NCBI RefSeq assembly: GCF_900302465.1
Contig: NZ_OMOR01000001.1
Location: 682,001 to 746,000 of the forward strand
Length of the DNA: 64,000 nt
Direction: 5' to 3'
Source: Ascidiaceihabitans donghaensis
GTDB lineage: Bacteria; Pseudomonadota; Alphaproteobacteria; Rhodobacterales; Rhodobacteraceae
The translations under genes and the position numbers were made by a program. The notes beneath the pieces were generated by a model that was given only the letters and a program-made list of their open reading frames with translations, searched no databases and was not told the DNA's origin. Below, one piece after another: positions 1 to 64,000 of this stretch (the stretch's first letter is position 1; every line of letters begins with the position of its first letter).

Positions 1-1399
1 AATAGATTTTGTCTGCTCCTGCGCGGGCTTCAAACTGGACATCCAGCGCCCCGACAGTTTCTGAAGTGCCCAGAAACAACAACCCGCCAGGGCTGAGGGC
101 GTAATGAATCCGGTTGAGTACCCGTTCCTGCAACAGCGCGTTAAAGTAGATCAGGACGTTGCGCAGTGTGACCAGATCGACGTTGATAAAGGGCGGGTCC
201 TGAAAAATGTTATGTTTCGAGAACAACGTGATGGCGCGAATTTCGGGAGACACCACCAGATTACCGCCTGTAGTTGTGAAATAGCGTTCCAGATACTGGG
301 GCGGAATGTCTTGCGCGGCGGTGATCGGGTACACGCCTTTGCGTGCAACCTCCAAAGCGCGTTCGTCGATGTCTGTGGCAAAAATCTGGACAGAATTTTT
401 TTCCAGCACCTCGGGCCCACCCAGCGCTTCGGATATCAGAATGGCCAGTGAATAGGCTTCTTCGCCGGTCGCACATCCCGCAACCCAGATGCGCAATTGC
501 TGGCGTTGACGATTACGGGCCAAAGTTCTGACTTCTTCGGCCAACTGTTCAAACTGTCTGGGATCGCGGAAAAAACGCGTCACAGAAATCAGCAAATCGC
601 GGTGCAATGCGTCAACTTCTTCCAACGAGGTCCGGCAGTGCTGCACGTAGCTTTCGTAGTCGTCGATGCCCAAAGCCACCATACGGCGGTTGATCCTGCG
701 ATTGATGGTGTTGTCTTTGTAGTCGCGAAAATCGATGCGCGTGCGGGCCAGTAGGATCTGCAGCAGTTCCGATAACCGGTTCGGTTGGTCGTTGATGTGA
801 CGCAGCGCATCAAAGTCGCGTGGAACCGACAGGATTTTCTCCAGATGCTGGCCCATTTGTGCAGGTGTCAGCGTCAAGTCAACGCAGCCTGTTTCAATGG
901 CAGATGCGGGCATGCCATCATATTTGGCGGACGCAGTGTCTTGCGCAATCGTGATGCCACCAGATTCGCGGATGGCTTGCACGCCATAGGATCCGTCGGT
1001 GCCTGTGCCGGACAATACGATCCCCACGCAACGATCCCCGCAATCTGCTGCGATGCTTTTGAACAAGCGATCCGCCGACGGTTTGGGCGTTGCAGGATGG
1101 CCGCTGGGATTGTGCAGGCTGATTTTGCCGTTCTCGACCATCACATCAAGATTTGGCGGCGTGATGTAGATTGTGTCGGGTTCCGGGGTGATTTCATCTT
1201 TCAATTCGACCACAGGCAATTTGGTCTCACGAGAAATCAATGACGTCAGCAAGCTTTTGTGTGTCGGCGACATGTGCTGCGCCATGACATACACCGCATT
1301 TGCCGAAATCGGCAGATTTTGCACCAACAATGACGCAGCTTCCAAACCACCAGCAGACGCTGCAATACCTACAAAAATCAAACCATCAGTGTCAGACAT
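1..1399 (-). CDS. CheB-CheR fusion chemotaxis protein (N-terminal part, runs off window)
   Basis: The frame opens with ATG at 1399 and is still open at base 1, so only about 466 residues are seen. The N-terminal half is a CheB methylesterase (glutamyl deamidase) domain: nucleophile Ser15 in GIAASAGG, His42 in AQHMSP and Asp135 in SGTGTDG form the expected triad. No receiver domain precedes it. From about residue 225 follows a CheR methyltransferase domain, with TRFFRDP, the SAM-binding motif GCATGEEAYSL near residue 305 and NVLIYF near the edge. Fusions of this type usually continue into coiled-coil, PAS and kinase modules; that part lies outside. It would modify glutamates on chemoreceptors or signal through downstream modules. 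No other chemotaxis gene is visible, so its partner is unknown. Confidence 0.9.
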   Translation of the reverse strand, partial: MSDTDGLIFVGIAASAGGLEAASLLVQNLPISANAVYVMAQHMSPTHKSLLTSLISRETKLPVVELKDEITPEPDTIYITPPNLDVMVENGKISLHNPSGHPATPKPSADRLFKSIAADCGDRCVGIVLSGTGTDGSYGVQAIRESGGITIAQDTASAKYDGMPASAIETGCVDLTLTPAQMGQHLEKILSVPRDFDALRHINDQPNRLSELLQILLARTRIDFRDYKDNTINRRINRRMVALGIDDYESYVQHCRTSLEEVDALHRDLLISVTRFFRDPRQFEQLAEEVRTLARNRQRQQLRIWVAGCATGEEAYSLAILISEALGGPEVLEKNSVQIFATDIDERALEVARKGVYPITAAQDIPPQYLERYFTTTGGNLVVSPEIRAITLFSKHNIFQDPPFINVDLVTLRNVLIYFNALLQERVLNRIHYALSPGGLLFLGTSETVGALDVQFEARAGADKIY

Positions 1400-1805
1400 T
1401 CTGTCCCCACGTACTTTCATATTTCTATGCCGCACCATAGCCTTGCCATGAAATTCATGTTGGCTTTGCGCTAAGCTGTCCCGCCCGTATTCGGACCCCA
1501 TCCTTGCTGAATGTCTTCCATCCTGTGTCGTGACGCAACCACAAGTCGCATCGATGCAGATGCAAACCTGTGTCAGCGGTGTCTGCTTTTGGGTCAATAC
1601 GTCTAAAGTAGACTGTTCAACGCAGATTCCGAGCGATTTGAGGGCAAGAACCAAGCCGTTCCGTCAAAATGTCTCAGAATGCATTGTGATGCGCCGGATC
1701 AAAAGACAGTTGCAAATGCGGGTGACAGTGCCTTCCATCTCACTTAACACTTACAGAATAATGATGCCCTAAGCGGCGCATGAATGAAGAAAAGGGAGAT
1801 AAAAC
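1400..1805. other. Intergenic region between cheB-cheR and the TRAP operon
   Basis: These 406 bases separate divergent genes and must hold both promoters. An 80-codon frame at 1530-1772 has no ribosome site or recognisable protein and I do not call it. The region holds several TGCA words (1555, 1561, 1680, 1711), including one TGCA-N6-TGCG pair listed separately. I could not fix a clear -35/-10 pair. Confidence 0.5.
1680..1693 (+). promoter_or_regulatory. Candidate BoxR-type operator (TGCA-N6-TGCG) upstream of TRAP operon
   Basis: TGCA at 1680 is followed six bases later by TGCG at 1690, the 10-bp repeat spacing found twice upstream of the benzoate-CoA ligase gene, with one mismatch. A third, differently spaced TGCAAATGCG lies at 1711-1720. 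The BzdR/BoxR regulator family is known to bind TGCA repeats. That this site is used, and that it controls the transporter, is inference. Confidence 0.35.
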
Positions 1806-2855
1806 ATGTCACTTACTCGGAAATCGTTTCTGCATTTGGCAGGGGCCGCGGCACTTGCAATGGGGTTCGGTGCAACGTCGGCGGCCGCTCAGGAGGTGAC
1901 TTTGTCACTGCACCATTTCCTGCCAGCGCAAGCCAATGTGCCGAAGCTGGTGCTGGATGTCTGGGCCGACAACGTTGAAGAGGCCTCTGGCGGGCGCATC
2001 AAAGTGGATCGTTATCCGTCCATGCAGTTGGGCGGTAAGCCCCCTGAATTGATGGACCAAGCCATCGATGGCGTGGCCGATGTCGTCTGGACAGTTGTCG
2101 GGTATTCACCGGGCCGCTACCCGTCCACAGAAGTGTTCGAACTGCCGTTCATGATGACGGAAGCAGGCGCAGGCCCTGTCAGCCGCGCCTATTGGGAAAT
2201 GTTCGAAACCCACATGAAAGACACCGAATTCAGCGATGTGCATATTCTTGGCACGTGGGTGCATGGTCCGGGCATGTTGCACACCAACAAAGAAGTGAAG
2301 ACACCAGCCGATATGGCGGGTCTGAAAATTCGCGGTGGGTCACGGTCTATCAACACGTTCCTGAACAAGCTGGGCGCAACCCCTGTCGGTATGCCTGTAC
2401 CAGCTGTGCCTGAAGGGCTGTCCAAAGGTGTGATCGATGGCACAACAATCCCGTGGGAAGTCACAGCTGCGTTGAAAGTGCCGGAACTGGTCAGCAACCA
2501 CACAGAATTTTCCGGTGTGTCGCTTTACACTTTGACCTTTGTTCTGGCGATGAACAAAGACCGTTACGAAAGCCTGCCTGCTGATCTGCAAAAGGTGATC
2601 GACGACAACTCTGGTCTTGAGTTCTCTGTCTTTGCTGGCACCACCCAGCAAGGTGCAGACGGTCCGGCGCGGGACGCAGCTGTTGCGCGTGGCAACAACA
2701 TCGTAACCGTTGAGGGCGACGCTGTTCAGGCATGGCGCGATGCCGCGCAACCTATCTATGACGAATGGGTCGCGGATATGGACGCCAAAGGCAAAGACGG
2801 CCAAGCGTTGATCGACGAGGCCCGTGCCTTGATCGCAAAATACTCAGCCGAGTAA
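1806..2855 (+). CDS. dctP: TRAP transporter substrate-binding protein (DctP family)
   Basis: A 349-residue periplasmic solute receptor for a TRAP (tripartite, sodium-driven) organic-acid importer. The N-terminus is a Sec-type signal peptide (lysine/arginine then a hydrophobic stretch, likely cleavage after AAAQ near residue 29). The mature protein has the DctP hallmarks VWADNVEE, GGKPPELMD and the LKIRGGSR segment near residue 175, whose arginine normally binds the substrate carboxylate. The start has a good ribosome site (AGGGAGA, spacing about 7). The small and large membrane subunits follow, separated by a hairpin. Position beside the benzoate genes and a shared operator-like repeat suggest an aromatic acid substrate, but the sequence does not prove this. 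Confidence 0.93.
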   Translation: MSLTRKSFLHLAGAAALAMGFGATSAAAQEVTLSLHHFLPAQANVPKLVLDVWADNVEEASGGRIKVDRYPSMQLGGKPPELMDQAIDGVADVVWTVVGYSPGRYPSTEVFELPFMMTEAGAGPVSRAYWEMFETHMKDTEFSDVHILGTWVHGPGMLHTNKEVKTPADMAGLKIRGGSRSINTFLNKLGATPVGMPVPAVPEGLSKGVIDGTTIPWEVTAALKVPELVSNHTEFSGVSLYTLTFVLAMNKDRYESLPADLQKVIDDNSGLEFSVFAGTTQQGADGPARDAAVARGNNIVTVEGDAVQAWRDAAQPIYDEWVADMDAKGKDGQALIDEARALIAKYSAE

Positions 2856-2873
2856 ACCAAAGCCAACACCAAT

Positions 2874-2904
2874 AACCGCGGCGCGTGACCTGCGCCGCGG
2901 TTTT
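2874..2904 (+). terminator. Hairpin attenuator between TRAP receptor and permease genes
   Basis: A perfect 11-bp stem (AACCGCGGCGC at 2874-2884 with GCGCCGCGGTT at 2892-2902), 7-base loop, then TTTT. It lies 19 bases after the dctP stop and 21 bases before dctQ. A partial terminator or 3' stabiliser here would leave more receptor than permease mRNA, a common arrangement in binding-protein operons. Confidence 0.75.
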
Positions 2905-2924
2905 GCGTAACATCAGGCGACGCC

Positions 2925-3494
2925 ATGCATACTTTCTTCCGATCTCTTGCCCGTATCACTGCCATCATTGGTGGGTTTGTCCTGATTGCGATTATCGTGC
3001 TGACAACATTGTCTATTGTCGGGCGATCTCTGAACAAATTCATGCACTCAGATTTTGCAAATTCGATCTTGGGTGGCTTTGCCAATCGCGTGATCGAAAT
3101 GGGCGTCGGGGAAATCAACGGCAGTTATGAATTGCTTGAATCCGGTGTCGCTTTTGCCATTTTTGCATTTTTTCCGATCTGCCAGCTGTATAACGCCCAT
3201 GCGACTGTGGATGTGTTTACATCCGCTTTGCCGCCGCGCGCTTTGCGCGTGCTGCGCGCGTTTTGGGAAGTTGTGCTAAGCGTCACGATCATCTTCATTT
3301 CATGGCGCTTGTATGAAGGCATGCAACGCTACATCGGGAATGGTGAAACGACCTTTTTCCTGCAAATGCCTGTCTGGTGGTCTTATGCCGCCAGCTTCAC
3401 CGCCGCTTGCGTGGCATGTTTAACAGCCATCTATTGCGCGATTTTACGCGTGGGTGAGGCCACAACAGGTCGCACATTGCTGCCAGAGAATTGA
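2925..3494 (+). CDS. dctQ: TRAP transporter small permease subunit (DctQ family)
   Basis: A 189-residue membrane protein with four predicted helices: about residues 10-33, 75-92 (in FAIFAFFPICQLY), 110-130 and 150-172. This is the DctQ layout; the subunit scaffolds the large permease in the inner membrane. The ATG is 69 bases after dctP and downstream of the hairpin, and the stop is one base from the next start, so dctQ and dctM are translationally coupled. The family is poorly conserved, and the assignment rests on helix layout plus its place between receptor and DctM genes. Confidence 0.88.
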   Translation: MHTFFRSLARITAIIGGFVLIAIIVLTTLSIVGRSLNKFMHSDFANSILGGFANRVIEMGVGEINGSYELLESGVAFAIFAFFPICQLYNAHATVDVFTSALPPRALRVLRAFWEVVLSVTIIFISWRLYEGMQRYIGNGETTFFLQMPVWWSYAASFTAACVACLTAIYCAILRVGEATTGRTLLPEN

Positions 3495-3495
3495 T

Positions 3496-4848
3496 ATGAC
3501 CGCATTTCTTGATCTTTTGCCGTTCGCGGATATGTCGCGTCTGGAACTTGGGTTCTGGTCCTTTCCTGTGCTTTTGGGGCTGATCTTTCTGCGTGCGCCC
3601 ATTGGCCTTGCGATGTTCCTTTGTGGCATCGGGGGGTGGTATTTCGCGATGAACGGCAATCCAACGCCGCTTCTGTCCAAGCTGAAATCCGAAACCTACA
3701 CGACATTTTCCAGCTATTCGCTGTCGATCATTCCATTGTTCTTGTTGATGGGACAATTCGCGACCCTTTCGGGCATGTCCACATCGCTGTTCAAAGCGGC
3801 AGAAAGCTTTCTGGGGCACCGTAAGGGCGGTGTTGCAATGGCCGCTGTCGGGGCCTGCGCCGGTTTCGGGGCGATTTGCGGATCATCTTTGGCCACAGCC
3901 GCCACTATGGGCAAAGTCGCTTTGCCAGAGCTTCGCCGCTACGGCTATTCCGGTGGGTTTTCCACTGCAACTCTGGCCGCCGGCGGCACGTTGGGCATCC
4001 TGATCCCCCCGTCCGTGATTTTGGTAATTTACGCAATCATTACGGAACAAAACATTGCCAAACTGTTCCTTGCGGCCTTCGCGCCGGGCGTTTTGGCCGC
4101 CGTTGGATATATTCTGACGATCTCGATCTATGTGCGATTGTTCCCCGGATCTGCTGGTACACGCCCGCCTGTGCCCATGGCTGAACGTTGGAAGGCACTT
4201 GGCAATACGTGGCCTGTTCTGGCCATTTTCGGACTGGTTGTGGGCGGCATCTATGCGGGCTGGTTCACCCCAACGGAAGGATCGGCCATTGGCGCGGCTG
4301 GCACCGGGCTGGTGGCGTGGATGTCTGGCAATTTGAAGTGGCCCGCATTTAAGGAATCGTTGCTGGGCACCGGAAAAACCACCGCCATGATCTTTTTCAT
4401 CGTGCTGGGCGCGGGGTTCTACAACGGGTTCTTGGCGCTGTCTGGCGTGCCTCAGTATCTGGCGGATTACGTGCTGGACCTTGGGCTAAGCCCTTGGGTT
4501 GTGTTGGCCATCATCCTGGCATTTTACATGATCTTTGGCTGTGTCATGGACAGCTTGTCGATGATTTTGCTGACAGTGCCGATCTTCTTTCCGGTGATTT
4601 CCGCGATGGACTTCGGGATGAGCCCCGAACATGTCGCCATCTGGTTCGGTATTCTTGTTCTGATCGTTGTCGAGGTCGGATTGATCACACCGCCTGTTGG
4701 TATGAACCTTTTCATTATCAACGCGATGGACCGCGAAACACGCATTACCGAAACCTATAAAGCGGTTATGTTCTTTGTCGGGTCTGACATTGTGCGTGTG
4801 GTTATTTTGGTGGCGTTTCCGGCAATCACGTTGTTCCTGATACCCTAG
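3496..4848 (+). CDS. dctM: TRAP transporter large permease subunit (DctM family)
   Basis: A 450-residue, roughly 12-helix integral membrane protein, the sodium-coupled channel subunit of the TRAP importer. Family signatures are FATLSGMS with a following helix break, the GAICGSSLATAATM loop, AAGGTLGILIPPS, and the mirrored C-terminal half ending EVGLITPPVGMNLF. I chose the ATG at 3496, one base after the dctQ stop, over an in-frame start 42 bases upstream that would lie inside dctQ. The next gene starts 106 bases downstream with its own operator-like repeats. Confidence 0.93.
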   Translation: MTAFLDLLPFADMSRLELGFWSFPVLLGLIFLRAPIGLAMFLCGIGGWYFAMNGNPTPLLSKLKSETYTTFSSYSLSIIPLFLLMGQFATLSGMSTSLFKAAESFLGHRKGGVAMAAVGACAGFGAICGSSLATAATMGKVALPELRRYGYSGGFSTATLAAGGTLGILIPPSVILVIYAIITEQNIAKLFLAAFAPGVLAAVGYILTISIYVRLFPGSAGTRPPVPMAERWKALGNTWPVLAIFGLVVGGIYAGWFTPTEGSAIGAAGTGLVAWMSGNLKWPAFKESLLGTGKTTAMIFFIVLGAGFYNGFLALSGVPQYLADYVLDLGLSPWVVLAIILAFYMIFGCVMDSLSMILLTVPIFFPVISAMDFGMSPEHVAIWFGILVLIVVEVGLITPPVGMNLFIINAMDRETRITETYKAVMFFVGSDIVRVVILVAFPAITLFLIP

Positions 4849-4857
4849 CAGACACGC

Positions 4858-4922
4858 TGCATTAAAATGCATTTTTTGGATTAGTGTTTGCGAGGAAAAT
4901 GTCCTGATTGCAGGATAATGCA
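4858..4922 (+). promoter_or_regulatory. Paired TGCA-N6-TGCA operators upstream of benzoate-CoA ligase gene
   Basis: Two exact TGCA-N6-TGCA units: 4858-4871 (spacer TTAAAA) and 4909-4922 (spacer GGATAA). Their starts are 51 bases apart, close to five helical turns, so two protein oligomers could sit on one face of the DNA. BzdR/BoxR-family repressors, which sense benzoyl-CoA, are known to recognise TGCA repeats, and a boxR gene lies in this cluster. The match is read directly; binding is inferred. Confidence 0.65.
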
Positions 4923-4954
4923 TGTTATAGCCACGTTGGGGGGAGAACGGAGCC

Positions 4955-6484
4955 ATGGCCAATGCCGCAGTGTACTTTGTAGACAGACACGTCGAAGAAG
5001 GGCGTGGCGACAAGGTTGTGTTTCGCGAATACGGAACGGGGCGCAGCCTGACCTATGGTGCATTGGCGGCACAGTCTGACATTGCGGCCGGGGCGTTCAA
5101 CCGCGCGGGTATCACCCCCGAAGACAGGGCCGCGATGCTGGTGCTGGACACGATTGAATTCCCGCAAATTTTCTGGGGGGCCATCAAACGCGGGGTGATC
5201 CCTGTACCGCTGAACACTTTGCTAACTGCCCCTATCTACGATGCGATTTTGCGCGATGCACGGGCGACGATATTGTTTGTGTCTGACGCGCTCTTTGACA
5301 CTGTTGCCCCTATATTGGCGGACAATCCCTATTTGCGGCATGTGGTCGTGATTGGAAACGCAGCAAAAGGCAACACAAGCTTTGACGATTTCATGCAAGA
5401 CGCCCGCCCCGAACGCGCGTTCGACGCCAGCGACGATGAAACTGCGTTCTGGCTGTATTCCTCGGGATCTACAGGTGCGCCAAAAGGTGTGCATCACGTC
5501 CATTCGGCGTTAAAAGCCACCTGTGACACCTACGGCGCCCAAGTGCTTGGTATCCGCGAAACAGACACGGTGTATTCGGCAGCAAAGTTCTTTTTCGCCT
5601 ATGGTTTGGGCAATGCAATGAGCTTTCCGATGTCGGCAGGTGCCACCACCGTTCTGTTCGCTGGGCGGCCTACACCAGACGTGGTCGTCGACATTTTGAA
5701 CACGGAAACCCCGACGATTTTTTTCGGTGTGCCTACGCTGTATGCGGCGATGCTGGCCTACATGGATGCGCACGGCCCGGTCATCGCACCACTGCGATTG
5801 TGTGCGTCGGCGGGTGAAGCTTTGCCTGCAGATGTTGGACAGCGATGGACGGCTATGATGCACATCGACATTCTGGACGGGGTCGGATCTACCGAGATGT
5901 TGCACATCTTTTTAAGCAACGCGCCGGGGAATGTAACCTATGGCACCTCCGGACGTCCTGTTCCGGGGTATGAGGTGCGGCTTGTGGATGATGCAGGCGT
6001 GGACGTCCCGACAGGAGAGGTCGGTGAGTTGTTGGTGAATGGTGCATCCTCGGCGGGCGGGTATTGGAACCAACGTGACAAATCCCGCGCCACGTTTGAA
6101 GGGATGTGGACCCACACGGGTGACAAATATGAACGCCGCGAAGACGGGCTGTTTGTGTACTGCGGGCGCACGGACGACATGTTCAAAGTGTCCGGCATTT
6201 GGGTATCACCCTTCGAGGTAGAATCCGCGATAGTGGCCCATGCCGACGTGTTGGAGGCCGCTGTCGTCGCGCACAAAGATGCGGACGGGCTGGAAAAGCC
6301 CAAGGCCTTTGTTGTATTGAACAGCGGCGTGTCCGCTGACGGGATCGGCGAGATGCTAAAAACCCACGTCAAAGACAAGATTGGCAAATGGAAATACCCG
6401 CGTTGGGTCGAGGTGGTAGACGATTTGCCAAAAACGGCGACCGGTAAAATCCAGCGCTTTAAACTGCGCGAGGATACCCAATGA
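4955..6484 (+). CDS. bclA: Benzoate-CoA ligase (AMP-forming)
   Basis: A 509-residue acyl-CoA synthetase that activates benzoate with ATP and CoA to benzoyl-CoA, the entry step of the box pathway. The AMP-binding P-loop YSSGSTGAPKG is near residue 168, the adenylate motif GSTE near residue 312, the hinge region YCGRTDDMFKVSG near residue 398, and the catalytic lysine in TGKIQRFKL at the C-terminus. The length is typical of benzoate-CoA ligases. The ATG follows a strong purine-rich site (GGGGGGAGAACGGAG). It overlaps the next gene by ATGA. Related aromatic acids may also be accepted; specificity rests on the box context. Confidence 0.93.
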   Translation: MANAAVYFVDRHVEEGRGDKVVFREYGTGRSLTYGALAAQSDIAAGAFNRAGITPEDRAAMLVLDTIEFPQIFWGAIKRGVIPVPLNTLLTAPIYDAILRDARATILFVSDALFDTVAPILADNPYLRHVVVIGNAAKGNTSFDDFMQDARPERAFDASDDETAFWLYSSGSTGAPKGVHHVHSALKATCDTYGAQVLGIRETDTVYSAAKFFFAYGLGNAMSFPMSAGATTVLFAGRPTPDVVVDILNTETPTIFFGVPTLYAAMLAYMDAHGPVIAPLRLCASAGEALPADVGQRWTAMMHIDILDGVGSTEMLHIFLSNAPGNVTYGTSGRPVPGYEVRLVDDAGVDVPTGEVGELLVNGASSAGGYWNQRDKSRATFEGMWTHTGDKYERREDGLFVYCGRTDDMFKVSGIWVSPFEVESAIVAHADVLEAAVVAHKDADGLEKPKAFVVLNSGVSADGIGEMLKTHVKDKIGKWKYPRWVEVVDDLPKTATGKIQRFKLREDTQ

Positions 6485-7305
6485 CAGCCCCTTGGACTTC
6501 GGCGCCAGACGCACGCCTGCATGTCGGAGACGCAGACCTGGAATACGCCTGCTTCGGGCCCACCCCGGATCAGGCGCCCACACTAGTGATGTTGCACGAA
6601 GGTCTGGGCAGTCTGAGCCTTTGGCGCGATCTGCCGGAACGCTTGGCAGCTGCAACAGGCTGGGGCGTTGTGGCATATTCGCGTGCCGGTTACGGGCAGT
6701 CATCAACTGTGCCGCTTCCACGGCCAATGGATTATGCGGATCGCGAAGCCAAAGATGTTCTGGGTGCTGTGTTGGATGCTTTGGGTGTTGGGTCCTGTGT
6801 GTTGATGGGCCACAGCGAAGGCGCTTCGATCTGTGCCATTTACGCGGGCTCTGTGTCTGACATGCGTGTTCGTGGTTTGGTGTTGATCGCACCGCATTTC
6901 TTTGCGGACCCGCGCGGTTTGGCGCATATGTCGTCGGTGCGGAAGGCGTATGAAACTGGTGGATTGCGCGAGAAGATGGCGCGCCATCATGCTGACCCTG
7001 ATGTTGCGTTTTTTGGCTGGCATGACCGTTGGACGCACCCCGATCAGGTTCGGTGGAATATCGCGGATTCAATCGACCATTGGCGTATTCCTGTGTTGGC
7101 TATTCAAGGATCCGAGGATGCCTACGGGTCTTTGGATCAAATCACAGAAATCGAAGATCGCATTTACGCGCCTCTTGAAATGCTGCTTTTGGATGATATT
7201 GGCCACATGCCCCAATTTGAAGCGCCAGACGTCACCCTGACCGCCATCACCGAATTTTGCACGCGACTGCAGGCGTTTGAGCAATCGCCATCACCCATTG
7301 TCTGA
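6481..7305 (+). CDS. Alpha/beta hydrolase in the box operon
   Basis: A 274-residue alpha/beta-hydrolase fold protein. The oxyanion segment HEGLGSLSLW is near residue 39, the nucleophile elbow GHSEGA (serine near residue 109), an acid near GSEDAYGS (about residue 211), and the catalytic histidine in IGHMPQFEAP near residue 241. Start and upstream stop share ATGA, so it is coupled to the ligase gene. In box clusters a hydrolase of this type could act as a thioesterase releasing trapped CoA, or on the lactone or aldehyde product of ring cleavage. Which one is not shown by the sequence. Confidence 0.85.
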   Translation: MTAPWTSAPDARLHVGDADLEYACFGPTPDQAPTLVMLHEGLGSLSLWRDLPERLAAATGWGVVAYSRAGYGQSSTVPLPRPMDYADREAKDVLGAVLDALGVGSCVLMGHSEGASICAIYAGSVSDMRVRGLVLIAPHFFADPRGLAHMSSVRKAYETGGLREKMARHHADPDVAFFGWHDRWTHPDQVRWNIADSIDHWRIPVLAIQGSEDAYGSLDQITEIEDRIYAPLEMLLLDDIGHMPQFEAPDVTLTAITEFCTRLQAFEQSPSPIV

Positions 7306-7720
7306 CACCGTCCCTTGGCCGCCGCATGCGTATGTGCCGGGACAAAATGCGCGGCACCCCGAAGGGTGGTTTGATGATATAAAAGCGTCAGTTGCGTCGG
7401 ACGCTGCCGTCCAAGACACGCAAGCATGGTCAGTGGGGCTCAAATACCTGCAAGCCGGCTATTTTTGGGAATGCCACGAAGTATTGGAAGCCGTTTGGTT
7501 GGCTTTGCCTGATCCATCGCCTGAACGGGATGTGACGCAAGCCATCATCCAGCTTGCCAATGCCCGCTTGAAACACCGTATGGGAAAGCCAAACGCCGTG
7601 TTGCGCCTGTGCGATATGGTTGATGCGCTTTTGAAAGGGCACGCAGGCACGATGCTGGGGTTGGATGTGCAAATGATTGCATCTTGGGTTCACCAAACCA
7701 GAGTAACGATTAGCAAATAA
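7277..7720 (+). CDS. DUF309 domain protein
   Basis: A small soluble protein with the DUF309 signature: GYFWECHEVLEAVW near residue 57, then QAIIQLANARLKHRMG. The conserved glutamate and histidine of the ECHE motif look like a metal or catalytic site, but the family function is unknown. The start is uncertain. TTG at 7277 overlaps the hydrolase gene by 29 bases, and TTG at 7298 is an alternative. The PPHAYVPGQ segment just after it fits other family members, so a start before about 7320 is needed. It is in the same operon, before the operator-like repeat of boxC. Confidence 0.8.
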   Translation: MSNRHHPLSDTVPWPPHAYVPGQNARHPEGWFDDIKASVASDAAVQDTQAWSVGLKYLQAGYFWECHEVLEAVWLALPDPSPERDVTQAIIQLANARLKHRMGKPNAVLRLCDMVDALLKGHAGTMLGLDVQMIASWVHQTRVTISK

Positions 7721-7734
7721 TGCTTTAAAGTGCA
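7721..7734 (+). promoter_or_regulatory. Candidate BoxR operator upstream of boxC (TGCT-N6-TGCA)
   Basis: This 14-mer (TGCTTTAAAGTGCA) differs at only two positions from the first site upstream of the ligase gene (TGCATTAAAATGCA) and keeps the 10-bp repeat spacing. It begins at the DUF309 stop and lies 94 bases before the boxC ATG, suggesting a second regulated promoter inside the cluster. Confidence 0.5.
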
Positions 7735-7827
7735 TAATTGTGTAGGTTTTGGCATCTCCAAGTGCCGCATTGCACTGAACTGTTGTACTATATTTCTCAA
7801 AATACAGGTTTGTGCGGAAGGCGGCCC

Positions 7828-9486
7828 ATGACAAAGCGTATCGATTTTCAAACAGATCCAAGCCAATATCGGCATTGGCGGGTCGAATATGACGGCCCGA
7901 TTGCCAATCTGTTTATGGATGTGGATGAAAACGCAGGTCTGTTTGAGGGCTACCAGCTCAAGCTCAATTCCTACGATCTGGGTGTCGACATCGAATTGGC
8001 AGATGTGGTGCAGCGTATGCGGTTTGAACACCCTGAAGTGAAGGTTGTTGTCATGCAATCGGGCAAAGACAAAGTGTTTTGTGCCGGCGCCAATATTCGC
8101 ATGTTGGGCGGGGCCGCGCACAGCCATAAAGTCAACTTTTGTAAATTCACAAATGAAACGCGCAACACTTACGAAAAGGCCTTGACTGACAGCGATCAGA
8201 ACTACATTTGCGCAATAAAGGGGGCCTGCGCGGGTGGCGGATACGAACTGGCGTTGGCATGCAACCACTTGATGTTGACCGACGACAGCGCATCGTCTGT
8301 GTCTTTGCCTGAAGTGCCGTTGTTGGCGGTTTTACCGGGCACCGGCGGGCTGACACGGGTCACCGACAAGCGGAAAGTACGGCGTGATCGGGCGGATGTT
8401 TTTTGTTCCGTTGAAGAAGGTGTGAAAGGCAAACGCGCCGTAGAGTGGGGTCTTGTGGATGAGGTTTTTGCCAACTCCAAATTTGACGAAGGGGTTAAAA
8501 TGCGCGCCGCGGAATTGGCCGCGGGCCCGTCCAAGGCCGGAGCCGCAACAGGCATCGCATTGCCGCCACTGCAGCGCGAGATTTCGGAAACAGCTTTGAC
8601 CTATTCAACGGTTTCTGTTGCCCTTGATCGGGCGGCCCACCGTGCGACGATCACGATAAATGGTCCAACGGATGATGCGCCGACCGATATGGGCGCATTC
8701 ACCACATTGGGTGCACAGGCATGGCTTCTGCGGTGCGCCCGCGAACTTGACGATGCGATTTTACACTTAAGGTTCAATGAGTTGAAATTGGGTTTGATCG
8801 CGTTTCAAACTGTAGGTGATCCGGTCCGTGTCGCCGCACACGAAGCGCTTTTACTCAACAATTGCGATCACTGGCTGGCCAATGAAGTGCTGCAATATTG
8901 GAAGCGGGTTCTAAAGCGCGTTGATGTAACGTCTCGATCTCTGGTGGCTATTGTTGAACACGGCAGTTGCTTTGCTGGTCCCTTGGCCGAACTTTTGTGG
9001 TCGGCGGACCGCAGCTACATGATGCTGGAGGAATTTGACGACGATGATCGGTCCGAGGCCACCATCATGCTGACATCGGGCAACTTTGGAACATATCCGA
9101 TGAGCAATGATTTAACCCGTTTGCAAACGCGTTTTTTGGGCAGCCCGGATGACGTTGACGCCTGTAAGGCGCAGCTGGCTGCGCCATTGTTGGCCCAAGA
9201 CGCAGAAGCCCTTGGCCTTGTCACCTACGCATACGACGACATCGACTGGGAGGATGAAGTCCGCCTGTTCATGGAAGAACGCGCCAGTTTCAGCCCCGAC
9301 GCGATGACTGGCATGGAGGCCAATCTGCGTTTTGCTGGGCCAGAGACTATGGAAACCCGCATTTTTGGCCGTCTGACGGCATGGCAGAACTGGATTTTCC
9401 AACGCCCCAATGCCGTGGGCGAGGAGGGTGCGTTGCAGCGTTACGGGACGGGCGTGCGTGGCACATACGACATGAAGCGGGTGTGA
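7828..9486 (+). CDS. boxC: 2,3-epoxybenzoyl-CoA dihydrolase
   Basis: A 552-residue crotonase-superfamily enzyme. It opens the ring of 2,3-epoxybenzoyl-CoA with two waters, giving 3,4-dehydroadipyl-CoA semialdehyde and formate. The first oxyanion-hole segment CAGANIRMLGG is near residue 87 and the second, IKGACAGGGYELALAC, near residue 131; the latter part GGGLTR-like TGGLTRVTDKRKVRR is also typical of BoxC. The length agrees with the roughly 550 residues of the family. I chose ATG at 7828 because the BoxC-like MTKRIDFQTDP begins there; an upstream in-frame start would add 30 unrelated residues. Confidence 0.95.
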   Translation: MTKRIDFQTDPSQYRHWRVEYDGPIANLFMDVDENAGLFEGYQLKLNSYDLGVDIELADVVQRMRFEHPEVKVVVMQSGKDKVFCAGANIRMLGGAAHSHKVNFCKFTNETRNTYEKALTDSDQNYICAIKGACAGGGYELALACNHLMLTDDSASSVSLPEVPLLAVLPGTGGLTRVTDKRKVRRDRADVFCSVEEGVKGKRAVEWGLVDEVFANSKFDEGVKMRAAELAAGPSKAGAATGIALPPLQREISETALTYSTVSVALDRAAHRATITINGPTDDAPTDMGAFTTLGAQAWLLRCARELDDAILHLRFNELKLGLIAFQTVGDPVRVAAHEALLLNNCDHWLANEVLQYWKRVLKRVDVTSRSLVAIVEHGSCFAGPLAELLWSADRSYMMLEEFDDDDRSEATIMLTSGNFGTYPMSNDLTRLQTRFLGSPDDVDACKAQLAAPLLAQDAEALGLVTYAYDDIDWEDEVRLFMEERASFSPDAMTGMEANLRFAGPETMETRIFGRLTAWQNWIFQRPNAVGEEGALQRYGTGVRGTYDMKRV

Positions 9487-9502
9487 TGCACCGTGCACTG
9501 CA
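9487..9502 (+). promoter_or_regulatory. TGCA cluster between boxC and boxB
   Basis: Three TGCA words in 16 bases (9487, 9494, 9499) directly after the boxC stop. Spacing differs from the 10-bp operators, so this may be chance or a weaker BoxR contact. The boxB ribosome site lies at 9566-9571. Confidence 0.25.
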
Positions 9503-9577
9503 TGGGCGCAGTTGAGAATTTAATGAGATGAAACCGTAAGGTGTGGCTTGCCGCACCATGCCTCTGAGGAGATGATG

Positions 9578-11026
9578 ATGGACTTGATGAACGTAAGCTA
9601 TGACACGCAAATCCCCAACAATGTGGGCCTGTCCCAAGACAAGAAGGTTCTGAAAGCACTGGAGAAATGGCATCCCGGCTACATCAACTGGTGGAACGAT
9701 CTGATCCCGCAGAATTTTCAGGACAGCATGGTTTACTTGCGCACCGCCGTTTCCGTTGACCCCAAAGGCTGGGCCAAATTTGATTACGTGAAGATGCCGG
9801 AATACCGCTGGGGTGTTTTGCTGGCCCCTGCTGTCGAGGGCCGCACCATTCCCATGGGCGAGCACTACGGCGAACCTGCGTGGCAGGAGGTGCCGGGCGA
9901 GTATCGCAACATGCTCAAGCGTTTGATTGTTATTCAAGGCGACACGGAGCCGGGCTCTGTTGAGCAGCAGCGCTTTCTGGGTCTGACCGCCCCGTCGCTG
10001 TATGACATGCGCAACCTGTTTCAGGTCAATGTCGAGGAAGGCCGTCACCTGTGGGCAATGGTCTATTTGCTGCAAAAGTACTTTGGCAAAGACGGTCGTG
10101 AAGAGGCCGATGACATGTTGGTCCGTTCTTCCGGATCCGACGATGCCCCCCGCATGTTGGGCGCGTTCAATGAAGAAACGCCTGATTGGCTATCGTTTTT
10201 CATGTTCACCTATTTCACCGACCGCGACGGTAAAATGCAGCTTGAAAGCCTTGCCCAGTCTGGCTTTGATCCTTTGTCTCGCACCTGCCGTTTCATGCTG
10301 ACCGAAGAAGCCCACCATATGTTTGTTGGTGAAACCGGCGTTGGCCGCACCATTCAAGCAACGCTGGAAGCGATGGCTGCCAATGGTATCACCGACCCCT
10401 ATGACATCAACAAAATCCGTGACTTAGGCGTCATCGACCTGCCGACTATCCAGAAAAAGCTGAACCTGCACTACACCCTGAGCCTCGATCTGTTTGGCCA
10501 AGAGGTCAGCACCAACGCTGCCAACGCTTACAATTCCGGCATCAAGGGCCGCTACATGGAGCAGCGCATTGATGATGACCATAAGCTGCACAATGACACC
10601 TATGCTGTGACCTCGATTGTCGATGGCAAGATTCTGACCGAAGATGTCCCCGCCCTGACCGCCATCAACATGCGCCTGCGCGACGACTATGTGCGCGATG
10701 CCTCTGGCGGTGTCGGGCGTTGGAACAAACTGATCGCAAAGTCGGGCGTGGAATTTGCGTTCAAAATGCCACATGAAGGCTTCCACCGCCAGATTGGCGT
10801 GTTTTCCTCTGTAGCGGTTGATCCCGACGGCAACATCATGTCGACAGACGAATGGACCAAGCGCCAACATGAATGGCTGCCCACCAAAGCGGATGGCGAT
10901 TTCATCACATCGCTGATGAAGCCCTGCTTTGAGCCCGGCAAATACGCGACATGGATCGCACCCCCGAAGGTTGGCATCGACAACAAGCCCGGCGATTTCG
11001 AATATGTAAAGTTGCATATGGCATGA
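9578..11026 (+). CDS. boxB: Benzoyl-CoA 2,3-epoxidase, diiron subunit
   Basis: The oxygenase component that epoxidises benzoyl-CoA with O2 and electrons from BoxA. It is about 482 residues and has the diiron ExxH pairs VEEGRHLW near residue 153 and TEEAHHMFVGETG near residue 242, with glutamates upstream completing the four-helix site. The N-terminus IPNNVGLSQDKK and WWNDLIPQNFQ are typical BoxB. The sequence has ATG at 9572, 9575, 9578 and 9587. GAGGAG at 9566-9571 best serves 9578 (6-base spacing). Its ATGA overlap with boxA fits stoichiometric synthesis of the two components. Confidence 0.95.
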   Translation: MDLMNVSYDTQIPNNVGLSQDKKVLKALEKWHPGYINWWNDLIPQNFQDSMVYLRTAVSVDPKGWAKFDYVKMPEYRWGVLLAPAVEGRTIPMGEHYGEPAWQEVPGEYRNMLKRLIVIQGDTEPGSVEQQRFLGLTAPSLYDMRNLFQVNVEEGRHLWAMVYLLQKYFGKDGREEADDMLVRSSGSDDAPRMLGAFNEETPDWLSFFMFTYFTDRDGKMQLESLAQSGFDPLSRTCRFMLTEEAHHMFVGETGVGRTIQATLEAMAANGITDPYDINKIRDLGVIDLPTIQKKLNLHYTLSLDLFGQEVSTNAANAYNSGIKGRYMEQRIDDDHKLHNDTYAVTSIVDGKILTEDVPALTAINMRLRDDYVRDASGGVGRWNKLIAKSGVEFAFKMPHEGFHRQIGVFSSVAVDPDGNIMSTDEWTKRQHEWLPTKADGDFITSLMKPCFEPGKYATWIAPPKVGIDNKPGDFEYVKLHMA

Positions 11027-12219
11027 CCCACCCCACGCCTTTCAAACAACACCTGATCGACCCGGAAATTTGCATCCGCTGTTACACGTGCGAAATGACG
11101 TGCCCGATAGGGGCGATCACCCACAACGACGACAATGTGGTTGTGGATGCCGACAAATGCAATTTTTGCATGGACTGCATCCCGGTTTGTCCAACGGGGT
11201 CAATCGACGAATGGCGGGTGGTCGATACACCCTATTCTTTGGACGCACAGTTCGAATGGGAAGAGCTGCCCGTTCAAGAAGACATCGCCCCGGCGCAGGG
11301 CACGGGCGACGGCGATGGCACGGATGATGTGATTGCCCGGCTTTTGGCGGAAGCACACGCAGGTGCCGGTGGTAAAGCCAAAGCACCGGCAACTGCGTCT
11401 AAACCAACTATCAACATGTACACATTGGGCAAACCTGCGACCGCCACAGTGCAGGGCAACTACCGTCTGACCGAAGAAGACAGCGACGGGGATGTGCGCC
11501 ATATTATTCTGGATTTGGGATCGCTGCCGTTCCCTGTGTTGGAAGGGCAAAGCGTGGGTGTCATAGCGCCCGGTACCGACGCGCAAGGCAATCCGCATTT
11601 GCCCCGACTATATTCTGTGTCCAGCCCAAGGGATGGTGAGCGGCCCGGCTACAACAATTTGTCTTTGACGGTGAAGCGCGAAGACGACGGCCTGTGTTCA
11701 AATTTCCTATGTGATTTGTCCAAAGGCGACACCGTGCAAATCACAGGGCCATTCGGGGCGACATTTCTTTTGCCATCCGATCCGCAGGCACAGGTTTTGA
11801 TGATATGCACAGGAACCGGATCCGCCCCGTTTCGCGCCATGACAATGCACAGACAGCGTGAAATGCCATCGGTTACAGGGGCTTTGTCACTGGTGTTTGG
11901 TGCCCGCAGTCCGCGGGATTTACCCTATTTTGGACCACTGAAAAAGGTGCCTGACAGCTTCTTGCAAAAGTCTTTTGCCTTCAGCCGAATGGGCGATGCC
12001 CCGAAAGTATATGTGCAGGATAAACTACGCGAGAATATGGATGATATCGCAGCTTTACTGTCCCATCCGAAAGGTCACATTTACATTTGCGGATTAAAGG
12101 CGATGGAAGCTGGTGTTGAGGAAGCACTGGGCGATATTTCCAGACAAGCCGGATTTGACTGGACTGAAAAACGCGATGAAATGCGTGACAACGGGCGGTA
12201 TCACGTCGAAACATACTAG
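11023..12219 (+). CDS. boxA: Benzoyl-CoA 2,3-epoxidase, reductase subunit
   Basis: A 398-residue iron-sulfur flavoprotein that passes NADPH electrons to BoxB. Two [4Fe-4S] motifs open the protein: Cys17, 20, 23, 27 and Cys46, 49, 52, 56. A low-complexity alanine/glycine/lysine linker (about 100-128) leads to a ferredoxin-NADP reductase module with the FAD motif LPRLYSVSS and NADP motif ICTGTGSAPFRA, ending NGRYHVETY. The ATG overlaps the boxB stop; a longer in-frame start at 10951 lies inside boxB and is rejected. A hairpin with T-run follows the stop. Confidence 0.95.
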   Translation: MTHPTPFKQHLIDPEICIRCYTCEMTCPIGAITHNDDNVVVDADKCNFCMDCIPVCPTGSIDEWRVVDTPYSLDAQFEWEELPVQEDIAPAQGTGDGDGTDDVIARLLAEAHAGAGGKAKAPATASKPTINMYTLGKPATATVQGNYRLTEEDSDGDVRHIILDLGSLPFPVLEGQSVGVIAPGTDAQGNPHLPRLYSVSSPRDGERPGYNNLSLTVKREDDGLCSNFLCDLSKGDTVQITGPFGATFLLPSDPQAQVLMICTGTGSAPFRAMTMHRQREMPSVTGALSLVFGARSPRDLPYFGPLKKVPDSFLQKSFAFSRMGDAPKVYVQDKLRENMDDIAALLSHPKGHIYICGLKAMEAGVEEALGDISRQAGFDWTEKRDEMRDNGRYHVETY

Positions 12220-12233
12220 GCAGGTGCGCCATA

Positions 12234-12271
12234 CCTTGCCTGCGACAACCCACCGCAGGCAGGGCGCTTTT
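12234..12271 (+). terminator. Rho-independent terminator after boxA
   Basis: Stem TGCCTGCG (12237-12244) with CGCAGGCA (12254-12261), extendable by three pairs including a G-U, 9-base loop, then CGCTTTT. It ends the catabolic operon and separates it from boxR. Confidence 0.75.
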
Positions 12272-12376
12272 AAAATTCGACCAGTTTTGTTGCCTTTTAT
12301 CGGGTTTGCCACAGTTTGATATCTGCAAGTCAATCTAAACGGTTTGCGCTTTTGGAATACTTTGGTGCCGACACAC

Positions 12377-13291
12377 ATGACGCAAAATTTGGAAATCCAG
12401 CAGTCTGAAACCGACCGTGAAGTCGACGGTGGTGAGACGTTGATTATGCGCTTGGCGGGCCGTGTGCGTGCTGTGCGAAAAGAATTGGGTATGCCGCGCC
12501 GTGAACTTTCCGAACGATCCGGTGTTTCGCCGCGCTATCTGGCGCAGTTGGAAAGTGGCGAAGGCAATATCTCTGTTTTGCTGTTGCAGCGTGTTGCATC
12601 CGCGCTGAACACCCGCATCGAAGATTTGCTTAGCGACACCGGCGACACCACACGAGAGGCCCGACAGATCGCGCAGCTTTACCAAAACGCAGGCTCCGAA
12701 ACCCAGGGCAAAGTGCGGCGTATGCTTGTTGTGCAAAACCCGCATGCACTACGGGCGCAACGTGTGTGTCTGATCGGTCTGCGCGGTGCCGGCAAATCGA
12801 CGCTTGGACAAAAGTCGGCAGCGGCTTTGAACATCCCGTTTGTTGAGCTTAAATCGGAAATCGAAAGTCGCGTGGGCATGCCAGCTTCCGAAATCATGGA
12901 ACTGTATGGCCAAGACGGATACCGCGCGATGGAATCCGAAGCGATAGAGGCCGTGGTTTCGGCGCACGACCGATTGATTATGTCTGTGGGAGGCGGCATC
13001 GTTGCGCAACCAAAGACGTTTTCGTTGTTGAAAACCTACTTCCATACGATTTGGGTGCGCACCAGTCCTGCGGAACATATGGCCCGTGTTCGTGCGCAGG
13101 GCGACTTGCGCCCTATGGAGGGCAATCCCGAAGCCATGGACCAACTGAAGGCGTTGCTCGCGGCGCGAAGCCATTTGTATGAAACGGCGCTGGCGCAGGT
13201 GGACACATCAAACAGGCCGCAACAGTCGTCTGTTAACGATGTTTTGACCACCATCGCGAAACATCGCTTTATCGAACAACGTGGACCGTGA
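12377..13291 (+). CDS. boxR: Benzoyl-CoA-responsive regulator with HTH and shikimate-kinase-like domains
   Basis: A 304-residue regulator of the BzdR/BoxR family. An XRE-type helix-turn-helix (about residues 22-80: RREL-SERSGVSPRYLAQLE) is joined to a shikimate-kinase-like domain with Walker A GLRGAGKST near residue 138 and SVGGGIV near residue 200. In this family the kinase-like domain senses benzoyl-CoA and releases the repressor from TGCA repeats. I chose ATG at 12377; the longer TTG frame adds eleven unrelated residues. Matching TGCA-N6-TGCA repeats lie upstream of the ligase gene and boxC. Its GTGA overlap couples it to the next gene. Confidence 0.93.
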   Translation: MTQNLEIQQSETDREVDGGETLIMRLAGRVRAVRKELGMPRRELSERSGVSPRYLAQLESGEGNISVLLLQRVASALNTRIEDLLSDTGDTTREARQIAQLYQNAGSETQGKVRRMLVVQNPHALRAQRVCLIGLRGAGKSTLGQKSAAALNIPFVELKSEIESRVGMPASEIMELYGQDGYRAMESEAIEAVVSAHDRLIMSVGGGIVAQPKTFSLLKTYFHTIWVRTSPAEHMARVRAQGDLRPMEGNPEAMDQLKALLAARSHLYETALAQVDTSNRPQQSSVNDVLTTIAKHRFIEQRGP

Positions 13292-13779
13292 CATTTGAGA
13301 TTTCACAAGTTGAAGACGTGCTTTGGGCGGCCTGTGACACGCTTTTGTGGTCTCATACGAATCCGTGGGAATTGGATGAAGCCCTTGTCGGGGCGGGCTT
13401 TCTGGTGGGGCCGTTGGAAATGCAGGATCACGTTGGCTTGCTGCACGTACTCAAACGCCGCAATGCATATCGTAGCCCTGTGTTGCCACGCATGGTCGCG
13501 GAAGGCCGTATCGGCAAGATAGGTGGCGTGGGCTTTTATCGTTACCCGGGTGGCGGCGGGGCGGTGATTGACCCGTTGATGGAAGATCTTATTCTGGAAG
13601 AGGCGCATTTTGCCAAGGTGACGCGCACCCCTATGAGCGATGCTGAAATTGTCCATTCTGTTCTAACGCCCGTTTCGGTTTTTCTTCGTGAAAAGGCAAC
13701 GGATCCAATCGCCGTAGCGCGGCAATTGCAAATGAACATAGACGATTTAACCGAATTTTTAGCCCAAACCGCTTCTTAA
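13288..13779 (+). CDS. Stand-alone 3-hydroxyacyl-CoA dehydrogenase C-terminal-like protein
   Basis: A 163-residue protein starting at GTG inside the boxR stop (GTGA). Residues about 20-95 resemble the C-terminal helical domain of 3-hydroxyacyl-CoA dehydrogenase: ELDEALVGAGFLVGPLEMQD, HVGLLHVL, SPVLPRMVAEGRIG and GGVGFYRYPG. A second, looser helical segment follows. The NAD-binding Rossmann domain and catalytic His/Glu half are absent, so it is unlikely to be a dehydrogenase alone. It might bind an acyl-CoA, perhaps as a partner of BoxR or of a beta-oxidation enzyme. The role is unknown; the domain recognition is by eye. Confidence 0.75.
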   Translation: MTFEISQVEDVLWAACDTLLWSHTNPWELDEALVGAGFLVGPLEMQDHVGLLHVLKRRNAYRSPVLPRMVAEGRIGKIGGVGFYRYPGGGGAVIDPLMEDLILEEAHFAKVTRTPMSDAEIVHSVLTPVSVFLREKATDPIAVARQLQMNIDDLTEFLAQTAS

Positions 13780-13950
13780 AATGTACTCCCCTTAAAGGGG
13801 TGAAATCCATTGTTAACGGTTTCTGGTCTAGGTTCGGGGTTTGATGCGTGGTGATGCGCTACGCCGAACTGTTTTGGGAAGACCGTGTGATACGTGCGGC
13901 ATATCTGTTGCTGGAAATTGGGCTGGGTTATCGCATGATAATGCCAACCA

Positions 13951-13966
13951 TTAAGCACGTCTTAAC
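13951..13966 (+). promoter_or_regulatory. CtrA-type binding site upstream of histidine kinase gene
   Basis: TTAA (13951-13954), seven bases, TTAAC (13962-13966): a perfect match to the CtrA consensus TTAA-N7-TTAAC, 21 bases before the kinase ATG. CtrA is the cell-cycle/motility response regulator conserved in alphaproteobacteria. The proximity to the start suggests direct control; the polarity is not known. Confidence 0.65.
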
Positions 13967-13987
13967 AGCATTGTTCAGGTCGCCAAG

Positions 13988-15451
13988 ATGACAGGTTTTT
14001 TTTCGGTTGGGGGGCGATCTTCAAGTGCGCTTGGGCGTCGCATGGTTATCTATATCTTGCTGGCCAACGCGTTTTTATCCTTGTTCGCTTCCAGCTTTCA
14101 ACTTTATGCCAGCTACAAACAGGGGCGGGCGGAGGTCACCGCCACTGTGCAGATGATCGAAAGCAGCTTCAAACACGGCTTTGAAGAGGCATTGTGGCGA
14201 TATAACTCCCCTTTGATAGAGGCGCTGTTGGAAGGCGTGCTGCACAATGAGGATGTGCAGTATCTGAAGCTTCAGTCGGATAATGGACAGATTTGGGAGG
14301 CAGGCGAATTCACCGGTGTAGACCGGACTGTCAGCGGCACAGTGGACTTTTTTCACGATGCAGACACCGCGCGTGAGGTGCCCTTGGGCAAACTGTTTGT
14401 CGGGGTAACTTTGCGTTCGGTGGAAACACGATTGTGGTCGCAGCTGTTTGTCATGCTGTTTTCAAATCTAGGAAAGACACTCTGCGCGTCTATGGTGATG
14501 CTGTTGTTGTTCGACCGCATGGTCACTCGGCATCTAGAAACGATATCTCAACATGTGTCGCAACGCGGTTGGTTTGACCGTCGAAAACCGCTGCAACTGG
14601 ATCGAGCGCCCCATGAAACACGAGACGATTTGGACAACATCGTTGCTGCCATCAATGATGCACACAGGAAAGGGCGCCAGGACTTTGATAAGCTTCAGGC
14701 CGAAGTGCATCGCCGCAGAGTCGTGGAAACTCTGTTGCGGCAACGGAGCCAAGCGCTGGAAAATGCCAACGAAGAACAGGCGCAGTTCACTTATGCAATT
14801 TCCCACGACATGAAATCACCTGCGAATACGATCCAGATGTTGTTAAAAGAGCTGTTGGAAACCGAAGCCGATAATCTAAGCGAAGACGGCAAGTCCATGA
14901 TTGCAGACGCCTGCCTAACGGTTCAACGGATGACGCTTCTGGTTGAAGATGTCTTGAAATATGCACGCACCGTTGGGGACGATCTGCAAGTTGAGGATGT
15001 CGATTTGAACGTGCTTTTGGCAGAGATTGTGCAAGATCTGTCGGGCGATATTGCCCAATCTAATGGGATTGTGGAAATAGGAGATCTTCCAAGGTTGCAA
15101 GGCAGCCCTTGGCAATTGCGGTTGCTGTTTCAAAACCTGGTTCAAAATGGCCTGAAATTTGCCACGCCGGGTGTGCCACCCCATGTCACTATCCGCGAAG
15201 TCTTGCCCAAAAAAAGGGACCGGATTCGCTTCTGTGTGCAAGACAACGGCATAGGTGTGGATCAAATTCACCATGAAAAGATTTTTGCACTGTTTCAGCG
15301 TCTGCACACCCACACCGATCATCCGGGGTCCGGTTTGGGTTTAACCGTATGTAAACGCGTGACCGCTAACCATGGTGGCACGATTTCGATGAAATCGCAG
15401 TCAGGCGATGGGTGTGCGATGACGGTTGAATTTCCGGTGGAGGGACGATGA
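13988..15451 (+). CDS. Membrane sensor histidine kinase
   Basis: A 487-residue kinase. One helix at about residues 18-40 and another at about 156-180 bracket a periplasmic sensor of roughly 115 residues, of no family I recognise. A HAMP-like linker and coiled coil lead to the phospho-acceptor His273 in AISHDMKSP. The N-box LFQNLVQNGLKFA, G1 box DNGIGV, F-box IFALFQRLH and G2 box GSGLGL complete an intact HATPase domain. This H-box/ATPase type resembles bacteriophytochrome-like kinases that pair with small receivers. The next gene, a lone receiver, overlaps by ATGA. A CtrA-type site sits in the promoter. Confidence 0.92.
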   Translation: MTGFFSVGGRSSSALGRRMVIYILLANAFLSLFASSFQLYASYKQGRAEVTATVQMIESSFKHGFEEALWRYNSPLIEALLEGVLHNEDVQYLKLQSDNGQIWEAGEFTGVDRTVSGTVDFFHDADTAREVPLGKLFVGVTLRSVETRLWSQLFVMLFSNLGKTLCASMVMLLLFDRMVTRHLETISQHVSQRGWFDRRKPLQLDRAPHETRDDLDNIVAAINDAHRKGRQDFDKLQAEVHRRRVVETLLRQRSQALENANEEQAQFTYAISHDMKSPANTIQMLLKELLETEADNLSEDGKSMIADACLTVQRMTLLVEDVLKYARTVGDDLQVEDVDLNVLLAEIVQDLSGDIAQSNGIVEIGDLPRLQGSPWQLRLLFQNLVQNGLKFATPGVPPHVTIREVLPKKRDRIRFCVQDNGIGVDQIHHEKIFALFQRLHTHTDHPGSGLGLTVCKRVTANHGGTISMKSQSGDGCAMTVEFPVEGR

Positions 15452-15873
15452 CTGAAATGATTAAAACGGTCATGTTGATTGACGATGAAGAAATTGACCA
15501 GCGCAATTACAAACGTATTTTGAACCGTTCCGGATGTGTGGAAAACATAATCTCGTTCAACTACGCCGACGAAGCTTTGATGTTTTTAAAGGAAAATCCG
15601 GGCCAAAATATCGACGTTATCTTCTTGGACATAAATATGCCCCGGATGAACGGTTTTGAATTCCTTGAAGAAGCCACTCAGGAATTGGGGGCTGATTTCG
15701 CCCGCATGGTCGTTGTGATGTTGACGACATCTATCAACCCTTCGGATCGACAAAGGGCACAAGCAAACCCTGTTGTGCGTGCATTTCTGGAAAAACCGAT
15801 GGTGATGGACCATATCGGGTTTGTTGCAGGGCTGTTGAATGATGCGGACGCCGGCAACGACAACCCGACTTAG
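15448..15873 (+). CDS. Single-domain response regulator
   Basis: A 141-residue receiver with no output domain. The acidic pocket is IDDEE (residues 11-15), the phosphorylated aspartate is Asp61 in VIFLDINMP, followed by the conserved Thr in MLTTS near 94 and the Lys in FLEKPM near 117. It resembles Rcp1-type receivers that accept phosphate from phytochrome-like kinases and pass it on by protein contact. The ATGA overlap makes the upstream kinase its evident partner. Confidence 0.92.
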   Translation: MTEMIKTVMLIDDEEIDQRNYKRILNRSGCVENIISFNYADEALMFLKENPGQNIDVIFLDINMPRMNGFEFLEEATQELGADFARMVVVMLTTSINPSDRQRAQANPVVRAFLEKPMVMDHIGFVAGLLNDADAGNDNPT

Positions 15874-15910
15874 TGACGAACGCAAAGCTTTCAGGGTTAA
15901 GTGAGGCACA

Positions 15911-15941
15911 AAAAAGGGGCCGCAAAAAACTGCAGCCCCTT
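15911..15941 (-). terminator. Terminator between convergent genes
   Basis: Stem GGGGCCGC (15916-15923) with GCAGCCCC (15932-15939), one mismatch, extended by AA/TT. Read on the minus strand it is followed by a run of five T, so it mainly terminates the solute-binding-protein gene; on the plus strand the tail is weaker (TTCTT). Confidence 0.75.
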
Positions 15942-15960
15942 CTTAAAGTTTCTTAGGTGT

Positions 15961-17619
15961 TTAGGTCCAGGCGATTTCCGCAGGGCGGAACTCGAATGAG
16001 ATATGGTGACCGCCGCCGACCAAACCTTCTTTGGTGTGGTTGTACAGGGAACGCCAGTAAGGCTGGATCGTAACGCCTTCTTCTTGCACCAATGCTTGAC
16101 CTTTCATCATCAATGCGCGGCGCGCTTCGACGTCTGGCGTTGCAAGAGCTTCAGTTAGGATCGCGTCGAATTCGTCATTTGCCCAGCCAAATTCGTTCCA
16201 TGCTTCACCGCCGCGGTATGCCAAAGCCCAAACCTGAACGCCCAACGGACGGTGGTTCCAGTTTGTGCAAGAGAACGGATACTTCGCCCAATCGTTCCAG
16301 AACGTAGAGCCTGGCAAAATGGTCCGTTTGACTTTGATACCCGCGTCACGCAATTGTGCCGCAACCGCATCGGTGGTGTCTTTGCGGTACCCAGCGTCAA
16401 TCGAAATCAGCTCGTGTTCGAAGTCGGCCATGCCTGCCTCTTCCATCAACGCTTTTGCGCCTGCTGGATCGACTTTACGCGCTGGCAGTTCTGCATACTC
16501 GGGGTGCATTGGGCCAACGTGGTGGTTTTCAGCCTTTTCGCCGCGTCCGGTTACGCCCAGCTCCAACAAGATTTCGTTGTCGACAGCCATGGAAATCGCC
16601 TGACGAACACGTTTGTCAGCATATGGCGTTTTGCCATCAACTTCAGCCAGCTGGTTTGGACGTACAACAACGGTTGCAGCCGTCACCACAGAGTTGTTCA
16701 CAAAGCCGTCCAACGTATCGAAGATATCGATGAATTCGCCTTCGATGGAATACGTCAGATCGATTTCGTCAGCTTCACCGGCGCTGACCCAAGCAGCGGG
16801 GTCTGTGCCGTAATCGATGTATTCGATGCGGTCCATGTAAGCGCCGTTGCCTGCGTTCCACCATGTGTGGTCTTCGTTGCGCACCAAGACACCTTTGACG
16901 CCAACTTCCAGAGATTCTGGCTTGTAGGGGCCTGTGCCAACTGGATTGGAAAGGGCTGTGTCTGCCGTGTAGGACGCAGGCACGATCGCTGCCGGATAGT
17001 CCGCCATACCAGGGATCAATGAAATATCTGGGCTTGGCAGGTTCAGCTTAACGGTGTGGCTGTCCACGACTTCGATGGCGCCGTCCAATGCTTGGTTTGT
17101 ATCTGCGTCAATCAGTGTCGCAAACCGGCCGGCCATTGAGTTGCCTTCAAGGTCTTTGTCGCACCAGCCAGTGATGTTGCGTGCAACGTCTTCGGCAGTG
17201 AAATCGGAACCATCGTTCCATTTTACGCCTTTGCGGACGTTCAATGTGTAGGTTTTTGCGTCTTCGGACACTTCCCAGCTTTCCAGAAGCTGCGGTTGAA
17301 AGGTGCCGTCATTTTCATATGTGACCAGATATTCCAGCCAACCACGCGAGAAGTTCGCGATTTGTGACCAGTCATAGGTGCGCGGGTCTTTCAGGGCACG
17401 TACTTCTGTTTGATAGCGAACTGTGCCGCCAACTTTGTGTCCAGCAGCCATCGCAGGGCGGGCCGTGCCCAGCATTGCATAGGCTGTCGCGGCCGTGGCA
17501 CCAAAGGCGCTGGCCAAAGCCAAGAATTCGCGGCGGCTTACTTCATCGTTTCCAGCTGTTTTCGCAGCATCCGTAATGGATGAATGCAAAGGCGTGCCAG
17601 TCCGTGTCAAAAACGTCAT
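15961..17619 (-). CDS. ABC transporter substrate-binding protein, peptide/nickel family (Tat-exported)
   Basis: A 552-residue periplasmic binding protein of SBP family 5 (peptides, opines, nickel and similar solutes). A twin-arginine signal is seen at residues 28-37 ([10 protein letters not shown]) followed by a hydrophobic stretch and AMAAG, so it is probably exported folded. Family features include [26 protein letters not shown] and [14 protein letters not shown]. The ATG has a good ribosome site (AGAGGAAG). No permease or ATPase gene is nearby, so it is an orphan receptor here. The upstream amidohydrolase on the same strand hints at a nitrogenous heterocycle or amide ligand, which is only a guess. 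Confidence 0.9.
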
Positions 17620-17967
17620 GTTCTTCCTCTCTGTAGTTGGCGCGGCCCTGGGGCTGGCGCCTGAAACGTGGGTGAGTGACCCACAGGTGCGGCAGTTGAT
17701 CTGCCTTTGTTGCCACCCTTTTGGCGGATGATGCCCGGATAGTCGTCACACGGACGCGCGGCGTCAACCCTAACTTGGATCGCTGACGTCAGCTTACGCA
17801 GCCCGTTATGTACATCTTGGTACAAAAAACGGCATTTGCTTGGTCTGCACCGTCACTTGTGTCGTTGTGGCGTGGCTTAGGGGGTTTTTCGGGGCGCCAA
17901 TTAAGATTTTCCAAAGGAAGACTGTTGGAGATTGAAATTTACAGTGTGTGTCCACCGCAAAACAACT
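17620..17967. other. Intergenic region upstream of the solute-binding protein gene
   Basis: No credible gene in these 348 bases. It should hold the minus-strand promoter of the binding-protein gene and the 3' end of amidohydrolase transcription. The clearest element is a palindrome at 17809-17824, listed separately. I found no good terminator for the amidohydrolase gene. Confidence 0.5.
17809..17824. promoter_or_regulatory. Palindromic operator candidate (TGTAC-N6-GTACA)
   Basis: A perfect 5-bp inverted repeat with a 6-base spacer, about 190 bases upstream of the solute-binding protein start. It has the shape of a dimeric repressor site (GntR or similar). No cognate regulator gene adjoins it. 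Confidence 0.35.
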
Positions 17968-19185
17968 TCATTTGGGCGGCTGAAACTCAAGAAACGCGTT
18001 TGCAAGTGGCAGCAGGGGGGCGCGACCCGCAACCAGATCCGCGGTCGATTCTGCATCAGAAATCCGCAATTTCGACAGGGGTGCGCTGTCCACATAAAGT
18101 GGATCTAGCCCCATGGCACGCGATGCGTTTGTTGTAATCAATGCCAACCAATCTTCGAATGGTGGGTCAAGATGCGCACTTAATGCTGCAAGGTTCAGAG
18201 CAGCCATTGGGTTGTGCTGCCCCAAAGGACAAAATGCATCCCCTACATTGTCGGACGCCACGCTTATCGCGACACCCGCATCGCGCAACTCTTGTAAACA
18301 GGTCAGGCCTCGGTCTTTGGGCGTACCAGCAATGCGACCTTGAAGGTACAAGTTTGTTGTCGGCAATGCGCAGATCGTGATCCCGGCTTTTTGCAATTTG
18401 TCCACAATACGAGAAAGGTCGGCTGGAGTTTTGCGGATCAAGCTAACGGCATGCCCACACAATATCGGTCCTTCAAAGTTGCAAGCAATTGCCGCGTCGG
18501 CGACCGTTTCAACGCCGTTCAGATCTTCAAGGCTTTCGTCTACATGAAAATCCAAAGGCAGGCCAAAGCGCGTTGCGGCATCAAACATATTGGTCAGTGC
18601 CTTTGCGATTTCAGGCTGTCCATGAATGAACGCGCCCAAGGCACCATTGCTCTGCGCGACAGCGCGGGCGACGGCGGTGCAATAGGATTCGTCCGCCATT
18701 TCGGTAACACCGGTAAGTGCGGCGCAGTGTACGTCCATCGGGGACTGCAACCCGAGATCGTTTATGACCGTCCACGCCAAAGGTGGTTCAGCTGTGTCCC
18801 CCCAATCGATATGGGTGCGCAGGGCCGCGCAACCGGCATCTTGTGCTTCGGCCAGACCACGCGATGCACGGGCGGCCAAATCGTCAGCGGTCCAATTTGC
18901 TTTGTCTTGGCGTTGGCGTTCAATTGCCTCCAACAGATCACCCCCGACATTGTCCATACGGAAAATGGAGTGGCATTTGTCCAAGTGGCAATGTGCTTCT
19001 GCCAATGCAGGCAAAACCATGCGGGGCGTTGCGGAAAACGCTGAATTCTGCAGGTGAACACGGCCACTGCTTTCGATATGCAAGTCACCTCGCAGGCAAG
19101 CCCCGGTATCGGTTCCGCCGAACCGCGCCGGGTGGGCAATCATGGATTTGGGCACCACAACATCGCACACAATCCGTGCCACCAT
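17968..19185 (-). CDS. Cytosine-deaminase-like amidohydrolase
   Basis: A 405-residue metal-dependent hydrolase of the cytosine deaminase/isoguanine deaminase-like group. Metal ligands are His65 and His67 in EAHCHLDK, a histidine in LDFHVDES near residue 195, a histidine in LCGHAVSL near 224, and the aspartate in ASDNVGDAFCPLG near 293. The enzyme would deaminate or hydrolyse a cyclic nitrogen compound in the cytoplasm; the exact substrate is not readable. The start has AAAGGG at about 6-base spacing. The small membrane protein gene ends 33 bases upstream, and an orphan binding-protein gene lies downstream. Confidence 0.87.
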   Translation of the reverse strand: MVARIVCDVVVPKSMIAHPARFGGTDTGACLRGDLHIESSGRVHLQNSAFSATPRMVLPALAEAHCHLDKCHSIFRMDNVGGDLLEAIERQRQDKANWTADDLAARASRGLAEAQDAGCAALRTHIDWGDTAEPPLAWTVINDLGLQSPMDVHCAALTGVTEMADESYCTAVARAVAQSNGALGAFIHGQPEIAKALTNMFDAATRFGLPLDFHVDESLEDLNGVETVADAAIACNFEGPILCGHAVSLIRKTPADLSRIVDKLQKAGITICALPTTNLYLQGRIAGTPKDRGLTCLQELRDAGVAISVASDNVGDAFCPLGQHNPMAALNLAALSAHLDPPFEDWLALITTNASRAMGLDPLYVDSAPLSKLRISDAESTADLVAGRAPLLPLANAFLEFQPPK

Positions 19186-19218
19186 TTATATACCCTTTCA
19201 GCGTTTTACTTCGGATTT

Positions 19219-19443
19219 TCAGTCGGGTGCGTCGGCATAGATGCCTTTGACCAACTTCCAACCTGTCCAGATCAAAGTTCCGCCAAAAAACAATCCGGCC
19301 ACGCCTATGGTTTCAAACATGGCGGGCCCCTTTGGCATGCCGCGCACGGCCACCGCGCCGACCAAAAGTCCCAAACCCACGATCGAAAACCCAAGCCGAA
19401 ACAAAAGCTCTGATCGGGTGGGTCCAAATTTTGGTTTGGTCAT
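19219..19443 (-). CDS. Small two-helix membrane protein
   Basis: A 74-residue protein with two predicted helices (about residues 14-34 and 44-64) and a basic N-terminus (TKPKFGPTR). It has a plausible ribosome site (GAAAGG). It lies 13 bases downstream of mipZ and 33 bases upstream of the amidohydrolase gene on the same strand. I do not recognise a family. Confidence 0.7.
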   Translation of the reverse strand: MTKPKFGPTRSELLFRLGFSIVGLGLLVGAVAVRGMPKGPAMFETIGVAGLFFGGTLIWTGWKLVKGIYADAPD

Positions 19444-19456
19444 GGTCAGCCTTTCT

Positions 19457-20266
19457 TCAAAAGTCGACGGAAACTCCCGGAAGGTTCAGGGACTTCATCA
19501 AGTCGCGTAATTCCTGACGCGCTGCGATGTTTGAGATATTCAGTTGTTTGACGCCGATGTCCTTGAGGTCCAGTAGGGTCAGGCCGCGGGGGAAAAGTTC
19601 GCGGAAAATGACGCGTTCGTTAAAGCCCGGCGCGACCCTGAACCCGATACGCTTGGATAGCATCTGGATGGCGCGTTCCATTTTCTCTTTGTTGACCATA
19701 CGCTGTGCGCCCAATCGGTTGCGCACAACAATCCAGTCAATGGGTTGCAATCCCGCTTGGGCGCGCAGCTGGCGGGCGTTCCAGACCATTTCAGAATAAA
19801 CAGAAGGGCCTTTGATCTTATCGCCCGTGGCATCGATCCGCGCCAAAAGATCGAAGTCGATGAAACTGTCATTCAATGGCGTGACCAGCGTGTCCGCCAG
19901 CGAATGGGCAACCTGACTAAGGCGCGTGTGTGAACCGGGGCAGTCGATCAGGATGAAATCGCTGTCGGGTTCCAGCGTTGCAACGGCCGCAGATAACCGG
20001 TGATCATAGACGTTTTCACCCGGTTTCAGACTGTTGCTGTCAATCTCCGGAAGATCATGCACTTCGGGGGATGGCAAAGACAGGCCAGACTCTTTCATAA
20101 ACTCGGCGCGGTTTTCCACGTATCGTCCGAATGTGCGTTGGCGTAGATCAAGATCCAACGCACTGACTTTGTGCCCCATGCGCGACAAAGCCGTCGCGAC
20201 ATGCATTGAAACGGTGGATTTACCCGCGCCGCCTTTTTCGTTCCCGACGACAATAATATGCGCCAT
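19457..20266 (-). CDS. mipZ: Division-plane positioning ATPase MipZ
   Basis: A 269-residue ParA-superfamily ATPase. MipZ binds ParB at the poles and forms a gradient that keeps FtsZ rings at mid-cell in alphaproteobacteria without MinCD. The deviant Walker A motif KGGAGKST starts at Lys11, the switch/Walker B segments are DLDLRQRTFGRY and ILIDCPGSHTRL, and the C-terminal part (GFNERVIFRELFPRGLT) is MipZ-specific rather than ParA or Soj. I chose ATG at 20266, with AGGGGA upstream, over a start 75 bases further up that adds unrelated residues. No parB is nearby. Confidence 0.93.
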   Translation of the reverse strand: MAHIIVVGNEKGGAGKSTVSMHVATALSRMGHKVSALDLDLRQRTFGRYVENRAEFMKESGLSLPSPEVHDLPEIDSNSLKPGENVYDHRLSAAVATLEPDSDFILIDCPGSHTRLSQVAHSLADTLVTPLNDSFIDFDLLARIDATGDKIKGPSVYSEMVWNARQLRAQAGLQPIDWIVVRNRLGAQRMVNKEKMERAIQMLSKRIGFRVAPGFNERVIFRELFPRGLTLLDLKDIGVKQLNISNIAARQELRDLMKSLNLPGVSVDF

Positions 20267-20395
20267 GATCTGTCCCCTTCGCCGCGTGCCTTTGGGCCGC
20301 GCTGTGTACCAAACACAATATCGCGTCATGCTTGAACACACAGTTTCGCGTCATGTTGGGCATACTATATGTGGGGTATTGGTCTTTGGGAAGCG

Positions 20396-22033
20396 TCACA
20401 TCGGCAATTGCATCGGCTGTAGATCGGTAAATTCCCGTAAAGCCAGCCGTAAGGGGGCCGCCGTTGTTGCATAGCGGTGCCAATCGCGGTTTGCAGTGTC
20501 TTTTGGCAAGTCGCAATGTGCCGACCAATTCAAGCCGCAGCGTTTCAAAACGGCATGAGCCGTGTGACCACCGGGACGACACAAGGCATCACCGGACACA
20601 CCGCATATGTTGGCGTGTTGCGATTCCCAATGGCGCATCAAATTCGCACTGCGCAGTAAGTATGCCGCCAGATGCATCGGTGTGTGACGACAGCCCAGCG
20701 CCAGGTCGGGGCCATCGCTGCGGAACGTGGTCCAAGCTGTGTGCACGTGATCACGGGTCATATGCACAACCCGCGCCTCGGGCAGGGCGGCGGCCAGCAA
20801 TCCTGACCAACGAAAATTCAAGCGCGTGCAATCTATCAGCACGTCAGCCCCATCCGCGGCCTGCCGCAAACCTTCGCGCAGTTGGGATTGCAGTACCAAC
20901 AGGTCTTCACGTGTCACATCGAGGCGTTTTTCCTGTCTTAGATGACGTATAAAACGCGTCATAATGGTTTCTACGAAGGTCAATTGACGGGCAGCCCGGT
21001 TCAGTGAACCCTGTTCCAGAATACGTGCCATCGCAGCGACACCTGACCCCGGCAAACCCGTTACAAACAGAGGCAGGATAGAACTTTTGGTTGCCGGTAG
21101 CGGAGTGAACCGAAGCCGCATCAGCATGGTAAACAGCACACTGTCTTTGCTGCGTTTGTAGTTTGAAGTTGCTTGGGCGCACTTGTGATACGCCGAAAGG
21201 TGTTCCGCTGCACGGGTGGTGTCTTTGCGTTGATCAGATATCCGAAACAACGCCAAATGAGCGTTCGCTTTTTCGGATGAAGAGCTGCCTGTCCCTTCTA
21301 TACAGGCACTTAGCCGATCTTGCGTCTTTTGCGGGCAGTGTTCGCCTGCCAATTGCGTTGCGGTCTTTACCAAAGCGATCGGGGTGTCCTTCTCTGCAAG
21401 CAGTTCTACGGCCCGCATTTGAAGGTTTGCCATGTCGTCTGCGGTCTTTGTCACATCACAAAGCCAGTCGAACGCCTGAGCGGTGATCGCCTTTTGCGCG
21501 TGCGCGACCGCCATAGCTTCCTTCTTACGACCCAACTGCATCAAAATGCGTGCCTTTAGCAAATCCGATGTTTCGGAATGCTCTGCCATTGCAAAATGTG
21601 CATCTTGGGGGGCGCCAGCGCTGAGTAGATTTTCTGCCAATGCATGCCAATGTGCTGCATGCGGGGCCAATGCGTGGGCGCGTTCAAAACACAAAGCGGC
21701 GCGCGCATTGCGCCCAAGCGCTGCCAAAGCACGCCCTTTGGAGGCCCAAAGATCATCTACGTCTTGGCTTGTTAGGGCCTTGTCAAACAAAGCAATCGCT
21801 TCGGTCAGTTTCCCGTCCTTCGTCAGGCAATCACCGCGCAAATGCAGCACCTGTGGGTTGAGAGGGGCCGTTAGGGTCAAGGTGTCGGCGATGACCGATG
21901 CCAATTCGGTGTGACCGGATTCTAGGTGCCGCCGTGCATCCTGGATTTGCGCCGCCAGATCAAGCGTAGGCATGATGGGCGGAAAAATATTATCAGTGCC
22001 GTGACGCGGGCGAGAGAATGGTTTCAAATTCAT
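20396..22033 (-). CDS. TPR-repeat sulfotransferase family protein
   Basis: A 545-residue protein. The N-terminal 280 residues are tetratricopeptide-like helical repeats (for example LRGDCLTKDGKLTEAIALFDKAL and WASKGRALAALGRNARAALCF, each shortened here by family comparison). The C-terminal half resembles sulfotransferases: the PAPS 5'-phosphosulfate loop LFVTGLPGSG near residue 330 and the 3'-phosphate region ARVVHMTRDHVHTAWT near 432. The classical lysine/arginine of the loop is not obvious (GLPGSGVAA). It could transfer sulfate to a surface glycan or protein. An alternative ATG at 21973 would remove 20 residues; neither start has a clear ribosome site. Confidence 0.8.
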   Translation of the reverse strand: MNLKPFSRPRHGTDNIFPPIMPTLDLAAQIQDARRHLESGHTELASVIADTLTLTAPLNPQVLHLRGDCLTKDGKLTEAIALFDKALTSQDVDDLWASKGRALAALGRNARAALCFERAHALAPHAAHWHALAENLLSAGAPQDAHFAMAEHSETSDLLKARILMQLGRKKEAMAVAHAQKAITAQAFDWLCDVTKTADDMANLQMRAVELLAEKDTPIALVKTATQLAGEHCPQKTQDRLSACIEGTGSSSSEKANAHLALFRISDQRKDTTRAAEHLSAYHKCAQATSNYKRSKDSVLFTMLMRLRFTPLPATKSSILPLFVTGLPGSGVAAMARILEQGSLNRAARQLTFVETIMTRFIRHLRQEKRLDVTREDLLVLQSQLREGLRQAADGADVLIDCTRLNFRWSGLLAAALPEARVVHMTRDHVHTAWTTFRSDGPDLALGCRHTPMHLAAYLLRSANLMRHWESQHANICGVSGDALCRPGGHTAHAVLKRCGLNWSAHCDLPKDTANRDWHRYATTAAPLRLALREFTDLQPMQLPM

Positions 22034-22147
22034 AGAAAGATGTGGCCCCCTGTGGCGTGTGACTGAGTCTCACTCTTGGGACAAATATTGGTGCATTACT
22101 GGTTACCAAATCGTCAAGGACCAACAAAAGAAGCGTCAAAAACGCAC

Positions 22148-22174
22148 AAAGCGTCGCTTGTTTCCAAGCGACGC
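22148..22174 (-). terminator. Hairpin terminator after rpmE
   Basis: A perfect 10-bp stem (GCGTCGCTTG at 22151-22160 with CAAGCGACGC at 22165-22174) and a 4-base loop. Read on the minus strand it is followed by a broken T-rich tail. It lies 28 bases past the rpmE stop. Confidence 0.7.
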
Positions 22175-22201
22175 CTTGCAAAAAATAGCGATGGGAAAGG
22201 C

Positions 22202-22423
22202 TTAGAAGCCCAAACCTGCATATTTGTTTTTGAACTTGGAAACACGACCGCCAGTGTCCAACAAACGGCTGCTGCCGCCGTTCCACGCGGGGTGCGCAGA
22301 GGGGTCGATGTCCAAAGCCAATTGGTCGCCTTCGGCGCCCCAAGTGGATTTCATTTCGATCACTGTGCCGTCTGTCATTTTGACGTTGATCAGGTGATAA
22401 TCGGGATGTGTATCTGCTTTCAT
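22202..22423 (-). CDS. rpmE: 50S ribosomal protein L31
   Basis: A 73-residue L31 of the large ribosomal subunit. Recognisable by [15 protein letters not shown], the STWG segment and the C-terminal [12 protein letters not shown]. It has no cysteine, so it is the zinc-free form often seen in alphaproteobacteria. It is 11 bases downstream of rplS and must be co-transcribed with it, with a hairpin terminator after its stop. Confidence 0.95.
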
Positions 22424-22434
22424 CTGTCTGACCT

Positions 22435-22809
22435 TCAGGCTTTAGGGGCTTTGTAGTTTGTATCTTCTGCGATACGTGCGGATTTACCACGACGCGAGCG
22501 CAAGTAGTACAGTTTGGCGCGACGCACGCGACCACGGCGGACCACGGTGATGCTGTCGATGTTGGTGGAGAACAATGGGAACACACGTTCCACGCCTTCA
22601 CCAAAGGAAATTTTGCGAACTGTGAAGGATCCGGCGATACCTTTGCCGTTGTTGCGCGCGATGCACACACCTTCGTAGTTCTGAACGCGGGTACGTGTAC
22701 CCTCGGTCACTTTAAAGCCGACGCGCACGGTGTCGCCTGCTTTGAAATCAGGAATTTCTTTTCCCAGGGCGGCAATTTGCTCCGCCTCTAGCTGTGCAAT
22801 CAGGTTCAT
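22435..22809 (-). CDS. rplS: 50S ribosomal protein L19
   Basis: A 124-residue L19 of the large subunit, sited at the subunit interface. Typical features are [22 protein letters not shown], abbreviated here to GTRTRVQ-FEG type, then [28 protein letters not shown] in part (key residues RRAKLYYLR). I chose ATG at 22809, preceded by AGGAG; a longer in-frame opening at 22989 adds 60 residues unlike L19. In most relatives rplS directly follows trmD; here a TerB-like gene and a plus-strand LysE gene intervene. Confidence 0.96.
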
Positions 22810-23265
22810 CTGATGGCTCCTATAATGCTCAGGGTTTGCCCCCGAAGTGTTTGGTGCGATCCAGAGCTCTTTGTCTTCATCGGGTCCGAAACACATTCGC
22901 CCGCAAGAGGATAGGTCAACATTGCTTTGGTACCTTTGGGCTGCAAACAGACCGCGAAGAAGCGGAAACAGGACAAAGGGTCCGGTCACACAAAATGCGA
23001 GTCGGAACGGGCAGGGTATAGTTCCAAAAACGGGTTCGGGTCAAGGCCGCGCAGGCACCAGAGACGTCACGAGATCGCTTTGTAACATAATGATTTTAAG
23101 GGTGTCGGGATCTTATGTGCAAACTGGACGGGCAGGCTGCCGCATTCTTGTTGATCTGACCTGCAATTGTGCATGATAATCAAAGCCATGCTGTTCTAGA
23201 TCACGGCGCATTTTATTTCAATCTGCTGTGACAGAACAATGCAGCACATAGTCCAGGTGTCGCTT
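22810..23265. other. Intergenic region between rplS and the LysE exporter gene
   Basis: About 450 bases between divergent genes with no credible coding region. Besides a promoter candidate for rplS the long leader (about 200 bases from that promoter to the ATG) may carry regulatory structure, but I see no clear hairpin with defined ends. Confidence 0.45.
23015..23044 (-). promoter_or_regulatory. Candidate promoter of rplS-rpmE
   Basis: On the minus strand TTGACC (23044-23039), an 18-base spacer and TATACC (23020-23015). It is a fair sigma-70 match and the best pair in the region, about 205 bases upstream of the rplS start. Confidence 0.4.
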
Positions 23266-23853
23266 ATGAATGCATCGATCCCTCTTTTATTGTTTGTGTT
23301 TGCTGGGTTGTTTTCGCCCGGGCCAAATGTCGTCATGTTGACGGCGTCCGGGGCGCGGTTCGGGTTCAGGCGCACCTTGCCGCATCTTTTGGGCGTGCCA
23401 ATAGGGACCGGGCTGTTGGCAGCCAGCAGCGCATTTGGAGTTAACGCGCTGTTGTTGGCGCTTCCAGCATTGAAACTGGTGTTTCAGATTGCGGCGGCCC
23501 TTTGGATTTTGTGGTTGGCGTGGCGCACTGCACAGGCGGGGCGGGCAGGGCGTGCAAAAGATGCAGGACAGCCGTTCACCTTTGTGCAAGCGGTACTGTT
23601 TCAGGCGGTAAACCCGAAGATCTGGGCGATTACCTTAGCCGCGTCCGCGGGTTTCGGAATTGGGCTGGCCCCACATATCGAGGCGCTCAGGCTGTTTGTG
23701 GTTTTTGCCGGAATAAACTTGTGTGTTTGCCTGTTTTGGACAACGGTCGGGCATCTGTTGTCTGGTGTCTTGCAGTCTGATGCCATCTGGCGTGGGTTCA
23801 TGACCGTTATGGCGGCGTTTATGGCCGCCACAGTGGTGTTGATCTTTCTTTAA
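23266..23853 (+). CDS. LysE/RhtB family amino acid exporter
   Basis: A 195-residue inner-membrane protein with about six helices. The LysE signature LFSPGPNVVMLTASGARFG is at the N-terminus, with AALWILWLAWRT near residue 80 and a conserved QAVNPKIWAI near 115. The family exports amino acids or derivatives by proton exchange. I prefer ATG at 23266 (AGGTG six bases upstream, and the family's usual N-terminus) over the ATG at 23239, which lacks a ribosome site. It is alone on the plus strand between minus-strand genes. Confidence 0.88.
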   Translation: MNASIPLLLFVFAGLFSPGPNVVMLTASGARFGFRRTLPHLLGVPIGTGLLAASSAFGVNALLLALPALKLVFQIAAALWILWLAWRTAQAGRAGRAKDAGQPFTFVQAVLFQAVNPKIWAITLAASAGFGIGLAPHIEALRLFVVFAGINLCVCLFWTTVGHLLSGVLQSDAIWRGFMTVMAAFMAATVVLIFL

Positions 23854-23951
23854 CCCGAACACTATGGGACGTCACGCAACGGATTTGCGTCACGGTTCTT
23901 GGTGCAGCGGGCATTCCGCGATCTGCCAGATCATCCGGATTGATGGGTCCT

Positions 23952-23999
23952 GAAGGCAAGCCTATGTGAAGGCAAGCCTATGTGAAGGCAAGCCTATGT
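23952..23999. repeat. Three exact tandem copies of a 16-bp unit
   Basis: The unit GAAGGCAAGCCTATGT occurs three times without a mismatch, in the gap between the convergent LysE and TerB-like genes. A partial, degenerate copy may follow (CTACGTGAAG). It is noncoding as far as I can see and likely varies in copy number between strains. Confidence 0.9.
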
Positions 24000-24032
24000 G
24001 TTGTTGGCCACCTACGTGAAGATTTACGTTGA

Positions 24033-24488
24033 TCAGGCTTTGGCGGTGTTCCGCATCTCTTCATCGTGCAATTCTTTGGCGCGGGCAGGGGACACACCTA
24101 AAACGGCTTCGACGTGGTGCAACACGTTGTCTTCTTCTTCTTGTTCCAGCCCGTCAGCAAACACGACGGCCCACAGGGCGCGCAGGGCAGCTTCGGCTTC
24201 TTCCGTGCCGACCGCTTCTTTCAAAATGCCGGCCAATGCATCGGTGTCCTGCATGTGTTCTTCCAGCTTTTCACACTGGGCGCGCATTTTTGCGGCTTCG
24301 ACCGGGTTCAGGTTGTGACGTCGGGCCAACACGCGGTCGATCACTTCGACTTCTTCAAACAGATAGGCACGGTCTGCTTTGGCGGCCTGTACCATCAAGG
24401 CGCCAACCACATGGGCTGCGTCCGCTGGAGGCAAAGGCGTTTCATATTTTGTTGGATTTTGGATGAAAGCGAGCAGTCGTTCAAACAT
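24033..24488 (-). CDS. TerB-like family protein
   Basis: A 151-residue, mostly helical acidic protein of the TerB/DjlA-N-like group. Helices carry paired acidic residues that may bind metal (KADRAYLFEEVEVIDRVL and FADGLEQEEEDNVLHHV, key residues D, E and E). TerB proteins are named for tellurite resistance, but those in alphaproteobacteria act in unknown membrane or stress processes. No ter genes are nearby. The ATG is at 24488; a tandem repeat of a TTAAC-containing unit lies about 80 bases upstream. Confidence 0.82.
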   Translation of the reverse strand: MFERLLAFIQNPTKYETPLPPADAAHVVGALMVQAAKADRAYLFEEVEVIDRVLARRHNLNPVEAAKMRAQCEKLEEHMQDTDALAGILKEAVGTEEAEAALRALWAVVFADGLEQEEEDNVLHHVEAVLGVSPARAKELHDEEMRNTAKA

Positions 24489-24569
24489 GAAAGGGGCCTG
24501 TAAATGAGCGTTTTATGCAGGCTAGCGATTGTTGTGAAGCATAGCAAACAAAGTGTTAACAACCTCGCA

Positions 24570-24597
24570 AAAAGGTTAACGCCAAAAGGTTAACGCA
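24570..24597. repeat. Direct repeat of a 14-bp TTAAC-containing unit
   Basis: AAAAGGTTAACGCC (24570-24583) is followed directly by AAAAGGTTAACGCA. A third GTTAAC lies at 24555-24560. The repeats sit between the trmD stop and the TerB-like start, about 80 bases upstream of the latter. TTAAC is the CtrA half-site, but the spacing here is not the usual N7. Confidence 0.7.
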
Positions 24598-24611
24598 CGG
24601 GCATCCCACCG

Positions 24612-25406
24612 CTATTTTTCCGGCTTCGTGCGTTTTGCCCATAAGTCGGGCCTGCGTGTTTGCGTCAAGTTTTCTGACATCTCCTGACGCCATTGTTCGA
24701 TTTTAGCGTGATTTCCAGACATCAAAACCTGCGGCACGTCGCGTCCGTTCCATGTGGCGGGGCGGGTGTATTGTGGATGCTCCAAAAGGCCGTTGGAATG
24801 GCTTTCCTCAACGGCGCTGTCGGCGTTTCCCAAAACGCCTGGCAACAGGCGAACCGTGGCGTCGATCATGGCCTGCGCTGCGATTTCGCCGCCGGTCATA
24901 ACAAAATCTCCCAGCGAAACCTCCATGACATTGTAGTGTTCAAGCACACGTTCATCGACGCCCTCAAAGCGGCCACACAGGATCGTTACACCATCGCACC
25001 GCGCCCATGATTGCGCCATTTTCTGGGTAAACGGCACACCGCGTGGTGACATATAGACCACCGGTACGCGACCCTTGGAATGGGCATTGGCAGCTTCGAT
25101 TGCTGGCCCCACGACGTCGGCCCGCAACACCATGCCCGCGCCTCCACCAGAAGGCGTGTCGTCGACGTTTTTGTGTTTCGTTAGTCCAAAGTCACGCAAG
25201 TTATGTGTGTGCAACTGCCATTTGCCGTCTTGCAATGCACGCCCCGTCAAACTTTCGCCCAATACACCAGGAAAAGCGTCTGGAAACAATGTGATGACAC
25301 GGGCTTGCCAAACACCGGCAAGATCTGGAACTTCGTCCATCAGGCTGCTTGGGGTCATCGTGGCGCGAATTGATTTGCGGCCAAATGACTTTGGGGTGTT
25401 TGCCAC
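24612..25406 (-). CDS. trmD: tRNA (guanine-37-N1)-methyltransferase
   Basis: A 264-residue SPOUT methyltransferase that makes m1G37 in tRNA to prevent frameshifting. Knot motifs are intact: DDTPSGGGAGMVLR, VVYMSPRGVPF, LCGRFEGVDERV and SLGDFVMTGGEIAA. I chose GTG at 25406 because GAAAGG lies eight bases upstream and Rhodobacterales homologues, as I recall them, share a TPKSxGRKSIRA-like N-terminal extension. The ATG at 25358 is an alternative. It lies about 100 bases after rimM in the usual rpsP-rimM-trmD order. Confidence 0.93.
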   Translation of the reverse strand: MANTPKSFGRKSIRATMTPSSLMDEVPDLAGVWQARVITLFPDAFPGVLGESLTGRALQDGKWQLHTHNLRDFGLTKHKNVDDTPSGGGAGMVLRADVVGPAIEAANAHSKGRVPVVYMSPRGVPFTQKMAQSWARCDGVTILCGRFEGVDERVLEHYNVMEVSLGDFVMTGGEIAAQAMIDATVRLLPGVLGNADSAVEESHSNGLLEHPQYTRPATWNGRDVPQVLMSGNHAKIEQWRQEMSENLTQTRRPDLWAKRTKPEK

Positions 25407-25510
25407 GGTTCGGGCCTTTCTAGATAGGGTCACGCAACCTGTTGGCCATAACATCAATGCCGCGCGGAACTCAAAGCTTTCTTGATGCGGTCCAAAGCCT
25501 GTGGGCTAGG

Positions 25511-26017
25511 CTAAAGAACGCCGTCGGGGGGATCAGCCACAATGCGGCCCGCGTCCAGATCCACAGTTGGAACCGCAGCCAGTGTAAATGGCAACAAAAT
25601 CGTGGCGCTTGATCCGGGGCTCTGAATTTCCAGCAAGTCTGTCGCACCATGATTTTGCACGGATTTCACGGTGCCAATCAGCGTGCCACCGGTGTCTGAA
25701 ACCGTCAGCCCCACAAGATCGGAATGATAGTATTCGTCGTCGGGCAGGCTGGGCAGTTGCGCGCGCCGTGCAAACAACTGGGTGCCTTTCAGCGCATCGC
25801 CTTGCTCTTTGGTCTTTACCTCGACCAAACGCGCCACAAAGCCGTTTTTGATGGGGCGGATCAAGGACAGATGGAACACGTCGACGCCGTGTTCGCAGGT
25901 CAAAGGGCTATAGGTTTCGATGTCCTCGGGGGTCGCGCAAAAGCTTTTGATGCGCACTTCGCCCTGTACGCCATATGAGCCACTGACAGCGCCCACACAA
26001 ATCATTTCATCTCTCAT
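25511..26017 (-). CDS. rimM: Ribosome maturation factor RimM
   Basis: A 168-residue 30S assembly factor that binds S19. The N-terminal beta-barrel carries [21 protein letters not shown] and the C-terminal PRC-barrel carries [13 protein letters not shown] and ILLPFT. I chose ATG at 26017, with AAGGA eight bases upstream and an ATGA overlap with the small membrane-protein gene upstream. A GTG six codons earlier is less likely. Confidence 0.94.
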
Positions 26018-26157
26018 TGAAGCGTTCCTTCGCACAGGCCTTTGATCATTTCTCCGCCCTTGGCATCGCAGTCCAGGCCATCGTTGTATTGCTCATATAG
26101 GACACCCGCAACAAAGGCGACTGCAACAAAGATGATGGTGCGGATCATGCGAAACAT
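26014..26157 (-). CDS. 47-residue single-pass membrane protein
   Basis: An open frame of 48 codons starts at ATG 26157, three bases after the bluB stop, and ends in the ATGA overlap with rimM. This is the arrangement of a coupled gene rather than a chance frame. The product has a hydrophobic anchor ([20 protein letters not shown], about residues 4-22), then a short acidic tail with two cysteines (about residues 30 and 41), probably periplasmic. I recognise no family. An ATG three codons later is an alternative start. Confidence 0.7.
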
Positions 26158-26160
26158 GGG

Positions 26161-26790
26161 TCACCGTGTCTCAATGTTAAGGGCAGTTTGGCGGGTTTCC
26201 CAGCCTTTGGTCTGAAGCTCTGGCGTCGTCGAATTCTCTTCGGGCCATCCGATGCACAAATAGGCAATAAGCGACCAGTCTTCAGGCACATCTAAATCCG
26301 CAGATAACTTCGAGGCGTCAAGAATGGACACCCAGCCCATCCCAAGCCCAAGAGAACGGGCCATAAGCCACATCAGATTTACAGCACCAACAACAGAATA
26401 GCGCCGCATTTCAGGCATGGTTGTTGCCCCCAAGCCCGAGCCTTTGGATGTCGCATCATCGCAAAAGACTGCAATATGTTCCGGGGCTTCTTGCATGCCG
26501 GACAGCTTCAAACCCGCATAAAGCTCGGCTTTTTCGCCGGTATAGCCGTCGAGTGCTTTTGCATTTGCTGTCTGGTAATTTTCAATAGCTTTGGTGCGCA
26601 TTGCGGCGCTTTGAATGCGGACCACACGCCAAGGTTCTGACAGACCCACCGAGGGGGCCAATCGGAAGGTGTCGAGGCATTGCATCAGCAACGCCTCGTC
26701 CACGGGATCGGTGCGAAAACGCCGCACATCGCGGCGCCACGCCAAAAGGTTTTGAAACTGGTCGCGGAAGTCTTGTGAAAAGGCATCCAT
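26161..26790 (-). CDS. bluB: 5,6-dimethylbenzimidazole synthase
   Basis: A 209-residue flavin-destroying nitroreductase-fold enzyme. BluB converts FMNH2 and O2 to dimethylbenzimidazole, the lower ligand of vitamin B12. The signature is LLAWRRDVRRFR near residue 15, followed by the FMN-binding APSVGLSEPWRVV near 45 and LGLGMGWVSIL near 148. Its location between rpsP and rimM is unusual; other B12 genes in the window (cbiB, cobC) lie at 42682-44537. A generic nitroreductase is the alternative, but the RRDVRRF motif favours BluB. Confidence 0.88.
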   Translation of the reverse strand: MDAFSQDFRDQFQNLLAWRRDVRRFRTDPVDEALLMQCLDTFRLAPSVGLSEPWRVVRIQSAAMRTKAIENYQTANAKALDGYTGEKAELYAGLKLSGMQEAPEHIAVFCDDATSKGSGLGATTMPEMRRYSVVGAVNLMWLMARSLGLGMGWVSILDASKLSADLDVPEDWSLIAYLCIGWPEENSTTPELQTKGWETRQTALNIETR

Positions 26791-26807
26791 GCCAGCTGAC
26801 CTTCTGA

Positions 26808-27206
26808 TTACTCTGCAGCTTCTTCCGCAGGTGCTTCTTCGGCAGGGGCTGCTGCTGCTTCTGCGGCGGCTTCTGCTTTTGCAGCTTTTTCTTCAGCGCG
26901 ATCTTGCGCTTTCTTGTGCGGTGTACCCTTCTTGGGGTTGTTACGCTCGACTTTTTCCTTCACGCCAGCCGCTTCCAGCATACGTGCGATACGGTCAGTT
27001 GGCTGTGCGCCTTCACCCAACCAGTATTGAACGCGTTCCATGTTCATTTTCACGCGCTCTTCGCTGTCTTTGGGCAGCAGTGGGTTGTACGTGCCGAGCT
27101 TTTCGATGAAGCGGCCATCGCGTGGCATGCGGCTGTCTGCTGCAACGATACGGTAAAACGGGCGCTTCTTAGAGCCACCGCGGGCGAGGCGAATTTTCAT
27201 AGCCAT
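26808..27206 (-). CDS. rpsP: 30S ribosomal protein S16
   Basis: A 132-residue S16 with the universal [19 protein letters not shown]-terminus and IEKLGTYNP segment. A C-terminal tail of about 45 residues, rich in lysine, alanine and glutamate and ending [10 protein letters not shown], is longer than in E. coli but common in alphaproteobacteria. The ATG at 27206 has TAAGGA about ten bases upstream. A second ATG two codons later is possible. Confidence 0.95.
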
Positions 27207-27219
27207 GGTATTGATTTCC

Positions 27220-27522
27220 TTAGGATTTAGATTGGTGTGATTTGTGGTGCTGAATGACTTCAGCGATGATGAAGTTGAGAAACTTCTTGGCAAATTCCGG
27301 ATCTACGTCGGCCCGGTTTGCCAAATCTTCGAGACGTGCGATCTGGGTGGCCTCGCGGGCCGGATCGGACGGGGGAAGGTCGTGTTCGGCTTTGAGTTTC
27401 CCCACAGCCTGTGTGTGTTTGAACCGCTCACCGAGGGTGTAGATGAGGATCGCGTCAAGGCGATCAATGCTTTCGCGGTGCTCTTTCAGCACGGCGGCAG
27501 CGCGGTTTACAGCGTCAGTCAT
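27220..27522 (-). CDS. Chorismate mutase (AroQ type)
   Basis: A 100-residue helical protein of the AroQ class that converts chorismate to prephenate for phenylalanine and tyrosine. Key residues are an arginine in [13 protein letters not shown], then [19 protein letters not shown] with the active-site Arg/Lys pair, and an arginine/glutamate helix RLEDLANRA. It overlaps the upstream GNAT gene by 8 bases and ends 13 bases before rpsP, so it is inside the ffh-rpsP operon. Confidence 0.88.
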
Positions 27523-28048
27523 TTGAGGCCTCCTTGGGTGCAGGATGTCGCCATATTGCCATGGGTCCAAACCGTTCATGCGTGAAAGTGCCGTCCGGAC
27601 GCGCACCAAGGCGCTTGGCTACGCGAACAGACGCCTCGTTGCCGTCGGCGATCATGCTGATCAAAGTTGTCCATCCCAAGGTAGAGTAAGCATATGCGCG
27701 CACCGCTGCACCGGCTTCGGTGGCGTAGCCTTTGCCAGACGCGCCATCGAACAGGTCCCAGCCAAGCTCATTCTCGGGAAACCCTACAGGGTTCCACAAA
27801 CCAACGATACCGACCGTGGCTCCTGTTTCCTTTTCGACAAGGCTGAAGCGCCCAAAGCCCTTCAACTGCCAATGGCCGGCTTCTTGCATCAAGATCCGGT
27901 AAGCCTGTTCACGCGGCAAGGGCCCCCCGACAAAGTTGGATCGTTCAGAGGCGTAAAACGCTGCGAACACGTCAAAATCGGCCTCCGTGGGTCCACGAAG
28001 GGTCAATCGCTCAGTGTGCAGCGTAGGTATGGAGGCCAAAGCCGTCAT
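27515..28048 (-). CDS. GNAT family N-acetyltransferase (RimJ/RimL-like)
   Basis: A 177-residue acetyltransferase. The N-terminus LHTERLTLRGPTEADFDVF is typical of the RimJ/RimL branch, and the acetyl-CoA loop is in DGASGKGYATEAGAAVRAYA with a later DGNEASVRVAKRLGA helix. The target (protein N-terminus, amino acid or antibiotic) cannot be read. The ATG touches the ffh stop directly, and the 3' end overlaps the chorismate mutase start, so translation is coupled. Confidence 0.88.
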   Translation of the reverse strand: MTALASIPTLHTERLTLRGPTEADFDVFAAFYASERSNFVGGPLPREQAYRILMQEAGHWQLKGFGRFSLVEKETGATVGIVGLWNPVGFPENELGWDLFDGASGKGYATEAGAAVRAYAYSTLGWTTLISMIADGNEASVRVAKRLGARPDGTFTHERFGPMAIWRHPAPKEASND

Positions 28049-29551
28049 TTATTTCTTTTTTCCAAAGCCGGACAGCCCAGAAGGCAGGCCCATTCCGCCA
28101 CCCATACCGGGCAGCTTGCCGCCCATGCCCATTTGTTTTGCTGCAGCTTCCAGCGCTTTGGGGTCCATCTGGGAGGGGTCCATGCCGGCGGGCATTCCGC
28201 CTTTGCCCATCATCCCCTTCATGGCCTGCTTCAGCATGCCACCTTTGCCCATTTTGCCCATCTTTTTCATCATGTCGGACATTTGGCGCTGCATTTTCAG
28301 CAGCTTGTTCAGGTCGGACACTTCCATCCCCGCGCCGCGCGCGATCCGCTTTTTGCGGCTGGCCTGCAGAATCTGAGGATTGGCGCGTTCTTTTTTCGTC
28401 ATGGACTGGATCAGGGCGATCTGCTGCTTCAGCACTTTGTCGTCGAACCCGGCCTCTTCGACCTGTTTGGCCATTTTACCCATGCCAGGCATCATGCCCA
28501 TCATGCCCTGCATACCGCCCATCTTGATCATCTGCTCAAGCTGCATTTTCAGGTCGTTCATATTGAACATACCCTTGGCCATGCGCTTCATCATCTTTTC
28601 GGCTTGTTCAGCCTCGATGGTTTCCTGGGCCTTTTCTACCAGCGATACGATGTCGCCCATGCCAAGGATGCGGCCTGCGATCCGTTCAGGCTCGAACGTT
28701 TCCAGCGCGTCCATCTTTTCGCCAAGACCAACGTATTTGATGGGCTTGCCTGTGACGGCACGCATGGACAATGCGGCACCGCCGCGACCGTCGCCGTCCA
28801 TGCGGGTCAGGACCACGCCGGAAATGCCGATGCGGTCGTCAAAGTTTTCGGCCGTATGCACAGCGTCTTGACCCGTTAGACCGTCAACCACCAAAAGCGT
28901 TTCGCGTGGATCGGCCACGTCGCGTACGGCTTTGACCTGTTCCATCAATTCTTCGTCGATAGACAAGCGACCTGCGGTGTCGAGCATATAGACGTCGTAA
29001 CCGCCCATGGCCGCTTGGGTCTTGGCGCGTTTTGCGATTGCGACAGGCGCTTCGCCTTTGACGATAGGTAATGTGTCGACGCCGATCTGGTTGCCCAAGA
29101 TGGCCAATTGTTCCATGGCCGCCGGACGGTTTACGTCCAAAGACGCCATCAAGACCTTTTTGCCGTCACGCTCTTTCAAACGTTTCGCAAGTTTTGCGGT
29201 TGTGGTCGTTTTACCGCCGCCTTGCAGACCGACCATCAGGATCGGGGCAGGGGGATTGTCGATTTTCAACGCACCGGGTTCGCCTTCACCCGTTAGCGTG
29301 TCGATCAGCGCGTCATGTACGATTTTGACGACTTGTTGGCCGGGGGTTACGGATTTGGTGACCGCTTGGCCTGTGGCCTTTTCCTGAACCGCTTTAACAA
29401 AGTCACGGGCCACCGGCAGCGAGACGTCGGCCTCAAGCAGGGCCACACGCACTTCGCGCAGGGCCGTTTTCACATCCTCTTCGGACAACGCACCCTGTTT
29501 GGTGAGGCGGTCAAAGACGCCGGAGAGGCGTTCAGATAGGTTCTCAAACAT
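28049..29551 (-). CDS. ffh: Signal recognition particle protein Ffh
   Basis: A 500-residue SRP54 GTPase that recognises signal sequences of membrane proteins on ribosomes and docks with FtsY. The N-domain (residues 1-85) precedes the G-domain: G1 GLQGGGKTTTTAK near 107, G3 DTAGR near 190, TRMDGDGRGGAALS near 248. A methionine-rich M-domain follows, ending in glycine/methionine repeats (GMGGGMG). I chose ATG at 29551 (MFENLSERL); the longer frame adds 39 unrelated residues. Ffh is followed without gap by a GNAT gene. Confidence 0.97.
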   Translation of the reverse strand: MFENLSERLSGVFDRLTKQGALSEEDVKTALREVRVALLEADVSLPVARDFVKAVQEKATGQAVTKSVTPGQQVVKIVHDALIDTLTGEGEPGALKIDNPPAPILMVGLQGGGKTTTTAKLAKRLKERDGKKVLMASLDVNRPAAMEQLAILGNQIGVDTLPIVKGEAPVAIAKRAKTQAAMGGYDVYMLDTAGRLSIDEELMEQVKAVRDVADPRETLLVVDGLTGQDAVHTAENFDDRIGISGVVLTRMDGDGRGGAALSMRAVTGKPIKYVGLGEKMDALETFEPERIAGRILGMGDIVSLVEKAQETIEAEQAEKMMKRMAKGMFNMNDLKMQLEQMIKMGGMQGMMGMMPGMGKMAKQVEEAGFDDKVLKQQIALIQSMTKKERANPQILQASRKKRIARGAGMEVSDLNKLLKMQRQMSDMMKKMGKMGKGGMLKQAMKGMMGKGGMPAGMDPSQMDPKALEAAAKQMGMGGKLPGMGGGMGLPSGLSGFGKKK

Positions 29552-29622
29552 GGGCCATGGCCCCCTTCGGTTCGGTTGCTGGATCACCCCGATGTAGGGA
29601 CCCAAAGCGGAATACACAAATA

Positions 29623-29692
29623 CCCCTGTGGGCGCGACGCGCTGACAGGGGGCGATCCTTGATATCAAGGACCGGAAGATCGAAGCTTCCGG
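29623..29692. other. Three consecutive inverted repeats upstream of ffh
   Basis: First, CCCCTGT (29623-29629) pairs with ACAGGGG (29645-29651) and encloses an inner GCGC/GCGC stem. Second, 29656-29671 is a perfect 16-bp palindrome (TCCTTGATATCAAGGA). Third, CCGGAAG (29672-29678) pairs with CTTCCGG (29686-29692). They fill the gap between the membrane-protein gene at 29729 and ffh. They could be stacked terminators for the former or a structured ffh leader. No clear T-run follows on either strand. Confidence 0.75.
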
Positions 29693-29728
29693 ATGTTGTG
29701 GGTCGTTTAGGTGGATGCGTCTACAGAG

Positions 29729-30199
29729 TCAACCGCCGCGATGCGCATCAAGCCATGTGTTTATAATGTCTGCGATGTCTTGCGCACCGTTCCCGCTTTG
29801 GAAGCCTTTGCGCAGCGGCACGTCACCATCAGCTGTGACCAGAATCGGGCGAAACGTGGTGATAACGTCGCCTTCTTGCCGGAAACGTTCCACCGAAGCG
29901 TGTTTGATGGTTTGCGTTGCAACGTCGGTCTTGAAGATACGCGCCAAATTCTGGGATTGAATGCTGACTGTTTCAGGTGTGACGACAATCTGTGTGCGCT
30001 GCACCACAAGCAGCACTGCAATAGGCAACACCAACACCGAGACACCAGCGATGAATGCGCCCAAAAGCCATTGGCGGTGATAGAGCAGCACAAGCACCGT
30101 TCCAATTGCGCCGAGCGATACGACCGACATCAGGATGCCCAGAACCCAAGGGGTCTGGGACAGTACAAGCTGTTCCGCGGTGTTTTCGATGACCTTCAT
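29729..30199 (-). CDS. Two-helix membrane protein of unknown function
   Basis: A 156-residue protein. Two hydrophobic helices at about 18-38 and 43-65 are followed by a 90-residue cytoplasmic or periplasmic domain beginning VVQRTQIVVTPETVSIQS, which looks like a small beta-rich PH-like domain. I recognise no named family. The ATG at 30199 has AGGG eight bases upstream; a GTG three codons earlier is possible. It is divergent from a LysR gene. Confidence 0.75.
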   Translation of the reverse strand: MKVIENTAEQLVLSQTPWVLGILMSVVSLGAIGTVLVLLYHRQWLLGAFIAGVSVLVLPIAVLLVVQRTQIVVTPETVSIQSQNLARIFKTDVATQTIKHASVERFRQEGDVITTFRPILVTADGDVPLRKGFQSGNGAQDIADIINTWLDAHRGG

Positions 30200-30313
30200 A
30201 GGGGGCACCCTATGGTTGGGTGGCGTGCAAAGTCAAAGCGCAAGCCATTGCAAATGCGAACGAAGTGTCGGTAGGTTGGGGTGCGTTGTGAATTTGTGCA
30301 CATGAGGGCCTGA

Positions 30314-31192
30314 ATGGACAATTGGGACGAGATCAAAACCGCTTATCAGGTTGCCCGCAAAGGCACGGTCAGTGGTGCGGCTGATGTTTTGGGGGTGCAT
30401 CATGCCACCGTCATTCGTCACATCGATGCATTAGAGGGCCGTTTGGGCGTTAAGCTGTTTCAACGGCACGCCCGCGGGTACACCGCGACAGAAGCCGGCG
30501 AGGATCTGTTTCGTGTGGCGCAAGCCACGGATGACCAGTTCAGCCAATTGGTGGGACGCATCAAAGGACGGGGCACGGATGTGTCGGGTGAGCTGGTAGT
30601 GACCTCTTTGGTGTCACTGGCCCCCAGTATGGCGCCGCTGCTGACGGCTTTTCAACAAGAACACCCTGATGTGATTGTCCGCTACCTGACAGGTGAACGT
30701 CTGTTTCGGCTTGAATACGGTGAAGCCCATGTGGCTATCCGCGCGGGCAATGCGCCGGATCAACCCGACAATGTGGTGCAACCTTTTGTCAGCCAGCGCA
30801 TGGGGCTTTACGCAAGCCGTGGCTATGTTGCGAAACACGGCATGCCGACAGGCATCGAGGACTACGGCCAACATCGGTTTGTGGGCCACGACAACGATGA
30901 CAGCCGTGCGCCGTTCAACCGCTGGCTGCGCGAAAAAGTGCCTCAGGCGGCACTGACATTCCGCAGCTCGGATGTACGTGCCTTGGAACAAGCGGTGATC
31001 GCGGGGGCGGGCATTGGATTTATGGGTGTCAACGAGGCAGAAAAAAATCCTGATCTGCTAGAGGTGTTTCCCCATCAGGAAGACTGGTCCGCCCCTTTGT
31101 GGCTGGTCACTCATGTCGATTTGCACCGGACAACAAAAGTGCAGGCGTTTTTGAATTTTCTGAAAGAGCATTCCAAATCATGGGGCAATTGA
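30314..31192 (+). CDS. LysR family transcriptional regulator
   Basis: A 292-residue regulator. The winged HTH (residues 1-60) carries GTVSGAADVLGVHHATVIRH and LEGRLGVKLFQRHARGYTATEAG. The ligand-binding domain follows, with the conserved AIRAGNAPDQPDN region near residue 140. The 3' end overlaps an EamA transporter gene by 13 bases, so it probably controls that transporter; the ligand is unknown. Confidence 0.9.
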   Translation: MDNWDEIKTAYQVARKGTVSGAADVLGVHHATVIRHIDALEGRLGVKLFQRHARGYTATEAGEDLFRVAQATDDQFSQLVGRIKGRGTDVSGELVVTSLVSLAPSMAPLLTAFQQEHPDVIVRYLTGERLFRLEYGEAHVAIRAGNAPDQPDNVVQPFVSQRMGLYASRGYVAKHGMPTGIEDYGQHRFVGHDNDDSRAPFNRWLREKVPQAALTFRSSDVRALEQAVIAGAGIGFMGVNEAEKNPDLLEVFPHQEDWSAPLWLVTHVDLHRTTKVQAFLNFLKEHSKSWGN

Positions 31193-32067
31193 CTCCGTCG
31201 CAGCAGGGCCATTTGGCGATGCTGTGTTTTTCGATGTTGGTTGCGGGGTCCTTTTCGTTGGGGGCGATGGCTGCCAATGAAATTGCACCGGGCGCGTTGA
31301 ATGCAGTGCGTTTTGCGATTGCGGGCCTTGTGATCGGGATTGCGGTACTGGCAAGCGGTACGCTGACACGCGCTGCGTTTCAGGCCCCGTGGCGCTATGT
31401 GGTATTGGGGGCGCTGTTCGGGACGTATTTCGTGCTGATGTTCGAAGGGCTGAAAACGGCGCCTCCGGTTTCTGCGGCGGCTGTATTCACTTTGATACCG
31501 ATTATGTCCGCAGGGTTTGGCTATGTTCTTTTGCGCCAGATCACGACACCGCGTATGGCGTTTGCCTTGGCGATTGGCGGGGCGGGCGCCCTTTGGGTGA
31601 TCTTCAAAGCAGACCTGCGCGCGTTGATGGCCTTTGAAATAGGGCGTGGGGAAATGATCTACTTTGCAGGCTGTGTGGCGCATGCAATTTACACGCCGAT
31701 GATCCGTAAACTAAACCGTGGGGAACCTGCGGTGGTGTTCAGTTTCGGGGTTCTTGTCGCAGGCTGTGTGCTGTTGACGGTCTACGGGTGGTCCGATTTG
31801 CGCCAAACGGACTGGGGGGCGTTGCCGCCGATTGTCTGGATCACGATTTTCTACGTATCTGTCTGCGCCAGCGCGGCAACTTTTGTTTTGCTGCAATTCG
31901 CATCCTTGCGCCTGCCGTCTGCCAAAGTCATGGCCTACACGTATCTGACGCCCTCATGGGTCATTTTGTGGGAAATTGCGCTGGGCAATGGTGTGCCGGT
32001 GATCTGGGTGTTGGGGGGCGTTATTCTGACGGTGGTGGCGTTGTCGCTGCTTCTTCGGGAAGACTAA
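31180..32067 (+). CDS. EamA/DMT family transporter
   Basis: A 295-residue membrane protein of about ten helices made of two EamA repeats, exporting or importing small metabolites. Recognisable by the alternating hydrophobic helices and conserved LKTAPPVSAAAVFTLIPI loop near residue 95, and SLRLPSAKVMAYTYLTP in the second half. I chose ATG at 31180, inside the end of the LysR gene; a longer frame is contained in that gene. Its 3' end overlaps the convergent ArsR gene by 47 bases. Confidence 0.88.
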   Translation: MGQLTPSQQGHLAMLCFSMLVAGSFSLGAMAANEIAPGALNAVRFAIAGLVIGIAVLASGTLTRAAFQAPWRYVVLGALFGTYFVLMFEGLKTAPPVSAAAVFTLIPIMSAGFGYVLLRQITTPRMAFALAIGGAGALWVIFKADLRALMAFEIGRGEMIYFAGCVAHAIYTPMIRKLNRGEPAVVFSFGVLVAGCVLLTVYGWSDLRQTDWGALPPIVWITIFYVSVCASAATFVLLQFASLRLPSAKVMAYTYLTPSWVILWEIALGNGVPVIWVLGGVILTVVALSLLLRED

Positions 32068-32380
32068 GTTCGCCTTCCAAAAACCGTTCAAAGGCATCCA
32101 GATGCACGGGTTCGAACTGGCCAAAGCCTTGCATCCAGACCGATGCGCTTTTCATGGCGTCAGGTTCGAGCTTGCACCACTTGACGCGGCCGCGCTTTTC
32201 CTGCGCGATCAGGCCGGCGCGGGTCAGGATGGTGAGGTGTTTGGAAATGGCCGCCAACGACATGTCAAACGGGTCGGCCACGTCTGTCACGGCCATGTCA
32301 TCTTCCAACAGCATAGTCAGGATCATCCGGCGGGTCGGATCAGCAAGAGCTGCAAAAATCGTATCGAGCGTCATGGCCAT
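32021..32380 (-). CDS. ArsR family transcriptional regulator
   Basis: About 119 residues with a winged HTH: LDTIFAALADPTRRMILTML, then DVADPFDMSLAAISKHLTIL as the recognition helix and GRVKWCKLEP as the wing. There is no metal-binding ELCVC motif; members of this kind often regulate an adjacent SRPBCC-like protein, which is absent. I chose ATG at 32380; 32374 is possible. Its end overlaps the EamA gene tail-to-tail, so opposing transcripts are complementary there. Confidence 0.87.
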   Translation of the reverse strand: MAMTLDTIFAALADPTRRMILTMLLEDDMAVTDVADPFDMSLAAISKHLTILTRAGLIAQEKRGRVKWCKLEPDAMKSASVWMQGFGQFEPVHLDAFERFLEGELSLPEEAATTPPPSE

Positions 32381-32417
32381 GTCGCAACCATACCGGCAGG
32401 GCGCCGCGGGCGAAAGG

Positions 32418-32627
32418 TCACAAACCGGGATGGCGCGTTTTGCGCGACGGATATTCAAAGCGCAGTGCCTCGATCTGGGCGGATGTTAACCCAATATCGC
32501 GGGCCTGCGCATCTGAGATATGGCGTAGGGCGCATGGGCCAGCAGGTTTAGTAGCGGTCCATAGACGCTTTATCGTTACAAAAAGAGACCGGCCGCGCGA
32601 AGGCGCAGTTTGAACGAATTGAGGCAT
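32418..32627 (-). CDS. DUF1127 small basic protein
   Basis: A 69-residue protein whose C-terminal half is the DUF1127 arginine-rich motif (ALRHISDAQARDIGLTSAQIEA). Short DUF1127 proteins in alphaproteobacteria have been linked to RNA decay, phosphate/carbon metabolism and stress, as I recall; the role here is open. It is divergent from the LysR gene at 32733, with a LysR-type palindrome between, and lies upstream of the ArsR gene. Confidence 0.8.
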   Translation of the reverse strand: MPQFVQTAPSRGRSLFVTIKRLWTATKPAGPCALRHISDAQARDIGLTSAQIEALRFEYPSRKTRHPGL

Positions 32628-32696
32628 TTGAAACCTATTTATATGGCGTATAGGTTAGGAATGCGGGGTTTTTCGAAACAGTTCAACGCTCATTCC

Positions 32697-32724
32697 TTGA
32701 CACAACTTGTGCTTAAAAGGCACA
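32697..32724 (+). promoter_or_regulatory. -35 element and LysR-type palindrome before the second LysR gene
   Basis: TTGACA at 32697-32702 is followed by TGTGC-N7-GCACA at 32708-32724, which contains the T-N11-A core recognised by LysR regulators. It lies between the divergent DUF1127 and LysR genes and ends nine bases before the LysR ATG, so binding would block LysR expression and could activate the DUF1127 gene. Confidence 0.5.
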
Positions 32725-32732
32725 TATGTGAA

Positions 32733-33638
32733 ATGTCACGCAACTTGCCCCCCTTGAACGCCCTTCGCGCCTTTGAAGCCGCTGGGCGGCACCAAAGCTT
32801 TACGCGGGCCGCCGAAGAACTCAACGTGAACCATTCTGCGATCAGTCGCCATGTGCGCGGACTTGAGCACCGTTTGGGGGTGCATCTGTTTCGGGACTTG
32901 CCGCGCGGTGTAGAGCTGAGTGATGAGGGGCGTGCGTATCTGGGGCGGATCACAGCAGCGTTGGATATCGTGGACGACGCCACCGAGGATTTGGCCGAAA
33001 CCCCCGAGGGGCGTGTCACACTGAACAGTGAACCACTTTTTGCGCAAAAGTTTATTGTGCCGCGCATGGGCGCTTTTCAGGTGGCGTTTCCCAAGATCGA
33101 ACTGCGCTTGGAAGCATCCCATGATCTGGCAGATGTCGATCGCTATGAGGCGGATTTGGCTGTGCGGTTTGCCCACCGTGGGACATTGGATCTGCCGTCG
33201 GACGTGTTAAGCGATGGCCGGATTTTTCCGTTTGCCGCACCTTCGCTGTTGAAGGGAAAGGTTTGGACAGCAAAAGACATCCTTGCAGCGCCACGGTTCC
33301 GGGACCGGCGCGAAGACACTTGGCAAAAATGGGCAGTTGCTGCGGGCGCACCTGTTCCAGCATCCGAAGAAGGGATGTGGCGGTTGCGTGCAAACCTTGC
33401 CGTCGAAGCCGCTTTGGAAGGTCAGGGAATATATCTTGGGTCGCAAGAGTGTGTGGCCCATGAAGTCGCCGCCGGACGATTGGTTCAGTGTTCTGACGTC
33501 AGCCTGATTTCGGGGGCGTTTCATTTGGTCTGTGCCTCGCAGGGCATTCGGCGCCGCGCAGTGCGTCAGGTGCGCGCATGGCTTCTGTCTCAAACCTTGC
33601 AATTCCGCGATACCGGAGAAGATCAACCAAACGGTTGA
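32733..33638 (+). CDS. LysR family transcriptional regulator (GcvA-like)
   Basis: A 301-residue regulator. The N-terminus LPPLNALRAFEAAGRHQSF is typical of the GcvA/AmpR branch; HTH segments are RAAEELNVNHSAISRHVR and LEHRLGVHLFRDLPRGVEL. The effector domain lacks features that fix a ligand. ATG at 32733 gives the standard N-terminus; the longer frame adds 41 residues that overlap the promoter. Confidence 0.9.
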   Translation: MSRNLPPLNALRAFEAAGRHQSFTRAAEELNVNHSAISRHVRGLEHRLGVHLFRDLPRGVELSDEGRAYLGRITAALDIVDDATEDLAETPEGRVTLNSEPLFAQKFIVPRMGAFQVAFPKIELRLEASHDLADVDRYEADLAVRFAHRGTLDLPSDVLSDGRIFPFAAPSLLKGKVWTAKDILAAPRFRDRREDTWQKWAVAAGAPVPASEEGMWRLRANLAVEAALEGQGIYLGSQECVAHEVAAGRLVQCSDVSLISGAFHLVCASQGIRRRAVRQVRAWLLSQTLQFRDTGEDQPNG

Positions 33639-33763
33639 ATAACCAGAAACAGGATTTTTGGCCAAAACCAGAGCTGCGGCAGAATAACGCCCTGTTGCGA
33701 CGTGTCAAAAATATAACTGTAATTCAAAGACTTGGTTAGTTTTTGCATCGCGTTTTGGTGCGG

Positions 33764-33792
33764 TTGACTCGCATCTGTGCCCGACGTACCTA
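33764..33792 (+). promoter_or_regulatory. Candidate promoter of the F0 ATP synthase operon
   Basis: TTGACT at 33764-33769, a 17-base spacer and TACCTA at 33787-33792, 31 bases upstream of the atpI GTG. The -10 is imperfect but the spacing is right and no better pair is seen. Confidence 0.35.
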
Positions 33793-33823
33793 TGCGCCGA
33801 GATTTCCAACTGGGGAAAACCGC

Positions 33824-34207
33824 GTGCCTGACACTGACCGACAGCAGCGACTTGAGCAGCTAGAGGAAAAACTGGCAGCCGCGCAGCAGGCTCAAGAACC
33901 TGCGCCTCGAAAGGAAGAACACTATTCCCAAGCGCAGCACGCGTGGCGGATGGTGGTGGAATTGGTGGCCGGTCTCGGGATCGGTTTCGGCATGGGGTAC
34001 GGGCTGGACTGGCTCTTTGGGACGCTTCCCATCTTCATGCTGATCTTCACCTGCTTGGGGCTTGTGGCCGGGGTCAAAACGATGATCCGCAGCGCGCAGG
34101 AGCTTCAGGACCGACAAATGGCCTATGAGGCCGAACAAGATACGGCGGACGATGTTCGCACGGTTAAAGACACTGCGGGCGATCCCCGCAAGGATGAGGG
34201 AGCCTGA
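33824..34207 (+). CDS. atpI: ATP synthase protein I (AtpI)
   Basis: A 127-residue assembly helper for the c-ring of F1F0 ATP synthase. A coiled, charged N-terminus ([15 protein letters not shown]) is followed by a conserved pair of helices including [17 protein letters not shown] near residue 55 and [13 protein letters not shown] chose GTG at 33824, which follows GGGG by nine bases; upstream frame codons look unlike protein. It is two bases before atpB and heads the F0 operon, as usual in Rhodobacterales. Confidence 0.88.
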
Positions 34208-34209
34208 GA

Positions 34210-34959
34210 ATGGCAAGCGAAGCGACAGCAGGCGGCGGGTTGGAATTCCACCCAATGGACCAGTTCAACATCGAGGCGCTGTTTGGCGGCCCGATCACTT
34301 GGTACACACCTACAAACGCAGCTATGTGGATGATTTTGGCCATTGTAGCCGTGATTTGCCTGATGGTCCTGACCACATCCAACCGTTCAGTGGTTCCATC
34401 GCGCGGCCAATCCATCGCCGAGCTGGCGTATGGTTTTGTCTACAAGATGGTTGAAGACGTTACAGGCAAGGACGCCATCGGCTACTTCCCCTACATTATG
34501 ACATTGTTTATGTTCATCGTCTGCGCCAACTTCCTTGGTCTGATCCCAGGTTCCTTCACGCCAACGTCGCACTTCGCTGTGACAGTTGTGCTGGCTATGG
34601 CGGTGTTTTTGACAGTCACCATCGTGGGTTTTGTCAAAAACGGTGCGGGTTTCTTGGGCCTGTTCTGGGTTGCTTCGGCACCTCTGGCCTTGCGCCCGAT
34701 CTTGGCGATCATCGAAATCATTTCTTATTTCGTGCGCCCCGTCAGCCACTCCATTCGTTTGGCAGGCAACGTGATGGCGGGCCACGCGGTGATCAAAGTG
34801 TTCGCGGGCTTCGCAGCAATCGCAGTGGTTAGCCCCGTCGCAATCCTTGGCATCACAGCAATGTACGCTTTGGAAATCTTGGTGTCCTTTATCCAAGCTT
34901 ACGTTTTCACAATTCTGACGTGTGTCTATCTGAAAGACGCGCTTCACCCGTCTCACTAA
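34210..34959 (+). CDS. atpB: F0F1 ATP synthase subunit a
   Basis: A 249-residue membrane subunit forming the proton half-channels against the c-ring. The essential arginine is in [14 protein letters not shown] near residue 185, and the last helix ends [15 protein letters not shown]. Length and helix number (five to six) are normal for the family. The ATG lies two bases after atpI. Confidence 0.96.
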
Positions 34960-35026
34960 GTACAACGGGCGGACGTGCTGTTCGCTCTACTCTATCACTC
35001 AACATTCCATCGTAAGGAGAATTCTC

Positions 35027-35251
35027 ATGGAAGGTGAACTCGCACACATCGGCGCAGGCCTCGCAGCAATCGGTTCCGGCGCAGCCGCGATCGGTGTTGG
35101 TAACGTTGCCGGCAACTTCTTGGCAGGCGCGTTGCGCAACCCATCTGCTGCAGCATCCCAAACAGCGACACTGTTCATCGGTATCGCGTTTGCAGAAGCT
35201 TTGGGGATCTTCTCGTTCCTCGTCGCTCTGCTGTTGATGTTCGCCGTCTAA
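35027..35251 (+). CDS. atpE: F0F1 ATP synthase subunit c
   Basis: A 74-residue proteolipid, two helices joined by the polar loop ALRNPSA near residue 35. The proton-binding carboxylate is Glu57 in IAFAEALG. The ribosome site AAGGAG with 7-base spacing is the strongest in the operon, matching the need for about ten or more copies per complex. A large hairpin lies in the gap before atpF', which may stabilise the atpE message. Confidence 0.97.
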
Positions 35252-35307
35252 GACCGCTTCAAAATACCGGTGTTTGCGCGTTCGCGCTGGCACCAGTTCC
35301 TTACGGT

Positions 35308-35335
35308 CGGGCGGTGCGCTCACGCGCATTGCCCG
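35308..35335 (+). other. Large RNA hairpin between atpE and atpF'
   Basis: CGGGCGGTGCGC (35308-35319) pairs with GCGCATTGCCCG (35324-35335) over 12 bp, two of them G-U in RNA, with a TCAC loop. There is no T-run, so it is better read as a 3' stabiliser or processing signal than a terminator. It lies 57 bases past the atpE stop and 43 before atpF'. Confidence 0.7.
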
Positions 35336-35377
35336 ATGTAATGACAGCCCGTTTGGGCGTTTTGACCGGAGACCGAG

Positions 35378-35911
35378 ATGGCAACCGATACAACTAGCGC
35401 AGCTGAAGGTGCCGCCGCAGGGCCAGGCATGCCGCAGCTGGACTTCTCGACATGGGGCAACCAGATCTTCTGGTTGGTAATCACCCTGATCGTGATCTAC
35501 TTCGTTCTGTCCCGCATTGCGCTGCCGCGTATTGCGTCGGTTCTGGCTGAACGTCAGGGAACGATTACAAATGATTTGGCTGCCGCAGAGGACCTGAAGT
35601 CCAAAGCTAAAGCCGCCGAAGCTGCCTACGACAAAGCGCTGGTTGATGCCCGCGCCGAAGCAGGCCGCATCGTGGCAGAAACCAAAGCCGGTATCAAAGC
35701 CGACTTGGACGCAGCCATTGCCAAGGCGGACGAACAAATCGCCGCCAAAGCAGCGGAAGGCGAAAAAGCCATCGCAGAAATTCGTGCAGGGGCTTTGGAC
35801 AGCATCAAAGATGTTGCCAAAGATACTGCAAAAGAAATCGTTGCAGCAATGGGTGGCAAAGCAGACGCCAAATCCATCACAGCCGCTGTGACCGCACGGA
35901 TGAAAGGGTAA
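35378..35911 (+). CDS. atpF': F0F1 ATP synthase subunit b'
   Basis: A 177-residue peripheral-stalk subunit. An alanine/glycine-rich N-terminus precedes a single helix at about residues 30-50 ([14 protein letters not shown]), then a long alanine/lysine/glutamate-rich coiled coil. It is the b' type found with b in photosynthetic and alphaproteobacteria; some annotations call it atpG or atpX. It is four bases before atpF. Confidence 0.92.
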
Positions 35912-35915
35912 TCAG

Positions 35916-36485
35916 ATGCGTACAGTATTCACCGCTCTGACCGCCGCCATTGCTGGTCTTTTGGCCAGTCCGGCATTTGCCGCGTCCGGTCCTTTCTTTT
36001 CGTTGAAGAACACTGATTTTGTTGTGACCCTCGGGTTCATCATTTTCATCGGTGTTTTGTTCTACTTCAAAGTGCCCTCAATGTTGGGTCGTATGTTGGA
36101 TGCGCGTGCCGATGGCATCAAATCCGAGATCGACGAAGCCCGAAGCCTGCGCGAAGAAGCGCAAACGCTGCTGGCAGACTACGAGCGGAAGCAAAAAGAA
36201 GTACAGGCGCAAGCCGACCGTATCGTTGCGTCCGCAAAGGAAGAAGCCAACGTTGCAGCGGAGCAAGCCAAAGAAGATCTGGCCAAGTCTATCGAACGTC
36301 GCTTGGCGGCTGCCGAAGACCAGATTGCGTCCGCTGAAGCCTCTGCTGTGAAAGAAGTAAGGGATCAATCCATCGTTATCGCGGTCTCCGCGGCGCGCGA
36401 TGTGATCGCCAAGCAGATGACGGCAGCAGACAGCAATGCGCTGATTGACGATGCGATTTCACAAGTCGGGTCTAAACTGCACTGA
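35916..36485 (+). CDS. atpF: F0F1 ATP synthase subunit b
   Basis: A 189-residue peripheral-stalk subunit. A signal-like hydrophobic N-terminus (LTAAIAGLLASPAFAAS) precedes the membrane helix at about 36-53 (TLGFIIFIGVLFYFKVP), then a long charged coiled coil. It pairs with b' to hold F1. A strong terminator follows, so the F1 genes are elsewhere. Confidence 0.93.
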   Translation: MRTVFTALTAAIAGLLASPAFAASGPFFSLKNTDFVVTLGFIIFIGVLFYFKVPSMLGRMLDARADGIKSEIDEARSLREEAQTLLADYERKQKEVQAQADRIVASAKEEANVAAEQAKEDLAKSIERRLAAAEDQIASAEASAVKEVRDQSIVIAVSAARDVIAKQMTAADSNALIDDAISQVGSKLH

Positions 36486-36511
36486 TCGCAGCCCTCTTGA
36501 CGCTACATAAG

Positions 36512-36538
36512 ACCCGGCCAATGTGCCGGGTTTTTTTT
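36512..36538 (+). terminator. Rho-independent terminator of the F0 operon
   Basis: ACCCGGC (36512-36518) pairs with GCCGGGT (36525-36531), 6-base loop, and is followed by eight T (36531-36538). It is the clearest intrinsic terminator in the window, 27 bases past the atpF stop. Confidence 0.92.
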
Positions 36539-36593
36539 GTGGGGATGTGTCCCTTTTGGGTCCTGCAGCACGGAAGCCTTCGTGACAAAGGGC

Positions 36594-37364
36594 CTAGGGC
36601 TTGCTTTCCTCGTGATCCAACCGCAGCCGTGCGACATCTTCGTTTCTGTCTGCCCGTTGCTGATCACGTAAGCTTTTTTCGACGAAATCCATATGTGCAT
36701 GAACGGCCGCCTTGGCGCCTTCCGCATCGCGCGTTTGCAACGCGTCATTGATAGCGCGGTGTTGATCCAACAGAACGGATCGCGTGGTCTTCTGGCGGAA
36801 CATCACTTGGCGGTTGTAGAACACACCGTCGCGCAAAAGCTGGTACATCGACCGCATCATATGCAGCATAACCACGTTGTGGCTAGCTTCGATGATGGCC
36901 ATGTGAAATTGCGCATCCAGTTGTGCCTCTTCGTCGGAATTGCGTTTGGTGTGGGCGGATTCCATTTTCGAGAACACCGCTTGTACCACCTTCAAGTCGG
37001 TTTGTGATCCAAGACGCGCGGCCCGTTCAGCAGCCAGACCTTCCAGATCGCGCCGGAAAGACAGATAATCGAATACGGCTTCGTCGTGTCGCGCAAAAAG
37101 CTGTGTCAATGCGGGGGCGAAGGCGGATCCAAGAACGTCCGCCACATACACACCGGCGCCCGGTTTCGCGGCCAATAGACCGGAGTCTTGAAGCGCTGAC
37201 AAAGCATCACGCAGGGAAGGACGCGACACGCCCAAGCGCTCAGCCAATTCGCGTTCGGGGGGCAATCGCTCTCCGGGCCGGAGGACACCGCGCAGGATCA
37301 GTTCCTCGATCTGCCGCACGACTGCACCGGATAGTTTTTCGGGTTGGACCAGTTGGAAGGGCAT
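36594..37364 (-). CDS. GntR family regulator, FadR/PdhR (FCD) subfamily
   Basis: A 256-residue regulator. The GntR winged HTH (about 10-75) has LRPGERLPPERELAERLGVSR in part (key PPERELAERLGVSRPSLRDAL) and GLLAAKPGAGVYV. The FCD ligand domain carries the metal-binding pattern with an aspartate near residue 145 (DAQFHMAIIEAS) and histidines near 150, 195 and 217 (HAHMDFV). Such proteins sense lactate, pyruvate, glycolate or similar acids. No obvious target operon adjoins it. I chose ATG at 37364. A loose inverted repeat TTGGT-N11-ACCAA (37380-37400) sits just upstream. Confidence 0.9.
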   Translation of the reverse strand: MPFQLVQPEKLSGAVVRQIEELILRGVLRPGERLPPERELAERLGVSRPSLRDALSALQDSGLLAAKPGAGVYVADVLGSAFAPALTQLFARHDEAVFDYLSFRRDLEGLAAERAARLGSQTDLKVVQAVFSKMESAHTKRNSDEEAQLDAQFHMAIIEASHNVVMLHMMRSMYQLLRDGVFYNRQVMFRQKTTRSVLLDQHRAINDALQTRDAEGAKAAVHAHMDFVEKSLRDQQRADRNEDVARLRLDHEESKP

Positions 37365-37519
37365 ATAATCTATCCTTGATTGGTAAAAATATATGACCAA
37401 CGCGCCAATAGGGCAAATTGATTTGCGACAATAGCACGGTGCAGAGCGTCTTTTATGCGAATCGCACCCTGTCGCAGAAAGTTCACTAATCGTTAACCAA
37501 CATCAGGCCACAGTTTGGC

Positions 37520-37918
37520 ATGGCGAAATATATTCTCTTTACCGTGCTCGTGTTCATTCTGGCAGCTTGTGACACGCCCAGCCCACACTTTGCGGGACTG
37601 CCTGCCACTCGGGTCACTGTTGATGGATCAACCTTTGATGTGCGTGTCAAAGCGTTGCAGGCCGAAGCGTTGCGTACCAATGCGCAATATGCGCCACGGC
37701 TGGGACCAATCGGGGACCGTGCCACAGTGGCAATGGAACAGGTCAGCGGTTGTAAGGTCGCACGGATCACCGGAGATGCAGCGCTTGTGCGCGGGTATCT
37801 GGATTGCGGGGCAGGGGCCAAGGAAGTTCCCGAAAGGGCGCCGGTGTCTTACGATTGCTATTCCATTGACGGGATCGGCAACGATGGTGACTTCACCGTT
37901 CAATGTGACCCATACTAA
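37520..37918 (+). CDS. Small lipoprotein
   Basis: A 132-residue protein with a lipoprotein signal: hydrophobic residues 4-13 and a lipobox ILAAC with Cys17. The mature part has four more cysteines (for example GCKVARITGDA and LDCGAG, then YDCYSIDGIG and QCDPY), which may form two disulfides. I recognise no named family. It is single, between a GntR gene and smc. A CtrA-like sequence with one mismatch (TTCA-N7-TTAAC at 37482) lies 23 bases upstream. Confidence 0.8.
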   Translation: MAKYILFTVLVFILAACDTPSPHFAGLPATRVTVDGSTFDVRVKALQAEALRTNAQYAPRLGPIGDRATVAMEQVSGCKVARITGDAALVRGYLDCGAGAKEVPERAPVSYDCYSIDGIGNDGDFTVQCDPY

Positions 37919-37947
37919 GGTAACACCCCACTAAAACCGCAATATAT

Positions 37948-37956
37948 TGTGGATAA
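37948..37956 (-). promoter_or_regulatory. Perfect DnaA box upstream of smc
   Basis: TGTGGATAA on the plus strand is the exact complement of the high-affinity DnaA box TTATCCACA. It lies 99 bases upstream of the smc start in a 136-base gap. DnaA also acts as a transcription factor, so replication-linked control of smc is plausible. Confidence 0.6.
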
Positions 37957-38054
37957 GTCGCGCAATGCCGCTGATGGTTGTGTCCAAGCGTTGACAGACC
38001 CCGCACTGTACCCCCACCCTTTGGACGATATTGGAATCACCCAAAGGACCTTCG

Positions 38055-41000
38055 TTGCGCTTTTCGAAACTCAGGCTGACAGGCTTTAAAAGCTTTGTTG
38101 ATCCAACCGACCTGATCATCGCAGATGGTCTAACAGGGGTTGTTGGACCAAATGGCTGTGGCAAGTCCAATTTGCTGGAAGCCCTGCGTTGGGTGATGGG
38201 GGAAAACCGCCCCACGGCGATGCGTGGTGGGGGCATGGAGGATGTGATCTTTGCTGGTGCCGCGACACGGCCTGCACGTAACTTTGCCGAAGTCAGTCTG
38301 CACATCGACAACTCGGAACGACTTGCTCCGGCGGGGTTCAACGATCAGGACGCCCTTGAGATTGTGCGCCGCATCACCCGCGACGTGGGCAGCGCCTACA
38401 AAACCAACAGCAAGGACGTGCGTGCGCGCGATGTTCAGATGTTGTTTGCGGATGCGTCAACCGGCGCTCATTCGCCTGCGCTGGTGCGTCAGGGTCAAAT
38501 CTCAGAACTGATCAACGCCAAACCCAAAAACCGCCGGCGTATTCTGGAAGAGGCTGCGGGGATTTCCGGATTGTATCAGCGCCGCCACGAGGCGGAATTG
38601 AAACTGAAAGGTGCCGAAACCAATCTGGCGCGTGTTGATGATGTCATTGAACAACTGGCCAATCAGTTGGCGCAGCTTGCACGTCAAGCACGCCAAGCCG
38701 CACGCTATCGCGAAATCGGTGATGAATTGCGCCGGACGGAAGGGGCGCTTTTGTACCGCCGTTGGCGTGAAGCGGATGATGCGCGTGCGGTGGCGGATGA
38801 AACGCTGCGCACACGTGTGACGGCGGCCGCGCAAGCCGAGGCGTTGGTGCAGGGCACGCAAAAAGCCCGCGCTGGTGCAGAAGAAGCTTTGCCGCCATTG
38901 CGCGAAGAAGAAGCAATTGCAGCAGCGGTGTTGCAAAGGTTGGCGGTGCAACGTGACACGTTAAGTGATCAAGAAGCCCAAGCTGCCCAAACCATACAGA
39001 CCTTAACCAACCGCATCACACAATTGGCCCGCGACATCGAACGCGAAGGCGGTTTGAACAAAGATGCGGGGGAAACGATTGAGCGTCTGGAATGGGAGGC
39101 GCGCGAAATCACCAAAGCCAGCGAAGGCCATGACGACCGTTTGACGCAGGCCGCAGAGGCTGCCAGCGAAGCGGCACATGTCTTGCAGGCTCGCGAAGCT
39201 GATTTGGGTCAAAAGACCGAAGATGTTGCCCGTTTGGCAGCGCGTCACGGATCTGCGCAGCGTTTGTTGGATGACAGCCGCAAAACGGAAGAGAAATCCG
39301 AAGCGGAAGCCGCCAAAGCGCGTGATGCCGTTGCCCAAAGTGACGCAGCCTTGGCAAAAGCAGGTGAAGATTTTGTCGCGGCTCAATCCGCGTCGGAAGC
39401 TGCAGAAGTGACTGCAAAACGTGCCGATGATGCTTTGCTTGCAGCGGAAACGGCCCGCGCCGAGACGCAATCGCGCGAAGCGGATGCCCGCGCGGAACGC
39501 TCTGAAGCGGAAGGTGAGATGAACGCGCTGCGGGCGGAAACCGGTGCTTTAGCCAAGCTGGTGGAACGCGATACCGCAGAGGGTGGCCAAATTCTGGATC
39601 GTTTGCAGGTGGAGCAGGGTTTTGAGAAAGCGCTGGGGGCTGCGCTGGCGGATGATTTGCGCGCGCCCGAAGTGGCCGAGGATGGACCATCTGGCTGGGC
39701 TGTGTTGCCAGCCTATGACCACGATCAGGCGATGCCGGGCGGTGCGACCCCTCTGACGCAACACGTGTCGGTTCCAGATGTTTTGCATCGCCGCATGAGC
39801 CAGATAGGCCTGTGTGATGCCGAAGACGCCCCGCGTTTGCAGCCTTTGCTGCAGCCCGGGCAACGGTTGGTGTCTTTGGAAGGCGATTTGTGGCGGTGGG
39901 ACGGCTTTCGGGCTTGGGCGGAAGACGCCCCAAGTGCGGCGGCATTGCGGTTGCAACAGCTCAACCGACTGGAAGAATTGAAGCAATCGCTGGAACAAGC
40001 CAGCCAGCGCGCAGAAGGTGCGCGTGGCGCCCATGAGGCGTTGACCACGCGTTTGGCAGAATTGACAGAAGCCGACCGCGCGGCCCGTCTGGCGCGGCGC
40101 GAGGCCGATCAGTTGGTGGCGGATGCAGGCCGGGCGTTAAGCCGGTCCGAGGCAGACCGCAATTTGGCGCAGGGCCGTTTGGAATCGTTGGGCTTGGCTG
40201 TGAAACGCCACGAAGAAGAGGCCATGGGCGCCAGATCTCGGGTTCTGGAAGCCGAACGGGCTTTGGCTGAGCTGGGCGATGTCGACGCCGAACGTGCCAG
40301 CGTTGATGATTTGCGTATGACGGTTGAAGCCGCGCGGATCACAATGATGTCGCGCCGGTCTGCCCATGATGAGGTGCGGCGCGAAGGGGAAGCCCGCCTG
40401 AAACGGTCGCAAGAGATCACCAAAGAAATCAGCGGTTGGCGTCACCGTCTTGAAACCGCGGAAAAGCGCACAGCCGAACTTGTGGAACGCAAAGAAGCGT
40501 CGGAAGCTGAATTGAAAACAGCGCAGGCCGCTCCGGCCGAATTGGCCGCCAAGCGTGATGAATTAAGCAAGGCGATGTCCGAAGCGGATGTACGCAAAGC
40601 AGCTGCCAGCGACGCGCTAAGTGTCGCCGAAGGCGTTCTGCGCGATGCAACCCTTGCAGAACGCGAGGCGGAACGGGCCGCATCGGAAGCCCGCGAAGCC
40701 CGTGCCCGTGCCGAGGCCCGTGCGGAAGCCGCGCGTGAAACCGTTTCTGCCGCCGCCGAACGTATTGCTGAGGATCAACAAAAAACGCCCAACCAGCTTA
40801 TGACTGCTTTGGATCTGAACCCCGAAGACATGCCGGATGTGGACGTGCTGGATGCCGATGTGAACCGGTTGAAACGGCAACGCGATGCTTTGGGTGCTGT
40901 GAACCTGCGTGCTGAAGAAGACGCCAAAGAAGTGCAAGAAGAACACGACACACTGGTGCATGAAAAGGCGGATCTGGAAGAGGCCATCAAAACGCTGCGG

Positions 41001-41510
41001 TCTGGCATCGCCAGTTTGAACCGCGAGGGGCGTGAACGGCTGTTGACTGCGTTCGAGCAGGTCAACGCCAATTTCTCGCTGCTGTTTACGCATTTGTTTG
41101 GGGGCGGCGAAGCCAATCTGGTGATGGTCGAAAGCGATGACCCCCTAGAGGCTGGCCTTGAGATCATGTGCCAACCTCCGGGTAAAAAACTAAGCACGCT
41201 GAGCCTGTTGTCAGGCGGAGAACAGACATTGACCGCCATGGCCTTGATCTTTGCGGTGTTCTTGGCCAACCCCGCCCCGATCTGCGTTCTGGACGAAGTG
41301 GACGCGCCTTTGGATGACGCAAACGTCACGCGGTTTTGTGACTTGTTGGACGAGATGTGCCGCCAGACAGACACCCGCTTTTTGATCATCACGCACCACG
41401 CAGTCACCATGGCGCGTATGGACCGCCTGTTTGGCGTGACCATGGCCGAACAAGGTGTCAGTCAGCTTGTCTCGGTTGACCTGAAAAAAGCGGCGTCAAT
41501 GGTGGCTTGA
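38055..41510 (+). CDS. smc: Chromosome segregation protein SMC
   Basis: A 1151-residue structural-maintenance-of-chromosomes ATPase that compacts and aligns the origin-proximal chromosome with ScpAB. Walker A is GPNGCGKSN near residue 32, coiled coils with a central hinge (about 480-640) follow, and the C-terminus has the signature LLSGGEQTLTAMAL and Walker B CVLDEVDAPLDD. I chose TTG at 38055 because AAAGGA lies six bases upstream and the protein then begins MRFSKLRLTGFKSF as in relatives. A TTG at 38031 would add eight residues. It meets a transglycosylase gene end to end. Confidence 0.96.
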   Translation: MRFSKLRLTGFKSFVDPTDLIIADGLTGVVGPNGCGKSNLLEALRWVMGENRPTAMRGGGMEDVIFAGAATRPARNFAEVSLHIDNSERLAPAGFNDQDALEIVRRITRDVGSAYKTNSKDVRARDVQMLFADASTGAHSPALVRQGQISELINAKPKNRRRILEEAAGISGLYQRRHEAELKLKGAETNLARVDDVIEQLANQLAQLARQARQAARYREIGDELRRTEGALLYRRWREADDARAVADETLRTRVTAAAQAEALVQGTQKARAGAEEALPPLREEEAIAAAVLQRLAVQRDTLSDQEAQAAQTIQTLTNRITQLARDIEREGGLNKDAGETIERLEWEAREITKASEGHDDRLTQAAEAASEAAHVLQAREADLGQKTEDVARLAARHGSAQRLLDDSRKTEEKSEAEAAKARDAVAQSDAALAKAGEDFVAAQSASEAAEVTAKRADDALLAAETARAETQSREADARAERSEAEGEMNALRAETGALAKLVERDTAEGGQILDRLQVEQGFEKALGAALADDLRAPEVAEDGPSGWAVLPAYDHDQAMPGGATPLTQHVSVPDVLHRRMSQIGLCDAEDAPRLQPLLQPGQRLVSLEGDLWRWDGFRAWAEDAPSAAALRLQQLNRLEELKQSLEQASQRAEGARGAHEALTTRLAELTEADRAARLARREADQLVADAGRALSRSEADRNLAQGRLESLGLAVKRHEEEAMGARSRVLEAERALAELGDVDAERASVDDLRMTVEAARITMMSRRSAHDEVRREGEARLKRSQEITKEISGWRHRLETAEKRTAELVERKEASEAELKTAQAAPAELAAKRDELSKAMSEADVRKAAASDALSVAEGVLRDATLAEREAERAASEAREARARAEARAEAARETVSAAAERIAEDQQKTPNQLMTALDLNPEDMPDVDVLDADVNRLKRQRDALGAVNLRAEEDAKEVQEEHDTLVHEKADLEEAIKTLRSGIASLNREGRERLLTAFEQVNANFSLLFTHLFGGGEANLVMVESDDPLEAGLEIMCQPPGKKLSTLSLLSGGEQTLTAMALIFAVFLANPAPICVLDEVDAPLDDANVTRFCDLLDEMCRQTDTRFLIITHHAVTMARMDRLFGVTMAEQGVSQLVSVDLKKAASMVA

Positions 41511-42671
41511 TTAGAGCTTTTTAAGCAACGCAGGCGTGGGCCACGCATCGGCTGGCAATCCCAGTCTTTGCTGTTCCTTTTGAACCGCGTCGCGGGTGCG
41601 TGCGCCTAGAATACCATCGACTTTTCCGACATCGTAGCCGCGCTTTTGCAGCTTCTTCTGCAGGCGCTTCATTTGATCCCCTGACAATCCTGTGTCCGGC
41701 TTGCCTGCATTGTAAGCAGGTGCCCCTTGCAAGCGCGTGCCGAAATAGGCGGCTGTCAGCACATAGGTAAAGGATTGGTTCCACTCGAAGTAGACATTGA
41801 AGTTGGGGTAAGCCAAGAAGGCCGGCCCTTTGTGTCCTTGCGGCAAAATCAGCGATGCTGGCAGTTTGGCGAGGCGCCCGTTGCGTGGTTGCACGCCCAT
41901 AGCTTGCCAGTCGGCTACGGGTTTCACAGTTTTCAAACCGCTTTGTGACCAGTCCATTGACGCAGGCACTGTGACTTCTTGCAGCCAAGGTTCATTTGCC
42001 CGCCATCCCAAATACCGCAGCATTTTGCCACCCGATGTCAGCGCATCAGGTGCAGAGGTTTTCAACGATACCCGCCCGTCGCCGTCGCCATCGGTGCCGT
42101 TCTCGATAATGTCCAATGGCAGCATTTGCACCATGCCGATTTCGCCGGCCCATGCGCCCGTGGTTGTGGCGGGGTTGAATTGACCGCGTTTGAACAATTC
42201 CATTGCGGCAAAAACCTGAGGCCGAAACAGATTTGGACGGCGGCAATCATGGGCTAATGTGACCAGCGCGTTGGCGGTGTTGAAATTGCCCTGAAAAGCG
42301 CCGTAGTCGGTTTCAAACGCCCAAAACGCCAAAAGCACGTTGCGATTGACACCATAGGAGGCTTCGACCTGATCGAACACATTGTCGTAGCGCCGTGCAT
42401 TTTTGCGCCCCGCTTCAATACGGCTGTTTGAAATCAGGCGCCGCGAAAACTCGATGAAAGGTTTTTGAAAAACACCTTGGGCCCGATCCGCGTTCAGCAC
42501 TTTCTTGTCCTGCCGCACGCCTTTCAAAAATGCATCTGCTGTTCCGGCTGGAATGCCTTTTGCCACGGCTTCGGATTTTATACCGGCTTTGAACTGGTTG
42601 AAGGACCCGCCACATTGGGCATGGACCATGGCAGGCAAACAAAGGGCGGTGACAAAGGCGATAAGGCGCAT
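41511..42671 (-). CDS. Lytic murein transglycosylase (MltB family) with peptidoglycan-binding domain
   Basis: About 386 residues. A signal peptide (residues 1-18, cleavage after VHA) with a cysteine two residues on (AQC) leads to an MltB/SLT-2 domain. The catalytic glutamate is Glu120 in AFWAFETDYGAF, followed by AGEIGMVQMLP near 180. The last 60 residues are a PG_binding_1 domain (LQKKLQKRGYDVGKVDGILGA). It cleaves murein glycan strands in the periplasm for growth or turnover. ATG at 42671 gives a normal signal; the 8-codon longer form does not. It is convergent with smc with no gap. Confidence 0.92.
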   Translation of the reverse strand: MRLIAFVTALCLPAMVHAQCGGSFNQFKAGIKSEAVAKGIPAGTADAFLKGVRQDKKVLNADRAQGVFQKPFIEFSRRLISNSRIEAGRKNARRYDNVFDQVEASYGVNRNVLLAFWAFETDYGAFQGNFNTANALVTLAHDCRRPNLFRPQVFAAMELFKRGQFNPATTTGAWAGEIGMVQMLPLDIIENGTDGDGDGRVSLKTSAPDALTSGGKMLRYLGWRANEPWLQEVTVPASMDWSQSGLKTVKPVADWQAMGVQPRNGRLAKLPASLILPQGHKGPAFLAYPNFNVYFEWNQSFTYVLTAAYFGTRLQGAPAYNAGKPDTGLSGDQMKRLQKKLQKRGYDVGKVDGILGARTRDAVQKEQQRLGLPADAWPTPALLKKL

Positions 42672-42681
42672 GGGCTTCCTT

Positions 42682-43590
42682 TTAAAACAGGGCAATGATC
42701 ACGCACAACACAAGTGCTTTGCCCCACGCTTTCCATAGCATTGTGCAGGCGGCGTCAATCTGTGTTGCGCCGATGGTATGGTTTGCCTGACCGTTGACCC
42801 ATGGGAAATCCCGCATTTCGCCCTCATAGGCCCGCGGACCGGATAAAGCGACATTGATCGCGCGGGCCATGGCGGCCTCGGGCCATCCCGCGTTGGGGGA
42901 CCGATGTTGCCCCGCCTCTTGGGAAATTGCCTTCCAATCGCGCAAAACACCGCCCGCAAAAGCAATAAGCAGTGCTGTCAGTCGCGCAGGAACGAGGTTC
43001 AGAAGATCGTCCAGCTTTGCAGCCCCGTACCCGAAGGCGGCATGGCGTGGTGTCAGGTATCCAATCATGCTGTCTGCGGTGTTGACGATTTTGTAGATCA
43101 ACAAACCGGGCAGCCCCGCAACAAGGAACCAGAAGGCAGGGGCAATGACGCCATCGCTCAGGTTTTCTGCACCGCTTTCGATGGCTCCGCGGGCGATGGC
43201 AGAGGCATCCATATCGCGCGTGTCACGCCCGACGATCATTGCGACCTGCCGCCGTCCTTCGGGCAAAGACATCCGCAATCCACTGGCCACCCGCGCCACG
43301 TGATCCACCAATGACCGTTGGGCGATCAGGATGGCTGCGATTAAAATGCCAACAACACTGCCGAGGTAAGACAGCAGTACGCCGATGCAGCCTGCCACGA
43401 AAACCAGCGCCGCAATCATCAAAATGCCCGTCGTCCGCGACGGGGCTTGGGTGTTGAACTTTTGGTCACACCATCCGATCACTCTGCCCATCAAGACTGC
43501 AGGATGGGGCAGGCGCGACCAAAGCCACTTGGGTTCTCCAGCGATAGCATCCAAAATCAGGGCAAGGCTTAAGGCGATGGCGGTGCTCAT
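42682..43590 (-). CDS. cbiB: Adenosylcobinamide-phosphate synthase
   Basis: A 302-residue membrane protein (called CobD in Pseudomonas nomenclature) that joins aminopropanol phosphate to adenosylcobyric acid in B12 synthesis. It has four to five helices and the family segments [23 protein letters not shown] shortened, [19 protein letters not shown] near 120 and [20 protein letters not shown] chose ATG at 43590, which overlaps the cobC stop (ATGA). Confidence 0.93.
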
Positions 43591-44537
43591 AGTGCCGCCT
43601 CCAGGCGGTCCCATTGCGTGGGGTGCGGTAGCCCAAGGCGCAGCCAACGATCCGAATACGGGAAAATTCGCGACCAGATATGGGCTTGTGCCAACTTGTC
43701 CTGATAGGCGTGTGCATCGCCTACATCATACAAGCGAAACAGCGTGGTGCCGCCCAAAGGTTTAGCCCCTTTTGCCTGCATCAATGCATCAAGGCGTTCG
43801 GTGTCTTGGCCTAGGCGGGTTCGGGTCCGTGCCGCCCAGTTTTCGTCCCGCAGGGCTGCGGTTCCGATTTGCAATGCGGGGCCTGACACGGGCCACGGTC
43901 CAAGGCGATCTGAAAGTGTTGCGATAAGATCAGGCTGCCCAATCGCAAAGCCCAAACGCAGGCCTGCCAAACCCCAGAATTTACCAAAGCTTTTTAGAAC
44001 GATCGTGTAAGGCTCAGTCGTTCGCCGTACAAGGGATGCGTCGGGGCATACGTCGCAAAAGCTTTCGTCGATGATCTTGAAAGGCGCTGTGATGTCACCT
44101 GCATCCCAAAGCTTTCCGTCGGGGTTGTTGGGATGTACCACAACCTGCGCGTCACAGGTTTCGGCGCGGGTGCCGTCTTGGGAAACTGTTTGGCCTGCGG
44201 CAACAAAGGCTGCGGCGTGTTCATTGTAGGTGGGGCCATGGATATGGACGGTTTTGGCAGCTGACAAATAGGGCATGTTGGCGATCAAGCATGACGCACC
44301 GGGAGCTGCGATGATGGACGCAGAGTGTGGCACATGCCAGAACTGACGCGCAGCTTCGATCAGTGCATCCGCCGCAGCGCGGTCAGGCAAAGCTGTCCAG
44401 CCGTCGGCTGCAATTTCCGGAATACCATACGGCACCGGATTGATACCGGTTGAAAGGTCGATCCATGTGCTGCGTTGGCCGCCATAAGACAGAATCGCTG
44501 CATCCAAGCCGCCTCCGTGATCACGTTTGTTCACCAT
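43587..44537 (-). CDS. cobC: Threonine-phosphate decarboxylase (B12 aminotransferase-like)
   Basis: A 316-residue PLP enzyme of fold type I (CobC in alphaproteobacterial naming, CobD in Salmonella). It decarboxylates threonine phosphate to aminopropanol phosphate, the substrate of the adjoining CbiB. The PLP lysine is Lys186 in [10 protein letters not shown], with the phosphate-binding arginine in GLRLGFAIG and the NPNN-type segment [10 protein letters not shown] near 135. Coupled to cbiB by ATGA. I saw no cobalamin riboswitch in the 120 bases upstream. Confidence 0.92.
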
Positions 44538-44656
44538 TTTTTTGGGCCTTCTGGGTTCATTTTAAGCGGAATACTGCTTAGAAGGGGGTCACATCTAGCG
44601 AAAACCGGCCTGATTTTCATTTTATCGCAAGACAGGTTAATGATCGCGGTGTCCAG

Positions 44657-44671
44657 TTAATAACTTGTTAA
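44657..44671 (+). promoter_or_regulatory. CtrA-like site upstream of the receiver gene
   Basis: TTAA (44657-44660), seven bases, TTAA (44668-44671), then G where the consensus has C. It lies 65 bases upstream of the receiver-domain ATG, in the position of a regulated promoter. Confidence 0.45.
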
Positions 44672-44736
44672 GACCTTGGGAAGTTATTGGTGGTGCATTG
44701 GGACGCAGTCGATTCACTCTCGGCGCGGAGGAAAAT

Positions 44737-45099
44737 ATGAACGTATTAATTGTCGAAAGCCAGGCACATTTGGGTGCCATTTGGAAACAGCATATGGAAC
44801 GAAATGGTATGATCGTCACATTGGTGACGGGCCATGACGAAGCCATTTCGCATCTTACAGACCATTCACCTGATATTATCATTTTGGATTTGGTGCTGCC
44901 GGACGGCAGTGCGCTGGCGATTTCGGATTTTGCCAGTTTCCGCCATCCGGACGCGCGGGTAATTTTTGTCACAAATACCAGCTTCTTCTCGGACGGATCA
45001 ATCTTTGCGCATGCCAACAACGCATGTGCTTATGTGCAAAGCGCAACACCCCCAGAAGACTTGACCGCTATGGTAGCCCATTACGCTGTGGCGCACTGA
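44737..45099 (+). CDS. Degenerate single-domain receiver protein
   Basis: A 120-residue receiver-like protein. The phosphorylatable Asp51 is kept in IIILDLVLPDGS and a Thr in FVTNTSFF, but the acidic pair at the N-terminus is reduced to VESQ (one acid) and the conserved lysine-proline near residue 102 is replaced (YVQSATP). It may be phosphorylated weakly or act as a pseudo-receiver. The ATG has a strong GGAGG site. It has no partner kinase nearby, and a CtrA-like site is upstream. Confidence 0.85.
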   Translation: MNVLIVESQAHLGAIWKQHMERNGMIVTLVTGHDEAISHLTDHSPDIIILDLVLPDGSALAISDFASFRHPDARVIFVTNTSFFSDGSIFAHANNACAYVQSATPPEDLTAMVAHYAVAH

Positions 45100-45232
45100 G
45101 CGCGGGCAACTCCGGACACGTAGATGGTCGCGTGTCGACAAAAACTATGTCGGAAAGTGATTGAGCCTGCAGCCCATCTGTTGCTAGGTCTGTGACCAAG
45201 TGCGCGATGTCGCGTGCATGGGGGTACAGTAC

Positions 45233-46486
45233 ATGCGTTTTTCCGGCCTGCGGGTTCTGAAAGAGGGATTGACCGGCAACAAGGGGTGGAAACCCCATTG
45301 GCGTGATCCTCAGCCGAAATCCGAATATGATGTGATCATCATCGGAGGAGGGGGGCACGGTCTAGCGACAGCCCATTATCTGGCATCCCAGCATGGCATC
45401 ACCAATGTGGCCGTTTTGGAAAAAGGCTATATCGGCGGCGGGAATGTCGGGCGTAACACAACCATTGTACGCGCCAATTACGGCCTGCCGGGCAACTCGG
45501 AATTTTACAGTCATTCGTTGAATCTATGGGAAGGTCTGGAAGAGGACCTGAACTACAATGTGATGCATTCGCAGCGTGGCATCATTAATCTGTTCAACTC
45601 TGACGGAGCGCGGGATGCGGCGGCGCGCCGTGGCAACCAGATGATATCCCAAGGTGACGATGCTGTGTTGATGGACAACGCGGCTGTGCGCAAAATGATC
45701 CCCTATTTGAATTTTGATCAGACACGGTTCCCGATTTACGGCGGTTTGTATCATCCGCGTGGCGGCACTGCGCGTCACGATGCTGTGGCTTGGGGATTTG
45801 CGCGTGCAGCAGATCAGCGCGGTGTTGATCTTATTCAGCAGTGTGAAGTCACAGGTATTGATATCGTCGATGGCAAGGTTTGTGGGGTTCAGACCACACG
45901 CGGCCCGATCCGTGCCAAAAAAATCGGCATGGCTGCGGCGGGACGTTCTAGCCAGGTGGCCGCTATGGCGGGCATGCGATTGCCTATCGAAAGCCACGTG
46001 CTTCAGGCCTTTGTCACAGAAGGGCTGAAACCCTGCATTGATACTGTCATCACCTACCCGATGGGCCATTTTTATATCAGCCAGTCTGACAAAGGCGGTT
46101 TGGTATTTGGGGGGGCATTGGATTACTATTCCAGCTATGCCGCGCGGGGTAATTTGCCCATGGCAGAACACGTCATTGAAAACGCCATGACCTTGATGCC
46201 CATGATCACCAAAGCCCGGGTTCTTAGGTCGTGGGGCGGCATTATGGATATGTCTTTTGATGGCTCACCGATCATCGACAAAACCCACATTGACGGCCTG
46301 TATCTGAATTGTGGCTGGTGTTACGGGGGCTTCAAAGCCACGCCTGGATCTGGTCATGTGTTTGCGCATTTGATCGCGACGGATCGTCCCCACAAGGCCG
46401 CTGCGGCACATCGTCTGGACCGCTTTCGCACGGGGCGTGGCATCATGGATGAAGAGGCCACCGGGTCTCAGCACAATTTGCATTGA
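45233..46486 (+). CDS. soxB: Sarcosine oxidase subunit beta
   Basis: A 417-residue flavoprotein. With SoxA, SoxD and SoxG it oxidatively demethylates sarcosine to glycine, passing the methyl group to tetrahydrofolate. The FAD loop is IIIGGGGHGLATA at residues 36-48, and HPRGGTARHDAVAWG near residue 172 contains the histidine that carries covalent FMN. GWCYGGFKATPGSG near the C-terminus is typical. I chose ATG at 45233, after GGGGG; a start at 45200 adds eleven unrelated residues. N-methylglutamate dehydrogenase is related, but no gmaS or mgs genes are present. Confidence 0.93.
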   Translation: MRFSGLRVLKEGLTGNKGWKPHWRDPQPKSEYDVIIIGGGGHGLATAHYLASQHGITNVAVLEKGYIGGGNVGRNTTIVRANYGLPGNSEFYSHSLNLWEGLEEDLNYNVMHSQRGIINLFNSDGARDAAARRGNQMISQGDDAVLMDNAAVRKMIPYLNFDQTRFPIYGGLYHPRGGTARHDAVAWGFARAADQRGVDLIQQCEVTGIDIVDGKVCGVQTTRGPIRAKKIGMAAAGRSSQVAAMAGMRLPIESHVLQAFVTEGLKPCIDTVITYPMGHFYISQSDKGGLVFGGALDYYSSYAARGNLPMAEHVIENAMTLMPMITKARVLRSWGGIMDMSFDGSPIIDKTHIDGLYLNCGWCYGGFKATPGSGHVFAHLIATDRPHKAAAAHRLDRFRTGRGIMDEEATGSQHNLH

Positions 46487-46498
46487 GGATGTTTGCGA

Positions 46499-46545
46499 TG
46501 TGGGGAGCCTCCGGCGAGGATGTTTTTAGGAAAATGAATGAAGGG
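46499..46545 (+). repeat. Rhodobacteraceae-type intergenic repeat, one copy
   Basis: The stretch GGGGAGCCTCCGGCGAGGA followed by a T-rich TGTTTTTAGGAAAATGAA tail closely resembles a short repeat I recall scattered between genes in Rhodobacteraceae genomes (GAGCCTCCGGCGGG then TATTTTTGG). It lies in the 85-base gap between soxB and soxD. An internal duplication GAGGATGTTT occurs at its start. I see no second full copy in the window. Confidence 0.5.
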
Positions 46546-46571
46546 CGTGTGCTCTTTTTAGGAGAGACCTG

Positions 46572-46838
46572 ATGCGGTTGCCTTGTCCATTGTGTGGTAC
46601 GCGTGATTTGCGCGAATTCTATTGTCAGGGGACGGCGTTGCCGCGACCGGCATCAGATGCGGATCAGGCGGCTTGGGCGGACTACGTTCATTTGCGTGAT
46701 AACTTGCCCGGCGAGGTGCAAGAGTTCTGGCATCACACCCAAGGGTGTGGCGCTTGGCTTGTGGTCACCCGCAACACTGTGTCCCATGAAATATTGGATG
46801 CAAAGCTGGCGGTGGACCGCAAGGAGACTGCGCCATGA
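46572..46838 (+). CDS. soxD: Sarcosine oxidase subunit delta
   Basis: An 88-residue zinc-binding subunit. Likely ligands are Cys5 and Cys8 (CPLC), His54 and Cys59 (HHTQGCGAW). The TTTTTAGGAGAG stretch upstream is a good ribosome site. The stop overlaps soxA by ATGA. The subunit stabilises the alpha subunit in the tetramer. Confidence 0.94.
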   Translation: MRLPCPLCGTRDLREFYCQGTALPRPASDADQAAWADYVHLRDNLPGEVQEFWHHTQGCGAWLVVTRNTVSHEILDAKLAVDRKETAP

Positions 46839-49753
46839 GAATTGCAGGGAAAGGTCGCGTTGATCGCAGTAAGCCCGTTTCATTCACCTTCGATGGCAAC
46901 AGCTATCGCGGGTTTCAGGGGGATACGTTGGCGTCGGCATTGCTGGCCAATGATGTCCGTTTGGTCGCCCGATCCTTCAAATACCACCGCCCTCGCGGAA
47001 TTTTGACAGCCGGCAGTGAAGAACCCAATGCCCTTGTGACGGTGGGCGCTGCGGGCCATACAGACCCGAATGTTCGCGCCACTGTTCAAGAGCTGTACGA
47101 AGGTTTGCAGGCCCGCTCACAAAACGCATGGCCATCGCTTGAATTTGATGTGATGGCCATCAACGATATTGCGGCGCCGTTTTTGGGTGCCGGATTTTAC
47201 TACAAAACCTTCATGTGGCCGCGCGCTTTCTGGGAACGTGTCTATGAGCCAATTATTCGCCGCGCTGCCGGTCTGGGTGCTTTGAGCGGTGAAGACAATG
47301 CCGACACCTATGAACGCGCCTTCGCCCATTGTGACGTGTTGGTCATTGGGGCGGGGCCTGCCGGTTTAATGGCGGCTTTGACTGCTGCACAGGCCGGTGC
47401 CGATGTCATTTTGGCCGATGAAGATTCTGTAATGGGAGGCCGCCTGAACGCCGAGACCTTGCAGGTTGATGGTCAGCCAGGCGCCGATTGGGCTGCAAGC
47501 GTCGTGGCGCAGTTGGCGGCGATGGACAATGTGCGATTGATGCGCCGCACCACCGTAACGGGTGCCTACGATCAAGGCACCTTTGGCGCATTGGAACGTG
47601 TCAATCACCACACGTCTTTGCGTGATGGAAAAGCCCCGATTGAGACATTCTGGCGGATCGCTGCCAAACACGCCATCTTGTGCGCGGGCGCCCTTGAGCG
47701 CCCCGTAGCGTTCCAAAACAACGACCGTCCGGGCATTATGACGGCAGGGGCGGTGCGGGCCTATCTGAACCGATGGGGCGTGGCGCCGGGCAAGGCGGTG
47801 ACTGTATTTGCCAATAACGATGATGCGCACCGCACAGCCGTTGATTTGATGGACGCAGGTGTTCATGTGGCCGCTGTCATCGACAGCCGCACCCAAGCTG
47901 AAGCGCGTGGCGATTACCACCTGATACGAGGGGCCCATGTGTCCGGAACAAGCGGGCGCAAGTTGCTGGAAAGCATCACGGTGCGCTCGGCCTCCGGAAC
48001 TGAAAACATCGCCACGGATTGTTTGGCGATGTCAGGCGGGTGGAATCCGACGGTGCATATGACCTGTCACATGAACGGGCGACCAACGTGGGATGCCAGT
48101 ATTGCAAGCTTTGTGCCGACACCGGATGCCGTGCCGGGGCTGGTGGCAGCCGGTGCGTGCAACGGTGATTTTTCCACGGCGGCCTGTTTGCGTAGCGGGG
48201 CACAGGCAGCGGCGGATATTTTGAGCTGTGCGGCGGCGGATGTTCCCGACGCCGATGACAGCGCCTACGCGTTAGAGCCGCTTTGGGCCGTCCCCGGAAA
48301 GGGGCGGGCGTGGCTTGATTTTCAGAACGATGTGTCTGTGAAGGATGTAAAGCAAGCGGCTGTCGAAAACTTCCGTTCGGTCGAGCATATGAAACGTTAC
48401 ACGACCCAAGGTATGGCGACCGATCAGGGTAAAAACTCTAACGTTCAGGCTTTGGCAATTTTGGCGGATGCCACAGGGCGCGGTATTCCCGAAACTGGCA
48501 CCACGACATTCCGTCCGCCTTATTCCCCTGTGGCCATCGCGGCGTATGGCGCGGGGGCAGAGGGCAAAGGTTTTATGCCGGAACGCTTTACCACCAGCCA
48601 TGCCGCGACAGTAGATCGCAACGCGCCGATGATTGAGGCGGGTCTTTGGTACCGGCCCAGTTATTTCCCTATCACCGGCGAAACCAACTGGCGGCAATCA
48701 TGTGACCGTGAGGTTGGCTATGTTCGTGAAACTGTTGGCGTGTGTGATGTGTCCACTTTGGGCAAGATCGACATTCAGGGCCCCGATGCGGCGGCGCTGT
48801 TGGATTATGTTTACACCAACATGTTTTCGACCCTGAAGGTCGGGCGCACGCGCTATGGCTTGATGCTGCGCGAAGACGGTCACGTCATGGATGATGGCAC
48901 CACCGCGCGATTGGGTGAACATCACTATGTCATGACCACGACCACAGCTGCGGCGGGCGACGTCATGCGTCATCTGGAATTTGTGACGCAAGTGGTGCGC
49001 CCCGACTGGGATGTGCGTCTTGCGTCCGTGACCGAACAATGGGCGCAGTTTGCCGTTGCGGGTCCACAGGCGCGTGCCCTTTTAAACGGTGTTCTGGATG
49101 TGCCAATCGACAACGAAAGCTGGCCATTTATGGCCTGCGGCGCAGTGTCCGTTGGCGGAGTGCAGGGGCGGTTGTTCCGCATATCGTTTTCTGGAGAGCA
49201 TGCTTACGAGATTGCTGTGCCTTCGCGTTATGGTGATGCGTTGTTCCGCGAATTGGTCGGACGGTCCGAGGCGCTGGGTGGCGGACCTTACGGGATGGAA
49301 GCATTGAATGTTCTGCGTATCGAAAAAGGCTTTATCACGCATGCCGAAATCCATGGACGTGTGACAGCCTTTGATGTCGGCATGGGGCGGATGGTCAGCG
49401 TAAAGAAAGAGTGCCTTGGCAAGGTTATGGCGCACCGCGAGGGGCTTCTCGACGAAGACCGCGAACAAATGATGGGCTTCAAGCCTGTCGGAGCCGTCAA
49501 ACAGCTTACGGCTGGGGCACATCTGTATGAAGAGGATGCAGAGCCCATCGCCCCACATGGACTTGGATATCTGACCTCGGTCGCTTTCTCGCCTACTATG
49601 GGGCATTATCTGGCGCTTGGTTTTGTGCGTGGTGGTGCTTTGCGGAAAGGAGATCGCTTGAAAATGGTAGATGCGGTGCGCGGCATCGAAACTGTGGTCG
49701 AAGTCTGCCATCCGGTGTTTTTTGATCAAGAGGGGGAGCGGGCGCGTGGTTGA
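46835..49753 (+). CDS. soxA: Sarcosine oxidase subunit alpha
   Basis: A 972-residue subunit. The N-terminal 100 residues form a ferredoxin-like region (FTFDGNSYRGFQGDTLASA) without cysteines. Next is a pyridine-nucleotide oxidoreductase module with VLVIGAGPAGLMAALTAA near 168 that binds NAD+. The C-terminal 380 residues form a GcvT-like aminomethyl/folate domain (VCDVSTLGKIDIQGPDA, GMEALNVLRIEKGFI). Length is normal (about 970-1000). It is coupled to soxD and overlaps soxG by 8 bases. Confidence 0.95.
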   Translation: MRIAGKGRVDRSKPVSFTFDGNSYRGFQGDTLASALLANDVRLVARSFKYHRPRGILTAGSEEPNALVTVGAAGHTDPNVRATVQELYEGLQARSQNAWPSLEFDVMAINDIAAPFLGAGFYYKTFMWPRAFWERVYEPIIRRAAGLGALSGEDNADTYERAFAHCDVLVIGAGPAGLMAALTAAQAGADVILADEDSVMGGRLNAETLQVDGQPGADWAASVVAQLAAMDNVRLMRRTTVTGAYDQGTFGALERVNHHTSLRDGKAPIETFWRIAAKHAILCAGALERPVAFQNNDRPGIMTAGAVRAYLNRWGVAPGKAVTVFANNDDAHRTAVDLMDAGVHVAAVIDSRTQAEARGDYHLIRGAHVSGTSGRKLLESITVRSASGTENIATDCLAMSGGWNPTVHMTCHMNGRPTWDASIASFVPTPDAVPGLVAAGACNGDFSTAACLRSGAQAAADILSCAAADVPDADDSAYALEPLWAVPGKGRAWLDFQNDVSVKDVKQAAVENFRSVEHMKRYTTQGMATDQGKNSNVQALAILADATGRGIPETGTTTFRPPYSPVAIAAYGAGAEGKGFMPERFTTSHAATVDRNAPMIEAGLWYRPSYFPITGETNWRQSCDREVGYVRETVGVCDVSTLGKIDIQGPDAAALLDYVYTNMFSTLKVGRTRYGLMLREDGHVMDDGTTARLGEHHYVMTTTTAAAGDVMRHLEFVTQVVRPDWDVRLASVTEQWAQFAVAGPQARALLNGVLDVPIDNESWPFMACGAVSVGGVQGRLFRISFSGEHAYEIAVPSRYGDALFRELVGRSEALGGGPYGMEALNVLRIEKGFITHAEIHGRVTAFDVGMGRMVSVKKECLGKVMAHREGLLDEDREQMMGFKPVGAVKQLTAGAHLYEEDAEPIAPHGLGYLTSVAFSPTMGHYLALGFVRGGALRKGDRLKMVDAVRGIETVVEVCHPVFFDQEGERARG

Positions 49754-50291
49754 TTTGAAACCGAAAACACCGATGGATGGTGTGGTGCCTATCACAATAG
49801 GTGCGATGACCTTGCGCGAAGTGTCTGTGGAGTGCCTGACGTCTCTCGCACCTTACAAGGGTCAGACCAAAGCGGTGTCCGATGCGCTGAAAGTGGCGCA
49901 CGGCATGGCCTTTCCCGCCCCCAACCGTGCAACTGGCAAAGACGGTGCACGTGCGATCTGGTTTGGACGTGAACAAGCGGTGTTGCTGGGACCAGAGCCC
50001 GATGCAGGGTTGGCGCGCCTGTGTGCCGTCACAGATCAGTCGGATGCTTGGGCGGTGGTCGAGCTGTCGGGTGCGGCTGCCCGTGACGTCCTTGCGCGCC
50101 TTACGCCGATAGATATGCGTGACAGCCAATTCAAACGCGGGCACACCGCCCGCACCGACATCATGCATGTGGCCGGATCTATTACGCGCATCGGTGTCGA
50201 CAGCTTTTTGATACTGGTGTTCCGGTCCATGGCGCAGACGTTACTGCACGATTTGGAAAAGGCCATGGCAGGTGTCGCGTCGCGCGGATAA
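49746..50291 (+). CDS. soxG: Sarcosine oxidase subunit gamma
   Basis: A 181-residue subunit with a GcvT/YgfZ-like fold, completing the heterotetramer. Features are VTDQSDAWAVVELSG and LTPIDMRDSQFKRGHTARTDIMH in part (key residues R, H, H), then ITRIGVDSFLILVFRS. I chose GTG at 49746, which has AGGGGGAG seven bases upstream and lies in the soxA end. No glyA or folate genes follow, unlike some sox operons. Confidence 0.92.
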   Translation: MVDLKPKTPMDGVVPITIGAMTLREVSVECLTSLAPYKGQTKAVSDALKVAHGMAFPAPNRATGKDGARAIWFGREQAVLLGPEPDAGLARLCAVTDQSDAWAVVELSGAAARDVLARLTPIDMRDSQFKRGHTARTDIMHVAGSITRIGVDSFLILVFRSMAQTLLHDLEKAMAGVASRG

Positions 50292-50331
50292 GTTGGGACA
50301 AACGATTCCCTTCCTGTGACCGGAGACACCC

Positions 50332-50643
50332 ATGCGCGCCTTTATGATTGCCACAGCTTTTGCCCTGACAGCCGCCACAGCTTCGACTGCGGTTGCCAAC
50401 CAAAGCAAAGAACAAGATTGCTCATATCAAGCCGAAGTGGTCGCGGCCATCCAGCAAGCCCGTATTGATCGTGTCAAAGAGGCCAATGTGGTCGAAGCTA
50501 TTGCCGCGACGAACCCCGAGTGGCCCGAGAAATACAACAACATTGTGCCTGTGCTGGCCGGTCCAATCTATGACGTCAAACGCCGCGATCTCAAAAACAC
50601 CGATTTGGGTGCGCAATGGAAGACAGCGTGCATCGGTTCTTAA
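50332..50643 (+). CDS. Secreted small protein of unknown function
   Basis: A 103-residue protein with a signal peptide (about residues 1-22, cleavage after AVA). The mature 80 residues are mostly helical with two cysteines (near residues 30 and 101) that could form a disulfide. I recognise no family. It lies 40 bases after soxG and 50 before dnaG on the same strand. Confidence 0.72.
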   Translation: MRAFMIATAFALTAATASTAVANQSKEQDCSYQAEVVAAIQQARIDRVKEANVVEAIAATNPEWPEKYNNIVPVLAGPIYDVKRRDLKNTDLGAQWKTACIGS

Positions 50644-50693
50644 ATGCTTGGGGTGGACTCGACTCTGGCGCTGTGTGCCCCAATATATAAGAT

Positions 50694-52700
50694 ATGAGCC
50701 TGCCCCCCGGATTCCTTGACGAACTGCGTACACGCTTAAGCTTGTCCCAAGTGGTCGGGCGTAAAGTCATGTGGGACCCACGCAAGTCCAACCAAGGCAA
50801 AGGCGATATGTGGGCCCCGTGCCCCTTCCATCAGGAAAAAAGTGCTTCTTTTCATGTAGATGATCGCAAGGGCTTTTACTATTGCTTTGGATGTCACGCC
50901 AAAGGAGATGCCATTTCCTTTGTGCGCGAAACGGAAAATGTGGGCTTCATGGAGGCGGTTCAAATTCTGGCGGGCGAAGCTGGAATGCCCATGCCTGAAC
51001 GCGACCCCAAGGCTCAGGAAAAATCCGATCACCGCACGGAATTGGCCGATGTCATGGAACAGGCGGTAAAATTCTTCCGCATGTCTTTGAACACAGGTGC
51101 CGCAACCGACGCGCGCAACTATCTGGACCGGCGCGGTTTGAACGCTGAAGCGCAGGCGCGTTGGGAAATCGGATTTGCAGCTGATGCGTGGCAAGGGCTT
51201 TGGGATCATCTGACCGCCAAAGGTGTCTCCCCCGATCTTATTCTGGCCGCGGGTTTGGCGAAACCCAGCCAGAAAGGTGGCAAGCCTTACGACACCTTTC
51301 GTGGCCGCATCATGTTTCCAATCCGTGACGCACGTGGCCGGTGTACCGCTTTTGGCGGTCGCGCTATGGACCCGAATGACAATGCGAAATACCTGAACTC
51401 ACCCGAAACAGAGCTTTTTGACAAAGGTCGCAGCCTGTACAATCACGGGCCCGCGCGAACTGCTGCAGGCAAAGGTCAACCGTTGATTGTCGCAGAAGGG
51501 TACATGGATGTGATTGCCTTGGCTGAATACGGCTTTGGGGCAAGTGTTGCCCCCCTGGGCACGGCCATCACGGAAAACCAGTTGCAGATGATGTGGCGCA
51601 TTGCCCCCGAACCGATCATTGCGCTGGATGGCGATACGGCCGGTTTGCGCGCGGCCATGCGGTTGATCGATTTGGCTTTGCCATTGCTGGAAGCGGGACA
51701 GTCTTTGCGGTTTGCCATCATGCCAGACGGTCGGGACCCCGATGATCTGCTTAAGGCCCATGGTGCGCCTGCGCTGCAAAAGCTGTTGGATGAGGCCATG
51801 CCGATGGTCAACCTGCTGTGGCAGCGCGAAACCGAAGGCAAAGTCTTTGACAGCCCAGAGCGCAAAGCGGGGCTGGACAAAGCGCTGCGTGAAAAGATCA
51901 AACTGATCAAAGACCCGTCCATCCGAGGACATTACGGGCAAGCGATCAAAGACATGCGTTGGGACTTGTTCAGCCCCAAACGCGGCAACAGCGGTGGGGC
52001 ACCGCGTGGCGGCAAAGGCGGCTTTTCCGGCAAAGGGTTCGGCCGCAAGGGCGCTGGTGCCAACACGTGGGAACAGACCCACAGTTTTATGCCAACGACC
52101 AAATCGTCAGCTTTGGTTGGCCGCGCACAAGATGACACGATTGATGCGCATTTGCGTGAAGCTGTTATTTTGGCCGCGCTGATCACGACCCCAGCTGTGA
52201 TCGAGGATTTTGAGACTGGCATCGAAAATATGCTGTGTCGTGATGAGGATCACCGCATCTTGCGGGACGTGATTCTGCGCTGTGTCGGGCGGGATGCAGA
52301 GGTGTTGCGTGAAAATATATACAGCGCACTGGGGCCGGATGCCCTTGATAATCTTCTGAATGCCAGCCATGTCGCAATCGTCCCGTGCATCCGAACACCC
52401 GGCGATGTTGAAAAGGCCCGTTTGACCGTGGCCGAGGAACTCGCGAAACTTGAAGCGGCCCGTGGACTGGACGCAGAGATTGCCGATGCGGCAGAAGATT
52501 TAACGGGCGTGGCCGATGAAGGGGTCACATGGCGGCTCAGCCAGGCCGCAAAAGCAGCACAACAAGCCGTGCGCAGCGACACAGAAGACAGTGGAGAATT
52601 CGATGTGGGCCAGAACGGCGCCCGCATCAGCCGCGATGAACGCAGCGCCTTTGAAACGCTGATGGATTCGATTCGGTTTTCAAAATCCGGCCCGAGTTAA
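50694..52700 (+). CDS. dnaG: DNA primase
   Basis: A 668-residue primase making RNA primers for replication. The CHC2 zinc finger has Cys43, His46, Cys64 and Cys67. The TOPRIM catalytic core follows with VAEGYMDVIALAEYG near 267 and IALDGDTAG near 310. A glycine-rich linker (about 430-450) connects to the C-terminal DnaB-binding region. Length is normal for alphaproteobacteria. rpoD follows after 138 bases; this is the familiar dnaG-rpoD order. Confidence 0.96.
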   Translation: MSLPPGFLDELRTRLSLSQVVGRKVMWDPRKSNQGKGDMWAPCPFHQEKSASFHVDDRKGFYYCFGCHAKGDAISFVRETENVGFMEAVQILAGEAGMPMPERDPKAQEKSDHRTELADVMEQAVKFFRMSLNTGAATDARNYLDRRGLNAEAQARWEIGFAADAWQGLWDHLTAKGVSPDLILAAGLAKPSQKGGKPYDTFRGRIMFPIRDARGRCTAFGGRAMDPNDNAKYLNSPETELFDKGRSLYNHGPARTAAGKGQPLIVAEGYMDVIALAEYGFGASVAPLGTAITENQLQMMWRIAPEPIIALDGDTAGLRAAMRLIDLALPLLEAGQSLRFAIMPDGRDPDDLLKAHGAPALQKLLDEAMPMVNLLWQRETEGKVFDSPERKAGLDKALREKIKLIKDPSIRGHYGQAIKDMRWDLFSPKRGNSGGAPRGGKGGFSGKGFGRKGAGANTWEQTHSFMPTTKSSALVGRAQDDTIDAHLREAVILAALITTPAVIEDFETGIENMLCRDEDHRILRDVILRCVGRDAEVLRENIYSALGPDALDNLLNASHVAIVPCIRTPGDVEKARLTVAEELAKLEAARGLDAEIADAAEDLTGVADEGVTWRLSQAAKAAQQAVRSDTEDSGEFDVGQNGARISRDERSAFETLMDSIRFSKSGPS

Positions 52701-52838
52701 CGATTTTCGTGACATTTGGGTAGGTTTCCTTAGGAAAAAGACGGTAAACGGGTGGCCGAATCACCCGAAGGCGTGAATGATTCTCTAACTGATTCGATCC
52801 GCGAATCACTTGGGGCGCCCTTGTTAGGAGCATGACGT
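52701..52838 (+). other. Leader of rpoD with inverted repeats
   Basis: The gap holds a TTTCC-TTA-GGAAA palindrome near 52727, GGGTG/CACCC at 52750-52766 and GATTCG/CGAATC at 52791-52807. These could be regulator sites or 5' leader hairpins of rpoD. The ribosome site AGGAG at about 52826 is clear. I see no certain promoter. Confidence 0.4.
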
Positions 52839-54824
<1,986 letters not shown>

Positions 54825-54857
54825 CTGCACGTATATCTGAAGGTCTGCGACACATTG

Positions 54858-54886
54858 GCGTCGTCTCTGTAAAGAGGCGGCGCTTT
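54858..54886 (+). terminator. Terminator after rpoD with GTAA tetraloop
   Basis: GCGTCGTCTCT (54858-54868) pairs with AGAGGCGGCGC (54873-54883), with two G-U pairs in RNA, a GTAA loop of the stable GNRA type, then TTTG. It lies 33 bases past the rpoD stop. Confidence 0.7.
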
Positions 54887-54902
54887 GTCATATATTGGGT
54901 GT

Positions 54903-55352
54903 ATGGAAAACCCGCGCTCTACCCTTCCTGATGCTTTGGCTGTGGAACTGGCCGGCAGCGACCTGATCGTCTTTGATGCAGAATGCGTTTTGTGCTCCGG
55001 CTTTTTCCGCTTCATGTATCGACGCAATGACTCATTCAATTTTGCGACAGCACAGTCGCCGTTGGGGCAACGGCTTTATGCGGCGCTTAATCTGGCGCTT
55101 ACGGATTTCGAAACCAATCTGGTGATTGTAGACGGGCAAATCCATCAGGAGCTGGACGCCTTTTCGATGGCTATGCAGGAATTGAATTGGCCTTGGAAAG
55201 CGTTGGGTGTCGCACGTTTTCTGCCTGCTTGGATCAAATCCCCCCTGTACAAAACCATACGCCGCAACAGATTTCGGGTGTTCGGGCGGTACGACACCTG
55301 CATGGTTCCAGATGCTGAACTGCGCGCACGGTTTTTGAAAAACGGGTTTTGA
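54903..55352 (+). CDS. DCC-family thiol-disulfide oxidoreductase
   Basis: A 149-residue DUF393 protein. The DCC motif is Asp25-x-x-Cys28-x-x-Cys31 in FDAECVLCSGFF, placed after the first beta strand as in thioredoxin-like folds. The remainder (SPLGQRLYAALNLAL, VARFLPAWIKSPLYKTI) is typical of the family. The redox partner is unknown. I chose ATG at 54903; a TTG six codons earlier is possible. It directly follows the rpoD terminator. Confidence 0.88.
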   Translation: MENPRSTLPDALAVELAGSDLIVFDAECVLCSGFFRFMYRRNDSFNFATAQSPLGQRLYAALNLALTDFETNLVIVDGQIHQELDAFSMAMQELNWPWKALGVARFLPAWIKSPLYKTIRRNRFRVFGRYDTCMVPDAELRARFLKNGF

Positions 55353-55422
55353 CCCACTGCCTCGTGATTTGGGCGTGAATAAAACTCGCCCTATATGTGT
55401 TAAAGATGCAAAGGATACAGTC

Positions 55423-55827
55423 ATGCCGTTAAGATACCTAGCTGCTGCAATACTTGCCCTTGCCCCTCTGAATGCGGGGGCGAACGGGTTTTATTTTGAC
55501 CCCGGCCTGACAGTGAACCCCGTGTCCGCGACCCAGTTTGAAGTCATTGAAGCCCGCGGAGAGGGGGCGCGTGGCATGTGGTGTGCCGCCGCGCGGTATG
55601 CTGTCTATACGTTGGGTCAGGACAAAGGGCGCCTTTATGTGGATACGCCGCGCGGCCCAAGCGTGACCCAAAATTCTGGAAAGGGTGTCGTGTTCACCAC
55701 GCAGGCGCCAGAAAACCCAACGCAAAGTGTGTCTGTGACAGTGCGTCGCGCCGGTGCCAGTTTGCCGGTCATCCATGCGCTGCAGTTTTGCCGCGATTAC
55801 GATGTATTTCCGGACAACAATTTTTAA
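55423..55827 (+). CDS. Secreted two-cysteine protein, first of three tandem paralogues
   Basis: A 134-residue protein with a signal peptide (residues 1-20). The mature part has Cys54 in GARGMWCAAARYA and Cys123 in LQFCRDYD. Between them come YVDTPRG and GKGVVFTT. The same plan recurs in the next two genes. I do not recognise a named family; a small disulfide-bonded periplasmic domain is likely. The first start with a normal signal peptide is ATG 55423. Confidence 0.8.
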   Translation: MPLRYLAAAILALAPLNAGANGFYFDPGLTVNPVSATQFEVIEARGEGARGMWCAAARYAVYTLGQDKGRLYVDTPRGPSVTQNSGKGVVFTTQAPENPTQSVSVTVRRAGASLPVIHALQFCRDYDVFPDNNF

Positions 55828-55847
55828 ACTTCGAAAGGTCTAAACAA

Positions 55848-56243
55848 ATGAAGACAGTTCTATCAGTTCTCATCGCGACAGCGCTTTTTGCCGTTCCCGT
55901 TCAGGCCCAGACGTTTCGGGCCGAAAACCGCGTGGTGGTGACACCCGCGCAAGGCAACACCTTCAGTATTTCCAATGGCGAAGGCCAAGGGGCGCGCGGG
56001 ATGTGGTGTGCCGCCTCTGATTACGCACAGGATGTTTTGGGGGCGCGGGGCAGTGAACGCCTTGTCGTGGATCAAGCACGCACTTCGAAACGCGGTCCGG
56101 TGGTGTTCGCGCTCAAAGGCCGTGATGGCAGCAGTGGATCGGTTTTGATCGTTGGCAGTTCGTTGCGCAGCGTTGGCAGCAGCTTGTCTGTTAACCACGC
56201 CTATCAATTCTGCCACGATGCCCGGATTATTAACTCGCGGTAA
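55848..56243 (+). CDS. Secreted two-cysteine protein, second of three tandem paralogues
   Basis: A 131-residue protein with a signal peptide (cleavage after VQA, residue 20). Cys54 lies in GARGMWCAASDYA, identical over the first eight residues to the upstream paralogue, and Cys122 in YQFCHDAR. The middle segment has RGPVVFALKG. The ATG is 20 bases after the first gene, with AAAGG upstream. A longer frame opening inside the first gene is not credible. Confidence 0.8.
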   Translation: MKTVLSVLIATALFAVPVQAQTFRAENRVVVTPAQGNTFSISNGEGQGARGMWCAASDYAQDVLGARGSERLVVDQARTSKRGPVVFALKGRDGSSGSVLIVGSSLRSVGSSLSVNHAYQFCHDARIINSR

Positions 56244-56311
56244 CAGGTGCGGGAACTGTAGCGTGACTTTTGCAAAGGATGCCCTAACTCATCGCGCAGG
56301 AGGCATTCAGC

Positions 56312-56710
56312 ATGAGATATATTCTGTTGGTACTGGCGATGAGCCCTGCAATGGGGCTTGCCGCGACTGTGGGTGAAGAAAAAAGGTTTCAGATCAATGC
56401 GTTGAACGCATCTGACTTTGAGGTCATTCAAGGCCAGAATATGGCTGCCGCAGAGTTTTGGTGTGCTGCCGCGAGCTATATTGAAAACCGTCAGGGCCTG
56501 CCTGAGACCACACGCATCTATGTGCGCAGCCCGCGGGGGGCCGCCCGGACAGCGTCAGGTCGCAAAGGCGTTGTATTTACCACAAACGGCACTTCGGTGC
56601 CAAAGGTTGAAAACGGGCTGACGCTGAAAGTGGATGCGGTTGGCCTAAGCCGAACCTCAGCTGTTGCACGGCGGTACTGCCGGGACGCATTTACGCGGTC
56701 TACAAAGTAG
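56312..56710 (+). CDS. Secreted two-cysteine protein, third of three tandem paralogues
   Basis: A 132-residue protein with a signal peptide (cleavage after GLA, about residue 17). Cys51 lies in AAEFWCAAASYI and Cys123 in RRYCRDAF. IYVRSPRGA and RKGVVFTTN match the first paralogue more closely than the second. The ATG has GGAGG about 11 bases upstream. This gene is the most divergent around the first cysteine. Confidence 0.8.
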   Translation: MRYILLVLAMSPAMGLAATVGEEKRFQINALNASDFEVIQGQNMAAAEFWCAAASYIENRQGLPETTRIYVRSPRGAARTASGRKGVVFTTNGTSVPKVENGLTLKVDAVGLSRTSAVARRYCRDAFTRSTK

Positions 56711-56754
56711 CAGCGGCCTTGCGCCCGTTCGGCGTCGTGGACACAATGGGCGCT

Positions 56755-57168
56755 ATGCAAACCACCTTTGACGTGCCAACACAGGGCGCCGGCCTATACG
56801 AATTTACAGCAGACGTGGCCCGTTGGGTGCCACGCCGTGACGGGCTGTTGACGCTTATGGTGCAACATACGTCTGCGTCGCTGGTTATTCAGGAAAATGC
56901 CGATCCTGAAGTACAAACCGATCTACAGGCATTCTTTGCGCGGTTGGTGCCGCCTACGACAGATCCCTCCATGGCCTATCTTCAACACACTTACGAGGGG
57001 CCAGATGACATGCCTGCCCATATAAAAGCTGCAATGCTGCCTGTGTCGCTTGGCATTCCGGTCCAGAACGGTGTTTTGCGATTGGGAACATGGCAAGGCA
57101 TCTACCTTTTTGAACATCGCACGGCCCCGCATTTGCGCCGCATCGCCGCTTTTTTCGCCGGCAGCTAA
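56755..57168 (+). CDS. yjbQ: YjbQ (UPF0047) family protein
   Basis: A 137-residue protein of the YjbQ family, small trimers once linked to thiamin phosphate synthesis with no settled role. Signatures are LMVQHTSASLVIQENADPEV near residue 40, HTYEGPDDMPAHIKA near 83 and LGTWQGIYLFEHR near 110. Conserved histidines in these motifs form a metal-like site. ATG at 56755 begins MQTTFDV as in relatives; 56746 is also possible. No clear ribosome site for either. Confidence 0.88.
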   Translation: MQTTFDVPTQGAGLYEFTADVARWVPRRDGLLTLMVQHTSASLVIQENADPEVQTDLQAFFARLVPPTTDPSMAYLQHTYEGPDDMPAHIKAAMLPVSLGIPVQNGVLRLGTWQGIYLFEHRTAPHLRRIAAFFAGS

Positions 57169-57226
57169 TCCCCTATTTTGGGGGTGTATTTCCCCCCTAC
57201 CCAAATCCTAGCGGTTGGCCTATAAC

Positions 57227-57235
57227 TGTGGATAA
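57227..57235 (-). promoter_or_regulatory. Perfect DnaA box upstream of nrdR
   Basis: TGTGGATAA is the exact complement of the DnaA box TTATCCACA, 54 bases before the nrdR ATG. Together with the box upstream of smc it is one of two perfect copies I found. No NrdR box is evident. Confidence 0.55.
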
Positions 57236-57288
57236 GTGGGGCGTGAACCCCACAATCAGGCGGGACTTATAGAATAGGGGAACGGCCA

Positions 57289-57759
57289 ATGCGCTGCCCA
57301 TTTTGTGGAAATATTGATACTCAAGTAAAAGACAGTCGCCCAGCGGAGGATCACGTTTCGATCCGGCGGCGGCGGTTTTGCCCTGCATGTGGCGGGCGCT
57401 TCACCACCTATGAACGCGTGCAATTGCGCGATTTGGTTGTGATCAAAACCAATGGAAAACGCGAAGATTTTGATCGCGATAAACTGGAACGCTCCATCCG
57501 GATCTCCATGCAAAAGCGGCCAATCGATCCGGAACGGATTGATCAGATGATCTCGGGTATCGTGCGGCGCTTGGAAAGCATGGGCGAAACAGACATCGGG
57601 TCCAAGCAAATCGGCGAGATCGTGATGGAAGCGCTGAACCGCATCGACACGGTCGCATATGTGCGTTTTGCAAGCGTCTACAAGAACTTTCAGGCGGCTG
57701 ACGACTTTGACAAGTTCGTCGCAGAACTGCGCCCACCTGAAACGTCCGCGGACGAGTGA
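57289..57759 (+). CDS. nrdR: Transcriptional repressor NrdR
   Basis: A 156-residue nucleotide-sensing repressor of ribonucleotide reductase genes. A zinc ribbon with Cys3, Cys6, Cys31 and Cys34 precedes an ATP-cone ([20 protein letters not shown], and [13 protein letters not shown] near the end). Length is standard. The stop overlaps ribD (GTGA), a common nrdR-ribD coupling. Confidence 0.96.
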
Positions 57760-58850
57760 CGCAAGCCTCCGACACACGCTACATGGCGCTGGCCCTGTCT
57801 TTGGGGCGGCGCGGACAAGGACGCACATGGCCGAACCCGGCTGTGGGCTGCGTTATTGTGTCTGGCGGGCGGATCGTCGGGCGCGGCTGGACACAACAGG
57901 GCGGCGTGCCCCATGCGGAACCCATGGCCTTGGCCCAAGCCGGTAGTGCGGCGCACGGTGCAGATGTTTTTGTGACGTTGGAACCCTGTGCACACCACGG
58001 CAGAACGCCCCCCTGCGCGCAGGCTTTGATTGATGCGGGTGTCGCCCGTGTTGTGATGGCCATTCCTGACAGTGACCCACGTGTCGATGGGTTGGGCGCT
58101 CAGATGTTGCGTGACGCAGGGATTGTTGTTGAAACAGGACTTTTGGGGGATCAGGCGTTTGCCGATCACGACGGCTTTTTACGCCGTACAGTGATGGGCC
58201 GCCCTATGGTGACGCTGAAACTGGCTTCCAGCGTTGACGGGCGTATTGCCACAGCATCAGGCGAAAGCCAGTGGATCACAGGGGCGCAGTCACGCCGCAT
58301 GGTGCATGTGATGCGGGCCCGTCATGATGCAGTGATGGTCGGGGGTGGTACTGCACGCCATGACGATCCGTCGTTGACAGTGCGTGATATGGGGGTGGAT
58401 TACCAACCCACGCGTGTGGTCATTTCGCGCCGCCTTGACCTGCCCTTGATGGGAACGCTGGCGCGGACTGCCAAGGAAACACCGTTGATCTTGTGCCACG
58501 GCAAAGATGCAGACAAGACGCTGCAACGCACGTGGGCGGATTTGGGGGCCACGCTGTTGTCGTGTCGCGCGTCAGGCACGCAGCTGGATATGGACGATGC
58601 CATGGCACAATTGGGTGGGCATGGGCTGACCCGCGTGTTTTGTGAAGGTGGCAGTGCGTTGGCCGCAACGCTGATCGAAAATGATCTGGTGGACCGCCTT
58701 ATCACCTTCACTGCAGGCATGACGATCGGGGCTGAAGGCCTTCCGAACATGGGGGCTTTGGGGCTGGCGCATCTACAAGAGGCCCGCAGGTTTACCCTAA
58801 GCGGTACGCAAATGATTGGTCCCGACACAGTCACGACTTGGGTGCGTTGA
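57756..58850 (+). CDS. ribD: Bifunctional riboflavin deaminase/reductase
   Basis: A 364-residue enzyme for the second and third riboflavin steps. The N-terminal deaminase has zinc ligands in [11 protein letters not shown] near residue 52 and [16 protein letters not shown] near 79. The C-terminal reductase begins [15 protein letters not shown] near 153 and has [15 protein letters not shown] near 188 and [17 protein letters not shown] at 57756 overlaps the nrdR stop. The next riboflavin gene, ribE, is 4.8 kb away beyond three capsule genes. Confidence 0.95.
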
Positions 58851-58855
58851 TCCGG

Positions 58856-60880
58856 TTACTTTCGCCAAAGATAGGCATAAGACGCAAACGCGCCTTGGGC
58901 CTTTGCCAGCAGCCTGTGCGCTATCCCCGGTTTTGGAATGCCCCCTGACGCCAAACGATCCAGAGCGACTTCGACGGGGCACGGCAATTCGGTCTTTGGA
59001 TCATAGTAACGCGGATAATCTATCAGAGTCGCATGAACCAACCCGGCAAGTGACACGTCCTGACGGCGGCGCGGTGGGATGTCACCCAAATCTTCAGTCA
59101 GCCCCCAACCTGCGTAAAATGGTGCACCGGTCGTGACGACATGGACGCCGCGCAAAAGGGCCTCAAAACCGGTGAGCGATGTCATCGTCCAAAGTTCCTG
59201 CACCTCGTCCAGCAGCGCTGCGATGTCGCCTCGCGGCACAACAACATCCGCTACGCTTTGGGCATCGCATACGCCGCTGCGCAGGCCAGCCTCAACATCG
59301 GGGTGCGGTTTATAGATCAGGACCGCATCTGGCCGCGCGTTACGGGCTTTGCGCAACAATGCGGCGTTGGTGTTGATGGCCCCTGCGCCCGTCTGAATTG
59401 ACGCGTCGTCCTCGACTTGGCCCACCACCAGCACGCGCTGGCCTTGGGGCAGTTCAGGTACAGTGCCTGCAAGGTTGTATTTGCTGAGTTTGAGCTGCGT
59501 GATTTTCCGAAGTATCGCCTCTGCGCGGTCGCGTTGATCGGGGCGCAAGTCGCGGCGCGTTTGTATCCATTTTTCCAAACGGCTTGGCTTCTTCGGGTCG
59601 TAGTAAATACCCAAATCGTCTGTGACCAGTGACAGTGCGGGAACCAATTGGGCACCCAGCCCCCGTGACCTTAAGAAACCGTCTTCCACTTTTGTTGCGG
59701 CGTCATGACCGACTTGCGCTTTGCCCGCCCAAACCATCCATGGACGACCAGCTTGTCGGGCTTGGGCAGGATCGTCCTGAAAGATCAATTTCTTATGAGA
59801 TCCGAAAACCTTTTGCAGGGGTGCACGTTTCCAAAGTCGCATGCCGCTGGCCACCCAGCCCAAGCGATCCGCTTGCCACGAACGGGTTTGGGCCGCGAGG
59901 CTTTCACAAGCGGTTTCAGGTGACGCCAATGTGTCGTGGTAAGGGTCGAACCACTTCGGATAAAGCATCATTGCGCCTGCAAAAAGCTGTGCGCGGGTCA
60001 GCTTGCGTTGACGGCGTTGTACTGGAAATTCGTCCACCGTCAGCCCCCAACCTGCGTAGAACGGTTGCCCGAAAACGCGCGGTTTGTGGCCGGCAAAAAT
60101 GGCTTCAAAGCCCATTTGCGACGATACGGTGTAAACTGCGCGGGCATTGTCGAACAAAGCCCAAGGGCTGATGGGGTCCGTGCACATCTTGACACGCACG
60201 TTGCAGTCTTCGTCGCGAAAGTAGCCTGTGCGCAGACCCTGCGTTGTCTCGGGGTGGGCTTTGATGATGATTTTTGCGCCCGGATGTTCGTCTTGGGCGA
60301 CAAACAGCATTTCCAAAAACCGGTTGCGATCGGCACCACAGGCGCGCACTGATGCGTCATCATAGGTTTGATCAATCACCAGCACGTAACCCGGGGCGGG
60401 GGGGGCAATCTCGGGGTCATACCCGGTGTATTTGGTCAATCCGGCGTCACGCGACCGCGCAATCAAACCTCGTGCCCGATTTAGCAGTGCAGTGTCATCC
60501 AACGGGTGAGAGGCGAGAATGTCTTCCAAATCGGAGGGCTTCGAGGGGTCAAAATGCATCGCTTTGGTGTCGATCATCAACCCGAGCGGCGGCTCATTTT
60601 GTGCGCGGCCAGGGTGCAATGATCGCCAAAACGCATCCTCGACATAAACCAAAGGGGCATCGTGTTTGGCGGCCACGGACCGCCCGCGATGGGCCGTTGG
60701 GCTGTCGCCCCAAACGGCGACCGCGTCACCTTCGCGGGGCAAGCCCAATGCAATCTGATACCCCGACAATGCCAAAATGCGCCGGACACGGGCATTTTTC
60801 AAAAAACCGCCATTGTAAACGCAAAGCCGCCGCGGCCTGTCGACCCCGGCGGCTTTTGTATTTTGCGGCGTCAAAGCCAC
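58856..60880 (-). CDS. kpsC: Capsule polysaccharide transferase KpsC-like (two Kdo-transferase modules)
   Basis: A 674-residue protein with two homologous halves (about 20-325 and 345-655). Each carries a KAHPETTQGLRTGY or KPHPDVEAGLRSGV segment and a PFYAGWGLT motif, as in the double Kdo transferases that build the poly-Kdo linker of group 2-type capsules on a lipid. It begins with GTG seven bases downstream of the wza stop. The 3' end meets the ribD end with a 5-base gap. Confidence 0.9.
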   Translation of the reverse strand: MALTPQNTKAAGVDRPRRLCVYNGGFLKNARVRRILALSGYQIALGLPREGDAVAVWGDSPTAHRGRSVAAKHDAPLVYVEDAFWRSLHPGRAQNEPPLGLMIDTKAMHFDPSKPSDLEDILASHPLDDTALLNRARGLIARSRDAGLTKYTGYDPEIAPPAPGYVLVIDQTYDDASVRACGADRNRFLEMLFVAQDEHPGAKIIIKAHPETTQGLRTGYFRDEDCNVRVKMCTDPISPWALFDNARAVYTVSSQMGFEAIFAGHKPRVFGQPFYAGWGLTVDEFPVQRRQRKLTRAQLFAGAMMLYPKWFDPYHDTLASPETACESLAAQTRSWQADRLGWVASGMRLWKRAPLQKVFGSHKKLIFQDDPAQARQAGRPWMVWAGKAQVGHDAATKVEDGFLRSRGLGAQLVPALSLVTDDLGIYYDPKKPSRLEKWIQTRRDLRPDQRDRAEAILRKITQLKLSKYNLAGTVPELPQGQRVLVVGQVEDDASIQTGAGAINTNAALLRKARNARPDAVLIYKPHPDVEAGLRSGVCDAQSVADVVVPRGDIAALLDEVQELWTMTSLTGFEALLRGVHVVTTGAPFYAGWGLTEDLGDIPPRRRQDVSLAGLVHATLIDYPRYYDPKTELPCPVEVALDRLASGGIPKPGIAHRLLAKAQGAFASYAYLWRK

Positions 60881-60886
60881 GCGGCG

Positions 60887-62020
60887 TCAGTTGCCAGCAA
60901 GGCCGGTCAGCGCGTTCACGGATGTGGCGGAGCCGGTCAGAGCGGAAATCGCTTTGTTCCATTGTGTGAACGGTGCTTCGGTCACGTACAATGTGTCGCT
61001 GTCGCGGATTACAAAGTCACGGGCCATGAACATGCCGTTGGGTTGGGTCAGGTCCAAAACGTAGACCAAACGCTGTGCCCCTTGCAGGTCATCGCGTCCC
61101 ATCACGGCGTTTGCCACGACATCGGGTTCGTTGCGGAAGATAAAGATGCCTGTGGGATCAGAGGCGTTGGATTGCAGGCCGCCGACTTGTGCAATGGCCT
61201 CTAATGCGGACAGGTTTTGGCTTTCAAACGGGACTTGGGCTTGGCCACCTGTGGCGCCGAGGGCTGTGAACGACCGGCTGTCTTCTTCGACCAGAATGCG
61301 GTCACCTGCACGCAAGGCAATGTCCAGACGAGGATTGTCGAACAGGTCCTGGAACCAGATGGTGCCACGGTGTTTGCCACGAATAACAGTCACTTGGGCA
61401 ATTTCCGGTTCAATCGTCAGACCGCCGGCATTTGCCAGCATCGCGGACAACGTGCGCGTGGGACGTTCAATTGCAAACACCCCTTGGCCGCCAATTGCGC
61501 CAACCAAGGATACGGTTGCACCGTCGCCTGCAAGACGGCGCACTTCGACTTGTGGATCGGGCGTTTGGTCTTCAAGTTTGGATGTGATGATGCGGCGGAT
61601 GGCTTCGGGGGAATTGCCTGCGGCTTTGATACGTCCGGCGTATGGGATGAAGATGAAGCCGTTGCCGTCTACTTGAACTTCGTCCAGAATTGTGGCGGCC
61701 TGACCTTCGACGCCCAGCAAGGGATCATCGACGTTTTCCCAGATGGTTAGCCCCAGTGTATCGCCTGCGCGAATGGTGTCTGATCCAAGGGACGCCGCGT
61801 TTTTGAAGGCCTCGGAAAACCCCAATGCTTCGGTGACAGCCGTTGCGCGTGTCACACGGTCATTGACTGAAACCACAAAGGCATCGCCGTTGTTTTGAAC
61901 GGAGCCTGCGAAAATCTGGCGCTTGTTGGGGCCCACTTGGGGCAAACCACAAGACGCGACAACGGCCAAAGCCGCAATCATTGTGATGGGACGCGCCCAT
62001 CCAAAGCCATGAAAGGTCAC
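60887..62020 (-). CDS. Outer-membrane polysaccharide export protein (Wza/KpsD-like)
   Basis: A 377-residue lipoprotein: hydrophobic signal, lipobox VVASC with Cys24. A Poly_export domain (RAGDTLGLTIWENVDDPLL shortened, VDGNGFIFIPYAGRI) is followed by two SLBB-like domains (VSLVGAIGGQGVFAI; FIFRNEPDVVAN). It would form the capsule export channel with KpsC/KpsS products. I chose GTG at 62020, eight bases after GAGGAG; a longer TTG frame at 62041 lacks a site. Confidence 0.9.
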   Translation of the reverse strand: MTFHGFGWARPITMIAALAVVASCGLPQVGPNKRQIFAGSVQNNGDAFVVSVNDRVTRATAVTEALGFSEAFKNAASLGSDTIRAGDTLGLTIWENVDDPLLGVEGQAATILDEVQVDGNGFIFIPYAGRIKAAGNSPEAIRRIITSKLEDQTPDPQVEVRRLAGDGATVSLVGAIGGQGVFAIERPTRTLSAMLANAGGLTIEPEIAQVTVIRGKHRGTIWFQDLFDNPRLDIALRAGDRILVEEDSRSFTALGATGGQAQVPFESQNLSALEAIAQVGGLQSNASDPTGIFIFRNEPDVVANAVMGRDDLQGAQRLVYVLDLTQPNGMFMARDFVIRDSDTLYVTEAPFTQWNKAISALTGSATSVNALTGLAGN

Positions 62021-62151
62021 TGCTACGGTCTCCTCGACCAATTATCTCTGCCTCGATCCGTCCTGTGCTTTTTGAACACTTATATTCGGACGTGATTTGT
62101 TTTAACTTAGCGGTATTCCAAACGAAAATCTACCGCTAGGGGTAGTGCCTG

Positions 62152-63444
62152 CTATGTGACAACACGCAACTGTTGCCTTGGAGCCGCGGTGCCTGATTTG
62201 AGTGCGTCATAAGGATCTTCGGGCGACAACATCATGTCAACGACCTGCCGCAACAGTTGTCTGCGGCCCCGCGCCGAATAGAAACCTCCCGGCAATTGTG
62301 AGGTTTCCAACAAATACCGGCGATAGTCTTTGTAGGCTTTGTTGTCGGGCCGGGTCGCTCCTGCGAAGAATTGTGCAAGCGGTTGATCCGACACAAATTC
62401 AGGTTTCGCATAGACAGCACGGCCGAAGACTTTCAGCGGAATGCCACGCCACAAAACCTGTTGCCCTGCTGTCGAATTGACGGTTACAGCGGATCTGGCG
62501 TGGTTCAAAAGCTGCGCAAGTTTGCCCCCACGCACGTAATGAACCCTGTCCGATACCCCGTGTTTGCGGGCGACGTCGCGGATGGTGCGGCGCACAGGCA
62601 CCCGTCCATCCTCTAGGGGGTGCGCCTTGAAGACAAGGTGATGGTGCTGGGGTGCGCCATTGGCAAAGCCCTCAATCACCACCTTCAGAAAGTCGCCCAT
62701 GGTGTCAAAAGGCGAATGCATTTGAAAGCTGCTGTCGTGTTCAAGTTGCAAAGGCACCAAGTGATAGGGAAAGCCGCCGTGTTTGATCCGCAAGGTTGCG
62801 ATGCGGCGTTCCAGCGCCTGAATCGGCATCAGCAGCAGGCGTCGTAAATATAGCTGGAATTCTTTGGTCACGGTCAGGCTGCGATGGGGTCTGAAGTTGC
62901 GGTAGTCACCGTTTCTGAACATCACAAACCAGTGGTACAAGGCGCCATAAAAGACGTGTTGGCGCATGTCCCCCCAATGCGCCGGGGGCAAAGGGGCTTC
63001 CATGTCGGATTGCGCCAAAGCGGTCTGCATCTGCGGGATGGTCATATTCATCAACCGCGAATTGCCATTGGTGCCGCCCCGTTCGTAAGTCACCCAAAAT
63101 GGCCGCATGTAGCCTTCTTCAAACACATGAACGCCCAGCCCGCGGCGACGGGCCTCTGCCACGGCTTGCGCGTGGATCGGGCGCGTGTCGCCGTAAAGCA
63201 CAATATCGGTAACGCCTTTGGCATCAAGCAGTTGGGCAAATGTATCGGACCAGTCGTCTGCTTTGCCGCGAAAGGGGATATAGCTGGCAGGATGGAACCA
63301 AAATGCACGATCCCCCGCATTGAACCCCACACGCCACACTTGCGCACCCGCCTTGCGCAACATGCGACCAAGGCGGTGAAAGAATGGGCCATGTGGTCCC
63401 TGAAGGAACAAGAATACCCGATTTTGAGGCGGTGAATGCACCAT
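62152..63444 (-). CDS. kpsS: Capsule polysaccharide Kdo transferase KpsS-like
   Basis: A 430-residue protein of the KpsS family that starts the Kdo linker on phosphatidylglycerol. Signatures are LFLQGPHGPFFHRLGRML at the N-terminus, VFEEGYMRPFWVT near 118, and HLVFKAHPLEDGR near 270. ATG at 63444 is preferred over a TTG three codons upstream. Together with kpsC and wza it forms a minus-strand capsule operon. Transporter genes kpsM/T/E are not in the window. Confidence 0.9.
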   Translation of the reverse strand: MVHSPPQNRVFLFLQGPHGPFFHRLGRMLRKAGAQVWRVGFNAGDRAFWFHPASYIPFRGKADDWSDTFAQLLDAKGVTDIVLYGDTRPIHAQAVAEARRRGLGVHVFEEGYMRPFWVTYERGGTNGNSRLMNMTIPQMQTALAQSDMEAPLPPAHWGDMRQHVFYGALYHWFVMFRNGDYRNFRPHRSLTVTKEFQLYLRRLLLMPIQALERRIATLRIKHGGFPYHLVPLQLEHDSSFQMHSPFDTMGDFLKVVIEGFANGAPQHHHLVFKAHPLEDGRVPVRRTIRDVARKHGVSDRVHYVRGGKLAQLLNHARSAVTVNSTAGQQVLWRGIPLKVFGRAVYAKPEFVSDQPLAQFFAGATRPDNKAYKDYRRYLLETSQLPGGFYSARGRRQLLRQVVDMMLSPEDPYDALKSGTAAPRQQLRVVT

Positions 63445-63626
63445 ACATTCCAATTTAGTTTCAAATTCTTTACGAACAATGACCAGAAAACCTAGGCAAA
63501 ACTATGGCAAATGGAAACAATGGTTCCTTTCCCACCAAGTTTGGCCTGTTTCATCTTCTGTCGCAGCGGCCTTGTCACATTGCCACTGTCCCGCTACCTC
63601 AATGAAACAGCAACGAAAGGCATCAC

Positions 63627-64000
63627 ATGTTCACAGGCATTGTCACAGACATCGGCATCATCACCCAGCTGGAACAGCAAGGTGATTTGCGCGCCCGCAT
63701 CCAGACCGGATACGACACAGCCGGCATCGACATGGGCGCGTCTATTGCGTCAGACGGCGTCTGTCTGACTGTCATTGCGTTGGGCGATGATTGGTATGAC
63801 GTGCAGATCAGCGCGGAAACTGTCAGTAAAACCAATGTTGCGTCTTGGACCATCGGCAAACGGGTCAACTTGGAACGCGCCCTGAAAGTGGGCGACGAAT
63901 TGGGTGGGCATATTGTGTCAGGCCACGTGGACGGTGTGGCGGAGGTAGTGAGCATCGTGGATGAAGGCGATAGCACGCGCGTACAGTTGCGCGCACCCGC
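63627..64000 (+). CDS. ribE: Riboflavin synthase alpha subunit (5' part, runs off window)
   Basis: At least 124 residues of the lumazine-binding riboflavin synthase. MFTGIVTDIGI is the standard N-terminus, with GASIASDGVCLTV near 36 and LGGHIVSGHVDG near 90 marking the end of the first barrel. Only the first repeat and a little of the second are inside. ATG has AAAGG upstream. It belongs with ribD at 57756 but is separated by capsule genes. I saw no FMN riboswitch upstream. Confidence 0.95.
   Translation, partial: MFTGIVTDIGIITQLEQQGDLRARIQTGYDTAGIDMGASIASDGVCLTVIALGDDWYDVQISAETVSKTNVASWTIGKRVNLERALKVGDELGGHIVSGHVDGVAEVVSIVDEGDSTRVQLRAP

Follow-up and report, generated by a model that had tools for sequence, protein, structure and literature searches.

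What are the three small genes that lie side by side at one site in the genome of Ascidiaceihabitans donghaensis, how old are they, and what might their products do? The stretch of DNA that we analyzed (the window) is 64,000 nucleotides long, and the genes, which we call A, B, and C, lie between homologues of what we take to be rpoD and nrdR (Table 1). The original prediction for this locus, which was made from the letters of the DNA, described three adjacent genes for proteins of 131-134 amino acids. Both the positions and the lengths are correct, and all three genes are on the same strand.

Table 1. Genes A, B, and C and their neighbors in the window (rpoD, yjbQ, and nrdR are the names that we presume for those genes)
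Feature	Position	Strand	Remarks
rpoD homologue	52839..54824	+	Upstream anchor of the conserved site
DCC1-like thiol-disulfide oxidoreductase	54903..55352	+	PF04134, E 7e-20; start codon chosen by us
Copy A	55423..55827	+	134 aa; Cys54 and Cys123; signal-peptide-like start
Copy B	55848..56243	+	131 aa; Cys54 and Cys122
Copy C	56312..56710	+	132 aa; Cys51 and Cys123; C-terminus RDAFTRSTK
yjbQ-type gene	56746..57168	+	Usual downstream neighbor; start codon chosen by us
nrdR homologue	57289..57759	+	Downstream anchor of the conserved site

Three homologous genes without a family name

We aligned the proteins locally, from residue 20 on, and compared each score to those from 1000 shuffles. The scores were 155 for A and B (z = 26), 148 for A and C (z = 26), and 88 for B and C (z = 12), and none of the 1000 shuffles reached the observed scores. 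When we searched the genome with A as a single sequence, we found B at E = 8e-14 and C at E = 5e-14. A profile with 49 rows matched A, B, and C at E = 3e-40, 2e-37, and 4e-38, respectively, with all three being rows of that profile. Each of the three has the features by which we define family membership: a match to the profile, both cysteines, and a tryptophan preceding the first cysteine. A, B, and C are clearly homologous, and their similarity, which had been predicted from shared motifs, is significant. Neither the search with A (at E ≤ 1) nor the 49-row profile found a fourth copy in this genome.

Most of the predicted plan of motifs is also shared. WCAA, (Y/V)V-x-x-(P/A)R, and (F/Y)C-x-D are found in all three proteins, but only B has an exact G-x-VVF (GPVVF), while A and C have KGVVF. 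The cysteines were expected to be about 70 residues apart, and they are 69 (A), 68 (B), and 72 (C) residues apart. By eye, each N-terminus has a positive n-region, a hydrophobic core, and an A-x-A-like site, so each reads as a signal peptide, as had been predicted. A scan for promoters and terminators gave site counts that were below the shuffle means.

The original prediction knew no name for this family, and there is none in the libraries that we searched: profile searches gave no accepted match to a characterized family. Pfam has no match for A, B, or C, and the sole match in NCBIfam is a signal-peptide model, for B, below its cutoff. For five proteins, PHROGs gave one weak match (B, E = 0.25) and PADLOC found no defense gene. 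Among PDB sequences, A has no match and the 49-row profile has one at chance level (E = 0.64). When we searched Pfam with 49 relatives, 13 families came up at E ≤ 1, none of them in more than two members; the best of these, Arr-ms, matched 2 of the 49 and was under its cutoff. Going by listings and the openings of abstracts, no paper is recognizable as being about this two-cysteine family. Two scans of IMG/VR, the phage records, and the plasmid records, all of which reach close relatives only, contained no relatives, so we rejected an origin from a phage or plasmid.

A conserved site and old paralogues

We examined 52 loci from named relatives, mostly Sulfitobacter or Roseobacter, with 95 members of the family in total. 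(Because we built the query from A-type copies, it would not pick up a locus that lacks an A-like one.) There is one member at 17 of these loci, two at 27, and three at 8. In 46 of the 52, rpoD is upstream and nrdR is downstream, on the same strand. The six exceptions are L044, L050, L077, and L084, which have no visible rpoD; L063, which has no visible nrdR; and L094, which is rearranged. There is a yjbQ-type gene at 41 of the 52 loci and a DCC1-like gene at just 4; these neighbors were labeled by their similarity to the genes in the window, and only the DCC1-like label was tested at the level of domains. We also picked 20 divergent regions by hand. In 14 of these, the genes are flanked by rpoD and nrdR; in L128, only the nrdR side is present; and 5 are elsewhere. 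In most cases, these genes keep to one place next to what is apparently the gene for the main sigma factor, and yet they are nameless in the libraries searched.

Does the location hint at a function? The site between rpoD and nrdR lies among housekeeping genes and provides no functional link. At the five off-site loci (L130, L134, L135, L137, and L141), we scanned eight neighbors, which were a DUF302 protein (below cutoff), glutamate synthase, Hint, RTX, a fatty acid desaturase, an SDR, FUR, and an ABC transporter. There is no common theme among the eight, so we rejected inferring a function from them. In another divergent relative, a protein with a YbjN domain (L127:7481-7972; PF10722, E = 5e-16) is encoded between rpoD and a three-copy array.

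Counting the copies in relatives had been suggested as a check, and it shows a tandem family with 1-5 copies per genome. In its own taxonomic family, 94 of 295 genomes match the 49-row profile, which corresponds to 93 of 294 sampled genera, or about one third. Within the genus, 5 of 12 genomes are positive, and several of the 12 are incomplete. A alone matches 41 of 121 genomes in a sample of the order. The 49-row profile matches just 4 of 385 genomes in a sample of the class and 9 of 398 in a sample of the phylum, and all of these belong to the same family as A. donghaensis; going by the handle numbers, some 380 of these 385 genomes probably come from other families. A broader profile (A6), at E ≤ 0.1, adds 20 genomes of the class from outside the family, with E values of 0.009-0.1. 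These matches cover no more than roughly half of the model, and we take them to be chance. In other words, A6 found nothing outside the family with a better E value than 0.009, and all of those matches are partial. The searches of the family, class, and phylum and with A6 scored 10-14 first-look candidates per genome, so they may overlook highly divergent members.

The three genes were originally thought to result from a tandem triplication. We built a tree of 96 rows from the domain alone (from residue 22 to the second cysteine, without the tail columns). C belongs to a clade of 14 rows (support 100/100) and B to a clade of 24 rows (support 100/95); the program warns that these bootstrap values are rough. 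Both clades are common to Sulfitobacter and other genera. C is also the last copy in the array in all 13 of the named relatives with a full-length C. Since the B and C clades extend across genera and C is always last, the paralogues are old: the triplet was inherited rather than produced by a recent local triplication, and B or C has been lost in places. The position in the array is a good but imperfect label for the paralogues, as first-place copies need 4 changes on the tree and second-place copies need 3. In an earlier tree, the second copies of L089, L091, L092, and L093 were outside the B clade, and the second copy of L044 grouped with A.

All three copies are under purifying selection. 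After dropping pairs with identity outside of 60-97%, with fewer than 100 aligned codons, or with dS ≥ 3, the median dN/dS was 0.17 for first copies (42 pairs), 0.17 for second copies (14 pairs), and 0.15 for C (9 pairs).

Two relatives have arrays that are damaged or rearranged. The closest named relative, an Ascidiaceihabitans MAG (68%), has an A, B, C array (L043:6301-6850) with one in-frame stop in B, which may be a real loss or, indistinguishably, an assembly error. Another relative has an ORF of 92 amino acids (L086:6386-6661) in which the N-terminal half of a B-type protein is in frame with a C-type end (RDAFTRLTK). This chimera is probably due to a natural deletion between tandem copies.

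A conserved core and a tail that differs between copies

There were 202 distinct matches to the family, and we excluded five of these: two short matches without the cysteine pair (a piece of 103 amino acids and the B/C chimera) and three with over-long starts. The other 197 members are full-length. Counting from residue 25, each of them has two mature cysteines and no more, and the aligned columns for Cys54 and Cys123 are both 100% conserved. Other conserved columns are W53 (98%), F91 (97%), G111 (97%), A56 (95%), V41 (92%), and A119 (90%). The first motif had been expected to diverge between the copies; instead, with W at 98%, C at 100%, and A at 95% (n = 197), it is the most conserved part. 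What visibly sets the copies apart is the tail, which follows the second cysteine. No acidic, basic, or hydroxyl residue is conserved at 90% (the best is E40, at 84% of the 197). Across members, the cysteines are separated by 65-86 residues, and there is no CxxC motif.

Two mature cysteines in all 197 members, which is an even number and conserved together, is what would be expected for an exported protein with a disulfide bond, and the genome encodes DsbB (PF02600). A lipobox pattern occurs in 9 members, and we judged 6 of the 202 matches to be true lipoproteins, which supports a location in the envelope. Isoelectric points have a median of 8.8 and a 5th-95th percentile range of 5.1-10.3. This spread is too wide for us to claim that the proteins bind polyanions.

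Structure prediction had also been suggested as a check. AlphaFold2 gave confident cores for both of the proteins that we modeled: A (96 sequences) has a mean pLDDT of 84.3 and a pTM of 0.74, with the blocks from 31-120 at 91-98, and C (86 sequences) has a mean pLDDT of 87.5 and a pTM of 0.77. In the model of A, strands at 30-33 and 38-42 are followed by a helix that bears the WC (49-62), strands at 70-79 and 87-92, a short strand at 112-115, and a C-terminal helix. The elements of the C model follow one another as in A, but its last helix is longer. In both models, confidence is low for the tail (the last blocks are at 55-74), so the tail may be merely flexible. Foldseek found no match at E ≤ 0.001 in the PDB for either model, and none in BFVD for A. 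For such a small predicted domain, we view the missing PDB match as weak evidence of a new fold.

The tails are distinctive. Among 52 first copies, the tail has a median length of 11 residues and a mean charge of -1.6, and 18 end in F. A-type tails vary considerably. Second copies have a tail of 8 residues, and 16 of 28 end in R. The tail of C has 9 residues and is nearly fixed: among full-length copies from named relatives, it is RDAFTRSTK in 12 of 13 and RDAFTRATK in the other. The C copies were labeled by their tails, so this count is partly by construction, but the clade for C that we recovered without the tail columns is an independent check on the labels. The codons for the C tail differ at synonymous places among relatives, so the constraint acts on the protein. 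Tails sort imperfectly with bodies: one member (L097:1492-1899) looks A-type in its body and yet has a tail resembling that of C, RDTFSRTRR. It is an intermediate, a recombinant, or chance.

More broadly, F is unusually frequent as the last residue: it ends 48 of the 197 members, and 11 of 40 members that were chosen to be less than 42% alike. For comparison, 9 of 552 ORFs of at least 300 amino acids in the loci end in F (with orthologues repeated and frames unchecked), as do 3 of 59 ORFs in the window, and neither set of ORFs is a true background for secreted proteins. A C-terminal phenylalanine is the kind of end that is recognized by Deg-type PDZ domains or by the outer-membrane assembly machinery.

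What the proteins might do

We tentatively favor a non-catalytic exported envelope protein, pinned by a disulfide, whose tail contacts a partner specific to each copy (we put the probability of this at about 40%). A, B, and C, which are three old paralogues, would belong to a lineage-restricted group of Sec-exported envelope proteins. Each copy is predicted, from the models of A and C, to form one small alpha/beta domain (beta-beta-alpha-beta-beta...beta-alpha). The single pair of cysteines would form a disulfide between the first helix and the C-terminal segment. The role would be in binding or stabilizing rather than enzymatic, since the conserved residues are of the kind found in protein cores (W, C, A, F, G, and V) and none of a catalytic type reaches 90% conservation. 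The domain could then be a scaffold, with the tail leaving just after the second cysteine, and the tail, which differs between paralogues, would touch a periplasmic partner specific to that paralogue. The original prediction had likewise suggested different partners for the copies. Against this, the variable tails of the A-type copies make a weak case for a docking peptide. In sum, we infer that the proteins are exported to the periplasm, that their disulfide is structural, and that they choose their partners via the tail. The nearest known proteins are small periplasmic disulfide-bonded proteins in general, which are a kind and not a family; A, B, and C resemble them in their signal-peptide-like start, their two cysteines, their compact domain (predicted, about 110 residues), and their lack of conserved catalytic-type residues. 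This family has no accepted relative by sequence or fold in Pfam, NCBIfam, or the PDB. An old, ordered set of paralogues with copy-specific tails is a simple handle for finding binding partners.

A bolder version, which strikes us as distinctly improbable, is that the domain is a new small alpha/beta fold, a disulfide-pinned scaffold that displays, in the periplasm, a recognition peptide at its C-terminus. The peptide would be the nonapeptide RDAFTRSTK, nearly fixed, in C and would end in Phe in many others. With such an end, the family might regulate envelope quality control or be among its clients.

Alternatively, these might be general proteins for envelope stability or stress, with the copies being a dosage reserve and without copy-specific partners. 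The range of 1-5 copies, the low proportion of named-relative loci with three intact copies (8/52), and the in-frame B/C chimera would all fit, but B and C each form an old clade of their own, C is last in 13 of 13 relatives, and all three copies are under purifying selection, so we consider this somewhat unlikely. The cysteines might instead be redox-active, as a reversible switch or in thiol exchange, perhaps with the DCC1-like thiol-disulfide oxidoreductase that is encoded directly upstream. The cysteines are present in all 197 full-length members. However, they are 65-86 residues apart, with no CxxC, and the DCC gene is at just 4 of 52 named-relative loci. DCC1-like proteins, as far as is known, are cytoplasmic, while this family appears to be exported. 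A redox role is quite unlikely.

It is very improbable that these are small secreted enzymes of an unrecognized kind, such as relatives of the rifampin ADP-ribosyltransferase Arr (PF12120). Two of 49 members do have a weak match to PF12120 (at best 21.9 bits over 37 residues, E = 0.00021), but this score is below the curated Pfam cutoff of 25 bits, the match is a short stretch (36-37 residues) around the wording YIVEPRGPS, and the other 47 members have no match at E ≤ 1. Also, no polar residue is conserved at 90%, and there is no PDB match, either by sequence or, for the two models, by fold at E ≤ 0.001. What sets the two-cysteine family apart from Arr is its signal-peptide-like start and its two invariant cysteines, as well as the lack of a fold match at that threshold. 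Given a short sub-cutoff stretch in 2 of 49 members, we rejected an Arr-type ADP-ribosyltransferase. Finally, the similarity could be due to chance, or the ORFs might not be genes. Although no library that we searched has an accepted match to the family, the z scores of 12-26, the many genomes that carry the family, and a dN/dS of about 0.16 refute this, and its probability is virtually nil.

Elsewhere in the window, going by eye only, the ORFs at 9548-12219 resemble a benzoyl-CoA oxygenation pair, and the ORFs at 45200-50291 resemble a sarcosine oxidase cluster.
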